A stretch of 64,000 bases of DNA from Aquilaria yunnanensis (lineage: Eukaryota; Streptophyta; Magnoliopsida; Malvales; Thymelaeaceae): contig CM077595.1 in the NCBI GenBank assembly GCA_039654915.1, positions 89,817,501 through 89,881,500 of the forward strand, in the 5' to 3' direction. A program made the translations under genes and the position numbers. Of this stretch, positions 1-64,000 are shown piece after piece (position 1 is the stretch's first letter; each line of letters opens with the position of its first letter). The notes below the pieces were generated by a model that was not told the DNA's origin, ran no database searches, and saw only the letters and a list, made by a program, of their open reading frames with translations.

Positions 1-230
1 GTTACACAGTTATTTATTTGGGGCACACCCACACATAACCAACCCAAAAGAGATCCTAATTCTATTAACTTAGACACACACACACACACACCTATTAGGA
101 CTTGGGTAGAGGAATATAAAAGTTGTTGGAAGAATTTGATCTCGTGAAACTCAATCACTTACAGAATATAATAACAAAGACACTCAAATTGTACACAAAG
201 CCATCGCTCCTAGTCCCACATTTACTCATC

Positions 231-1470
231 AGAGGACTGCACCTTTGTTGGGTATGATGTTTTGGCGGGAACAATATTGCACATGAACACATGGGCTATA
301 TATGGGGACCCCAACATATGGGAGGAGGTCAGGAGTTTCAAGTTGGCAAGGTTTGAGGTGAAAAGGGGAAGGGTACCGGCTCGTGCTGCTCTGGCTCGGG
401 CATTAAGCCTGCCCTGGCATGGGACTCGTGACTTGAACTGCTGATGTGTTCTTAGAGTTGCTCATCTAGGGCTTTGATTGGAAGAGAGTTAGGGAGAAGG
501 AGATTTGAGTAGAGGCACAGCGCATAGTAGTCGCTAGACTCACAACTAATGCATGAAACTCACCATTAGGATTTTTTATTTTATTTTTTTGGATTGAAAC
601 CGAATCGAACCAAAATAATTCAGTTTGATTTGAGTTTGAACTTAGAAGATTGCACCTTTGTTGGGTACAATGTGTTGGTGGGAACGATGTTGTTCATGAA
701 TGTGCGGCTATACAGAGGGACCCCATGGTTTGGGAAGATGTCAGAAGTTTCAAGCTAATGAGGTTTGAGGGTTAAAAAGGGGAAGGGTACTAGCTCATGC
801 TGCTCTGGCTTAGGTAGTAGGCCTAACCCGACATGGGACTCATGAATTGAATTGTTAAGGTGGTCTTAGGATCGCTGACTCGGGTTTGGATTGAAAAAGA
901 ATTGGGGAGATGAAGATTTGGGCAAAGGCGTGGCATAAAGTAGTCGCCAAACTCATCACTAACACACGTGACTCATCACAAGGACTTTTTTTTTTGTTAT
1001 TTTAGTTTGAAACCAAAACGAACTTAAATAATTCATTTTGGTTTGAGTTTGACTTTAGAGGACTACACCTTTGTTGGGTACAACATGTTGATGAGAACGA
1101 TATTGTTAATGAACACATGGATTATACAAAGAGGACCCAAGGTGTGGGAGGGCGTCTAGACTTTCAAGTTGGTGAGGTTTGAGGGTGAAAAAGGGGAAGG
1201 GTACCGGCTTATGTTGTTTTGGCTTGGGCAGCAGGGTCTACCCACGACATGGGACTCGTGAATTGAACTGTTGAGGTGGTCTTCAAGTTGTTGATCTAGG
1301 GCTTTGATTGGAAGAGAGTTGGGGAGAAGGAGATTTGGGTAGAGGTGCAGCACAGAGTAGTCGCCAGGCTCACCACTAATGCATGAGACGCACTACCAAG
1401 AATATGTTTTTGTTATTTTGGTTTGAAAATGAATCGAACCGAAATATTTTAGTTCAGTATCTTTTTTTTT
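231..1470. repeat. Three tandem copies of a 413-bp unit
   Basis: Three head-to-tail copies begin at 231, 644 and 1057, so the period is 413 bp both times. Each copy starts with a variant of AGAGGACTGCACCTTTGTTGGG, contains a GGGTACCGGCTCGTGCTGCT-like core and a GGGACTCGTGAATTGAACTG-like segment, and ends in a T-rich tract followed by an AACCGAATCGAACC-like motif. The third copy fades out near 1458. Copies differ by scattered substitutions and short indels, so the amplification is not recent. The small ORF at 262-444 is not kept open in the other copies and I do not call it a gene. Confidence 0.85.
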
Positions 1471-1560
1471 TTAATCAACAAAGAAAGAGATCCATTGAAA
1501 TACCAGCAAGAAGCTAGAAAGGATACAAAAGTTCAAAACAGGAAACTAGATATATCGACT
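1461..1560 (-). repeat. Possible poly(A)-ended LINE-like fragment
   Basis: On the minus strand the segment ends in TTTGTTGATTAAAAAAAAAA, the look of a retroposon 3' tail. No coding domain and no target duplication could be found, so the call rests on the tail alone. Confidence 0.25.
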
Positions 1561-2520
1561 ATTTTATTTCGATTTAAATCCAATAAAACAAATACTCATT
1601 CTGCATAGCAAGGAGGGGCGTGGTGGAATCAGAAAATTTGGATATGTACTTGGGTAACGTTTAGAAGAAAAGTTTGATAAATGGAGCGCAGAGGAATCTT
1701 TGCCACTAGTTGCAGTTGGAGGATGAGAGCGGGAAGCGCCAGGTCGGCTTGCTTCAATTCCCTCTACTTTCTCTGGACCAGCCCTCAATCAATACCTTAA
1801 AAGTCAAATCTCTAAACCTAACTTATTTTTACATTTCTATCCCTTCTTCTTGGTTCCTCTCCCCCCACTCCTACAAGTTACAGCTGGCTTAAGTTAATTT
1901 ATTGCGCGAAAACAAGTTGAAATGCCAGTTAACCAAACTTAATTATTCCAATTACATGCAAATTTTATTATTTTTAGTCATAACTTGTAAACATAGCATC
2001 TGGTATTATTTTTTGGGTCAAATTGGTTAAGAGCAACACTTAAAAATTACACAGGAATTAATGTCAAATTATATATGTGTTAAGCTAATGAAACTTAAAT
2101 GTGCCCATACTTGGCATTTAATGTGTCGGTTTAGTTGTAACTTGAGCTAGCACCTAGCAGAGCCATAAACGCATGATTTTCATTCCACATTGAAATCAAA
2201 AGTCCCCTATGTGAGTACTAACATATGGAAACTTGAGTTATCAAGATATATCATTTTCATTGTCAATGAACTTGTCTTAAATTAGTGTTGATGAAATTAT
2301 TGTTGAATAAATGAAATAAAGAACTTTATACACACACAGCCATTGAACTCGTAGCAACGTGAGGTGACTAACGGTAAGATAGTCAAAAATAGCATAAAAT
2401 AACAAAATTAACCATAATTAAATAGGTTTATGATCAATCAAGAGTCTTAACAAATTTAGGATCTGTAATACTAATCAAATTCAAACTTGGGGTTTTGTAT
2501 TTACCAGCTAAAAGTTAGAA
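1561..2520. other. Intergenic, nothing recognised
   Basis: AT-rich sequence upstream of the B3 gene. Short ORFs on both strands (for example 1564-1788 and 1710-1892) have no recognisable domain and look like chance. Confidence 0.5.
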
Positions 2521-2542
2521 GAAAATAGTATATTATGGAGGA

Positions 2543-2548
2543 TATAAA
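2543..2548 (+). promoter_or_regulatory. Candidate TATA box of the B3 gene
   Basis: TATAAA lies in GGATATAAAGAGAG about 650 bp before the start codon. It is upstream of the CT-rich leader and the likely 5'-UTR intron, so the distance is plausible. This is positional inference only. Confidence 0.4.
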
Positions 2549-2673
2549 GAGAGAACCAGGAAGAAGGAAAAGGACACCCTCACATGAGCCCTAACCACAC
2601 CCTTTCATGGGCCCCTACTACATGAGTATTACTGAGACTACTATTACCTCCCTACTCTCTCTCACATGCCACC

Positions 2674-2708
2674 CCTCTCTCTCCGTCTCTCTCTCTCTCT
2701 CTCTCTCT
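2674..2708 (+). repeat. CT microsatellite in B3 gene leader
   Basis: A (CT)n tract interrupted by CCG, followed by a second pure tract at about 2921-2940. Pyrimidine-rich CT tracts are common in plant core promoters and 5' leaders. Confidence 0.8.
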
Positions 2709-2994
2709 TTAAGAACAAAAAAAGCAAACCCAATTTTTTCTCGCAACTTCACTTGGCACAGAAGCTTCCTGGGACTAGGAGGTTAATTACTTCTCCGCCC
2801 AATCCCTCTCCTCCAGCCCTTTGTCCCTCCTGGGCTCCTGATTTCCTCCGCCGTCTCGCTCAATGAAAGATTAACTCACCGACGATGACCCGCTGTTAAT
2901 TTTCTGCTTCTCCAATCTGTCTCTCTCTCTCTCTCTCTCTTTTGGATGCCTCAAACACATGATTCACACGATCAATCATAACAAGAATTTCCAG

Positions 2995-3140
2995 GTGATT
3001 TTTTCCGCGCAATTATTAGCCTTTCTTTTTCATATTCAGTTGTGTATGTCTCTGATTGTGTAGCTATCCAGACCCCTACATTTTCTTTCTAGTTTTTACT
3101 CTCCTGATCCATCCACTCACTGATTTAATTTTATGCTTAG
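2995..3140 (+). other. Probable 5'-UTR intron of the B3 gene
   Basis: A donor-like CCAG/GTGATT at 2994/2995 and an acceptor-like TTTTATGCTTAG ending at 3140 bound a 146-bp T-rich stretch just before the start codon. A spliced leader would bring the CT-rich exon close to the ATG. No transcript data were available, so this is a prediction. Confidence 0.45.
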
Positions 3141-3194
3141 ATCGATTTTGATTTAAATCAAACCCATCAGTAGTGTGAAAGTGGGTCACGAGTT

Positions 3195-4340
3195 ATGAGC
3201 TTCGAGCTAGAGGGAAGAGGTTACTGCAGTCATGAAGAAGAAGATGAAGATGAAGTCATGAGAGACAATCCTAGCTTCCCGTTTCTCTCTCCATCCCCAG
3301 CTTCCTCCGCCAGCCCAGGTCTATGGCTCCGCGGCTTTGATTCTCAGCGAGACCCACCTCCTGCAGTTGATTCCGACAGAAAATTAGAGTTCGTTGATCT
3401 TACTCTGCGGACCTCCAACGTGGAGACTGCCGCTGCTGGCGGAGAAAGCAGCGGATCCGTAAAGCCTGTTAGTGTTGAGAAAGAACACATGTTTGACAAA
3501 GTGGTGACTCCGAGCGACGTCGGCAAGCTCAACAGGCTGGTAATCCCCAAACAACACGCTGAAAAGTACTTCCCTCTGGACTCGTCCTCGAATGAGAAAG
3601 GTCAGCTGTTGAACTTCGAAGATCGAAATGGCAAGTCGTGGCGATTCCGCTACTCGTACTGGAACAGCAGCCAGAGCTACGTCATGACCAAGGGCTGGAG
3701 CCGCTTCGTCAAGGAGAAGAAGCTTGACGCCGGCGATATTGTCTCCTTCCAGCGCGGCATCGGCGAGGTCGATAGAGGCCGTTTCTACATCGACTGGCGG
3801 CGGCGCCCGGACGTCGTATTGCCGGATCCCGGGAATTTCGGTGGTTTTCATTTCCAGAATCAGTTGAGCTTCGTCCCTCCCTCGATTCGGTGGGGACGGC
3901 TGTACTCGCTCCCCCAAACGACGTCGTTTCCGCGGCGCTTCGAGCCTTCGCCTCGATTGAATTTCGCCGGTTACAATCCTTACGACCATCAACAATACCA
4001 CCACCATTATCAACAAGAGCAACGAATACAACCGGAGCTTCGAGCTGTTGGGTATGGAAATGTGCCGCAGATATATGCGAGGGCATCGCCTTTGTCGAAT
4101 GGAACCCCAATTGGGGCAGCGCAGGAGGGAGGACCGCCGACCGTGATTGAGTCGGTGCCGGTGCTTGTTCCGGCGAACAAGATGGAGGCGGGGAAGAGGC
4201 TGAGGTTGTTTGGCGTCAACATGGAATATGGTACAGAAGACGATTCGTCTTCCTCTTCGTCTTCTTCACTCCACTCGAGAATGCACGCCGAGTGCTCGAA
4301 GAAAGGAAAGTCTTCCTTGTCCTTTGATTTGGATCTCTGA
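3195..4340 (+). CDS. NGATHA-like B3-domain transcription factor
   Basis: A 381-residue protein in one uninterrupted coding exon. Residues about 97-203 are a B3 DNA-binding domain: it begins [20 protein letters not shown], continues with [12 protein letters not shown] and [20 protein letters not shown], and ends FYIDWRRRP. The EHMFDK start and the RLFGVNM motif at residues 337-343 place it with NGATHA proteins rather than NGATHA-like/RAV relatives, and there is no AP2 domain. RLFGV-type motifs are known as repression motifs. The C-terminus FDLDL resembles an EAR motif. In Arabidopsis NGATHA factors act in the nucleus in style development and lateral-organ growth; that role is inferred here. 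The N-terminus has an acidic EEEDEDE run and the tail a serine run near 351-358. The start is the first ATG after the probable leader intron. Start, stop and domain are intact, so I judge it functional. Confidence 0.95.
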
Positions 4341-4900
4341 GCATCGGGATTCTGAGGGAAAACAAGTTTGGATTGGGCAAGAAACGAAAAACAACAAAAG
4401 GAAAAAAAAAAAGAAGATATTACTACAAATTTTTATTATAACTGGCATCTCTCTTGGTTCTTTTCTTTCTCCCCTTTTTCATTTAAGTTTTCAAGTTTCA
4501 TCAGTACATTATTAGTTAGTTGTGGTTGGGGATCCGTGACGAGGTAGAGATGAAAGCAACTTGATAATTGTGTATATTACTATACATATAATATATATAT
4601 ATATATATCTATATATATATAATCAGCATTATATATGATCGATCCCAACCTGTTCTTTTATCTTGAATTTGGACAAAATTTCCTTTACTAGGCTCTGGTG
4701 GGTTCAGAACTGCATTTTGCCTTTACCAAGTTTGTTTTGGATGGCTTTGCTCCCCCATAGTTATCACATTGCAAGTATATGTATATCAACCTTGTTGGGC
4801 CCTTCTGACAAGTACAGTTCTGCTAGCTAGGCAGCCAATAAAAGTCTACAAGTCCCCATCTTTTCTCTCCTTTTGTTTCAGTATTCCTTGTTAGGTTGAA
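4341..4900 (+). other. 3' flank and probable 3' UTR of the B3 gene
   Basis: A-rich sequence directly after the stop, a TA microsatellite at about 4585-4620, and an AATAAA at 4837-4842 that could serve as a distal polyadenylation signal. No other gene is seen. Confidence 0.35.
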
Positions 4901-6224
4901 GTTATTGCTGCGTCATAACTAAGCTAGCAGGCAGCTTGCAGGAGATGCGCAGAAATCTGCAGCCCTGTAAAAGGTAATATCTGTTTGCTCTTATCGCTGA
5001 AATTTTTGATGCGGGCTCTCTATATATATATACATATATTCTCTTCTCTTGTGGCTGGGTTAGCTAGCTGAGTGCGTTGCTTTTTTGGCCTTGTTGGTTG
5101 ATTCGTGATCTAAGATCTTCCACTTTTCACAGCTAGCCGTGACACTTCAACGGACGGCTGCAGGCGCAATGTCCCCTAATGGGGGTGTATGGGACTGGAC
5201 TTGCAGCTAAGCTTCTGAACTTAAATGCTTCCGTGAGTACCCCTTCCCCATTCTTATGATTGTACGGTACTATTGAATGGTATGTTTCAACGGAAGAATT
5301 ACGTCGGATCACACACACAGTACTGCCTGGCTAGCTTGACAAATTTTTCAAAACAAAATAATGAAGCAATTATTCCTACTGATGATATGATTCCTAGCTT
5401 GACATTTCTCTCCTGTGTACTGTTATTATATTTTATGCATGAAAGTTATTAATTCGTGTTTTTTTAATACAATTTTAAGTCATATTTACTTGATTATATT
5501 ATAATTAATGCAATAATTCAGTGAATTATATATAATTGAGTGGTAATTCATTTCATGATCAGAACAAAAGTTAACTATTGTATGAATTTAAAAAATTCAC
5601 TGTGTAAAATTTCAGCTGCCTTTCCGCGCTATATATTCTCCGCATCTGTTAAGATATTGTTGTTAATCACACATATTTGGGTTAAGCCTATATATCACGT
5701 TGATTAGCAGTATGAACAGCTGAAAAGGTGTAGGCTTGTTAGCCAGACATATAAATGGGGTGTGACCAATGTTGAATACAATCAGCCGCTAATTGACTTT
5801 AACAACTTTAATCTTATTATACATTTATGAGAAATGACAAAATCCCAACTTTAGGATATGGTTAAGAGAGTCCTATACATTTATGGGTGAATCCTTAATT
5901 AGAAACTGACAGAAATCAGGTTCTGTTTTCCCTAACTTCTCTTGTGCCCTCAAACATTTGTTACAGTGTGCTTCTAATAAATGGCCGATCGAGCTAAATT
6001 ACATTTGAAGTTGAATGTTTTGTATATATTTTTGAAAAATCCGGACTCGACAGTCTATCACAATAATGAAATGATTGGGGTCATTCTGATGAGTCAGGTC
6101 ATAATGATCTTATATTTTATCTAAAATAGTTCTTAATTTACAAATGCGGTGGAACTACTGAAAAGGAATTGAAATTTTGTACCTAGCTAGCTAAACTATA
6201 AATTTGATGGATTAGAGACATGCA

Positions 6225-6258
<34 letters not shown>

Positions 6259-7185
6259 GGTGTGTGTGTAGGGTTGTAGGAATTTGTGCGGCAGGCAATA
6301 GGCGCAAATGTACCTAGCTAGGTAGCGTAGCTAGCTAGTAGCTCTACTCATGTACTGGCTAGATTTGTCTTAATTTGATCTCTATGACTACTGTTTAGTG
6401 TCTGCAACAGGCATGCGTCCCCTTGACAGCTTTTGCTTGGGCTTTGATGCACGATAATGTTGTCTATTAAGGTTTCATACAGATCTGTGCCTCCCGTGTC
6501 CCCTCCCACCCACAAAACAGCATTTTTCTGGGATTCCTATATGTCTTCATTTTTATTTACCTCCTTTTCTGAAAGGTTAATTTCATTGGTTAGGAAATCA
6601 GTAAGAATGTCTTTTGTTGAACATTCTTTGCTGCTACGTACTGGGTAGCCAAAGTTACAGATATTTAGAGAAAAATATGTATTCACCTACTTTCTACAAT
6701 GTCCCTTTTCGGATGAACCAAAACTGATTAGTGAGATATCTTATGTCATATGCTTTGCACATGAACACTAAATAATTAAACAATTAATATATGATATTAC
6801 CGTCTACCTAGCTATATAGATCATGATGAGCGACTATACAATTACCTTAGTTTATAGCCATATATATTTATGCTTTTGCAAGACCAAAACATGGGAGCAT
6901 CATTAATGGATAAACTGCCTCACACTTTAATGACAAATAACAATGCACATTGGCATATGAACTAAAACAAATTTAATACCCTTCATGTTTCTATAGTTTG
7001 AGACCAACAATACTTAGGCATTTTCTGAGATTTAAACATGATACTTAATTGGTCGACAAAAACCTACTTTTAGTTTTAACTATATATATATATATATATA
7101 TTGAGGTAGCACCTTAATGAGGTAAATTAACCTTATACTTTCACTAATGCAAAATATAATTATAACGCTTTCCCAGTGAATTTGA

Positions 7186-7220
<35 letters not shown>

Positions 7221-9270
7221 ATAGTTAGGAGGTGCCAAGGTTCTTGTCCAAGCTAGAGTACTCCACACACTATCTATTCCTATATATGCACTCTTGTTAA
7301 TTTTAGTTTCATAATACTGGTACGACTTAATTTCAAAATCGTTTCGTGAAACATTCATTTGCGTCATATGGGCTATACACTTCATGTAAGACAGATATAT
7401 GATAAGTGCTAACTGTTGTTTTTCTAACTCATTCCCATGACATATGTATGGTCTATTATTTGAGAACGATATATGCAATGGATTTATTATAGACAATGCA
7501 TCCAAAGTTTAACAAAGTATAGGAACAAAAGCTAGCCAGGAGTTAGTCAGTCAGTCAACATGAACCAACTGTTTTACAGGAAAAGCAAGAAATCAGACCC
7601 TATTATACTCAATTCTTGGCTGTCAATATAAGATTCAACTCCCACTCTGCCTATAAATAATTTAACTTTTCACATCTGTTACCAACCCACAAAAATTAAA
7701 GGACTTGAATATCATTTAACAACTCAGAACCTGATTGTTTGGCACCTTTAAAAAGCAAAGTAATATTCCTCCTTTTTCACAAAGCCTAAGATGTTATGAA
7801 CAGAATAACTTCTCATATATTCCTTTCCATGAAAATGCTCTTTTTTCTAGCTATAACTTATTGATGTATATACACATTAGAAATTATATATAGAAGCTTA
7901 CCATGCAGATTTGAATAATTATCACAAACTTCCACAATTAGAAGTCGCACATTCTTATTAGGCTACAAATAGATCTTGAATTGTAGGTCTAGTTTTGAAG
8001 GCGGAGATGAATCAGGCAAGCCAAAACCGGGCTTTGCTGGAGAACATCACAAATATGGTCGAAATAATTATCACAGTTGACTTGACTCTAATATTATTAT
8101 CTAACAAACTAAATCTAAAGTTGAGTAGTGAAACACTTGTCAGCATCACATAGATTTGAGAAAAAGATAAGTGCTAGGTATAACTCAATTTTCCCTAAGT
8201 TATTGTCACATATATACATAAAACAATCGCATAAACTTCACACAAATGCATTTATTTATATTGCGCGTGATTAACACTATTTGTTATAAATGTTTATACA
8301 AACGTTGAAGGAAATAAAATAAGTACTTGGGAATTCAAGGAAAAACAATAATAGCATTATTGTCATGACTAGCATATGCTTAAGACGAAAATTTTTAGGT
8401 GCACAACTAGACTAATTGATTTGGATTAATGTGATGATATTATCCATTTTACCAAGGATAAGTGTGTGATCTTAGCCAGAATCTCTTGTCATACTATTTT
8501 TTTTTTATTTCAAACTTCACATCACATGAGAAACGTACTTAATTAGAACCAGATATAAATTGATTCACCATACTGATATTTTCTATATAGACCCTTCAAG
8601 TGAAACCATGTCTAGATCCTTCAAGTAGATTAAGAGGTCCAAGCTCTAGCCGCACCATTAATTGTACTACAATTGGAGGATCATGTCATCAAAACCCTAA
8701 CATTCATAATAGCAGCAAATAGATCAGGCACCTGCTACTGCTAGCCAGATTATCCTATTCCCAGTTCATATGGATAATTTCTTCGTCACTTTCTTTCCCT
8801 GGGGAAGAGTCAATTCGTCGAGTGGCAAGGATATGACCAATATGGCATGCTCTGCGCAGGGTGATTTAAGATGAAGCCTAGGCAAAAAATAAAAAAAATA
8901 AAAAAAAAGAAGAAGAAAAGAAAAACTGTTGCATGCAAGCAAGTGAATAGAATTCGAAGCAAGGGCTAGGACTCGAGGATTTGTATAATTCGCAAAGCAA
9001 ATGAGAGGGTAAACTAAAACTCTTCGTGATGCCATTGTAGAAGCACCATAAGAAACTAATTAAACGAACATGCTAAATTTAGTTCGTTTTGATCGTTTTT
9101 TCATTCTTTATTCTCTTTTGATAAAATTGAATGTTCTAAGCCACCGCTTTTTATCCATATTACTATTTAAATGAAGCGATCGATAGATGGGAAAGAAAAC
9201 CACATTTAAGAATGAAAGAATTTTTCAGGAAAAGGGACGCTAGCAAAAGGGTTTGAGAAGAAAAGACTAA
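4901..9270. other. Intergenic, microsatellites only
   Basis: AT-rich DNA with several pure TA tracts (about 5022-5037, 6229-6255, 7080-7101 and 7196-7220). ORFs of 60-100 codons here (5133-5318, 6457-6648, 7194-7505, 8766-9035) have low-complexity or hydrophobic translations without domains. No gene or clear transposon boundary was recognised. Confidence 0.5.
6229..6255. repeat. TA microsatellite
   Basis: Pure (TA)n tract followed by GTGGGTGTGTGTGTAG. Confidence 0.9.
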
Positions 9271-9613
9271 GGGCCAATTCGTTTCGTCTAAAGTCAACTA
9301 ACTTTTGTAAACTTTTTTATCTTTTTTACGTAAAACCAATTTCATTTGAAAGTCAATGTTATATAGATGCAATAATCAATTTGAAAGTAAATTTTTAGGA
9401 TGTTGTTAAATTTTTATGAATTTTTCTTTTTTAAGACTTGAAACTAGAAAAATTCATAAAAATTTAGTAAGATTATAAAAATTATATTTTCAATTGATTA
9501 TTGTAGCTACATAATATTGACTTTTAATTAAAATTAGTTTCAAGTAAAAAAGATGTAAAAATAAGAAAAATTCATTTTGTAGTCAATTGACTAAAGTTAA
9601 AACGAATTGGGTG
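9271..9613. mobile_element. Foldback MITE (Tourist-like)
   Basis: A 343-bp element that is almost one long inverted repeat. The left arm starts GGGCCAATTCGTTT and the right arm ends AAACGAATTGGGTG. The arms pair for roughly 150 bp, including CAATAATCAATTTGAAAG against CAATTGATTATTG and TTTTTATGAATTTTTC against its complement. It is flanked by TAA on both sides (9268-9270 and 9614-9616), fitting a PIF/Harbinger-derived MITE. There is no coding capacity. The outermost three bases of the two arms do not pair, so family assignment is tentative. Confidence 0.8.
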
Positions 9614-9656
9614 TAAACTGTTGGTGTTTGAGGTCACTTTTACAAGCAAACAGAGA

Positions 9657-10397
9657 GTTAAATATCATGGTATATAGCACGGCTGCTTACCTTGAGTAAG
9701 CAGTATGTGGTACAAATGTTTTTATATTTTGTCATTTTATCACGTAATATGCCAAGGTGTACTGCAGTATTTCGTATATTACTCACTTTTTGTATACATT
9801 TTGTCCGAAAATCGTGGTATACTACAAATACCGCGAGGTACATACTATAGTATTTTATTCTTTATAGATGCGTGTAAGATATTTTTTTTTATCATTTTAC
9901 ATCAAAATATCTTAAATATATAAAACATTAAAATATAATTAATATACATATCATAAAATAAATATTTACTTTTATTCTTTTAGTTATTTTTATTAATTAA
10001 CATAAAAATTTAATAGTTACTTTGAGCCACCTAGGAATTTAATGTGATATTAGAAAAAATATTGTTATTATTAAAGTATTATTTTTTTCACTTATATTAA
10101 TAAATTAGTTTCTTTCTGAGTATTATTTATTTTTCTCTATATATATAACATTTTTTTATGTTTTTTGTATTAAAAAATATCTTCTATCATATATATTTTA
10201 TTTATATATGACAAATTATGATGGGAAAAATTGGAGTACATATACAATGTGAAAAAAATTATTAAATTTATGTTATCTTAAAATAATATTCTAATATTTT
10301 TTTTTTGTCAAAACGGCAACGGTATGCAACCCGGTATAACATGCAGTATATCCTAAAAATTTGAGATGCAATATACCATGCAATAACGGTATTTAAC
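9657..10397. mobile_element. Possible TIR element with GTTAAATA ends
   Basis: The left end GTTAAATATCATGGTATA is roughly complementary to the right end ATACCATGCAATAACGGTATTTAAC. The interior is very AT-rich and has GGTATA/TATACC motifs near both ends. No convincing target duplication was found. Confidence 0.35.
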
Positions 10398-11789
10398 ACC
10401 TTACCCGCAAACAAAGATCAACCACGAAAGAAAAAAACGATTGGGCAAGAAATCATCCAGTGGTATAGCCGTGAAATTTTGGTGGTTAAAAATAATGCTC
10501 GAAGCACAATTTTCGAGCACAAATGTGAAATAAGGTAAATTAAATTATATCGTAAGTTGAATATACTCTCATGGAATGTATCATGATTAGCAATTCGTTT
10601 TTTTTTTCTCTCTCATACGTATATATGTTTTATGTAGCAAATAGAATTATGCTTAAAGCATTTAATTCTAATTTGCCTTTAAATTTCCTAGGAGCTAGCA
10701 TGTAAATGCTGCATATATACATCCTGTATATATGTATATGTACCTCTTGCCGTTCAAATATGTGTGTGTATGTGTGTGAACCGTATGTAAAAACTTGAAA
10801 TCCTTTATCAAATACTGGAACGTACTTGCAATTCTAAGACCTCAAATTAAGATTCTTTTCTTTCCCACTTTTCTTGTTACATAAATTTTTAGGAAGTAGG
10901 GGACCTTAGCGTTAATCAATATGCAAATGAAAGAGTAGGGCATTCGTTTCTCTCATACAAGGCCGAGACTGTAACAAAGACATTGTTTACAAAACATATT
11001 GTTTTGTTGTTAAGTTGACCCATCCGTTCTAGCCTGTAAAAGTGAGCACAAGCGGTATTTGGGAAACAGAAGAATCGAGCTAAGTCATACTCACTTACTG
11101 GGGCCTGTTGTACCTCTTCAATAGTTCATGTCTGGTTTGGTGAATTGTTTTTGTTGGGTGATTTGGCTCAAATTAAAAAGAATGAAGGACTTGACTTGGA
11201 GTTTAGCCAAAGTCTTAATTGGTTAAGAATATAATGCATTAAAGGCAGCAAGTTTTAAGAATTTTGGAAATCCCTTGCCGAATTAGTTGCAAATTAAAGT
11301 TAAAGGCAGGTGGCGCCTTTTGCTTGGAGACCAAGTAATTTCGGGTTGTATGTGTCTCAGGAAGTTTAGAATTTTGAGGTTGTTTAGGAATAATTTTCCT
11401 ATCTTAATTAGGGTTTTTGTGTCACCTATAAAAAAGACATATTGTGGTCAGATTTTTAGTATATATGAGAGAAAAGTCAATGTAGTGAAAAGGTAATGTG
11501 TGAAGATTTTAAGGAGGAGAGTTCCAAAAGTAAGGATGAGTATGATTATAAGCCTTTTATGATTTATATATTTTATAGCTGTGTGAGTGTAAGATTTTAT
11601 TGTCAGTGGTTTGTAAGGGGATCTATAAACCAGTATAAGCACTAAAAGTATACTTATACTATAATTTCTATATTTTGTCCGAATGGATTTCTTTCTTCTG
11701 TGGATATAGACTAGTTGAAATTCTCCTAATAGTTTTTGTTCATTTCTTTACAATGATAGTGGTCATTTGGGGGCTTTGCGTGGGTAGTT
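10398..11789. other. Intergenic, nothing recognised
   Basis: AT-rich, with only short domain-free ORFs (11287-11496 on +, 11448-11642 on -). There is no clear repeat boundary. Confidence 0.45.
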
Positions 11790-11792
11790 TTT

Positions 11793-13387
11793 CACTACTA
11801 GCAAAAAATGTTATTTCCGATAGCTATTTTTTATGGATTGCTATTGATGTAGCATTTTCCAATGAAAAATGGTTAGAAAACATCCTTCGTGTTTGCCCAT
11901 GCTAGAAACATTTTTCAAGTGGTCCAAATTTCTGATGGCTAATCGTCAGACAGTGGACCCAAGAATAGCAATCGTTAGAAGGTGTTTTTAACAACTCTGC
12001 TGGTGTCAAAATTTCTAACAGATGGCAGTTGTTGAACTTTTCTTATGGGTGATGACCATTGATTTTTTCGATAGTAGTTGCCCCTCAAATTTTTCGATAG
12101 CCACATTTTTCAATGGCAGCTCTCCATTGGATTCTCGGATGGTCACCGTCCTCTGGGTTTTTAGGGTTAGCAGTCAGATTTTATGACCAAAAGCATCAGA
12201 ACTTTGTTTCCCAAAAAAAGAAAAATCATTTTCTATTAATGAAAATGGTGAGAGAAAAAGGAAGAAGAAGAACAAGACTGTATTGAGAAAGAGAGCGAAT
12301 GAAAAAGAAAAAGAAGAACAATATGGTAGAAAGATAGGGAAGGAAAGAGAAGAAAAAGAAGTAGAAGATGGTGAGAAAGAGGAGGAAAGAAGAAAAATAC
12401 GAAGAAGCAAAAGAAAGGCGAAAAAAAGGTAATGATAAGAAAGAGATAAAGGAACAAATAAGAAGAAGAAAGAGAAGATACTTCTTTTTGTCTTAGGTTC
12501 TTTGCACCATTTCAGTTTTTAGACTTAACTTTGGCTTAAATTTATCTATATTAATATTTGTTGATTTGTTTTAAAAAATTATATTTAGAAACTATAAGAC
12601 TTATATTTTTTAATATAATTTTTTTAAAAAAGGTTAGTGAATATTAATTTAAATAAATTTAAGTCCAACTTAAGTCAAAAAATTGAAATGGTATAAAGAA
12701 CTTAGGACGAAGGTAGAAGATAGTAATGATAAGGAAGAGATGAAGGAAGAAATATAAAGAAGGTAAAAATAAGAAAGAGATGGAGGAAAGAAGAAGAGAA
12801 TTTTATGAGAAAGAGAATGAAGATGGGGAGAAAAAAAAATGAGGTTTTGATGGAAGAGAGATTATTTTATAATGGTGGAAGGGCGGGGGCAGATTTCATA
12901 GTTTCTTACTACTGGTCAAAAATTGAAACTTTTCATGGGACAATTTAGAGGGAAATTTTTCAATTTCCGAACGATAGTCATTGAAAATTGACAATAAAAA
13001 AATTGAATTCAAAATTTTTTTATTTTGGCTATCAATTTTGAGCAGAAAAATAGTCACCAAGAAAATGTCAAACAAATAGACGTAAAAAACATGACTGAAC
13101 AATTTTCTGACTGCTAAGCATTGGAAATTTCTAGTAAATAATTGTTAAAAATTGTCTGCCTAAAATTTTCGATGAATAGCTGTCGAAGATTACTTGTTAG
13201 AAAATTGAATTTAGAAAATTTCATTTTGACGCATAATTTTAGAAGGAAAAAATGTTCACCGGAATATTTACGAAGGATAGCCATAAAAAAATATTGTTGG
13301 AGCTTTACCAATAACCATTCCGTCATAAATTTCCGATGGTGGTAAGTTGTACAAAAACTATTCACCATAAATTGAAATTTAGTAGTG
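11793..13387. mobile_element. CACTA-like non-autonomous element or debris
   Basis: The left end reads CACTACTAGCAAAAAATG at 11793 and a matching right end, TTTAGTAGTG, finishes at 13387. Both subterminal regions hold many short direct and inverted repeats built on TTTCCGATAGC, TTTCTAACAG and AAATTTCCGATGG, typical of CACTA subtermini. Flanking triplets are TTT and CTT, so the duplication is imperfect. A purine-rich AAGAAGAAG interior (12240-12480) and a separate foldback MITE lie inside. A second degenerate end, TTACTACTGGTCAAAAA at about 12906, suggests two overlapping elements. Confidence 0.5.
12496..12701. mobile_element. Foldback MITE (PIF/Tourist-like), 206 bp
   Basis: The left arm GGTTCTTTGCACCATTTCAG pairs with the right arm TTGAAATGGTATAAAGAAC, and the pairing runs through most of the element (AGACTTAACTTTGGCTTAAA against its complement). 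TTA flanks both sides (12493-12495 and 12702-12704). A second copy of the family lies near 50650-50846. It is inserted in the purine-rich interior of the surrounding CACTA-like region. Confidence 0.75.
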
Positions 13388-13531
13388 CTTCGAGCAAGGT
13401 CTTTATGGTTTGGTTTATAAGACACTGACATTTCTTTATTAATTCTATTCACCATAAATTGAAATTTAGTAGTGCTTCGAGCAAGGTCTTTATGGTTTGG
13501 TTTATAAGACACTGACATTTCTTTATTAGTT
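13358..13531. repeat. Perfect 87-bp tandem duplication
   Basis: Two copies, 13358-13444 and 13445-13531, are essentially identical. Each starts CTATTCACCATAAATTG and carries TTTAGTAGTGCTTCGAGC. The unit spans the right terminus of the CACTA-like element, so the terminus now exists twice (13387 and 13474). Confidence 0.9.
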
Positions 13532-16198
13532 TATGTTTGACAATATATCTTGTGTATTTAGAGTTTGGAATTTCTTTAGATTCATTTCGTTCTCTGACAA
13601 AATTATATTTATATATATTCTCTTCTATTCCTCTTAATAAACATTTTTTTTGGTGATAAAAATAATCATTTTTTATTCCAAATTATTGTTTCCTCAAGAT
13701 GGAAACCCCATCTAGGTATTTACAAGAAAAATACACGAAAGCAATTGGCCTATTAAACGCTATAAGTCACAAACGACAATTGAATAGTGACTAAAAGAGT
13801 TAGTCACATAAATCCAAGTCACTCAGCAACTGACGAGCTACTAATCAAGGCGACTAATTAGTTCAGTCGCGTGGACAATAAAAGTCATGAAGTCCCTCAG
13901 TCGCTCTCATATTTCAATTTTATTTTCATTTATTTCTAGCAATTAAAGTTAAAATAAAATTAATTTTTCTTGTTTTAGTAAATTAAGCTGCATATATCAC
14001 ATATAATTTTATAAAATTATGTACAAATTTTTAGTATATTTAGTGCTATTAATATTTTCCAAAACGTTAGTAGGCCCAATAATGGTTTGTGTAATTCACC
14101 TTTTATTATCATTTTTTTCTTCTAGAAATGGGAGAATGAACAAAATTGCATTTGTGGTTCCTTGTGGAATTTGGAAGACCTGGAGAAACAAAGGATCAGG
14201 CGGATGTAGAGTTGAACCTTGGGCTATCGTTGAGAGGTCAATTTGGGGTTCAATAGAAATGCTAAGAATCCAAGGAGATCACTATCGGTTGCTGGGTCCA
14301 TACCCATTTTGAGAGACGATGATTCAAATACCCCACCTTTAGCTCTGTATCCTTCATTGATAAGGGCCTCCTCATTGCAGGTAGAGACAGAGGAGGAGTA
14401 GAAGAAGAGGAAGGAGCTATGATGCTTAGGAGAATGGAGGTAGAGAGGAGTAGAAGTGAGAAACAAAAGAATTCTAGAGAGAGAACAGAAGGGAGCTTGT
14501 TGGGGGAGTAGGTGAAGGAGGTTTTCTATGCTAAGGGTGATTGAATCTCGACTGATTAACTATTAGCAACTGTTACTGAATGACTGATTTAAATTTCTTA
14601 GCAGTTAGCATTTGATTAGCGATTGATTTGGTGGTGAGTATTTTGTTCAGTCACCAGTCAGCTGCTGTTTACCTATAATCTACATAATAGTGACTAAAAG
14701 TTTATTATGACTAAAATTCAGTCACAATTTTCAATCATTTGTTTATTTTTTTTTTAATGTGAAAATTAAATATTAGCCATATTGAATAGAAAAAAAAAAT
14801 CGAATCCCACTACAACAAACTTTAACAATTTCAACAATATTCTAGGCAACTATATGACGAATGAGACATTCATTGGTCGGCATCATTAACTCAACTAATT
14901 AATTCTTGGGAATCCATAATGTCATATTAGTAGTGGTATGATTAAAAGAGATTCATTAGATCAGAGTGAGTAGATTCCTATATAAAAGGGGTTGGGGAAA
15001 TGAAGCAGGAAACCCCACCCTAGAAAAGGTATTTATAGGGCGTAGCTATAGGGTATAGGCAGGTTTTAATAGGACATAATTGATGTGATAAAGAAATTTC
15101 ATGTGCAGCGTACGAAGACAAAAACCAGAACCAGCCAACCAGGCCACCACCGCCAGCCTCAAAAGCCAACCCTAAACCCAAAAAGAAAACCACAACACAC
15201 AACTAAAAGGGTCCTTGTTTGGTTTCGATTTCGAAGTTTGGTTTTGATCCATTTCCGGCTTTCATCTAAATCTATTGCCTTAATTCCTCAGACTTACTTT
15301 TGAGAATGTCATAATCTATCACACTCAATCTGCAAGTCCCAGCAGCCGAGAAACATAGAAACAGGGGAAAATCCAGCTCTTTTGGAAAGGAGGCGTTAAA
15401 GAAAATTTTTATAAAGACTTTTTAATGGATTATACTTCTAAGTTTGTGGAGAATAGATCAAGAAAGAAAAAAAATCATAGTGATCACATTTTCACCTAAA
15501 AAAAGGTTATATAATTTTTATAAAAAAAATGAATAAAAATTAGATAAAATAAGACCTAGGGAAACTACAGGAACAAGTGATGATCAGATTCTGGTTATAT
15601 CTGTGTATAGCATAGCTATATTATTTGTATTTAACGCATTAAAAATTATTTATGCATGGACCACGTTGTTTGTTGCTCTTTCAATGATCCCTTGGCATGA
15701 TTTAAATTCCTTACTGGCAATTACTTGCGTGCTCTTGCTTTCTCCGCTATGTATTACCCATTTTACGTTTTGCCCTCCTTAGCTACTGTCCCCCCCAAAT
15801 TCTCTGATTTGTAGCCCCGCCCCTTAATTATATTTCTCTGCACCATTCAGAAATGCCCACACTCTCTTACTTTTTTCTTTTCTTTTCTTTTTTTTTTTTT
15901 GTCTTTTTGGTTTCTTGGATCTAATAGAAGAACCATGGTACTGGAAGAAAATTATTTCCAATGCTTTCAACATCAGAATTACTTAACAATTTCACACAAA
16001 AAAAAATTCATATTTACTCTGTCTTATATTTATTGAATCATTTGATTTAACACTCTACTTTCGTCTTTAACTTTTTGTACGTAAACCGGGAAAGTTCAAA
16101 AGGTAAGTATTAAAATGTTGGTTTGAATGGTAGTATAGTAAAATAATTTATTAAATATGAAAATATTACAAATATTTAGGACTACCTAAAATGAAATA
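13532..16198. other. Repeat-rich stretch, no gene
   Basis: At 13770-13910 and again at 14540-14730 there are clusters of short GTGACTAAAAG/GTCAC and CGACTAATTAGT motifs in both orientations, resembling transposon subterminal repeats. CACTACAACAAAC at 14808 looks like a CACTA terminus, but I could not find its partner. ORFs at 14019-14312, 14224-14466 and 15020-15303 have no recognisable domain. Confidence 0.4.
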
Positions 16199-16550
16199 CT
16201 CCCTCTAGCCCAAAAAGTATGACAAGTGTTTTTTTTTTATTCCAGAAAAGATAAATTGTTTCCATTTTTGAAAATTTTTAGCATCTAATTTACCTTATTA
16301 TTCTCATATAAACTCTCTATGCACAAAACCAAGAATTGCACAATACCTAAAAAGGATTTTTTTTAATCCTCATTTAAACTTTCATCACACAAAATCCAAA
16401 AAGAATTTTTCTTATTTTAGCTTCAAGAGAAAAAATAGAAATAACAATATAAATTACATATATCTCATCTAAATGCTCAAAGAAGCACATGCATCTTCCA
16501 AAATGAGATGGATGAAGTATGTTACAATAGTTTTAGGACGAATGAGGTAC
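16199..16550. mobile_element. Stowaway-like MITE
   Basis: The left end CTCCCTCTAGCCCAAAAAGTA and the right end TTAGGACGAATGAGGTAC (complement GTACCTCATTCGTCCTAA) are the familiar CTCCCTCCGTCC type of terminal repeat. The element is flanked by TA dinucleotides at 16197-16198 and 16551-16552. It is 352 bp, AT-rich and non-coding. Confidence 0.7.
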
Positions 16551-16882
16551 TATTATTGATTTTTATATAGAGAGGTACGTTATATGTGTGTGTGCCTATA
16601 TATATAGAGGGAGCCCGATGATTTTATTAGCTAATCACCCTATATTAACTAACTCCCAGTTAGCATAATTAAAATCTTTTCCAGCTGTGATGTTTTAAAG
16701 GTCGAACGACCAATACGACAAGATAACAGTAATCTACAGCCACCGAGGAATTGTGAAACACCAGTACTTCCTGCAGGAAGGCAGATGAGATTTACCTCTA
16801 AATATGTTAAAGTATTCGCTAAATAACGCATACCTGCAATTTACAAAGGCCCACACTGTATGTCTGTGTGTAGTGTGTGTAC

Positions 16883-17085
16883 CTTTTTTTTTCAGCCAAA
16901 GTGAGAACGTAGGGCTTATCAAGGGCATACACTACTGGCTTTGAGGCAAAGCTACAGAAGAGAGCGAAAGCAAGCTACAGCCAAGAATCTAAGCTAACAA
17001 AAAACTGAAATTAAAGATTACAAACATCTAACTAATTAAAACGTCCCTTCGGGGACATCTGATAAAATCTAACTAATTAAAACAG
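16883..17085 (-). repeat. Poly(A)-ended retroposon-like fragment
   Basis: Read on minus, the segment contains GATGTCCCCGAAGGGACG, a short hairpin, and runs through GCCCTTGATAAGCCCTACG to a poly(A) tail at 16883-16892. This looks like the 3' end of a LINE or a processed transcript. A short direct repeat, ATCTAACTAATTAAAAC, occurs twice at its 5' side (about 17026 and 17067). No protein domain was seen. Confidence 0.35.
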
Positions 17086-19743
17086 GATCAAAGAACCCAA
17101 CTCTTATTGTCTAGTTTTGGGTTCCGGCTGTTTGGTTGCCTAGATTTTTATCTCTGTAGTTAACTCTGTACCATATATAGGGTGGGGTTGCCTGACTCCC
17201 ACCGAGTCTCCCCACTTTCTAATATATCTTTTTTAGTACATCCTTTTCTTCAATTGATGTGGAAAAAAAAGAAGAAGAAGAAGAAGAAAGCAACTCAAAT
17301 AGAGCTAGAATAAATTCCATCCGTGGTCTCTAATGTTTGATTATTGTGCCATTATGGTCCCCAAGCTTGAAGTCATTCCATTAAATCCTCAATCTCAAAA
17401 AAAGGTACCATTTTCATCTTTTTTGAATAGAAATCATTGTGATGGACAAGAAAATGCCCATCAACCTAAGATTCTATGGAAAATTACATTTTTTTTTCTT
17501 TTTAACCTTATTCTTTTATCCTAATTGAGACCGCAAATTCTATTTTACATACTAAAATCTTAAATAGCCTTTTAAAAATAAATGTAAAAACAACAATTTC
17601 AACCCGTGGAAACTTATATTCCTTTCCCCAGAAACCCTCAATACTTGCCCATTTGACAATTTAGCCACCATTTCCCTTTCTCTCACTTTTGAGCCCTAGT
17701 AGCACCACAGGCTGTTACCTGCTAGAGTAGCGTGGTAGGTTAGGAATTGGCAGCCATAGAGGTGCCTCCTCCATGGTCGCGCACTGCCTGCTCTAGTGCA
17801 GTTTTCCTTTGCCAAGTTGGCAACTTTTTCTGCTTCTAAGTTGATTTTCTAGTCCTTTTTTGTTGCTTTCTTCATAAACTTTCTTTGCTCTTTACCTTAC
17901 AAAAATGCCCAAATCCACTAGAAATTCATTGCTTTGGCCAAATACCTAATGGTCCCAACCCCTTAAATGCCTTGCTCTTTCTACTTGGAACCACTACAAC
18001 AAAATGGTTCATTAGCGACATTTTTTTCAACTTTTAGTGACGTTTTTAAAACGTGGCTTCATATTCTCCGACAATTTAAAAACGCCACAAAAAAATGTCG
18101 TCTAGGTACACGTTGGTAAAGGTTTTAGGTATTTCCCTGCGTTTTATAAATGCAAGTAAAGGACAACCAATAGTGACGCTTTTAACAAGAAACACTGGTA
18201 AATTTATCATATTTAGTCACTTTTTTATTTTTAAAATGTCACTAATGTACTGCTTAATAGCATTTTTATTCAAAAAAATGTAGGCAATGTACATGAATTT
18301 TCTAGCATTTTTGTCAAAAAAATGCTGCTATTAAAGGATAGTTGGAATATTAATTTTCTCTCCTAGTATATCATTGTTCACTTATTTCGTAGTAGGAGAT
18401 CATAATACTACACTATTATCATCAATAAAAATTGCTTGAACATTTATGTTGAATAATGAAAATTTTTAATTAATAAAAATTGTAATAAATTCATAGATGT
18501 AGAAACTCTAAATAATTATGAATTACTATTGTAGTAATAAGATGTCCAAGGTTCAGTACAAAGACTAAATCAAAAAATGACTTCAAGTCCAGCGGCCTCA
18601 CTTCTCTGGGTGGCTCTTTTCCTTCCACCACATCATGTGATTGGCATGAACTAGGTACCACCAATAGTAGAGGAGAAAGCTCAAAATTGGTCCACAAATG
18701 AACTTGTCTTTGATCCTAGCAAACCGATACTAAATACCAAATCGATAAAGGTACCTGAATTTGAAAACAAGTACAAATGCATTTTATGAGTTCCATGAGG
18801 CTCTAATCTTTTCTCATCTAAAAATAAAACCAGACGCATAGCTTGTCGCATATTTAACCACAATCATTAAGCAAATTAGCTGTTCATAATAACCAGAAAT
18901 TTTGGACCTGTAGGCTCAAGCCGAATGCATTCTAATTAAACTACATTCTAACTACTAACACAAGATTACTGTTCATAATAACCAGAAATTTTGGTGTTGT
19001 TCATAAGATACAGCATAGAGAGATTAATCTTGGCAGAAATCAATTCCAAGTTTGTGCAAATTTTAAACCCAATCCCACAGCCATGCATCAGATAAACTAG
19101 AATGTACTTAGGGGGGGAAAGGTCTTGAACTCATAATAACAAAAAAATATCAATTTGATGGAAATAAACAAAGTGAAAATTGCTCGGCGAACTATATTGG
19201 CTGTATCAGTTGTCCTACTTCTGATGAAAAAATAGTCCACAGAAAGCAAGACCTTATAGATGGATATGACTAGTTCTGACCTAGGACTAAGAGCTGATGG
19301 CTGCTAATAGGTGAAACTCTGCTACAATAAGTTATGCCCAAAGTGTTCACAAATCAAATAGGGGACAATTTAATTGGGATGCTAATCGAACATATTAGGC
19401 ATGTTTTCACATAATTCATTGCAGAATTCAATTTTTCTTTGTGACCACAATCCTATGGAAGAAAGATATAGTTGGCTACTTCATTGTCTGCTTTCTTCTA
19501 GAAAATCCCCCCCAGCAGTAGATATAACCCCCAGTTCTATCTAGTAAGACCTAGCAGGAGTCCTATCTACATATAGCTGCGATCATATCACTGTTATTCT
19601 GGTAGTCAGTTCTCAAAAGCTCCAAATTCAGGTTTCAAGTGCCAAATGAGAGCTTCAAGTTTCAATTGAAAACTCAGATAATCTCAGATAATCTTAGGGG
19701 GGAAAGTGATTTACCTTGAGGCCTTCTACTTGACATCTACTTA

Positions 19744-20070
19744 TCAACATGAAACATCCTCAGTAGTTACAAAAATGTCACGTAACAAACCACTCATATC
19801 ATGAGGAAAAACTCGATGAGTCAGTTGCATTTTTCTAAAAGATGAACTAGAAGAAGTGGGTTCTCCATGAAATACAAAACAATGATATCCCTTTTCAAAA
19901 CCATCACACACCAAATGCTCCTTTACCATGTCACGTCTATGCCAAAATAAATTCTTGCAATTCCGGCACGGACATAATATTTTCCCATCTCTTGAACTAT
20001 TCTCAAAAGCATTATTTAGAAAGCCTTCAACCCCTTCATTATACTCCTTATCAAACCTTGGTTTATTCAT
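19744..20070 (-). CDS. Transposase-associated domain protein (CACTA remnant)
   Basis: A 108-codon ORF matching the zinc-binding transposase-associated domain at the N-terminus of plant En/Spm transposases. It has KEYNEGVEGFLNNAF (residues 8-22), CPCRNC (33-38), an EHL (51-53) and a closing GYHCFVFHGE (61-70). That order is typical of the family, where cysteines and histidines probably bind zinc. The usual following DDE transposase domain is absent; the ORF ends after a serine run and about 30 unrelated residues. It lies inside the CACTA element and is the only clear remnant of its own coding sequence. It may be a terminal piece of a longer spliced gene. A functional transposase is unlikely. 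Confidence 0.75.
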   Translation of the reverse strand: MNKPRFDKEYNEGVEGFLNNAFENSSRDGKILCPCRNCKNLFWHRRDMVKEHLVCDGFEKGYHCFVFHGEPTSSSSSFRKMQLTHRVFPHDMSGLLRDIFVTTEDVSC

Positions 20071-21639
20071 CTAACTTTTGTCCATTTTTATGATATAATT
20101 TGACTGCAAAATTTAACACCAAAAACTAATTACAAAAGAAACTAATTACAACTGCATGTATGACAAGCTAAAAAAACCAGAGATCAGAAAAATAAACAAA
20201 AGATAGACACAAAAATAGAAGACACGTCATTAAAGTCAATGAACTAAAACCAGAAGATAGAACATTGGTCACAAATTAGTGAAACTTACAGTTCAAGAGA
20301 CTGATTACAGCAGCAAGCAACAGTGCAAAAAAGGAGGAGACTTCAAAATCAGCTGTGGAAACTTCAAAAAGGGTGCTGGAGTTGATTTCCAAGGAGACTA
20401 GAACAGGGAAGGAACTAATTTTTTTTAACAAAAAACACAACAAAAAAAAAGTCAGAGCAACAAACAAAAAAAATTGTGAACTAATTCAAGATTTCCAAGC
20501 ATTATTTACATCAGGCCTTAGGTCTAATTAAAGATTTGAGCACAATCCAGTTCAACAATCAAGGTCATTTTCTGACAAATTTTTAGCAATGTATTTATTT
20601 TAGAGTGGACCATGAACAGAAGAAAAATCCATCATCACAAAACGTTCATAATTTCAAAATTTTCAAGCCCAGAAGGACACTGTTATATATATATATATAT
20701 AAGAGTAGCACAGAAACCAAGGACAGGGCTTCTGCTTGATCAAAATAATGCACAGTATACAAAATAGAGACCTAAAGATAACTCACTAAAAATATCTAGA
20801 ATAAAAACAAATACTATAAATATTATAAGCATTTGCATTTCCTTCGTAATTATCTAAACATTCAATTAATGATGTGTTTTATCCATCGTCACAAAACATT
20901 CAATTTATTGGTAGTGGCAAAAAAAGAAAAACTGACATTTCTCATTTCCCTTGAAATCCATCAAATTGGGGTGATGAAAAACTAAGCCTTCAATGGAAAT
21001 GAAGGGATTATTGGTTCCACTTTATTTTGCTTTTTTTTTGTACGAAACAAAGGAAATAAATCAAACATCCCTTTCCCATCTTCTATTATTGTTCAATATC
21101 AAAAGGCTGTTAAGGATGGGTGAAATCAAAATAAATCCTATATTTCTTAAGGTGTGCACCAAATGTATAAAATTTATTTTATGTTTATGATATTTTATAT
21201 TTTAGGAACCTTACTTTTCAATGATCTTATTTACCAGGACTTTGAAAATCCTTCAACCAAGTGCACACTTTCTTTCTTTTTATTTATTTATTTATTTATT
21301 GATGAATAGATCATTTTACTTTTGAATTTGCATATGGTTTGAGTGTCTCCCATGCATATGATGCATCCCAAGAAGAGCATGAAAATCCTACCATTCAACC
21401 TTCAAGTGGAGCGTAAAAATTTATTTTTGATGACACCAATTAGAATGTAACAGTCAAGAAAGAAAGACTATAAGCATGCAAATCTGAATCAAAGAAAGAA
21501 TGACAATTCAAACAAATTGTCTTGTTCTTTAGAGAAGTAGATTCAAACACTAACAACCAAGCATTTAACTGACAAGGAAACCTCTAGAACATAAAAAAGT
21601 AGGCAAGGCAACCTAGAAGAAGAACAAGATGAAGCATAC

Positions 21640-21902
21640 CTCCAAGGGCAACATGCTTTCCTGTTTCAATATAAAAGGAAAAAAGAACAATGCATCAGAT
21701 TGTATAAGAACAACAAAAAACTGTACCAAAACATTAAAATGAAAACTTTCAACAACATACACCACGTCAATATAAAAAGAAAAAAGAAAAACTATCCTTT
21801 CTGTTACCTAATGACATGGCAACTGCATATAGGTCTTTAATAGCCAGCTCAGAAACAATTTCCAAAGAATGCCTCACAGCAACCGGATCAGCAAATGAAA
21901 TC
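21640..21902 (-). pseudogene. Captured exon pair of an unidentified host gene
   Basis: Two exon-like segments with splice signals. The first is 21808-21902, bounded by TACTGCAG and G/GTAACAG and encoding ISFADPVAVRHSLEIVSEL then AIKDLYAVAMSLG. The second is 21640-21660, bounded by GAAACAG and GAG/GTATGC. Joined, the frame continues as LGKHVALGG. The helix-rich translation resembles part of a large ARM/HEAT-repeat plant protein, but that is recollection, not a search. Exons of a cellular gene inside a CACTA element, still separated by an intron, indicate capture of genomic DNA. The rest of the gene is not visible, so it is a fragment. Confidence 0.55.
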
Positions 21903-22485
21903 CTGCAGTAACATAAGCACCAGCCTGGAAAATGAATATGGAAGCCACCAATAGCTTTTCTTTTAAGTAAAATATGCAACAATAAGAATGAAATTAAATT
22001 CGGCCAAGCTCAGGAAACAAAAAAATAATAGTAAGCATAGTTAACTTGCAAGATATAGAGGAAAACAGAACTGAAGATCTATAGAACAGAAAAATAAATA
22101 AAAAGCAAAGACTTTTTTATCTGCAAATCATATTGATGCATCTCCCCAACAATAAACCTTGGTGATTCCTGTATTTGTGTGGACTTGTAACAACTAATCT
22201 TAACAACCTTCAGGTTATTAACATTAAATGCCATTACCATTCACATTATATAGGAAGTGTAAATTCACAAGTATTAAAGAACTTGGTGTTTTTGTAATTA
22301 TGCAAAAAAAGAAAACAAAGGACTCTCGCTGACCAAGCAAAAACAACCTAGTATTCTATAACAGCAAGTCAAATGGTAACGTAGATGCTCTGAGTTCAAT
22401 CAAAATTTCGGCCCCCAAATCTTCAACAACAGGAACGCTGATACAAATCTAGTTGCAAAGCAAACCGACATAAACCAATACAGCT

Positions 22486-23100
22486 TCAGTACTTAACAGA
22501 AGCAAGGACGTCTAGCTGGGAACCTAGTTTCTCTTCTGCTGTCTTCTCTGCCTTCAACTTCAGTTTGTTTAGCTGCTTTCTCCTGTCATATGCAACTTGA
22601 GCTCTCTCCTTTCTCTTCTTTTCAAGTTCCTGCATTATCAAATCCCATTGGTTAAATCTTTCAGTAATTATGCAAGAAAACCTCGATACCCTATAAAAAA
22701 CAAGTTTAGATTAACTTTTTGTAACATCTACACTCAATCCACCATCCCTTGTCCAAAAATAAAGAAAAAGAATGTGTTACATGATGTTCATTTCTATTTA
22801 ACAAGCAAAAGTTTGTCGCATATTATAGAACAGATCTCTCAGGTGGCTGAAAAACTTATACTCTGTCTATTATTTTTCAATCGAAAAAAAATAAGAGAGA
22901 GTAACAAGATGGCCAGAGAAGAAATTATAAGCCCAAAATAAGCACATACTTCATTCTTATCATAAAATGTAGGGATCTTTAATCTCTTCAATGCAATGGA
23001 GTGAAAACCAACCTTGATGGTGTCGTAATGGTTCCATCCAACCTCAGATGACAATTTGTTGAGCAAGCAGTACTTATGACCCTTCTGAAGCCTCAACACC
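22486..23100 (-). pseudogene. RPL13A: Captured 3' part of the ribosomal protein L13a gene
   Basis: Two exons of a cytosolic 60S ribosomal protein L13a gene. Exon 23013-23100 encodes [20 protein letters not shown] then GWNHYDTIK; exon 22486-22629 encodes [14 protein letters not shown] through [17 protein letters not shown] and a TGA stop. The acceptors AAATTAG and AATGCAG and the donor AAG/GTTGG are intact, and the join keeps frame. L13a is about 206 residues, so only the last 77 or so are present; the 5' exons are missing. Because the intron is retained, the copy came from genomic DNA, not from mRNA. It sits inside the CACTA element, so it is a transduplicated fragment rather than the working gene. 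The two exons have no stops or frameshifts, suggesting fairly recent capture. Confidence 0.85.
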
Positions 23101-23294
23101 CTAATTTCATTTGACAATAGATCAGTGAAAACTCAAATTAAGAAGGCATCACGCAAAAGCGCACACTACAAAATCACTTCCAGGGCAGAATGTGAATTTA
23201 TGTAGGGACACAGGTAAAGGGCCGTTTGCAGAAAAATATTCTACAAGTCACTAGACAAGTTGTGAGTCATCGATATATATATATATATATGTAC

Positions 23295-23610
23295 CAATTT
23301 GTGGGGGAGTTGTTGTTGAGCTATTGAAGGGAGAATCACGGGCGGAAATCATGCGCTGCAATCCCTCGATTACACCGGAAGCAATTTTCAATGTTACCTT
23401 TGGTCTTGATAAGAAGTCCTGCAGCTTTCGGGCGGGGAATGTGGAATTCTTGTGAAAGGCAACGGTAGTGGGTCGAGCAGACGAAGCGGTGGTGGAAGGA
23501 GCTGATGAAACACCGGCGGAAGAAGGTTTCCGCTGAGAAGCCACCGACTGGTAGTAATGGCGAAGGAAGACACCAGTTGCATGCCGCACGCGTCTCCTTC
23601 TCCCCCCCAA
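23295..23610 (-). other. Unidentified ORF at the right end of the CACTA element
   Basis: An open frame starting MGGRRRRVRHATGVFLRHYY, rich in Arg, Ser and Ala, continuing through STFPARKLQDFLSRPKVTLK and GVIEGLQRMISARD to a donor-like ATTG/GTACAT at 23294/23295. It is more GC-rich than its surroundings and resembles an organelle-targeting leader. I do not recognise it. It may be a third captured host exon and the first exon of a chimeric transcript. If spliced directly to the L13a exon at 23100, the phases do not match and a stop follows at once. Confidence 0.4.
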
Positions 23611-24386
23611 ACTCTTTTTCTCCCCCCAAACCCTTTTTCTTAATTTTTGGACCGGGTAGGGGTTTGTTTTTGTTAGTGGGCCGAACCATTTAGCTGCATT
23701 TTAGAAATTAGTCGGTCTTATGTGGACTTTGAACTGCATTTTTAGGACTTTGTTGGGCTTGGATAGATATTTTGTTACAATTTTTTAAACATGTCAAGTA
23801 TAATAAGTCATTTTAGCTGCATTTTTTTAAATTCGTTGGGTTTAAATAGTTCTTTACTTACATTTTTTTTAAACATGTCAGTAATAATATGTTTTTTCCG
23901 ACATTGTTTTGAAAACGTCGGTAAATGTATGTCACCTATAAACCTTTTTGTTGTAGTGAACCTTTCTGGGAGAGCATAAAAAGCAATTGCTTTTTCACAT
24001 AGTAGAAGGCGATGTTGATTCTAGCTAAGAATTAGGCAAGTGGGACTCTTCCTTAACCTTATTCTCTAGTGATTGCTTGGATGAAAAAAAGTTGTTCTTC
24101 GAGAATGAATTAGAAGGAGAATAAGCAGGCCTCCCAGTTTTCCCCTGAAATACTTTTCCCAAATAGAAGTTGAAATTTCTCCTTTCATTATCAGAATTCA
24201 ACTTAATGCTATCTGGGTTTTGTTTGTGACATGAAGTGAGGAAATGGAAGGAGTTCGAGGTTAGGGATAAAAGTGTAATAATAATTAAAGGTTCAAGATC
24301 ACAGTTGTAATTTATCTAATAGCTATCTATGGAATTAACATTGGTTTTGTTAATTTGCTAATCAATGATATGTCCATGTACTAGTA

Positions 24387-24854
24387 TAGGAGTAAAAACA
24401 AGCTGAGCCAAACGTAGACACCTCAAGCTTGAAGCTTGACTTGTTAAGGATTTGTTTTGCTCGGGCTCGAACTTGAGCTAAAAAATGGGACTCAAAGCTC
24501 GGGTAAAAAAGATTTGGCTTCAGCTCAATGGCTCAATAGGCTTGAAGCTCCATTTGAGGTTTGAGTTTGATTTAAACTTGACTTAGGTTTGGACCCGATT
24601 TGAGGAATAGGAATTAGAATTTTAGGGTTTAGTTAGATGAGAAATAAAGTAAAACCCTAGTTTCTATATTAAAAAATATTAGACTCGATAAGAGTTCGAG
24701 CTACATAGTAACAAACTCAAAGTTCAGCTTGTTAATAATTCAAACATAAAATGCAGCACAAAGACCTAAAGCTCGTTAGGCTCTACTCGATAATAAAAAA
24801 GTTGAGGTTGAGCACAGATTGTTCAATAAAAAGCTCAACTCTTTTCCACCTCTA
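24387..24854. mobile_element. hAT-type MITE with perfect 8-bp target duplication
   Basis: Left end TAGGAGTAAAAACAAGCTGAG and right end CTCAACTCTTTTCCACCTCTA form imperfect inverted repeats. The 8-bp duplication TACTAGTA is exact (24379-24386 and 24855-24862). The interior is filled with AGCTCGGG/GAGCTT-type motifs in both orientations. The element is 468 bp, has no transposase, and belongs to the same broad family as the element at 58143. Confidence 0.85.
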
Positions 24855-24862
24855 TACTAGTA

Positions 24863-25392
24863 TATATATATGATGTTTTGTGTCTGTCACTATTTTCTTT
24901 CTTTTGTATTTGATTTCTAGGGATAATTTCTTGAGTAAAGTACTCGAGTCCATGTGTCATATTTTTTAATGTCTTTTTTAATCCATTGGTCTTCTGTAAA
25001 AATTCTAAAAGATGAGCAAGTCTTGTGTCTCTCGTTAAACTTTCCATTTTTTAGAAATTATTCTCCCATATAATCAGCATAGGGATCTTGTGAAAATTCC
25101 ATTTTATAACAATTTTTGTATTGTGAACCTGGATGGGTGATGCTAAGGATTCCATGTCGTCATTATCATCTGAGTCTAAATCAAATTGTGAGGCCAAGTC
25201 TTTAATCAATTTTTTATATTATACTTTTGATGAGGTTGAGGCCAACTGACCTTGAATCTTGGATTCATTAGTTAAAAAGTCTAAATCAGATGAACTTATT
25301 GGGGTTTTTTTAATCATGGCAGCCATAGGCTGCTTTTGAGATAATGAATAACAATTTCTTGATTCGCTTGAGTTTGTGGAAACCATCCCACA

Positions 25393-25432
<40 letters not shown>

Positions 25433-26190
25433 TTTATATAACATATTCTTTTGTTACTATACAAAGATTAATGGTTAATTTCTGGTAATTCGCAGGGGTA
25501 CTCTTGAGAGTGTGAAACACGTACAGGTGCGCGAGTTCAATATCATTACTCTCTGTCTCTCTATATATATAGTGACTAACGTTATTTCATTTTTGTCGAC
25601 TTTTTTAGACGTGAAGGTACACTTTTTAGGAATATAGTGTAATGCCTCATTAATTTCAAAGTTTCTTTACTTGTTCTCTATGTGTACGTCCAACTATTGA
25701 TATTACTGAATCAATTGAATTTCTTAAATGCAACAGCCACAAAATAGAGTTAAAAAGATACTTGTTGAAATAAATGGATCCTGGACTTGTCCTTATTTTG
25801 TGGAATTTTATGTTACTCGCCTAGAGTTCACTCAAAGTAATGGTGATTTGCTTCTGTGTATAAAACAAAAAAAAAAAAAGTAATGGTGGCAAATGGAAAA
25901 GAAAAATAAAAACCGAGCTGTTAAACAAGAACGACAAGACGGACAACCCTTAACAAATCATCCTACAAGATATCTGAAGATCATCATCAAGAGGGTTCGA
26001 AAGAAAGTTATCCCAAAATGCAAAAAGTCAGAATGTGACACACAGAGATTATTAGTTGCAAAGTTTCATTCATGGTAACTATGCTTTTAGGAGCAGATCC
26101 AATCCCTACCAAGCAAAGATGAAACACTTTCTTATCATGGTTGAGAAAGTAGAGTCACTAGAATGAGCTCAAACTCTTTTATGTAATTTG
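24863..26190. other. Intergenic, nothing recognised
   Basis: Contains a 34-bp TA tract at 25396-25429 and short domain-free ORFs (24835-25047, 25219-25464, 25893-26078). No gene or element boundary was seen. Confidence 0.45.
25396..25429. repeat. TA microsatellite
   Basis: Pure (TA)n tract, the longest in the window. Confidence 0.95.
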
Positions 26191-26199
26191 TTTGTATTC

Positions 26200-27185
26200 T
26201 TTGGAATTTTTTAGGGGATGCGAGTTAAAGAAGAAAACTGGCAGCCCAGCCCACATAGGACTCTGGACTCTGGAATTCAGGTCTGCCCATACTGTTGGGC
26301 TTCCCCAAAAAGTCCAATTAAAGATGTTGCACTTTCTGGATTTCAACAGGCAATGTATGAAGCTAGTTGAAACGCCAGGCCGGCCGACACATGGGCGTAG
26401 CATTCTCAATATTCCACACACGTCCACTGGCTACGATGACCAGATCAGATCTGTATAGGAAGAGAGATTTGGTTCCATCGTTATTGAAATGAAACCAGAG
26501 ACCAGATCAGTTGAGTCCTTGGATGCTTTTACCTGTGAGTATATTCTTTGGGATTGTGATCTGGATTTTTCCATAAGCGCTTGTTACTCCTTATTTTCAA
26601 TTTTGCTTCTTTTTGTTTATTATCTAAAATCAACCTTTCCTGGAAGCTAATATTCTATTTGGATAATAATCGTATAAATTATATTTTTTTTAAAAAAAAT
26701 TAACTTTTATGTATTTTTTTTTCTTACCCAGCTTGAAAATAGAAAAAAACAACAAAAAATACTCTCTTTTAAAAAAAAAATTTTTTAATTGTTCTGTCAA
26801 CGTTTTAAAATATGGGATTTTAATTTTATACAAATTAAATAATTTCTATATATAAAAAACCACTAATAATCACTCATCGATAATTTTAACTCAGCTAGAT
26901 TGTGATTCCATGTAAATTTTGGTGAGAGCGAGTTAAGCAAGAAAAATCATCAGCCCATAATATTTTAGGACCCAGAATTGAGCTAGGCCCATAATTAAAG
27001 GATATCAATTTTTTTCAGGGTTTCAACAACGCCAGATACCAAACGATGCCATATCCAATCAACAACCGAGCGAAGTTCGTTGAAACTTCCGCTTCCGCGG
27101 CCAAAGCTGCATGCTGGCTGGCTGGCTGGGGGTGGGTACAATAATCAGATCCAGATCTCTCTACCAAGTAAAGAGATGAGATATT
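26200..27185 (+). repeat. Diverged direct duplication with leader-like sequence
   Basis: Segments at about 26220-26460 and 26930-27170 share ordered blocks: GCGAGTTAA then AAGAAAA, CAGCCCA, GGATTTCAACA against GGGTTTCAACA, GTTGAAAC, a GGCCGGCC/CGCGGCC block, and a closing CAGATC(C)AGATCT. Each is followed by exon-like sequence with a donor-like site: CCT/GTGAGTAT near 26534 and ATCC/GTAAGATT near 27228. A further donor-like AATAG/GTAAGG lies near 27573. This looks like a duplicated promoter and first exon, but no downstream coding exons on + could be found. Confidence 0.35.
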
Positions 27186-27599
27186 AATTCGACACGTCTA
27201 TGGAAGTTCTCGTTTCTTCTCAGATCCGTAAGATTCCTTCAGAACTGCCTTCTTCTTTTTCAGTGTCGTTTATGTTGGTGTTCTTGCTGAACTCAGTTTC
27301 AAGTGGACGGTAGCCGGTCTCCTGTCGGATTTGCCGATTGGAATTTTTGGAAGAATTCTTCCCATATTATCTGTTTTTCGTTTAATTTTGGACGCTTGAA
27401 TTTGGTCCGGCACCTTAGCAATTTAAGATAGAGGCTTTCTGTTCATGATACTATTTTCGTATCTGTCTTAGAGGCATCTTGAATTAAATTGGTTTGGTTG
27501 TTGACTTTTAAGGATTGGTGAAAAGCTCCTGCACCTCTGCTGGAGTTGCTGCTCATGATTCTTAGCGCAATAGGTAAGGCTCGCCACCTTTTTGTATTC

Positions 27600-28438
27600 T
27601 CGTATTCATAATAGCCGTTTCATAAGCCTGTAAAGTTATGATTTCTCTCCTCCAAACTTACCTTCTTGATCTGGTATACTTCCATTCTCCATGTCTTCTT
27701 ACTTTATCTACATGTTGATTGTAATAAGAAGCCAAAGTGTAAAATTTCAGCTTTATATTAAATGCAATATAGCCGTTACCAAGCCGATACATCGATAACA
27801 GATACAAGCTTCCTAAAATATTGGATAACACAGGCATCCTAACATTGTCTTTTTTTTTTCCTGCTACATCAATGGCTCTTGGGGATGTCTTAATGCCTTC
27901 ATAAGATTTACTGCTATCAAATGAAAACGTCTGCCTGTAAGAAAACTAACACTTCAGAACACTAGAATTACAGCATGCACAAAAATAAAAAAAAAGCGTC
28001 CAATGCATCAACAACAGAAGTGTTATGAGCAGCATCTTATTATACTTCTGTTTTGTAACATTTGAGGACCAGCACAGTTATCTTTAAATATACATGATAA
28101 ATGGATGTGGTCATCCATTCCATGTACCAAAAAAGCAGTAAGTGTTAGATAGTAAGATCCAAACAGGACCAACCCTGAATTTGAACCATGTTCAGTAGGT
28201 ACACATACTTGTCAGCTAAAATGTAAGAGGATCTTCAAAACTTCTGTGGATTGTATATTGCCTTATTCTGAAAAAGGAAAAGACATTTTACTTCATAAGT
28301 CACAGACAGAAAACAAGTGAAAATGCATGCCAATGAAAAGTACTTCCACCGCCATCAAGTTATAATGTAATCCCATATGTGCGAGGAAGCCCACCTAGGT
28401 AAGTCTCCATGTAAATTAAGGATTGTTCAGTCTCAATG
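27600..28438 (-). other. 3' flank and probable 3' UTR of the NAC gene
   Basis: AT-rich DNA downstream of the NAC stop codon on minus. No ORF with a recognisable domain and no transposon ends. The transcript end could not be placed. Confidence 0.35.
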
Positions 28439-30954
28439 TCAAAACTTATCCCAAAACATCAGCAAGGCAGCCAATTCATCATCTTCTTGGGCCATGCTTT
28501 CATCTAGATTAGCTTGTCTGTTGGCACTATGTGCAAAACCCTCTGAACTGATGTGCCTGTTCATCTCTCCACCCTGCAATGGCAAATAGTCAGAAGATCA
28601 GAAGAATTGGGGCTTCCAAGCAAAGGGCATTTAAAGAGAACCCATCAGTTCTAATCACTGATCCTCAAAGCCAGGGACCAAACTTAATACCCTGGCTTCA
28701 ATTTTACTGAGTGAACGCCATACCAGCTGGACTTCCCACCAACAATTCTCTCTATCTGCAGGGCATATTTTACCTGACTTATTCAGTGAACAAATACCTG
28801 TTTATGCTTATTCTTACATGATATTACTATTCAGATGTCCACAGAAATCTATAGAAGGTGAAATTCTCCCAATTTATGTCCTATGATACAAGCATATTCT
28901 TACATTATACTATGTAATAGAACTTCGAAATCGCCTCAACTTGCAGTCCAGTATACCTTTGATAGATGGATATCTACTGGTGAGCCAGAAGGGGATGGAT
29001 TTAATTCTCTTGAATCATGGTCAGGCTCTGGGAACAAGGGAGGTGTCTCTACCTGTCCTTCGACTATGGGCATTGGCTGGGATCTAATAATACCAAAAAC
29101 GATGTTTAGCTGATTGTTTTTCTGTTTAAAATGGCCTATTATGTCACTAATGAATGGTGAGATTCAAGTATTGGCATTTTGTTCATTGGTCCAAAACTCA
29201 TTCTGAAATTCTGATTAATGCACCTGCTTAAACCTTGTTCAAGAGGGGAATCCTCGTTCTCTAGGAGCCCCCGTGAATTCATCACTGGCTGCTGTGACAA
29301 GGGTTCAAGACAGAGGGAGGCAGAACCCTTGTCACAGCCTTTAGATGAGGTCAGCTCCCCAGTTGGAGAATGCAGATTTATTGCATCCTAAACACAGACA
29401 AAGAAACATTTGCTATCAGTTCAATGTTCATGCCCAGAATTGTGGTGACATCAGGCATCTTCTCTAGGCAATTGCACCACCAAACAAAAAGTTCCCAATC
29501 TTCAGCTTATAGCAAATTTTGGGCATGCTTAGTTGCCTATCGATGTTAAGCAACCCAAGAATCATACATAATCAATTACTACTTTGGCATATTAATGGTC
29601 ACACAATGTCAAAGATTTGAGCTTGCCAAACATCTTTAACAAGCCTTGGCCTGTTAGTTAGGGGTTGTGGTTATTACCCGCAACTTTAGGATTCAACCAC
29701 CATTCGTCCATCAGCCCTCCACATCAAAAAACTAGTAAAAACTAAGAATGGAACAAAAAATATATCTAACCTCTTCACTTGAATCTTCGTTGTCATAATT
29801 CAAACAGGAATTCGGACTTGGATTGAGCCCTTCACTGCTCATAATGTCGTTTATTAATGGAGTAGCCACTTGAGTCGGATGAGTTACTTCAAAATCTGAG
29901 TTGGGGGTTGCATGCAAACTAGGATTAGGCTCAATAATTTCCTCACTACACATCTCGATCACCTGTATGTCGTTTATTAATGGAGTAGCCACTTGAGTCG
30001 GATGAGTTACTTCAAAATCTGAGTTGGGGGTTGCATGCAAACTAGGATTAGGCTCTATAATTTCCTCACTGCACATCTCGATCACCTGTATCTTGATATT
30101 GGTTTGACGCCCGCCAGTACCCTCTTCTTCCCTAGTCTTCCTCTTTCTGACTGGATTCTGGCCCTCCTTTTCCCTGCCCCTTTTAGCTTCTCGTCTTTTG
30201 AGAGATGCCTCGTGTTCGTCTCTGTTTCTTATCATCTTACAGAGGAAAAATTTGTTCCCATCCTGCGCAGATCAGGGGTTTAAGTGTTCAAGACTGACAA
30301 ACTTTGACTGTTTCCCAACAGCACAATAAAAAGTTCCTTTTCTTTTCCTTCAATTTAAAAAAAAATAATAAAAAACAGAGAAAAGCGGATGCAAAACGGA
30401 TCATACTGAACCCACGACGAGTGCCAACAATGAAATCATACCTCTCCATCAGGAAGAGCTGCGGTGAACTCGAACTCGTGGACGATCCAAGGGGATCGCT
30501 TCCCCGGATAATTTCCCTCATAGAAGACCAAAATCCTTTTCCGACCTATCTCCTCACCACAATTCTCAGCCGTGACCCGTCGGACCTCGCCAGTGGTTTT
30601 CCAGTACCCATGTTTGGCCGTCCTTCTGATGCCGTTCTTCTTGTAGTGGGGACGCCAGAAGAAGTAAGATTCTCTGTCATCCAGGTTCTTCTTGGCAAAC
30701 CCTAGGCAGTGGAAAACACCGAAAATTAGTTGCTAAAACTACACCTGGAAGCTTAAATCAGAGGAAAGGAGAGTGGAAATTAAATGACTGGGTATTTCAG
30801 AGGGGTGGTAGTCGTTGAGATCGAGCTCGGAGATGTAATGCTCCTGAGAATCAGGGTTGAGAAGCTTCTTCCTCAGATGGTGGTCCATTAATTCTTCTTC
30901 AGTTGGTTGAAATCTGAAGCCTTTGGTGTTGCAATTGGTGCAGCCGCAGCTCAT
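28439..30954 (-). CDS. NAC-domain transcription factor, six exons
   Basis: Exons on minus: 30954-30789, 30701-30442, 30262-29771, 29387-29224, 29083-28957 and 28573-28439. All junctions are GT-AG and the frame stays open for 447 residues, ending in TGA. The NAC domain fills roughly residues 11-155. Subdomain A is GFRFQPTEEELMDHHLRKKL, B is YISELDLNDYHPSEIP, C is YFFWRPHYKKNGIRRTAKHG with GYWKTTG, D is IGRKRILVFYEGNYPGKRSP with WIVHEFEF, and E is FFLCKMI. The divergent C and D regions resemble NAC subfamilies with an IG.K..LVF..G motif. NAC proteins bind DNA as dimers in the nucleus. After the domain comes a basic EAKRGREKEGQ..RKRK stretch and an acidic, proline-rich tail ending in DDELAALLMFWDKF. 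The donor of exon 1 (CCCA/GTCATT) is weak but gives the expected domain spacing. Target genes are unknown. Confidence 0.85.
29844..30089 (-). repeat. 123-bp in-frame tandem duplication within NAC exon 3
   Basis: Copies 29844-29966 and 29967-30089 are nearly identical; I see only two differing bases. Being 41 codons long, the unit repeats QVIEMCSEEIIEPNPSLHAT and what follows without breaking frame. The near-identity implies a recent event, or possibly an assembly artefact. Confidence 0.95.
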
Positions 30955-31018
30955 TTTTTTGGAAGGACCATAAATTGGTCCCTTTTGTTGGTGGGGGCGA
31001 GTAAGGAAATCGGAAGGA

Positions 31019-31249
31019 CTAAACTACTCTATTGAGCGAGGAGACAGGACAGAGGAAAGCCATGGAACAAAGGAAATCAATGATTGGGAGTGGATAGGAA
31101 ATGGTGATTCGAAGAATGTTCGGAAATTGGAACTTGAGCTTGTCTCTAAGGGCTGTTAGACGCGAGAAATAACAAATATCTGGATCCGGGGATGTACTTG
31201 TGCTTTGTAATGAAGAAATGAAAAATGCTGATCTTATAGAGTTTACCAT
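31019..31249 (-). other. ORF upstream of the NAC gene, possible uORF
   Basis: A 76-codon ORF beginning MVNSIRSAFFISSLQS and ending about 65 bases before the NAC start codon, on the same strand and upstream. It has no recognisable domain. If the NAC transcript starts above 31250 it would be an upstream ORF; otherwise it is chance. Confidence 0.25.
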
Positions 31250-32475
31250 AGCAGATTTTCATGATGTTATGTATGCGAACTTGAGGCAACGTGTAATGGT
31301 CTAATTCAAAGTTTATGGCCCTTTTTTATTTTATGCTTATAGTTTGAACTATCGTAAAAAAAAAAAAAGCACTCTTATTATAAAACTTTTTGATCTTAAC
31401 CGAACTCTTTTGTAGTCATTCCGAATACAAAATACATTTCTGAATTACAAATCCCTAATTGATTGGGTTTTTCTGTTTTTTTAATAATATTTTTGGCTGT
31501 TTTAGAGTTAAGTGATTCGCAAATTTAGAGAGCACTGTTTAGAAAATGTCATATACAAGAGTAAGCCTTTTTTTTTATAAAAATTTGTTTATCTAAATAA
31601 ATATACTCAGAAATGAGAAAGATTGATTACACTTATCAGATACTGATCTATAAATCTCATTTAACAGTATTATAAGAAACCTTATTTTAGATATAGCAAT
31701 AACTATAGAACCCCTCATCATGACTTGGTTTTTTCCCATCTTTTATATGATACAGGTTGACTATGATATGTTGTTTTCCAATTTAAAAAATTATTAAAAA
31801 AATTATTATTTTTATTTGATTAACTGTTTTTCCAGAACTATTGTTATTTGAAAGCAAACACTTTATCTGAATGGCAATCGCTTGGATAAAATTCGATTTA
31901 GAAAGTAATTAATTTTTATATTGTTTCCGAATCTAACTTCAAAAGAAAGAAAAAGAAAATGTCATAAAAATAATTAATAGTTTCAAAAAGTAATTAAAAC
32001 ATTTTTTAAGGTTCTTAATTCAAAATTTTGAATTGATATACAAATTAAGTGTAAAATTGATATATAAATTTTAAAATTATTTAATGCCTCCCCAGCACAG
32101 CCACAAACCTTTTTGTTTCATACACAAAAAAAGGTTTCGCTACATACATCAGACTAGGGACTTTGAAAAGGCGCCACCTGTGTTGATAGTTTGTGGGGAC
32201 CAAAGACTTGGGAGTAGTCTTCGAGGATGAGCTTCCTCGAATTAGATTATTTTGGAGGTTAGTCGGTTGGTTGACCAATAGGTCTGCGTGTTTTGTTTAA
32301 GTAATATCCCAATTAAAGAAGCCATGGAATTCTCTCTCGCGAAAGCAACAGTGTAATAAACATAATCAGGCGTAGGATGAAGGAAGTTGACCGCGGACTT
32401 CTGTAAGAGGCTCGTCCCCACTTTCTCCTGAGTACTTTTTGGTCGGTGACTGGAATTTATATTTTTATTAATGAG
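31250..32475. other. NAC gene upstream region, no other gene
   Basis: Very AT-rich, with homopolymer runs and no domain-bearing ORF. It would contain the NAC promoter, but no motif is convincing. Confidence 0.4.
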
Positions 32476-34044
32476 AAAAGGGTCAAAGAAGTCACCAAGG
32501 TTTATGGGATGGGTAAATTGGTCATCATTATTTTTTGTAGTTAAATCAATCATTAATGTTATGTTATTAGTGTAATTTAGTCACTACTATTACGGTTGCC
32601 AAGTTAGATGTGGATGTGGCAAACAAAGGTGATGTGGCAAACATTATCTTAATTTAGCCCATAAACTTTTATATCTAGTATTACAAATCCCCTAAAATTT
32701 TATTTCTTCTCTCTTTCACCATTCTCTTCCTCCTTTCCCTCTCTCTTCAATTAAGTGCCTCGATCTGTAGCCTGCTCAACGCCAATCTTCTCCCAAACAA
32801 GAAAATCATCCCCGAAGCCATGGCACTTGTCTCAGCTCTAATCTTCTTTCTTAGACATTGTTCTTCAACTTTTTTCTCCTCGATATGTTCACGCATGTGT
32901 TTTCAAATCCATTGACTACCGCCATGGCTTCATCGGCGACCAATTGGTCACTGGTTAAAGAACCGATTGAAACAAGAAATGTTGTTTATAACCTATAGTG
33001 GCCTCCAAATGATGGGTGCCAACTAGTTGAAGTGAATGCTCTATGTTTTGTTTTTGGTTCAGCATGTGAGATAAAGGTATGATAGAGAGTTCTTGTTGGT
33101 CAAGGACAAGAAGAAGGTCCACTAGAACCTTGGAATTGGGTTTTTGAGGGCTGAATTGGGTTGAGTTTTCTTTTAGCATTGAAAACCTTGAAGAGATCGA
33201 ATGAATTACCTCCAATTGTTCTTTGCTGTCGTATTGAACCAGGGACTTGATGGATGTAATCTAGTTGTAGCATAACCTTTCTATAAGAAATTGGTCACTA
33301 GTTACATTAAATTAGGCTGTCCGGAGGACGCAAAACTTGTTTGATGAAATGCCTTCGATTAAATGCCCCACAAAGACTTGGTCTCTTGTAACTCTTTAAT
33401 CTCAGGATGCATGGATGAGAAGGCCTTAGGTGAGGGCAAGTCTGTTCATGCCTTTGTTCTAAAGTCAAGCATGCTATGGGTCAGCAGAATTCAGTCTCAT
33501 GGCTTGTTGGATATTCGAAGTAATGCCAATGTAGAATTCGGTCTTATAGAATTCGATGGTGGCAATCTACACAAAAGATTAGATGGGCAAGGAAGGAATT
33601 AGATATTTTCCTAGGATGAAAAGGCAATCTAATCCATTATCAATTGTTTGCTATTCATAAATCACAACAGAAGAGGTTGACAACGGCGAGATTGAAGGGG
33701 TGCTGACATAAGAGAAAAACAATCAAGATTAGAGAGAAAGAAAATAGTTTTTTATTCTTAGCTTTTTAGTTTAAGGATTAGTTTACATAAAAATATTTAG
33801 TTCAAGGGTGGATTATGTAATTTACCCTTTCAACAACCAAGTCATCAGCACATTTGATGGAATATTCTATAAGATAACAGAATATTCTGACCATTAGTTT
33901 CCTTAGTGGCTAATCACAAATATTAATGATCAACAAACCTATAAAATAAACTTGAATGATGGATTTAACTGTAAAAAATAATAATAATGGGTGATGTGCG
34001 CTATGATACAAACCTGAGTGGGTTATTTACCCATTTTCCCTTTT
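32476..34044. mobile_element. Mutator-like element carrying a PPR gene fragment (Pack-MULE)
   Basis: Long imperfect terminal inverted repeats of about 100 bp. The left begins AAAAGGGTCAAAGAAGTCAC and continues to ATCATTATTTTTTGTAGTTAAATC; the complement of the right begins AAAAGGGAAAATGGGTAAAT and continues to ATTATTATTTTTTACAGTTAAATC. Flanking 9-mers ATTAATGAG and ATTAATTTA share the first six bases, consistent with a decayed 9-bp duplication. No transposase is present. The interior carries pieces of a pentatricopeptide-repeat gene. Confidence 0.7.
32820..33600 (+). pseudogene. Decayed PPR (pentatricopeptide repeat) gene fragment
   Basis: Pieces of a plant organellar RNA-binding PPR protein in different frames. 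About 32829-32955 reads LVSALIFFLRHCSS and then, after a shift, RYVHACVFKSIDYRHGFIGD. About 33296-33480 reads SYIKLGCPEDAK, then FDEMPS, then MPHKDLVSCNSLISGC and ALGEGKSVHAFVLKSS. These match the N-terminal repeats of PLS-type PPR proteins (LFDEMP.KDLVSWNSLISG). Frameshifts, an inserted AT-rich block at about 32957-33270 and missing downstream repeats make it non-functional. It lies wholly inside the Mutator-like element, so it was probably captured by it. Confidence 0.7.
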
Positions 34045-34365
34045 ATTAATTTAGCATGAAAAAAATACTATTTTTGTTTCATAATAGTGACATTTTAAAA
34101 AATATTTATTTTCAAATTAGTGGTAATTTTTATAATTTTATGTATTTTTTAAATTTTTTGCATTCTTAATATGCTTAAGAGGTATTATATCATTAATTTT
34201 TTACAAGAATAATAAAAATGTTAATCAAAGAGATAGAGAAACCATTAGAATATCCAAGTTTAGAAATCTTTTTCAAGGACCATTTAGGGGTAGCATATTT
34301 TTGGAAAGAAAAAGTAAATGAACATTTACATTGTATTGAAACATGAAAACATTATTATAGTGACG

Positions 34366-35851
34366 TGATGAATACTTATAAGTGTATTGCTGTTAAGGGT
34401 TTAAATTATCATTATACACTTTGAGTGTGATTAATTTCTTTAATTTGAGCAATTTTTCCACCGGATTACCATTCACGCATTTTTACTATTCACACGCGTT
34501 TTTACTATTCACAAATACTATTCACCAACTTACTGTTCATATGTGTATTTATTGTACATACACGGTTTACTGTTCATTAATATTAAAAGAATATATTAAA
34601 TAATTACTTTTTTATGTAGGTAAAATTATCACTTGGTGATCCTTAACGAGAAAAATCATATCTGGAGCTATAGATGTTGAAACTAAATGATTCCAAAGTC
34701 ATCTAAAAGCCAACACATAATTCTTCGACCCATCTTCATTCTGAGAGCTAGTTTGATCGTTTTCATTGCTAAAATATGATTATAGATTAAATCATTCGTT
34801 CTTTCATGTGCTGAATAACAATTTCGGTAGAAAATTTATAATTTGAGCTACAGACGTTCGATTTGAATGAGCAAGCTATCTTTTCGAAGATAAAGAATAG
34901 ATTTACAAGTTTTGTACTTTGATGAAGAGCTGATTTGATGTGTACAATGGTCAAAAAATTAAAAGAATTTGCAATCTGTCTTTATTGATTTGTATTTACC
35001 TATATTTTACTATTTTATTTTTACCATTTTACTCACCCCAAAACTCTATAAATATAGACCTTGGGGAGAGGATGAAGGATGTCATTTCTTAAGCCATTTT
35101 TATATTCTTGTATCATCTTTAGCTTTTCTTATTTGTTCTTATTCTTATTTTCAATACCAAAGCTCTATCTAAATGTTTTCTTTTCATTCTACCTTTGATC
35201 TTTCAATTCATGTTCATTTCATCTTTTTATATGTTGTTTACTTTTATCATGGCTAACTTATTTTTCTTTTGCTAAGGTGAAAGGGTGAAGCTTTTGGTAT
35301 AAAAGTTATGATTGATTTGAATGAATCATAACGTTAACGGTATTTTCTTTCTTAATCTATTTAACTTCTCTCCTTGTTATGTGGGATTTTTGATTCATTA
35401 TAGTCAATCATTGGCACAAAGGCTACTTGATTCTCTCTGTAAAATATGGCTTGCCGGCTATATTGAAATCTTGAGTTATTATGAACAAAGGTTGGCATGA
35501 TGAGTACTTGAACCCATTAGCAAGTGTTGCCGTTTTAAGATCAATGAAAGCTAATGTTAACTAAATTCCTAAATTGGCACATCCTCTATGTGTGGATCCC
35601 AGTTGAGTAGCAAGATAAGCTAAAATTAATCATAACTGATATACTAAAAGTGGATTCCATAACCTTAGCTATTTATTTGAATTTAAATTTTTAATCAATT
35701 CCTGTTAATACATTGCACCAAAATTTTTCCTTATTACTAAACCTGTAATTTGTATTTCTTAATTCACTTCTCTGTAATTCGACACTCGGACTCCTGATAT
35801 TTTATTACGTGTGACAACCTACACTTCGGTTACAATTACTAGATTGTAGCA
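34366..35851 (+). repeat. Left LTR of the gypsy element
   Basis: Starts TGATGAATACTTATAAGTG and ends CTAGATTGTAGCA. It contains a candidate TATA region, ACTCTATAAATATAGACC, at about 35042, matched in the right LTR by ACTCTATAAATAGGCAC. Confidence 0.9.
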
Positions 35852-35914
35852 AGTTTTTTGTGCCGTTACCAAGAAAGTAAAATTAGAGTATAAGTTCATT
35901 TTTTTTATTTCATT

Positions 35915-36225
35915 TTTTTTTCATTATCTGGAAGGTTAAGCCTCTTACATTATCTATTTATTTTTTTTATTATTGTTGAAAGAACGGCTAAGCCGCCTAC
36001 TTTTTATTTTTCTTTATATGGAAGGCTGAGCCTCCTATTTCTTTTATTTTCTGTTCATCTTGCTTTTTTTTTATTTATTATTTTTATTATTGTTATTGAA
36101 TGACAGGCTAAGCCTCCTATCTTTTATTTTCTATTAATCTTGTTTTGTTTTATTTTTTTTATTGTTTAATGGATGGCTTTGCCTCCTACATTTTCTGTTC
36201 ATAAAATGGAAGGCCGAGCTTCCTA
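35915..36225 (+). repeat. Six imperfect hairpin units in the retrotransposon leader
   Basis: A short palindromic unit of the form GGAAGGCTGAGCCTCCTA recurs about every 40-70 bp. Variants include GGTTAAGCCTCTTA, GGCTAAGCCGCCTA, GGCTGAGCCTCCTA, GGCTAAGCCTCCTA, GGCTTTGCCTCCTA and GGCCGAGCTTCCTA, separated by T-rich spacers. It lies between the primer-binding site and gag. Confidence 0.75.
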
Positions 36226-36259
36226 TTTCTATTTGTTATTGATATTAGTTTTTCTTGTG

Positions 36260-36260
<1 letters not shown>

Positions 36261-36295
<35 letters not shown>
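36261..36295 (+). repeat. ATT microsatellite
   Basis: Pure (TTA)n tract directly before the gag start region. Confidence 0.95.
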
Positions 36296-36296
<1 letters not shown>

Positions 36297-36297
<1 letters not shown>

Positions 36298-37613
36298 TGA
36301 AAGCTTGGTCATGTACATCAAGTGGTAGACCAGTAAGAGAATCTTCATCTTATTCAAGCATGGCTAAACATATTAATGAACAAAAAAATAATCATTCTCT
36401 ACATAATGACCAAGATCAACCTAAGACATTTAGAAAATATATGAACCTCATAAGAAATAGCATTCAATTATGTCTAATATTTCCTACTGATGCATGACAC
36501 TTCAATTTCAAGCTAGGTATTATTCAACTTTTAACAACTTTTCATGACTTTGATTCTAAAAATCCGTACTTGCATTTGAGGGAATTTGAGGAAGTCTGTC
36601 ACATATATAATAACCTAAACTATAGCATGAACACGATCAGGCTTAAGCTTTTTTCCTTTTTTTTTTTAAAGATAAAGCTAAAACTTGGCTACAGTATATT
36701 AGGTCTGGCTCCATTAATTCATGGGATGAATTGTAACAACAATTTTAATAAAAAATTTTCCTGCCCACAGAACAAATTCTTTCAAAAGGCAAATCACTAC
36801 TTTCACACAAAAATCAGAGAAAACTTTTTACTAATGTTGGCATAGAGATAAGGATTTATTTAATACATGCCCACATCATGGTTTTAAAACATGGAGATTA
36901 GTCTCACATTTTTATGAAGGTTTGACACCTAAGGAAAAGCAAATAGTGGAAATGATGTGCAATGAAACATTTGAAGATAAAAATTACGATGAAGCAATGA
37001 ATTATCTAAACTTGCTAGCAGAGAATGCATAGAACTGGGACACCGCTGGTACCTATGAGGCCTCAAGTAAGACTCAATCACCTACATCTAGTGGAGGCAT
37101 ATATCATATTAAAGAAGATAATGACCTTCAAAAAAATTCGCATCTCTAGCTAAAAAGGTTGAAGCTTTGGAAATGAAGAAAGTTGGTCAATTAAAATCCG
37201 TTGAAGAAATTATTTGTCACATTTGTAAGACCAATGACCATTCCACTAGCAATTGCCAAACATTGCCCTCTTTCAAAGAATGTCTCCATGAACAAGTTAG
37301 TGCTTTGAACAACTTCAATAGGCCAACACAAAATCCATACTCACAAACATACAATCCTGGTTGGAGAAATCATCCGAACTTCAGTTGGAGAAATGACAAT
37401 TATGCTCAATCATCACAACCATTTTTGCACACCCAACAAAATTTTCAACAATCTCAAGGGTATGTACGGTATGTATCTCCTTTTAAGAAAAATCTTGAAG
37501 CAACATTGCATTCATTTATTGAGAAGCAAGAGTCCATCAATGCTCAAACAAGTCAAACCATGATTGATTTGAAAAATACGCTTGTAAAATTTGCATATGC
37601 ACTCAACATTTAG
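36297..37613 (+). pseudogene. gag pseudogene of the gypsy element
   Basis: Capsid/nucleocapsid gene broken into several frames. Recognisable pieces are NPYLHLREFEEVCHIYN (near 36560), MNTIRLKLFSF, then at about 36900 an E.MCNETFEDKN.DEAMNYL stretch, and at 37167-37613 the zinc knuckle CHICKTNDHSTSNC (CX2CX4HX4C) followed by NPYSQTYNPGWRNHPNFSW. At least three frameshifts or stops interrupt it, for example at 36498, 36843 and 37030. Confidence 0.85.
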
Positions 37614-38051
37614 GAGAAAGGAAAATTTCCTTCTCAACCACAACCAAATCCCAAAGGTCAAACCATGGATCAAGTGAAGTCAATCATTACACTTTGCAGC
37701 GGTAAGGTTATTAAAAAATTCATTTCTGATCCTTGTGAAAGTGACAATAAGTCAATTTCTAAGAGTAAAGAAGGGGTTGAACCTTTACCAAGCAAAGAAC
37801 AAATTGAATCTCCACGTGCACCTTAATTTCCTCAGGCATTAATTGTTCTTAAGAAGATGAATTGAAATCCTAAAATTCTTGATATTTTTAAGCAAGTAAA
37901 GATCAATATACATTTGTTGGATGCAATTAAATAGGTACATTCGTATGTCAAATTTTTGAAGAATTTATGCACTGTTAAAAGAAAATTGAATGTGAAAAAG
38001 AAAGACTTATTGCCTGATTAGGTAAGTTTTGTTATTCAAAATAACACTTCT

Positions 38052-38732
38052 TTGAAATACAAAAATCCTGGTTGTCTAACAATTACATGTTTCATTGGAG
38101 AACATAAAATTGAGCAAGCATTACTTGATTTTGAGGCTTGTGTAAACTTACTTCCATATTCAGTTTACCAAAAACTAAATTTGGGTAAGTTAAAACCAAC
38201 CGAAATAACTTTTTTGCTTGTTGATAGATCAGTGAAAGTGCCCAAATGAGTCATTGAATATGTGTTAGTCCAAGTTGATAAATTCATATATCTTGTGGAT
38301 TTTATTGTTTTGAACACACCACCAGTGGAAATAAAAATTTCAATACCTATTATCCTAAGACGTCCATTTTTAGCAACCTCTAATGCTTTGATTAATTGCA
38401 GGAATGGATTGATGAAGCTGGCATTTTGGAATATGACATTGGAGTTAAATGTTTTTAATTTGCTTAAGCAACCTTCTGAAAGGGAAAATGAAAATGAGGA
38501 AGTTTGCATAATTGACACTATTATGAAAAACCACATCGAAGAGGTAGAGGGAAACACATGTTGGACACCAAAAATTGAAGAGTTGGGAAAACTTAGAGTT
38601 GAAGAGCAAAATAAAATCCACACAATGGAGTTGAAGCTCTTACCCAAAGAAATGAAGTTCCTAATATCAAAGCAAAATGCTAAACCAAGACTGATACGCT
38701 GGATCGTATTATTCAAGAGTTCAACACTGTGA
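38052..38732 (+). pseudogene. Protease pseudogene fused to an RNase H remnant
   Basis: The retroviral-type aspartic protease segment begins NPGCLTITCFIGEHKIEQAL. The active-site motif, normally D[LST]GA, has become DFEA in LLDFEACVNLLPYSVYQKL, and a TGA stop interrupts it at about 38247. The downstream half includes PIILRRPFLATSNALI. Shortly after MELKLLPKEMKFL, which precedes reverse transcriptase in intact elements, the sequence jumps to AKPRLIRW, the end of RNase H. Reverse transcriptase and most of RNase H are therefore deleted near 38670. Confidence 0.8.
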
Positions 38733-38749
38733 TCAAGGATAAAAAAGGC

Positions 38750-39195
38750 ACAAAAAATGTTGCCGTTAGCCATTTGTCAAGACTGATAACAAATTTATCA
38801 ATTAAGGCTACACCTATAAATGATTATTTTTCTAATAAATTTTTATTCTCTGTCACTGCAATACTTTGATTTGTTAATATTGTCAACTTTTTTGTAACAA
38901 GATGAATACTAGCTCAATGAAGTGCCCAAGATAAAAAGAAATTTTTATATGAAGTGAAAAATTTTTACTGAAATGACTTTTATCTTTTTAAATATTGTCC
39001 TGATCAGATATGTAGGAGATGCATACTCGAGGATAAGGTCAAAAGTGTCATTGAATTTTATAATTCTGAAACGTGCGGGAAGTGTGTTTTGTCAAAGAAA
39101 ACAGCGACAAAGATTTTGTAGTCTGGATTTTATTGGCCTTCTTTGTTTAAAGACGCACATGCATTCTGCAAAGCTTTGAAAATTGTCAAAAATTA
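38750..39195 (+). pseudogene. RNase H tail and integrase zinc-finger remnant
   Basis: Continues from the RNase H end (IKDKKGTKNVAVSHLSRL) through an IVNFFVT-like linker to an integrase H2C2 region, read as DQICRRCILEDKVKSVIEFY, CGKCVLSKKTATKIL and, after a stop, SGFYWPSLFKDAHAFCKALK. The catalytic DDE core that should follow is missing; sequence after about 39200 does not encode it. Confidence 0.75.
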
Positions 39196-39199
39196 GGAT

Positions 39200-41221
39200 T
39201 CATTTCTTTCTGGTTAAGTGGTGGATACGGTACTCTGTAGCTCTCAAGTCGGTTATCTCAATTTCCCACATTAATTGATCTATTTCTCTTATTTCTCAAT
39301 TTCTTTTTAAAAATGGATTCTATTCTTTTTCTTTGAGAAAATACTTTCCTTTTCTCCTAATGAATGTTCTTAAAAGGATTTACCAAGCGAGATGTGAGCG
39401 ATAAGAGTTTTGATGCACAAAGGTATTCCTAAATATGAGCATTAGTTAATTGAAGCTAAGGTCTGTTTTGCTAGTGAAATCCCAAAGGCATTTGTGTCCC
39501 GCATACCTAGTTTAGGCAAAAGCTCTTATACCAAAAAGTGAAGAGCAAAAAGATTACGTGTCTGTCACAAATGTGGTTAATGGAATTGTGATACTAAATG
39601 TCGTTCTTTAGGGACAAATGTCCGATAATCGAGAAGATAAAAGACAATTCATTCACTGCGTAAGAATTCTTTAGATGATATCCGATTGACTTTTGAAATG
39701 CATTCTTGTGAATTAGTGCAACATGAACTTTTTGGTTTATGGAGGATTTTTTATAAAGAATAAGAGCGTTACAGTCTTGGAAATCTGACTTTAAATGGCC
39801 ATGTTTGCCAGTTTGTAAGAAAACTGGATGGGAAGTAAATCCTCGACTCATAGAAGACGTTAAAGCTGTTACTGGATGTAAAACCAGTGGAAGATGTGAG
39901 CCACAATCACAACTACTATACATTAATATCATTTTATTTTTGCTATTTTTTTTTATTTATAGGTTGTTAATCTTAATAAGTGATGAAGCATTGTAAAAGA
40001 GAGCAATCTGGACTTGTGGATTTGTTTATCATGTCTTTTAGTTTTGCTATCAGCATTTTTTTATTTTGGTTTAAGTTATTTTTAGGTTTTTCATTTTCAA
40101 TAACTACCATTTCAGGTAATTTCTTATTTACTCTTCTTATCTATATTTTGACATTAGGGACAATGTCTTAATCGGGTTAGGGAATAAAGATAGTTGACAC
40201 ATGATTTTTTTTTCTTTTGGGCTAGTTTTTCTCATGCTGATATTAAAACCATTAGACTAAGCCCTTAGTTTATGGTGGCTAAGTAAAAAGTAATTTTACT
40301 CTTGAGACGCATCCTATTAAGTTTGCTAGTCAAAACATTTTTTTTTTTGTGGCTGAACCCATACAAGATGACATACTCACTAGTAATCTATATTTTTTAT
40401 CTTGAAAATTTATATGCTTAGTGATGAAATTGTTAAGGTAATGAGCTAAATTAAATTTTACATTTTTTGAAATTTTATTCGACATAATGATTTAGTTAAA
40501 TTTTATTTACTTTGACAAGGGATTAAGATGTTTAAGGTATAAATTGCTGCTATTTTTACACATGCTGAAAGTCTTGATTGTTTTTTAGATTTCAAAGAAT
40601 ACTCCAACTATGTGGCTGTTGGGACTTCTAATAAACTAAACCTTAGCTTAATTTGAATAAAAAAAGCTTGAAATAAAAAACCAAAAACAACACCAAGAAG
40701 TGTCGTAAAAAAAAAATGGAAAGACTTGGAAAATGAAAAGAAAAAAAAACTACTAGCGATGTTCACTCTTGAAAATGGCTGCCTATTACTGAGGTTCTTC
40801 AAATAATTCAAATAATGCTTAAGCCAAAGTTAAAAAAAAAAATGAGAACTTTTTATAGTGTAACAGTGTGAAAGATTACCAAAGCGATGGTTTTGAATTA
40901 GATTTGTTCTGATAAGCCGCAAATGTTTGTATGATTTACTGAAATCTTTTAGACATTCTTGATAATCAGTCACACGTTTACTGCACTCAATAACTCATAA
41001 TTTTTCACACTTTTTCCATTGTTTGAGTGGTTGAAATGTGCATAAATCATTATATAATTTTTATTTTATTTTTGGTACTATTATTTTGATGCTCATTCCT
41101 TCAATGTTTTCTGATCTATAGTATATAGATTGATAGTAGAAAATATTAGATGAAACCTAGAGTATTCATTGAATACATCACCTCACTTGCAAGGGACTAA
41201 TAAGAACCTAGTTGGGGGATG
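39200..41221 (+). other. 3' internal region of the gypsy element, non-coding
   Basis: Short degenerate ORFs only. Near 40148-40190 the sequence TTAGGGACAATGTCTTAATC with GGGTTAGGGA resembles the spacer found downstream of pol in Athila/Tat-like elements. The polypurine tract lies at its end. Confidence 0.5.
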
Positions 41222-42713
41222 TGATAAATAGTCATAAGTGTATTGCTGTTAAGGGTTTAAATTATCATTATACACTTTGAGTATGATTAATTTCTCTAAT
41301 TTGAGCAATTTTTCCATCGGGTTATTATTCACACATTTTACTATTCACACACATTTTTACTATTTACTGACTTACTATTCATACACATATTTCATTATTC
41401 ATATGCGTATTTACTGTACCTACACAGTTTAATGTTCATTAATATTAAAATAATATATTAAATAATTTTTTTTTATGTTGGTAAAATCATCACTTGGCAA
41501 TCTTTAACGAGAAAAATCATATTTGGAGTTGTAGATGTCGGAACTGAGTGATTCCAAATTCATCTAAAAGCCAACACATAGATCTTCAACCCATCTTCAT
41601 TCCGAGAGCTAGTTTGACCGTTTTGATTGCCAAAATATGATTATAGATTAGATCATTTTTTCTTCCATGTGCTGAAAAGTAGTTTCGGTAGAAAAATCAT
41701 AACTTAAGCTACAGATGTCCAATTTGAATGAGCAAGCCATCATTTCAAAGATAAAGAATATATCTACAAATTTTGTGGTTTGATGAAGAACTGATTTTAA
41801 TGTGTAGGATGGTCAAAAAATTAAAAAAATTTGCAGTCCGCCTTTATTGATTTGTATTTACCTACATTTTACCATTCTATTTTTACCATTTCACCCACCC
41901 CAAAACTCTATAAATAGGCACTTTAGTGGGAGGATTAAGGATTCCATTTCTTATGTCATTTTTATATTCTTGTATCATCTTTAGCTTTTCTTCTTTGTTC
42001 TTGTTCTTATTTTCAATACCGAAGCTCTATCTAAGTGTTTTCTTCTTGTTCTACCTTTGATCTTTCAATTTATGTTCATTTTATCTTTTTATATGTTGTT
42101 TACTTTTATCATGGCTAACTAATTTTTCTTTTGCTAAGGTGAAAGGGTGAAACTTTTGGTATAAAAGTTATGATTGATTTGAATGGATTACAATGTTAAC
42201 GATATTTTCTTTCTTAATCTATTTAACTTCTCTCATTGTTAAGTGGGATTCTTGATTCATCATAGCCAATTATTGGCACAAAGGCTACTTGATTCCTACT
42301 GTAAAACGTGGCTTGCCGGCTATATTGGAATCTTAAGTTATTGTGGACAAAAGTTTGCATGATGGATACTTGAACCCATTAACAAGTGTTGGCGTTTTAA
42401 GATCAATGAAAATTAATGCTAACTAAATTCCCCAATTAGGACCTCCTCTATGTGTGAATCCTAGTTGAGTGGCAAGATGGGCTAAAATTAATCATAACCA
42501 ATATACTAAAAATGGATCCCCTAACCTTAGCTATTTATTTGAATTTGAATTTTTAATCAACACCTGTTTACACATTGTACCAAAATCTTTCCTTATTACC
42601 AAATCTGTAATTTGTATTTCTTAATTCACTTCTCTGTGGTTCAGCACTCGGACTCCCGAGATTTTATTACTTACGATAACCTACACTTGGGTTACAACTG
42701 TTAGATTGCAGCA
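41222..42713 (+). repeat. Right LTR of the gypsy element
   Basis: Starts TGATAAATAGTCATAAGTG and ends GTTAGATTGCAGCA. It aligns with the left LTR throughout, with frequent single-base differences and small indels, indicating an old insertion. Confidence 0.9.
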
Positions 42714-42740
42714 TGACACACTCGTCATAGCAAAAGCTTA

Positions 42741-43690
42741 GGGCTTGTTCATTTAGTGTATATAGGAAGTTACTAATGTGTTAAACCCTTTTAGTAGGGT
42801 CTACTATATAACCCACTTTTAGCTACACCACTAAATGCCTCTGAAGTTAGTATTATTTACATGTCAAACCCCAGTCAAAATAATGTCCCTAGCCTAAATG
42901 TGTCCACACCTCTGTTACGGCTGCTCGGATCCACATATTACCCAGCTCACCTCCACTACTGCCACCAAATCCATCTATTGCCTAGCTTACTTCTATTGCT
43001 ACCACCAGATCCACCTATTGTTAAGTTCACCTACAACCCCATCGGCCATATCTACTTGCAAAATCAATGGAGCTTTACCAAACTTGGTGGTTTATGCATT
43101 ATCGGAAAACTATGTGTGTTAAAAGAAATAAAGTAAGAGCCCTAAAAAGTAGAATGAAATTCAAAAAATAATACAAGCTAGTAAATGTTTCTTATTTACC
43201 GTGGAAAATCAAATTTATAACAAAGGAAGTCTTCATAAAATTGGACTGATGACAAACTTTCCAGAATCTTCATAAAAACATATAGCAACTTGAATCCAGA
43301 GTCTTCATAAAAACATAAGAAATTTGGGACTGAACCTTGATTGAAAACCAAATCTTCATAAAAATATATGGGTACTTCATGACAATAGATCAAAGAACAG
43401 TTGATCATCTCGTTGGAACTAGACTTAATAGTGGATGAGGTATTGATCTTCTTAATCAAGACTTGGCGTGGAAGCAGATGATTGTCGTTAAAGGGTTGGA
43501 GGCGTTTGGAGCCACAAACACCATCTCTGCAATTGGATAAATATGAGGAAGATTTTGACCAAGGTTAGCCCGTATATACAATAAAGTTGAGGGGTGTTTG
43601 AAGTGCAACTAGCAAGTGGATTTAATAGTGGACCCATTAGATGCATTTAATAGGTTAATAACTTCCTATATACACTAAACAAATTGGCTC
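42741..43690. mobile_element. Non-autonomous TIR element, 950 bp
   Basis: The left end GGGCTTGTTCATTTAGTGTA then TATAGGAAGTTA matches the complement of the right end, GAGCCAATTTGTTTAGTGTA then TATAGGAAGTTA, for about 35 bp. Flanking triplets TTA and TAA could be a decayed PIF/Harbinger TWA duplication. The interior has four short TCTTCATAAAA-type direct repeats at 43230-43370 and no transposase; the ORFs at 42861-43136 and 43196-43459 have no domain. Confidence 0.7.
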
Positions 43691-46277
43691 TAATGACAAA
43701 TGTTGAGCAAATAGTGCTGAATTTAAGGTGATAAATTAGTTAAACAGATGCATAATATATCTATGCCATTATTCAGTCTAAAAGACTATGCCCAGCAGTG
43801 AGGAGATAGTCATTGGAAATTTCTCATGAGTCCCTGTCTAAATTACTAGGAGTGTGCATGGAACTCGGTCAACCCAAAAAACCGCATAAACCAATCTACA
43901 CCAAACTAATGTATGCAGTTTTATGTGGTTTTGATTATGGTCCGAGTTTAAAAATCTTAAAATTGAATATCATATGATGTGGTTACTGTTTTTGAATGTT
44001 GTAACGGGTAAAAACCATACCGACTTAATAGGAGAAGCTTAAGCCAATATAAATTAAAATTATATACCTAATTGGCTAATTCTCTATTCCTTTTGATTTC
44101 TAATTCTATCATTTTAAACTAATTTCTTAAACCAAAAAAAAAATGTTCAATACCTAACAGAATACCCAATCCATTATTCGCTATATTCCCTTCCTCTAGT
44201 GCCCAGCCTGTCATCCTAATCAAATTTTCTCTTGTTCCTCTAGGTGTGGCATTATGTTGCTCCCTATTGCTCTCAGCTAAGAGTCACGAGTTGAAAACAA
44301 CCATTAGACATTTAGACGGGACAAGAAAGGCTGGAGAGTGGAGAGAGAAACGACCATCATCGGGACTTGGGTTGTTCGTTGGATAACAGATGCTGTTGTA
44401 CATTTCCATTTCAATTGTTGCTGCCAAATAAGTAAGAGAAATTTTCTTAATGTTTTTCTAGGGTTTTTCTTAAGGTGCAAATAATTTTTTGTTCATTTGT
44501 AGCGATTTATGTGCAATAAATAAAGTAGATAATTCTCTTTAAAAATGAAATGGAAGAAATTGAGTGAAGGGCAAGAGGGCTGGGTAGCTTAGGCACAGAA
44601 TGCCGAAACCTTTCCTTTCCTTTTTTCTTTCAAATATTTTCTTGCAACTCCGCCAATTGAAATAGCCTCTTAATTTAGGATGATAAATTTGACTTATTTA
44701 AGATTTGTATTTCTCATGTGTGTTGGTTTTATGGACTGGATCATGTTTTTATTTTGTTATTTATGTTATAAGCTTATATTAATTATTTTGATTTAGCATG
44801 ATAAATTTGTGATATGAAAAAATCGCAACCGAACCACATTTATATGGTGCGATTTTTTTTGAATTTATATATAAAGTAGTGTGGTTACGTTTTTCTAAAT
44901 TGTAAGACTGTTTACTATGCAGTGTAGTTACTGGTTTTGCCTTAAACTGCATTAACCCACACAATGAACACTCTTACAAATTACACATTAATCGGTGTAG
45001 AAAATAATTTGGTGAAAAAAAATAGAAAATTGTAGTATGTAGTAAAAAATTTTATTTTGCCTACAAATTTTCATAAGGCATGTGGTGAATCATAGATTTA
45101 GAATTTTCCAAAATTTCTACGACATTCTACAATTTTTTGTTTTGTTGAATCGGTTAGAAGCCGCCCAGAAAAATAACAAATGCAAAAGACAACCCAACCA
45201 TGGATTAAGCTTAAGTCAACTCTCACTATCTTTTGATAGAAAGGCTTCACTTATGTTAATATTAGTGATTACTGTTAGAATTAAAAAAAACTTATTTGAT
45301 AATAATTTTAATTTTAGTAGTTTGAAGTTCACCACCTATATATTACACAAAACTCTAATGTCAATGGTAGAAACTCTTCTAGGGGCAAAAGTCATTTCCT
45401 AGGAACTTATCAATGATCAACATAATAATCTTGGTTCAATTGGTCAACAGTCATGTGTGGGTGTGGATTTATTTTCTTTTGTTTTTTATTTCATAAGCAA
45501 AATCAATAAAAAAGACAAACTAGGAAAAAGGAGAAAATATCAAGCCATGGGCAAATTGAACCTTATCTCTAGAAACAACCATGATAGAAAGATATCCTAT
45601 AGTAGTTATAAGGCATGAAATGGTTGTCACAATCATTTGTGTCTCAATGCCAGTTGAGTTGATCGAACTAATCATGTGAAATACTTGGACACAACTAATA
45701 AGTATAATGACTGCATTCAAGCGGATATTGATTGCAGAGTTTAAGATATCAAAGATAGCATTTAATTCAATCAAAAGAGCTGAAAGACAACCATGAAGAA
45801 GATGACCGTGATATCTAGTTGGGCTTAGTTATTGTAATAAGTTACATAATAGTAGTTTTTTAATTTTGAGCTTTAATGCTTTAATTTCTTATTGCATTAC
45901 ATAACTGGAATGTTTCCCTAGTGCCACTTGGCTTTGACATTTATTTGCCATTCAGAAATTTGATTTTCTTTCAAAAATTTAAAGAATAAATAAAATTTGT
46001 GATATAACTCACCTTTGAATACTACCTTTCTATTCAACCATTAACGGGGAAAAATGAACAAAACTCCACATAGCATATGATTTATCGCAGATTGAGCCTT
46101 AACTAAATTGACATGCAAACTACCATATCACGTGATTAATCAGAGTTTAGGTTGGATAGGGTGTTGTTTAGATTAGATAGGTTATGCTATATGATATACT
46201 AGATCGTAGAATATATCTTATTTCTTTTCTCTTGTAATATCATAAGTACTAAAAACATGATCTATCAGGTTGTATAA
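43691..46277. other. Intergenic, nothing firm
   Basis: AT-rich. A minus ORF at 45520-45774 encodes three hydrophobic stretches with no recognised family. Near 46100 a segment GACATGCAAACTACCATATC with ATCAGAGTTTAGG resembles one at 61585-61640, perhaps an old SINE-like repeat. No gene was called. Confidence 0.4.
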
Positions 46278-47664
46278 TAAAGTGATGTAAATGAACTGAC
46301 TGCTCAAACTCAAGTTAGATTTGATTTGTTTAAGGGCAAGCTTTTACTCGGGCTTGTTAAGTCTTATAGCATAAGCTCAAGCTTCGGTCAACAGGCTACA
46401 TAGGTTTGACAAGATCAATGTTTAACTATAGATTTAAAATTTTTAAGGAAAGGCTATTTATTATTATTACCAAACTTGTAAAGGGAATTGTGATAAAAGT
46501 TAAAATGGTATATGCATAATTAACTCTTTAATGCAAGTGCTCGATCATTTGGCCAAATGATAAGGGACACGGTTGCCTCATTCATCAATACAGTTTGAGA
46601 TGTGTTGTCCCATCCCCCTCATTGAGTTTCCTTCTTATAATATGCTAAACCTTTAGTATCAAAATATTTTTGGAAAAAATAAGTCTCTAATATAATTATA
46701 GTTAAAAGCTTGATAAATTCAACAAGTTAAGCTAAAACACTCGTGACTTGGGGCTTGGCTCAAGTATCAAATCTATATCTAGACTCAATAACAAAGTTTG
46801 GTTCAATGAAACTTTGGAAAAGTACAAAAAAAGTGACTAAATTTTGGCCATAGATACATTTGGTCACCATTTTTTTAAGTTGTGTCAAATGCATTACCGA
46901 AGTTTAAGGTTGTGCCCAAATTCATGGTTGGGCAATTAGCTTTGATGACGTGTTAATGGAGGGTGAGTTGGCAATTGATGTGGTAGTGCTCATCCCCTCA
47001 AAAGCAGAAGGAAAAGAGTCTAGGGTGAAGAAAGTACTTGGTTGGTTAAAATCCCTAAATTGGTTTTCCAAGGTTTGTTCTTTAGTTGAGGGAGTTAAAA
47101 ACTAGTATACTAGTTTGTCATCCCTTGCAGGGGCTCGACAATGAATGAAGGAAGGAAAAATGACAAAGAATCATTGAGGTATGTCCATTCCCTCTCCATC
47201 CCCATTCCCACAAAATCTTCAATCACATTAGTTCATAAATCAACAATTTGAAGTCATAAACCCTAAAACACACAGGGATCCCTAACTCAATTCAATCCCA
47301 AATTCCTTAATTACCACATAAGACTATCATTTTGTCTACATGTGATATCATTTTATTGCTAATTGCCACACAATCATCCATTAATTACTATGTAATCTTT
47401 TCTTAATAGAATATTCTAACATTTGATGGAATGTTTATACCATTAGTAACATCGGTAACCTATTTGGCCCAAATTCAAAACATTGATACTTGATTTGTCA
47501 CCAAATGCTTTCTTAAGTGATGTATTTGGTACCACTTAAAAGAATGGTGACCAATTGTGTCCATGGTAAAAAATACAGTCACTTTTTTTGTACTTTACCT
47601 ATGAAACTTAAATCGAACTCAAATTCAAGTTACTCATTATAGACTTGAGTTGCTTACAGCCTTA
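46278..47664. mobile_element. Probable hAT-like element, host of a nested MITE
   Basis: The left end AAAGTGATGTAAATGAACTG and the complement of the right end, TAAGGCTGTAAGCAACTCAAG, are imperfect inverted repeats. Both subterminal zones carry GCTCAAACTCAAG or ACTCAAATTCAAG motifs. Flanks GTATAATA and GTAATATA are similar but not identical, so the boundaries are approximate. It contains the MITE at 46815-47600. Confidence 0.45.
46815..47600. mobile_element. Mutator-like MITE with perfect 9-bp duplication
   Basis: Terminal repeats pair for about 55 bp: left TGGAAAAGTACAAAAAAAGT then GACTAAATTTTGGCCATAG and TTTGGTCACCAT; complement of right AGGTAAAGTACAAAAAAAGT then GACTG and ATTGGTCACCAT. The 9-bp target duplication ATGAAACTT is exact (46806-46814 and 47601-47609). 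Non-coding, 786 bp. Confidence 0.85.
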
Positions 47665-48124
47665 GTAATATATACAATAATCTCTTCATCTAACAAAATG
47701 TCTAATTTTTTTGTCCTTTTCAATGAAATATGGCATTCAATAGAAGACAACTACATAACCGACCCACCTCCCCCCCCCCCCTAAAAAAAATAAGATGGGC
47801 CATATGTGAGGACATGAATGTTTAAAGAGACAGAGTTTAGAGCTATAGTAGGGGTAGGCCTAATGGTAGAAATATAATTAGCAGAGTTTACATGATCATC
47901 TTAGATTGTTGTCCTTAGGAAGGGAGAACAAATATCAAAATCCAAAAAAAATTTCTGCCATGGCTGTCACATACTTTGCAAGTTAATCTGTTGCCTTGTT
48001 AATCTGCCTCGATTGATAAACAACTTGCACGTTGAGCCTACAATCATGAAGAATTGCTTGTAAGTTGGTTGAAGCATCACATTGGGTTAGAGTAGCAAAA
48101 ATTTTTCTTTTCCTCAATAGTAAC
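47665..48124. other. Intergenic, C homopolymer
   Basis: A C-rich run, mostly pure C, lies near 47766-47781. Otherwise nothing is recognised. Confidence 0.5.
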
Positions 48125-50594
48125 TGTTACCCACTCCGGGGTAGTCTAGTTATAGTACCAAAAATGTGCATTTAAAAACTATCAAGATTGGTATGTTATG
48201 TAGGCCATCAAAACAATACCCTTAGTGTGCATACCCAAATGGCCTTCTTAGGCACTATGTAAATGCATGCATATTGGTCCAACCATTACACAAATATTCA
48301 CATTTTATGCACACCATGGCAGCATGTAATGAAAATATTAGCACAAGTCTTAATCTTTGCTACCACATATTAGGCAATCTTATTAAGTGAAAGTGACCAG
48401 TCACTGTACCTGAAACTTCTTCAAAAAAATTGTATTAATCTAGTCGTGTAACCCCCTGTTTTCTTTACTTCATTATCAAGTATATTCTTTAAGCAAACCA
48501 AGGAATTTGGTTTTATATCAATAGCTCACCTATGGACCAAGTTATGGATTTTTTAAATTGGTTACAAAATTCTGACCAAATGAATAGTAACTTAGCCAAT
48601 TTTGCAACATCATATCTTTGGCTACAGAGCTCTAAATTCAGAAATTTTAAATCATAATTCAACCTCTAGATGTGCTCTAGGTATGGTAAAAAATTTATAT
48701 CAAGATTCATTTTACACAGGGAGATATAAAACTTTGAGTGCAAAATCAAAATTCTAGTCACTTTATGACCATTTTGCCTATACAAAATTTCATAAGTGTG
48801 CAAACACTTCATTCACAATGGGTAAGCCTTCCAAGGCTATCCTATACATGTCCAAAACACATAGGAGTTACATGTTCTTGCATTTAGCAACTTTATATGG
48901 CAAAAAAAAATTTACAAGTAAGCAGCCTATTATTCACACTTAGGCAGCTTTGCAGCACATCACATACATAGCCAAAACATTACTTAAATGCTTACATACT
49001 TGTCTTATTTTACATATACTACATGCACATGCATACATGTACTATATAATGGTCTTAACCCAGCTAAATACGCACCCTAAGTTACAGAAGTGCTTGAGAC
49101 ATAATGAACTCCAGAAACAAGATGCTGGATAGCTATTGTATAACACAATAAGCACAATCATTAAAAATATCAAATGTGCTGTTAAAATCACCAAACTTTC
49201 CAGATTATAACTAGATACATGGAAGTAAAAATACCTAAAATTTTAGATCAAAACTCAAATGAAAAAGGTCAGTTTGAATGTGATCTTTCTGCTAGACCTG
49301 AAATAGCAGAATTGAGGGGAGTAAGTTTCATTGTGAATCTTAGTAAGGGAAACAATTGGTTTCTTAAATAAATGTGACCCCCATTAAAACCTGCATCCAA
49401 AGACACTAAAACATAAAACCACAATGCATATATACAAGATATAGTAACCAAATGCAGCAGCCATTCACAAACAACAAACACATGAAATGCAACAGCAATA
49501 TAAATCATAGGTTAGTTCATAATACATGTAATAAGCTTAAGTAAATTACTATGACAGCCCTCCTCAAGCTAATGCTTGGTATTAGGAGGATTTTAACACT
49601 AGTTAGTACTAACTTTGGGCTCTAGAAATCGTCACTTTACTGCCATCATTGTGCACTTCACACTAGGTCGCAAAACATTTAATAAGTGCACTCTCTTCAC
49701 TAAGCTTAGTTCATCAAGCTTATGGCTCTCTTCAAAGCTTAGCCCTAGCTCCATGGATGCTTAGAAATACAGTAAACATTCCATGAGAGCAAGAGAACCC
49801 TTACCAAGATGAGTAGGGCGAATTTGAAGCTTGATCATTAAAGTATTCAAGTAATATCTCTAGTTTGCTTCCTTTTGCTTTAATTTCAATCTTGGAGGTA
49901 TAGTGGCTACGGAGGAGCTATGGAAGAAATGTGGAGGAGGGTGGTGGTTGGCTGGGTTGAATATGAGAGAAGAAAAATTGAGTTTGGCTTCTTAAATTAG
50001 CTTTAGGACACTAAACATCCTTATTAGCCTTAATCATGCTTTATGTCGTTTTCTTTGCCCATAAATATGATTTCTTTGTCCTAAACTTATTAGTCCAAAT
50101 TTTGCCCACCCTTTTTACTATTTATCAAGCCATAGCCGCCTCCCTCATGGTGGGATAACCCCACAATTCCACACTTTGACTTAAGTTAAAAGCTTGAATA
50201 CCTTAAGGTTTACACTAAGACATTTAGGTCCTTAATGCCTTTAGTGTTTCATTTATCCAAACTTATTTTCTATGAGCAATTTAGTCCTCCAATAGCACTT
50301 TCATACCATTCGTATCATTCTTATAACTCTCTAAAGCTCTTTTTTTAGAGCTTTACAATTAAGTACTCGAATTTCCAAAACCTTACAAAAAGGTTCATAG
50401 GTTACTTGAAAAATAAACAATCCTTAAGGCTTTCCTTGGGGGCCAAGTTACCAACTTAGAACATTTTTAAGGAGGTGTTCATTATACCTTTTACCCCTCA
50501 TATTTCAATCACTATGAAGAGAATTACACAATATAATGATTTTTTGACCATTATGCCACATTTATAATTTTCTCATTTTTGTGAGGTGGTAACA
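48125..50594. mobile_element. Probable solo LTR, 2.47 kb
   Basis: Begins TGTTACCCACTCC and ends TGAGGTGGTAACA, that is TG...CA with the short inverted repeat TGTTACC/GGTAACA expected of an LTR. Flanking pentamers are GTAAC and GTAGC, four of five matching. No coding domain and no second copy in the window, so recombination to a solo LTR is the simplest reading. The ORFs inside (48950-49132 and 49269-49508) look like chance. Confidence 0.5.
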
Positions 50595-50649
50595 GTAGCT
50601 GCGATCGAATTGATTAAAGTTACATGCTTATCTATCACTATCTCAAATT

Positions 50650-50846
50650 ATTTGTACCATTTCAATTTTTTGATTTAAGTTTGATTTAAATTCATTTATA
50701 TTTATATTTGCTAATTTTTTAAAAAAAATTATTTTAAAAACCTATAAGTCTTATAGTTTCTAAATATAAATTTTTCACACAAATTTAAGCAAATATTAAT
50801 ATAAATAAACTTAAGTTAAAAAGCTGAATTAGTGCAAAAAACTTGA
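50650..50846. mobile_element. Second copy of the 12496 foldback MITE family
   Basis: TTTGTACCATTTCAATTTTT at the left and the complement of TTAGTGCAAAAAAC at the right match the 12496-12701 element. The shared interior includes CTATAAGTCTTATAGTTTCT and AAGCAAATATTAATATAAAT. Arms still pair but are more diverged, and the ends could not be fixed to the base. Confidence 0.6.
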
Positions 50847-51965
50847 AACGGCGAGAATATGAAATTTATTCGTCATATAATATTTTATACATTAGTATAT
50901 CGAGTTAAATATATTGGTGTTATCACATGTTGTTCTGATTTTCTTGCCAGTGATTTCTCTCTCTCTCTTTTTAATAATTTGTGGATGTTTAAAACATGTG
51001 ACAATTGAAATTGTATAAGTAATTGAAAGTTGAAACATGCCCAGTGAAGAGCAAGATAGTGTATAGTTTACGTGGCAAGATTAGCTTTATCACAATTTGT
51101 AACACACATTCTCTATTCAATGCATTAGAATACTCTGGAGTGATGTCATCTAGAAAGTGGGAAGATATGCTTCGATACATTAGAATACTTTGAAGTAGCT
51201 TTGTTTCAAATATGGTGTCGATCTTGGTAGAATAAGAAACTTTAAGGGCCAAATCGAATGTCAGGATGTTACTGAATACCCAAAATTGAGTTGGTTGAAA
51301 TTAATTAACGAAAAAAGAAATTAATTAAAAAAAAAAAAACCTAACCCATTTCTGTTCCATCCGCCTCGTCTCCCGTCTCTGTTTCGTCTACCCTGCCTCT
51401 GCTTCTTCTTCTTTGCTTTTTCTACAGCATCCTATCTTCCACTTTCTCTTTATTTTCTCTATCATAGCTAAGTTTAGTCCTCCCCTCCTTTTCTCGATGG
51501 GAGGCTCGACGGTTGTAAATACGGGCGGCGATTGCAAATAAATGCTAATTATTTCCCTCGCAAAAGAAAAAAAAAACATGCATAATCGGGCAAATTAGTT
51601 AATATACAAGGGCTATGTACAACGCCCTCATGGCCACCTTAAATCTTATATCAGAATAGCTGATTTTTATATTGAAATGAAATATTTTCAAATATGACCT
51701 AGGTGACACAAAGTATCATAAAAGTAAATGTGAAGAACATGAGTAAAAATTGAAAAACTTCGCGTCTAAAATTTAAATAAGTAAAAGTGTTATATAAAAA
51801 ACTAGAGCAGGAGCAAAAGTGTGAACATAAGAGCGACAATTCAAATAAAACAATTATGTTACCTTGAGCGTGACGGAAAAGCTCTTATGCTTAAACATCT
51901 AAGTATGAAAACATAACTTACTACAGCAAATTCCATATAGTTTGTCATGGAACCAAAAGCATAGA
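50847..51965. other. Intergenic, nothing recognised
   Basis: AT-rich, with a pyrimidine-rich patch at 51350-51490. No domain-bearing ORF. Confidence 0.45.
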
Positions 51966-51975
51966 TTTATTTTAG

Positions 51976-53084
51976 GGTAAATTGCACCCGTGGCCCATAA
52001 CTTTTTATTATTATCCTATTTTGGACCTTAACCTCAAAACTTCACATGGGATGTTCTTAATCTCATTTTTTTGTTCTATTTTAAACCTTTTGAAGACGGA
52101 AAATGTTAAAAATAATGGAAATGACCACGTGGCATACAAACTTGGGCCAGATGCCCAAAATTGGCCAAATCAGACATTTTGGGCCTATGTTACAAAAAAA
52201 TGAAGAAATTCAAGGCCTGTACAGGGTTAACCTACATCTATCCTTCCTCTTCCCTCCCCCATTGCCTCCAGCCCTCCTTTGCCTCGTCCGGGCTCGGCTA
52301 ATTGTTGCCCGATTTTCTCCGATTCCAACCCCTGATTTCATCCAATTCCAACCTTCGATTTCGGCCACAAGTGCAATTTACCCAAATGCTTCATTAGGTC
52401 GACGGTGGGAGACGGGTCGGGTTGCGAGTCTGACTTCAATTCATTGGTCGGACGACTAAACGGAAGATGATGATTGCTAGGGCTTCAGTGGCAGCATCGC
52501 GAAATGGGTATGACCAAGAGTAGTGGAGGTAGTTGAGAGTAGTGGAGGCAGTCAGCTAACTAGAATCAGCCGAGATGGACGTGAATCGTCCTTCCCTTTT
52601 TCTCCCTTGGCTTAGCGCAGCTGACGGAGGGGCAACATCTAGGATGTGTGATGCAGCATTGGGCGGACCAAGGGCGGCAAGCTAGGAGGGCTGATGGTGG
52701 CGGATGGAGGCTAGAAGGCATCAGAATGTCATGCAACAGGAGAAGGCAAGGAAAGGCTTGAGCGGCGGAGGAGGGAGGATAAAGGAGAGATGTGGGCCAA
52801 TTTTGTATAGGCCATATATTTCTTCATTGTTTGTAACATAAGTTCTAAATGTCTAATGTGGCTGATTGTAGACATCTATAGCTAGTGATTCATTGTGCCA
52901 TGTGGGCAACTACCCAAGTTAGCATGTCACGTAACCATTTCGTTATTTTTAACATTTTCTGTTATTTAAAGGTCTAAAATAAAACAAAAAAATTGAGATT
53001 GAGGACATATCATGTGAAGTTTTGAGGTTAGGGTTCAAAATAGGACAATAATAAAATGTTAGGGGCCATGGGTGCAATTTACCC
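51976..53084. mobile_element. Mutator-like non-autonomous element with 10-bp duplication
   Basis: Terminal inverted repeats of roughly 150 bp: left GGGTAAATTGCACCCGTGGC then CCATAACTTTTTATTATT; complement of right GGGTAAATTGCACCCATGGC then CCCTAACATTTTATTATT. Flanks ATTTATTTTA are identical (51966-51975 and 53085-53094). The interior, 52230-52790, is markedly more GC-rich than the arms, as in Pack-MULEs, but the encoded peptides are not recognised. Confidence 0.9.
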
Positions 53085-53113
53085 ATTTATTTTATTTCAA
53101 ATGAAATCACTTT

Positions 53114-54282
53114 GGGAAAATTATAAAAACTATTTTGAGGTTTTGTGAAACCTACAATTTCATCCCTGTTGTTTTAAATACTGCAATTACCCTCTGCCAA
53201 GTTAACACTGTGGGGCACTGTTACAATAAAAATGAGATAATGCCAGACTTTGTCCTCCTAACATTCTTTGTTAGAAACTTTGTGCCCCAAAGTTATACAT
53301 CTAACGATCTTGCCCCTTCCCCCATCCCCTCCCCATTCACCTTCACCTTCACCTTCGCCTCTTCCTCCTCTTCTCCTTCCAAGCCGTGAAACTCGCCCTC
53401 GCCACCATCGCTCGTGACCAGAAAATCAGAGAAAAAAAAATCAGAACAATCATACAAAACGAGGTCGCCCACCATTTAGAAAAATCACCCAAAATCAGAA
53501 AAATTAGGAAAATCATATGCTCGCCGTAATCCCTCTAATTTCTGGACCCTCCATCGTTCCCACTCCATAATCGACCAGATCTCTTCCATATGCTAAGCCA
53601 GATTGGGCATTGTGTAGGATTTGTTGATTGGGAGTTCTTTTTTCTCCCTCTAAACGTGTTCCATTCTCTAGTGTCAGAGGTCGAACGGAATCAAGCCTAG
53701 CCCCTCCGCCAACCGTCGACGGTGATGACGGTGGCACAGGCCGAACGGAATTGCGAGGAGAATAGGACATGGGATGTGGCAATTTGAGGTCGGAGAACGC
53801 GGTGACCAGGGACGAATCGATCGGCGACTTGGCTGGGCGACCAGACGGTGAGGTGATCTTGGATTTTGATTCAAAGACGTCTCTGGGTTTTTTATTCGAT
53901 TTCGATTTCTATTTTGTCTTTGGGTTTTTTATTCAATTTTGATTTCATTCTGGGTTTTTTATTCGATTTCATCTCTGATTCGATTTCGATATCGCCGCCG
54001 AGTCAGAACCCAGGTTTTTAAGCCCAGCTCCGCCGCCAACCATCAACGGCAAACTAGGGTGGGAGTTAAGACGAAGAGAAGAGTTAGGGCGAAGGAGTAG
54101 AGTGGGAGAGATGAAAGCTGGGGGGCAAAGTTATCAAATCAAGAAAGTTAAAATAGAGTTTTTTTCTTTGTCTTAGCGATCATTGACAGTGTTAACCTGA
54201 CAGAGACTAATTGTAGGTATTTGATACAACAGAGATGAAACTGTAGGTTTTACTAAATCTGGGAGGTTTTTGTAATTTTCTC
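53114..54282. mobile_element. Second Mutator-like element, GC-rich interior
   Basis: Terminal repeats of about 100 bp: left GGGAAAATTATAAAAACTAT then GTGAAACCTACAATTTCATC; complement of right GAGAAAATTACAAAAACCTC then GTAAAACCTACAGTTTCATC. Flanking 9-mers AATCACTTT and ATTCACTTT differ by one base. The interior (53300-54100) is GC-rich, with a direct repeat TTTTTTATTCGATTTCGATT near 53890-53980 and a proline/serine-rich ORF (53513-53782 on -) that I cannot identify. Confidence 0.85.
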
Positions 54283-54516
54283 ATTCACTTTACATTGTGA
54301 ATATTATTTTTTTTAAAAAAAGAATTGTTCAAATGGAACTAAGGCTTTTTAGTATAAATATAAATTTTTGTGCAAATAAACAACTAAATTTGTGATTATT
54401 TGATAATGGAGTTGTTTATTTCATAAATAAAAGAAAAAGGTTCGTAATAAAGTGGCAATGCAAAACTTACTCGTTTCATCAATAAAAAAGTTTAAAGTTC
54501 CTTTCTAGTCGTGAAC

Positions 54517-55052
54517 TAAGTGCTAACCAATGTGTAAGAAAATATTTTCACACGCTTGTCCGCGTATGCCAGGCCCTGTTTATTTCATAAATTTTTGGAA
54601 AGATAAGGGGCTTTGCTGGTTTTAACCATTTTCGTGAACTGAAGTAGATCCAACTGCTAGTCAGAAAAACAAAACAAAAGAAGTTGATCAACTAGGCCCA
54701 TTGTCTAATTTGTAAATGTCCTAAAGTTACGTGTTTAAGCCTCAAACAATTTGAGCAAGGCCGCAGGGAGAGCAGGATAAGAGTTAAGTGCTAACCAATG
54801 TGTAAGAAAATATTTTCACACGCTTGTCCGCGTATGCCAGGCCCTGTTTATTTCATAAATTTTTGGAAAGATAAGGGGCTTTGCTGGTTTTAACCATTTT
54901 CGTGAACTGAAGTAGATCCAACTGCTAGTCAGAAAAACAAAACAAAAGAAGTTGATCAACTAGGCCCATTGTCTAATTTGTAAATGTCCTAAAGTTACGT
55001 GTTTAAGCCTCAAACAATTTGAGCAAGGCCGCAGGGAGAGCAGGATAAGAGT
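54517..55052. repeat. 268-bp perfect tandem duplication
   Basis: Copies 54517-54784 and 54785-55052 appear identical; each begins TAAGTGCTAACCAATGTGTA. The related copy B at 60.9 kb has only one such unit, so the duplication happened after the segmental copies separated. Confidence 0.95.
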
Positions 55053-55799
55053 TCAAACTAACCCTCATTGCTCCCACCAATAGTGCTCCAAAAGTTGCAA
55101 TACTACCATCCAGGAAGTCTGAGCGTAGACACAAGTATTCACTGGGTCATTAGGATTGTGTCACATGAAAGAATAATAGAACAAGTACTCATCCACAAGA
55201 GGACATGACTATGAGATACAAAATAATAATAATAATAAATAAAGCAACTAGCGAAACAAAATAAATGATGCATTTTAAATGTTGAGCGTCAAAGAAATTC
55301 ATCATTTCAAACAGGAAACACTTTAGCTACAACTCTTTTACACCAATGATTGAGCTACCTCAGGTCCAATGCCACCCTAAATTGTTTAATACATCTCAAT
55401 TTCTTAAACAAATTCAAAGGAAACAAATAAATGAGCAAACCACTTATGCTCAAGTAGTTGAGCAACAACTCAAAACCGATGAATGGCCAGCAAAGGGTTA
55501 TCATTCTTTTTTGCATTATGCTGGAGTGAGAAATCCTTTGTGGTGCACATTTTCTTGACGTGTCTTTACTCACATATGAAGTCGTACAAAAGAGCATAAG
55601 TCTTCTCATTCAGAAAAGCAACGAATCAAGTTCTCAACAAAACCACCTCTTCCAGCATGAGGCAAATGATAGATTGGTGATCTCCAGCACAATGGGCATG
55701 CAGTCTACACTAACTTTGTGATCCTTTGTAACTCATACACAGCTTTGAAAGCAAGGGTCGAAAACCCTTAACAAAAATGATGACATCTTGATTTCTGGT

Positions 55800-56260
55800 C
55801 CATCAAGTATAACTTTGAAGGCAAATAATGATGACTTTGAAGGCAAATAGTGACTTGATGATTTTATGTACGCTAGTCATAAATTCTAAATTTTGAAGGT
55901 AAATTGTGACTTAAAAATTTGTCAAGAGCAAATAGTGACTTTTTTTTAAGTTTAATGATGACTTCACCAATTTGACACACACAAAGTTTCATATTTGAAG
56001 GCAAATGGTGACTTAATTGTCATTATAAAAGACCAAGAAAAATGATACAAACTTTTCATATTTGAAGGTAAATGGTGACTCAACCGATTTCAAATACACA
56101 AATTTTTTGTATTTGAAGGTAAATGGTGACTTAAGTGTCACTATAAAATATCAAAAAGAATGATAAAACGTTTCATATTTGAAGGCAAATGGTGACTTAA
56201 ACAATTTCACACACACAAATTTTTTATATTTGAAGGCAAATGGTGACTTAACTTTTTGGT
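55800..56260. repeat. Periodic TTTGAAGGCAAATGGTGACTT repeat
   Basis: A core of the form TTTGAAGGCAAATGGTGACT recurs about nine times, first irregularly, then every 60 bp or so. Spacers alternate between CACACACAAATTTTTT-type and CACTATAAAATATCAAAAAG-type, giving a higher-order unit of about 120 bp. Related cores appear at 62150-62460 and 63060. Confidence 0.8.
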
Positions 56261-56269
56261 GTGAAATTA

Positions 56270-57030
56270 AAGTACGTAACATTTTTCACCAGTAAAATAA
56301 TTCGCCTCCTGCATCAAAAAATCAAGACAAGGATGTGAACAACATACACGATCAAATATATAAGTTCTTTAAAGCTCTGCTGCAAATAACTTTCCTTCCC
56401 CCGGCAAAGTTTCATGTTTCAGACAGCAATGTTTTTGTGTTTCTTAAGCGACTAATCGGCATAATTGGAAGAAAACCGGTCAGACAAATCAACACTTCCA
56501 GTCTCATGTCCTACATCAACTATTCCAACACCGACGCATTCAGGGGAATATATCCGCAGACACGTTTATTACCTCGCATAATACTATATGAAATCTGCTG
56601 ACTTTTTTTTTGACAGAGCCAAGACACAAACAACGAAAAGGGTATTGTACAGAGTTGAATGCTAGGATAATTGGAGCCTATTGCAGTGGAAAAAAACTAT
56701 CAGGAACCACTCCTCTACTGCTCCTATCTATCAGCCGATTGGTTCAACTTTCTAAACTAAACATGATCATACCATACGATGGCATCACCAAAAGGGGCAT
56801 CTTAAGAACACATGGCTCAGAGGTCTTTGGATCCAAGTCCAACAATTAATCACAGAAAACAACCTAAACAACTCGATGCAATCCAATTGAACAGAGACCC
56901 AAATCAACCCATGTAAATCTAACAACAGACACACCTAATTGCAACCGATACCAACCACATGGAGAAAGGATCTAAACTCGGAAGAACAGGCTGGCCAAAA
57001 AGAAACAATTAGCAATAAATCCACTTACCA
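56270..57030. other. No gene recognised; possibly intronic
   Basis: The ORFs at 56335-56601 and 56610-56849 have no domains. On minus the stretch is T-rich and could be an intron of the putative gene starting at 57101. Confidence 0.3.
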
Positions 57031-57101
57031 AAATCTTCGAACGAGAGAATCACGGTCGAGAATATTGTTCCTGCGCCTCTAGGACGCGGAAACTTGCCCA
57101 T
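57030..57101 (-). CDS. Putative first coding exon, unknown gene
   Basis: On minus, an ATG at about 57101 opens MGKFPRPRGAGTIFSTVILS followed by FEDF, and reaches a strong donor, GATTTTG/GTAAGTGG, near 57030. The local base composition is higher in GC than its surroundings and upstream sequence looks leader-like. No downstream exon could be linked and no family is recognised. It may be a captured or decayed exon. Confidence 0.25.
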
Positions 57102-57109
57102 TTTAAAAG

Positions 57110-58134
57110 TATATGGCGGATACAAAAGAAGAATGGATGATAGATTATCATGACGTTAACGGCTGGTGTGATACCGATGATGCTTCCGAAGCTTATTATA
57201 GGGAGCACCAGGTGCTACTTCATCGCAAAGTTGTGGGGGAAAAGTAAAGAAATTGTAGAATGAGTCGGTGGATTCCACGTAAGCCAGCAACTTCCAGACC
57301 AAGTAGCCGAAAAGAGGTAAGGTCAAGAAGGGTCCCTAGAATTTCGTAAAAAAAAAAAAAGAAGGGTCCCTAATCTTCATTAAATATTTTTTTTATCCCT
57401 AAATTTTTCATTGTCTTTTTTTTTTCATGAGTATTTCATATTAGCTTTCAGTGATAAAACCATCAAAGGTCATAGAACTTTGAAGAATATTTTCACCAGC
57501 CTACAAAACTTCTTCTTCAAGCACCTACCTATAAAATTTTTTAAATTATATTTACTCTGTCTCAATTTCTTTCACACATTTACTTTTTCACAAAATTTTA
57601 GATAATTAGTTTTTACAGCATCTTTCAAATTTTGTCTTCAAAGAAGTAATCATAGTCTTTCATACATCAATTTTTAAGAGGAAATGACTTATACCCTACC
57701 TTATATATGTTTTACCCATAAAGTTACTTTTTTTGCCCTCATTAAAAATAAAAAATCTCAATCATATCCAATATTTCCCCTTTTAAAGCATTGACGGGTG
57801 ACAGATTATCAACCGGACGAATAGCTGAAGCAAAAAAAAAAGTAAAAAGAGACATAAGCAATGGCAGCTGAAGAAGAAGACAATCGAGTCATCGGAGCAG
57901 GCAGTTGACAAGCCGGTGGTGGTGATGGATGTGGCGACGCTGGAGGTTGAATAAGTCGGCGGGAAGGATGGCAACAAGGGAGATCCATCTCCCCGAATTC
58001 CAAGCCCTCCAATCGATGAGCGAGATCGATGAACATAAGAGCATGTCACTTCCAATGGTTTTCATCTGCAAGGAGTAGGAGCATGAATTCAAAACTTTCA
58101 TAAAATTTGGACCAAAAAGCACATTTTTTTACAA
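57110..58134. other. Intergenic, nothing recognised
   Basis: Short hydrophobic ORFs on both strands (57411-57605 +, and 57783-58122 in several minus frames) without domains. Confidence 0.4.
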
Positions 58135-58142
58135 AATATAAC

Positions 58143-59175
58143 TAGGGGTGAAAATGGGTCGAGCCAAGCTCGAGCCCATTAAGCTCGAGCTCGGCCCCTT
58201 TGCCATTCGGTACTACCTAAGCTCAAGCTCGAATTACTCGAGCCCAATTTTTTTAAGCTTGAGCTTGGCTCGAGATAAGATCGAGCTCAGCCCAAAGGCT
58301 TGTGGGCTCGAATAGCACAGATAAAACTTTAGCACAATACTTGCAGCTTAGATAAAAGCCAGGGACTAAACCTATAATTTTCTATAGAGATAAGTACACA
58401 AGAGAAAATGACAAAATCTATCTTAAACTTTCTAATCCTTTTCCAATTTACCCTAATTTTTTAAACATTACAAATAAGCCATCACCTTCCTTCAGACAGC
58501 AATTTCTGTCTGGAGCTGCCGAACTGGATCACCTGGTCAGACATCGTCTAGTTGCGGCGTCGATTTCTATTTTTGGAATCTGATGCGTAGCTTGGACTAT
58601 GGGTGGGCCTATCGCAGCGGCAAATCCGAGCTCCGAAAATCGAGTTACAAGATTTGAAGGCTCACAACAGCCTCAACAGCAATAGTAACAGAATCTCAGT
58701 GAGCCGCAACAGCAACAGCAATAGCAGTGGCATCGTCAAGAACCATCAAGAAACAAAAAAGGGTTTCGTCGAAGTGGCTCTCTTCATCCTCACAGCTTCA
58801 CTCTCTGGTGGGTGGCGCCGTTAATCGACCATTGTGAGGCCGACTAGGTGGGTTGCGGTCGACTGGGTGGGTTGCAGTCGACTAGGTGGGTGGCGATGGC
58901 GCGGCAGTAATTGAGCAAGGTGAGGCAGAGGGGGGAAGCAAGCTGCGTCCAGCGTGTAAGTGTGTGCGAAAATTTAAGAATGCGATGGGAAAAATAAACA
59001 TGAGGCTTTTGAGGCAAATGAGCTTTAGGGTCGGGTTTCTTCAGGCTCGAGCTCGAGCTCGAATATTGCTCAAGCCTAATTTTCGGCTCAAGCTCGAATA
59101 AGCCTGGCTCAAAATGTGTTAATTCGAGCTTAAGCTTGAGTTATCAAAAAAAAATCAAACCTTTTTTCACCACTA
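58143..59175. mobile_element. hAT element, 1,033 bp, perfect 8-bp duplication
   Basis: Ends TAGGGGTGAAAATGGG and, as complement of the right, TAGTGGTGAAAAAAGG. The duplication AATATAAC is exact (58135-58142 and 59176-59183). Subterminal zones are packed with AGCTCGAGCTCGGCTCGA-type palindromic motifs on both sides (58155-58310 and 59045-59145). The interior has a GC-rich region with three copies of GTCGACT(A/G)GGTGGGT near 58840-58890 and ORFs at 58603-58824 and 58886-59101 that I do not recognise. No hAT dimerisation domain, so non-autonomous. Confidence 0.9.
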
Positions 59176-59183
59176 AATATAAC

Positions 59184-59905
59184 TCGTGAAGAGAGCTTTT
59201 TATAATTAAGAGAATGAAAATTAGCAGTAAAATTCAACAATGTTATTTGACGAGATTCCACGAACTAGTACAGTGTAACTTAACACTTCAGATTTTCATT
59301 AAACATAGAAATAGTACATAATTGACATTTACAATCTTTTCAGTGTTAGCACGTGGAACTAAAAGGCTTATCAGTATTTGGTAAAAATCTACCTTTTCAA
59401 TAACGTCTCAAAATATTTAATTTACTACCAATTTACAAAAGTTCGACGAGTGGATAGGTGTTAAAAATCCTTTAACAGGGTGCTTGGTATATTCATGAAA
59501 GTTTGATGCATCTACAACCAAGAGAACCGATTAACCAATCAATCCGATCCAAACCAATTTGGATTTGTTGGTGAAGAAGCAAACAAATCGAACATAACAT
59601 TAATACAAAAAATAAGGAAGAACGTCCAAAAAAATAAAAATATAACCAATTCATTTTAATTTAAGTCAACTTAACTCAAAATATTTTATTTTTATTTTTA
59701 CATATTCTTTGCCCAAATAATTTCATTTGAAACCCATTATTATATAGGTATAATAATTCATTAAAAGTAAAATTTTTATGAAGTTATTAAATTTTTATAA
59801 TAAATATAATTTTATGCTGGTAAAAATATAAAATTACCCTATAATTCATGGGACCTTGACTGTGACAGGTTATAGTTTGAGGATGTGGATGCTGCTATGC
59901 AGTCC
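59184..59905. other. Intergenic, nothing recognised
   Basis: AT-rich DNA without domain-bearing ORFs. Confidence 0.45.
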
Positions 59906-59909
59906 AAAT

Positions 59910-60357
59910 AATAGTAGGGAAAGTTATAATTACCCCATAAGATTTATCTTAATCTACAGTTTGCCTCTTTATTTTTTAAAATTTACACTTTATCCTCTGA
60001 TTTTTTTATATTGTCTGATAATAATTTCTAAAATTGTAATTTAAACTATATAATAGTCATTTTTCAGTAATTTTAATCTCTTTAATATTTTTTTATAGTT
60101 AATAGACATTTTAAATTATCAATTTTTACTTTCTTTAAATGCATTTTTCTTTCTTTATATGTATATCAGTATTTTTTAAAACTTGGTTAACCATGAAAAA
60201 AATATCAAAAATATTAAAATTTCTAGAACTTGGTTATTAGACAGTTTAATTAAAAGTTTTAAAAGCTATTGTCAGACACTATAAATGAAGTATGGGTAAA
60301 GTGTATGTTTTTTAAAATAAATGGGGTAAAGTGTACGTTAAATCAAACCACATGGGG
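59910..60357. mobile_element. Possible long-TIR MITE
   Basis: Left CCCCATAAGATTTATCTTAA then CAGTTTGCCTCTTTATTTTT pairs with the complement of the right, CCCCATGTGGTTTGATTTAA then ACACTTTACCCCATTTATTTT. The match extends about 90 bp to GTCTGATAAT/GTCTGACAAT. The right end is abutted by the hAT-like element at 60353. Target duplication unresolved. Confidence 0.45.
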
Positions 60358-60681
60358 GTTGAAAACAAGTCAAGCCGAGCTGAGCAGTAGGCTAATCATG
60401 TTCGACTTGAATAATTTATCAAGTTTGATATTTTGTTTATATTTGAGACCGAGCTTTTATTCGATCGAGCCCAAGTCGAGCTCAAGCTATTCACTTAAAT
60501 TAAGAAAAAAACATCTAAAATTAAACCAAGTTGAGCCAAGTAGTAAGCAAATCAAGCTTTGTTTGAATTGTATATCGAGTTGAAATCTTGTTCAGGTTTA
60601 GCTTAATAACTTTTCGAACGAGTCACAAACGAGCTTTAAACCGAGTCGAACTTGAGTTTTTTGTTCATTTTTTAACCCTTA
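60353..60681. mobile_element. hAT-like MITE of the GAGCTC family
   Basis: Left GGGGGTTGAAAACAAGTCAAG and complement of right TAAGGGTTAAAAAATGAAC form imperfect inverted repeats. The interior is rich in CAAGCCGAGCTGAGC, GAGCCCAAGTCGAGCTC and CGAGTCGAACTTGAG motifs as in the elements at 24387 and 58143. No clear 8-bp duplication. Confidence 0.5.
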
Positions 60682-60814
60682 TCCAAATGCAAGCATATAA
60701 TGTTGTAGTCTAAAGTATGATAGTAATCATGTCACCCATTTCTGCTGTATGTTTATGTGTAAGTGAAAGCATGCATCTTCTTTTTAAAACTTAATTAATG
60801 GTATGTGAAACTGG

Positions 60815-62460
60815 AGTTGCTTGTTTCATAAATAAAAGAATAAAGGATCTGCAATTAATAAAGTGGGCAGTGCAATACAGTGTATGAGGAAGTTACTTAT
60901 TCAATTAATAAAAAAGTTTATGTTCCTTTAGTGATTCTGAAGCAACCTATCTATATAAGAAAAATATTTTAAGCTTGTCTACCAGAAATACATGGTTTTC
61001 CTGGAAATATGTATGCAGGCTCAAGGCCGAGGCTTTAACATTTGTCAAAACTTTTGGAACAATAGAAGGCTTTGCTAGTTTGAACACTTTCTCGTTAGCA
61101 AAATCAAGCTGCAAGTAAGTTCTTCCGTAACTCCAAAACAATTTAAGATTGTTTCTCATTAACCAAATTCAATCAACCAGGCCTAGGGTCTAGTTGTAAT
61201 CCTTCCAAGTTACTCTTCAAAATTTATAGCAACATTGAGCAATTTGAGCAAGGCCGTAGGGGAAAGGAGAATAAGAGTTAAAACGAGCAAACTAATCATT
61301 ATTCTTGCACCAATTATGATGCAAAGTTGCAAACAGAAACATGGACAAATAAACGGATAGAATTTATATCATATAAGTACACATAAGTTTTCATTTATAA
61401 TTAAGTTCATTTTGCGTAAACAAATAACAAAACAAATCTTTTCTAAGAGGACATGATTTACAGAAACAAAATTGATGCATTTACCTAAAGGAAAACAAAA
61501 ATGCATTTTACGTGTCTCGTAGACACTCAGAGCGCCAACAAATTTATAAATAATATAATAATGCCGATTATATCTTAGGCTAATTGGTATGCAAACTATC
61601 ATATCACATCACTGACCACGGTTTAAATCTTGTCTTATTTAAAAGATTTCTTCTCTTTACCATCAATGGATGAATATAGGTTTGATGGGGTAGGCTTTAT
61701 AGAAGATTATTTTGTAAATTATTTCTTGTATCCCTTCTTTAGAACACTGAGTCATACCTTTTTTTACCAATGATTGAGCTACCTCGAATCGAACATCATA
61801 CCTCCAATAGCTTAGCTTAATTTGCTTAGTAAATTTTAATTTCTTAAGCAAATTCAAAGTGAATAAATAAGTACACAAAATAGCCTTATTCTAACAGTTG
61901 AGTAACACCTCAAAGCATGTTGTGTGGTTGACATATGAATGGTCATGCAAAAAGTTACCATTCTCTTTCCCATACGTTGAAGTGGAAATCTTCCTTGGTG
62001 GGAATTTCATTAAAGTATTCTTACACATTCATGAAGTTATATAAAAGTGCAAAATTCTTCTCATTTGATGAAAGATGAGTAGTTATTTGTTTTCTACACC
62101 AAACAAATGATTGAGATTGGGGATCTCCAGTACATTAAGGTATGAATTCTAAACTCTGGAGGTAAATGGTGAATTTGTGATTCTTGGTGAAGATATAAAT
62201 TCTAAACTTGAAAGCAAATGGTGACTTTGTGATTCTTCATACATTAGTGTACAAATTTTAAACCATGAAAGAAAATGTTAACTTGATGATTTATGTGCAT
62301 TTAGTACAACTTCTAAACTTTGAAGGCAAATAATGACTTAATGATTTCATGTACATCAAGTAGAAATTATGAATTTTAAAGTCAAATGGTGAATTTTTTT
62401 TATACATCACCGTAAAGAAAAATGATAAGCTGAAAGCAAATGATGACTCATTGAACGACA
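60815..62460. repeat. Segmental duplication, copy B
   Basis: Diverged counterpart of 54405-56260 in the same order and orientation, with a single copy of the 268-bp unit. It ends in irregular versions of the GAAGGCAAATGGTGACT core (62157-62460). Confidence 0.75.
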
Positions 62461-63100
62461 AACAATAGAGATAATGAAGAAAATGACAGCAGTTGGGAGG
62501 GCAATGATACCCTTCAAGACGTATGACTTAGCAATGGCAATGTCTTTGGTGGATAGGGGAAATGGTGGAAACAAAAAACATATACGATGTCTACCAATCA
62601 TATTAATTTCAACTCTTGCAACATCATATATAAACACGAAGCACATATGCCAAAAATCAGGATTGCCATTACCTGCAAAACATTTGATGACAAAATGGTG
62701 ACTGTATTATCTCTTTAAAAAATTTTGTTGCTTCACCAAGTTTCTTCCTATACGATACCATATTTGTGATAGATGGCACAAAGGCCATGAGAAAATTATG
62801 TCAAAAAAGTTATAGACAAAAATTAATATGATAGCTATATAATTTGTTAGAACCAATAGAAGTAGGCTTAGGTTTTGGCCAAGTAAAGCATGCTAGGTTT
62901 AGGTTTCGACCAAGTAAAGCATGCTATTAATAAAGTGTGTACTAGTACAGTACATTACCTGGACCAATATCATGCATCCACAAAAATTTACATTCTCTTT
63001 CACTTGCTTATTTACCAAACAAAAATGGATGTCAGCTAACACCCCAAGCATTGAAATTTTAAAATTTGAAGGAAATAGTGACTTAAGTAGGTGTTAGTGT
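62461..63100. other. Possible decayed exon region, no family recognised
   Basis: A minus ORF at 62407-62646 reads MCFVFIYDVARVEINMIGRH and continues through SYVLKGIIALPT. On minus, a donor-like CAG/GTAATGG lies just 5' of it. It may belong to a broken gene with the transposase remnant next door. A 23-bp direct repeat built on GACCAAGTAAAGCATGCTA occurs at about 62878 and 62909. Confidence 0.25.
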
Positions 63101-63780
63101 CATTACAAGACAATCCTACTCTTTTTTTTTTTTTGCAAAATCACATGCGACTAGCACATTCTATGTTGGCACCCTCTTCCGTCCAAAGTAATAGTTTTAC
63201 AGCTACTGGTTACCTCCAGTTGCTGAAACGTGTGTCCTATCAAGTAAACTTATAGCATCATAAAACTGGGGGCATTTAAACAACACATACTTGGAAGGCC
63301 TAAAAAATGAGGGACCAATTGGTCTCAGCACAGCCTTCGGCCATATTACAAATAACATCCAGTACGCCTTTATACCAAATGTTTATAGTTGATACCGAAT
63401 GTTCATACCATTGACCAAGTTGTGTGTCACCATATCTACATAGGCTAATAAAAATGGCCAATGCCTCATGAGTTGACATGTCCTATAAACCAACTAATCC
63501 ATATATTTCTACCAATGCCTTGCACAATGCCCAAAAGCAAGGCACTATCATTCTATATTCATCATAAAAATCATCTGGCCTAGTCATTAAAACCCCAAAA
63601 AAGTTGTTTCGTTGTTCATATAGATTTGTTAGTAGGCATCTATTCTACTCGATAATTGTTAGTCCTATTTGCCAACATTTTGTAGATCACAGCTTCAGCT
63701 ACTTCCCCATCCTCCACAAATGCATTGGAACCTAGTTTCCTTCTCAAATATTGAAAAATGTTTGAGAACGACATTACTGT
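63100..63780 (-). pseudogene. Decayed PIF/Harbinger-like transposase
   Basis: Read on minus, frames broken by stops spell a plant HARBI1-type protein. About 63740-63630 gives YLRRKLGSNAFVEDGEVAEA. Then RPDDFYDEYRMIVPCFWALC, THEALAIFISLCRYGDTQLG and HSVSTINIWYKGVLDVICNM follow the order of the helical domain before the DDE nuclease. Near 63250-63215 AISLLDRTHVSATG matches the first catalytic block, usually GA(I/L)DGTH(V/I)A, with DG changed to DR. At least three in-frame stops and the altered motif mean it is dead. Later catalytic blocks are not seen within the stretch. Confidence 0.5.
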
Positions 63781-63789
63781 ATTTATATT

Positions 63790-64000
63790 AACTAGATTAG
63801 AAAATATAAACATTTTTCATGCAATATCATGGGGGTATGAATGCATGTATAACTAATTCTTGTCATGGAACTACATGCATGTGGATGCAGGATCAATTAA
63901 ATACGAAATATCTTACCATCAATATGAAATGCACTTCAAAATCAACCTGGTTATTTGTTCACATGACCTAAATGTAACTAACCCATAACATTAGGAGGAT
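63790..64000. other. Window end, nothing recognised
   Basis: AT-rich sequence without ORF or repeat boundary. Confidence 0.4.

Follow-up and report, generated by a model that had tools for sequence, protein, structure and literature searches.

A CACTA element of Aquilaria yunnanensis carrying unspliced fragments of RPL13a and other host loci

The element and its family

The window analysed here is a 64,000-bp stretch of the Aquilaria yunnanensis genome (contig CM077595.1, positions 89,817,501 to 89,881,500), and at 17992-23958 it contains a CACTA element of 5,967 bp with 13-bp matching ends. The terminal inverted repeat (TIR) CACTACAACAAAA, which starts with CACTA, occupies 17992-18004 and its reverse complement 23946-23958; the 13-mer has two exact copies in the window, and these are the two element ends. 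A target site duplication (TSD) of AAC flanks the element on the left (17989-17991) and on the right (23959-23961). We take 17992-18004 as the 3' end and 23946-23958 as the 5' end because the transposase remnant described below lies on the minus strand. CACTA-starting TIRs and a 3-bp TSD are features of the CACTA (En/Spm, CMC) superfamily, and candidate subterminal repeats lie close to the ends in both orientations, including an inverted pair (18030-18052 with 23906-23928, 83%) and a direct pair (23728-23789 with 23811-23872, 74%). The initial annotation had described a CACTA element with both termini and the AAC duplication intact, and this was borne out; an origin of the termini from two different elements was ruled out, as the TSD and the sibling copies tie both ends to one element.

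Twenty family copies, whole or partial, were sampled. Both ends were located in ten, all of which have matching 3-bp TSDs; the other ten are L013, which is missing the last 6 bp of its 3' end, and nine copies in which at least one end was not located in the sequence retrieved. Comparison with these copies divides the element, on its minus strand, into native and acquired sequence. The native 3' part (17992-19103), with subterminal repeats near its end, is 91-96% identical to copies with other cargo, and is followed by a stretch seen only in siblings with the same cargo (19104-19674; entire in L011, partial in L009, L010 and L013) and by native internal sequence (19675-20883). The internal sequence includes the N-terminus of a CACTA transposase, a 108-amino-acid remnant at 19744-20070 with a Transpos_assoc domain (PF13963, E 5.4e-24) that had been absent from the initial annotation. 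The catalytic part is absent from the element: the remnant aligns to the start of an 815-amino-acid open reading frame (ORF) in L013, a sibling with the same cargo, and about 2.2 kb found in L013 is deleted from the element after 19762. The L013 ORF has Transpos_assoc, Transposase_21 and DUF4218 domains and is without the C-terminal PF13952 that many relatives have; its identity to plant relatives is at most 62% among the 120 matches listed. A TNPD-type transposase of the CACTA superfamily (Transpos_assoc, Transposase_21) is thus present in the family, as an N-terminus in the element and as an ORF in L013.

The native 5' part (23380-23958, minus strand) comprises the TIR, subterminal repeats and a GC-rich putative leader exon, which ends at 23398 and is followed by a splice-donor-like GTAACA. 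Two of the ten other copies checked (L018 and L025) lack this donor string. The GC-richer ORF in this region had been listed as unidentified, and a reading of it as a further captured gene did not stand. Since 23380-23958 is the 5' region of the family and is also present in copies with other cargo, most of the ORF belongs to the putative leader exon native to the family; its sole Pfam match fell below the cut-off, and the foreign share of the region is limited to 23198-23378. We infer a leader-exon role for this 5' region.

The captured cassette

Three host-derived pieces lie between the native parts, all on the minus strand. The RPL13a fragment (22304-23190) consists of part of an intron, the penultimate exon (23013-23100, with an upstream AG and a GT donor), an intron, the last exon including the stop codon (22486-22629, with an upstream AG) and 3' flank. 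Joined, the two exons match residues 131-206 of plant uL13 (best E 1e-36), and the two RPL13a exons that had been predicted here with their intron on one strand are the last two of the gene. When each fragment was used as a query against the whole source genome (842 Mb), the likely RPL13a donor was a gene with four open exons on C3 (locus L016), which is 98.0% identical over 887 bp (C3:99173945-99174831). Donor aside, six loci including the element are at least 98% identical to the fragment and all are CACTA family copies. A full RPL13a gene at this locus was ruled out because the peptides of the two upstream exons, both present in L016, had no match in the window.

The second host-gene fragment (20903-22293) likewise holds exons and introns, and the two exons assigned to it in the initial annotation (21640-21660, 21 bp; 21808-21902, 95 bp) have both kept their flanking AG and GT. 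Homologs identify it as a conserved plant gene, which is probably TASH3, an SH3-domain protein of the TPLATE complex; searches of PDB and Pfam gave no name. Two loci were found genome-wide, both on C2 (C2:59327282-59328668 and C2:43007503-43008888; 95.6%), and these are its likely donors. The search for parental loci that had been suggested thus returned likely donors on C3 (98.0%) and C2 (95.6%). Because the captured pieces retain donor introns a spliced mRNA intermediate is unlikely, in keeping with the earlier exclusion of an mRNA intermediate. The second-gene fragment is further from its donor (95.6%, gaps counted) than is the RPL13a fragment (98.0%). Small insertions missing from both C2 loci are also common to the elements; given these differences, the two fragments may have been acquired on separate occasions, or from an allele since lost.

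The third piece (23198-23378, 181 bp) is 93% identical to C7:6065250-6065424, a match that lies about 0.8 kb downstream of an ORF with an RWP-RK domain. The cassette lies behind the element's own GC-rich 5' region and is a head-to-tail series of unspliced fragments, with matches on C7, C3 (RPL13a) and C2 (second gene) and short fillers between them. On the minus strand, a 7-nt filler (23191-23197) separates the third piece from RPL13a and a 10-nt filler, GCATAATTAC (22294-22303), separates RPL13a from the second gene. Together with the preceding TT, the 10-nt filler reproduces TTGCATAATTAC, a sequence of the RPL13a intron. In a post hoc test of this one junction, dinucleotide shuffles of the two fragments contained the 10-mer in 8 of 2000 cases and the 12-mer in 1 of 2000.

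Assembly of the cassette

We consider it very probable that the element is a non-autonomous, transposase-deleted CACTA of a Pack-CACTA-like family, with a cassette that was assembled by break repair and multiplied by transposition. The starting point would have been a break within the element, such as one left by excision or formed during replication; in its aberrant repair the repairing strand would have changed between unlinked templates, with one backward slip before the next was taken up. A capture later trimmed by internal deletion would leave a very similar picture; L011 retains more second-gene sequence than the element at 17992-23958. The fusion of RPL13a and the second gene would have been made once and then spread by transposition: the fusion point and its filler are common to five of the six loci with at least 98% identity to the RPL13a fragment, while L011 is broken there. 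At least six family copies carry the RPL13a and second-gene cargo, and the matching TSDs that L009, L010, L011 and L012 each possess indicate that the captured piece was multiplied by transposition. The search for siblings suggested in the initial annotation was in this respect productive, as copies with the same cargo were found at other genome sites.

An alternative that we regard as unlikely is the published route for Arabidopsis Pack-CACTA elements, in which two neighbouring elements flank host DNA, the inner ends are lost and the outer ends move together (PMC8903248; PMC13317346). One family copy is located about 15 kb from the C7 match and another, L030, about 48 kb away, and because of the nearer copy acquisition of the C7 piece by local hopping would fit. 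However, a single piece from a single place is explained more easily by this route than a chain is, and here pieces matching three chromosomes adjoin through 7- and 10-nt fillers, and their junction sequences include no transposon end. A search for CACTA ends (the 13-mer with at most one mismatch) in the 9-9.5 kb surrounding the RPL13a and C2 donors was likewise negative. That the 10-nt filler copies RPL13a intron sequence speaks for templated repair of a break rather than for excision of neighbouring elements.

Another mobile element could have assembled the fused piece and then inserted into the CACTA element, and Helitrons often collect unspliced gene pieces. We rejected this as highly improbable because whole-genome searches with the fragments found both together only in CACTA family copies, and no second set of ends was apparent in the junction sequences.

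Coding state and related elements

In the element itself the two exons of RPL13a and the two of the second gene remain open and retain their splice sites, as the initial annotation had noted, although this openness is no sign of function since two siblings, L009 and L010, have nonsense changes in their RPL13a exons. Selection for a chimeric gene, which the four open exons might suggest, has very little probability. One of the three leader frames is open across the predicted splice product of leader and RPL13a, but it needs a later ATG to start, and in the other two a stop follows within about 8 codons of the junction. Codon differences across copies amount to 25 nonsynonymous and 5 synonymous (neutral expectation, 0.709 nonsynonymous). 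On sibling stops, frame analysis and these counts a selected chimeric protein was rejected, and the captured exons are apparently neutral cargo. If transcription passed through the leader, its splice donor could join the captured exons to give alternatively spliced chimeric RNAs, by analogy with Tgm-Express1 of soybean. As the cargo follows a putative leader exon that has its own donor-like site, chimeric transcription is directly testable.

The element is a clear new example of gene capture, a habit already known from CACTA elements, and does not represent a new type of element. The route by which such pieces are acquired is as yet unsettled. Here one genome offers likely donors for three pieces, a shared junction and an intron-matching filler, so the break-repair and neighbouring-element models make different, checkable predictions. 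Among the eight papers found that contain both terms, RPL13a and CACTA, none by its title concerns a plant transposon. Of the systems compared, the Tpn1 family of Japanese morning glory (CACTA/En-Spm) is described as mostly transposase-less, with shared ends, 3-bp TSDs, interiors replaced by captured genic DNA, a few copies that keep TnpD, and chimeric transcripts (PMC5105172; PMC8195511). The Aquilaria family resembles it in its shared ends, swapped host cargo, 3-bp TSDs and general lack of transposase; it differs in the genes captured and in having likely donors and a shared filler junction located, and is known from DNA alone. Tgm-Express1, a CACTA element of 5.7 kb, holds five fragments of host genes, exons and introns included, which are spliced as extra exons (PMC1947982). 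The Aquilaria element likewise holds unspliced fragments with exons and introns; the soybean element, in contrast, occupies the intron of a gene and has chimeric RNAs that were sequenced, whereas ours has been seen only as genomic sequence.

Pack-CACTA and Pack-TYPE transposons are described as non-autonomous elements with TIRs, whose coding DNA comes from a single locus or from several (PMC8903248). The element agrees with this, and with Tpn1-like elements, in carrying host gene fragments from several loci inside intact CACTA ends, with donors elsewhere in the genome and without a complete transposase (the 108-amino-acid N-terminus only). It differs from the Pack-CACTA elements described there in that a sibling with the same cargo, L013, keeps the 815-amino-acid ORF, and in direct host-host junctions that are not easily explained by the proposed route. 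In the Jozin CACTA elements of Chenopodium, captured gene fragments lie 5', upstream of the transposase-associated domain (PMC8978399, in the part available), and the Aquilaria cargo is similarly placed; a leader exon, donor loci and junction fillers are not among the features described in that part.

Other family copies have, at about the same position and in the same direction, VDAC-like or ankyrin-repeat (AKR2-like) exons; the VDAC-like composite had a Pfam match to Porin_3 and no match in PDB. We suggest, tentatively and with the balance against it, that the family works as a moving exon trap, in which template switching among unlinked loci and siblings repeatedly pastes new host DNA just behind the leader exon, in the direction of transcription. 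The donor string is missing from L018 and L025 and four cases are few, but the four cargoes in which exons can be recognised (RPL13a, second gene, VDAC-like and AKR2-like) all run in the transposase direction in the copies examined. The AKR2-like carrier L029 also has a second-gene piece, which contains the small insertions of the elements and is 97-98% identical to five of six siblings (L009, 94%) but 94% identical to both host loci.

The element and its family

The window corresponds to C3:89817501-89881500 of the 842-Mb assembly (C1-C8 denote chromosomes). The element is 5,967 bp long (17992-23958), with CACTACAACAAAA at one end and the reverse complement at the other; this 13-mer has exactly two exact copies in the 64-kb window, both at the element ends. 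These 13-bp ends sit within an imperfect inverted repeat (30 bp, 83%), and AAC flanks the element on either side as a target-site duplication. RPL13a and second-gene sequence occur together in at least six copies, namely the element, L009 and L013 (both C4), L010 (C5), L011 (C1) and L012 (C7), and the sibling elements that the initial annotation suggested seeking therefore exist. Five of these six carry matching 3-bp duplications at both ends (AAC, AGG, TCT, TTA and TAA), which upholds the assignment of both termini to one element; one end of L013, at the 3' terminal repeat, lacks its last 6 bp. Five of the six copies share, with point changes, the RPL13a / GCATAATTAC / second gene junction, at which L011 is broken. 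We infer a single fusion that was multiplied through transposition. The element is well supported as a new case of a known kind, resembling Tpn1, Tgm-Express and Pack-CACTA elements, and what makes it useful is that its likely donors were located and that copies share an apparently templated junction, which is informative on the mechanism of capture.

Three minus-strand parts (17992-19103, 19675-20883 and 23380-23958) were taken as native because they are present in family copies with other cargo (L018, L019, L025 and others), and 19104-19674 was found only in same-cargo siblings (L011, and partly L009, L010 and L013). A 108-aa ORF at 19744-20070 (minus strand; PF13963, E 5.4e-24) is, from its domain match, the start of a CACTA transposase; about 2.2 kb that follow this start in L013 are missing from the element. 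An 815-aa ORF at L013:7068-9512 (+) encodes a transposase with the domains Transpos_assoc, Transposase_21 and DUF4218, so cargo and transposase ORF can occur together in one copy. We do not call L013 autonomous, as this ORF lacks PF13952, which many relatives possess. The GC-richer ORF, first noted as unidentified, consists for the most part of 5' sequence native to the family; we read this region as a putative leader exon whose end is at 23398 and whose donor is GTAACA. Of ten other copies checked, eight contain the string AAAGGTAACA and two, L018 and L025, lack it. Frame-breaking differences among copies indicate that the leader region is probably untranslated.

Likely donors of the captured pieces

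The captured exons, all on the minus strand, comprise an RPL13a exon (23013-23100), the RPL13a terminal exon (22486-22629) and two second-gene exons (21808-21902 and 21640-21660), each with AG upstream and, the terminal exon excepted, GT downstream. When joined, the RPL13a exons match plant uL13 chains in the PDB (residues 131-206, best E 1e-36). Peptides of the two earlier RPL13a exons had no match within the window, in agreement with capture rather than continuity with a full gene here. Both likely donors lie elsewhere in the genome, RPL13a on C3 (98.0% identity, 22304-23190 against C3:99173945-99174831) and the second gene on C2 (95.6%, 20903-22293 against C2:59327282-59328668 and C2:43007503-43008888). 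The RPL13a donor locus has four open exons, and the captured fragment differs from it at 3 of 232 exon sites and 15 of 654 other sites; searching the whole genome with the captured fragment yielded 13 rows, namely six family copies (the element included), the donor and six rows from four more diverged loci (77-90%).

Exons of the second gene were found by genome search at the two C2 loci only; besides these, the 20 rows for the fragment comprised the element, L009-L013, the family copies L029 and L030, and four short rows (30-36 bp). The two loci are 98.9% alike across 8.25 kb, through either recent duplication or assembly duplication, and their shared stretch contains ORFs that we take to be Copia-like. 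At C2:59.3 Mb further second-gene exons lie beyond an interrupting stretch, presumably a Copia-like element. Joined in order, the exon pieces are 99-100% covered by single plant proteins (P0001, 74%; P0002, 80%), which supports their origin in one gene. Among 70 homologs, one (P0049; 68% across 28% of the query) bears the name Sh3 domain-containing protein, and we take the gene to be TASH3, a subunit of the TPLATE complex. A third piece (23198-23378) is 93% identical to C7:6065250-6065424 and has four matches in all (the element, L009, L010 and the C7 locus); an RWP-RK-domain ORF lies about 0.8 kb upstream of the C7 match on the same strand. The C7 match is also about 15 kb from a family copy (C7:6080624-6082371) and about 48 kb from L030.

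Mode of capture

Pieces matching three chromosomes adjoin via fillers of 7 and 10 nt. We propose that capture probably took place through break repair: a break inside the element would be repaired by synthesis with template switching, the repair strand slipping back along the strand it had just copied and only then moving on to the next template. A templated filler is the expected trace of such repair, and the 10-nt filler with its preceding TT is identical to TTGCATAATTAC, which lies a few hundred bp back within the RPL13a intron. Among 2000 dinucleotide shuffles of both fragments, 8 contained the 10-mer and 1 the 12-mer, in a post hoc test of this one junction. Passages of the Pack-TIR work in animals reason similarly about microhomology and gap filling (PMC8277862). 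Against break repair, the second-gene fragment is less donor-like (95.6%) than RPL13a (98.0%), and element copies share small insertions absent from the C2 loci. The pieces may have been taken up one after another, or an allele since lost may have been the source. More of the second gene survives in L011 than in the element, so internal deletion also shaped the cassette.

The route outlined in parts of the Pack-CACTA literature, by neighbouring insertions and aberrant excision (PMC8903248, PMC13317346), would fit the family copy some 15 kb from the C7 piece. However, that route would most simply leave one piece, taken from next to an element, inner CACTA ends were not seen at the junctions examined and no family end was found in the 9-9.5 kb examined around the RPL13a and C2 donors, and we regard it as improbable. 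A spliced RNA template is disfavoured, as the initial annotation had held more categorically, because the captured pieces are unspliced genomic DNA.

Coding potential, other cargoes and neighbouring ORFs

Transcription from near the 5' end could join the leader donor to the captured acceptors. This would parallel Tgm-Express1, in which five fragments are spliced as extra exons (PMC1947982). In a leader and RPL13a splice product, one of the three leader frames would be open into the RPL13a exons, from a later ATG only, and stop codons close both remaining frames no more than about 8 codons past the junction. Of the codon differences in captured exons among copies, with donors left out and changes shared by sister copies counted more than once, 25 are nonsynonymous, stops in two cases, and 5 are synonymous, where neutrality predicts a nonsynonymous fraction of 0.709; one further nonsynonymous change lies outside the 25. 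The captured exons look like neutral passengers.

AKR2-like ankyrin exons are carried by L029 and L030, and match 5eid (E 2e-36) and 4tum (E 5e-36), Ankyrin repeat domain-containing protein 2, among 412 matches of which several others score higher in total over the repeats; we assume both chains to be of plant origin. This cargo is 95% identical over 1.6 kb to C6:24959836-24961466, a candidate donor, and adjoins both a 360-bp piece of the second gene and a stretch with 95% identity to C8:26606893-26607557, which sits downstream of ORFs that presumably resemble a RelA/SpoT homolog. L029:226-4473 and L030:9-4454 represent another multi-donor cassette. The L029 second-gene piece is 97-98% identical to five of the six sibling elements and 94% to both L009, which has a 14-bp deletion within the matching stretch, and the two C2 loci. 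Since it is closer to most of the siblings and has small insertions in common with the elements, a sister element is a more likely source for it than the gene itself. VDAC-like exons are carried by L018:2421-7273, where Porin_3 matched a composite of three pieces (E 5.3e-9) and none of the three frames searched singly. Leaving aside matches next to known family copies, the longest for this cargo is C2:108440780-108441807 (98%), a donor-like sequence beside a further stretch that recurs at several other sites. All four cargoes with recognisable exons run in the transposase direction of the family, a bias that, in four cases, is only suggestive.

Elsewhere in the window, ORFs at 37125-37613 and 38250-38732 (+) had no Pfam match and look to us like remnants of a Gypsy gag/protease region. 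In a 388-aa ORF at 3174-4340 (+), a match to PF02362 (E 2.3e-28) marks a B3 DNA-binding domain; the ORF presumably resembles a NGATHA/RAV-type factor.
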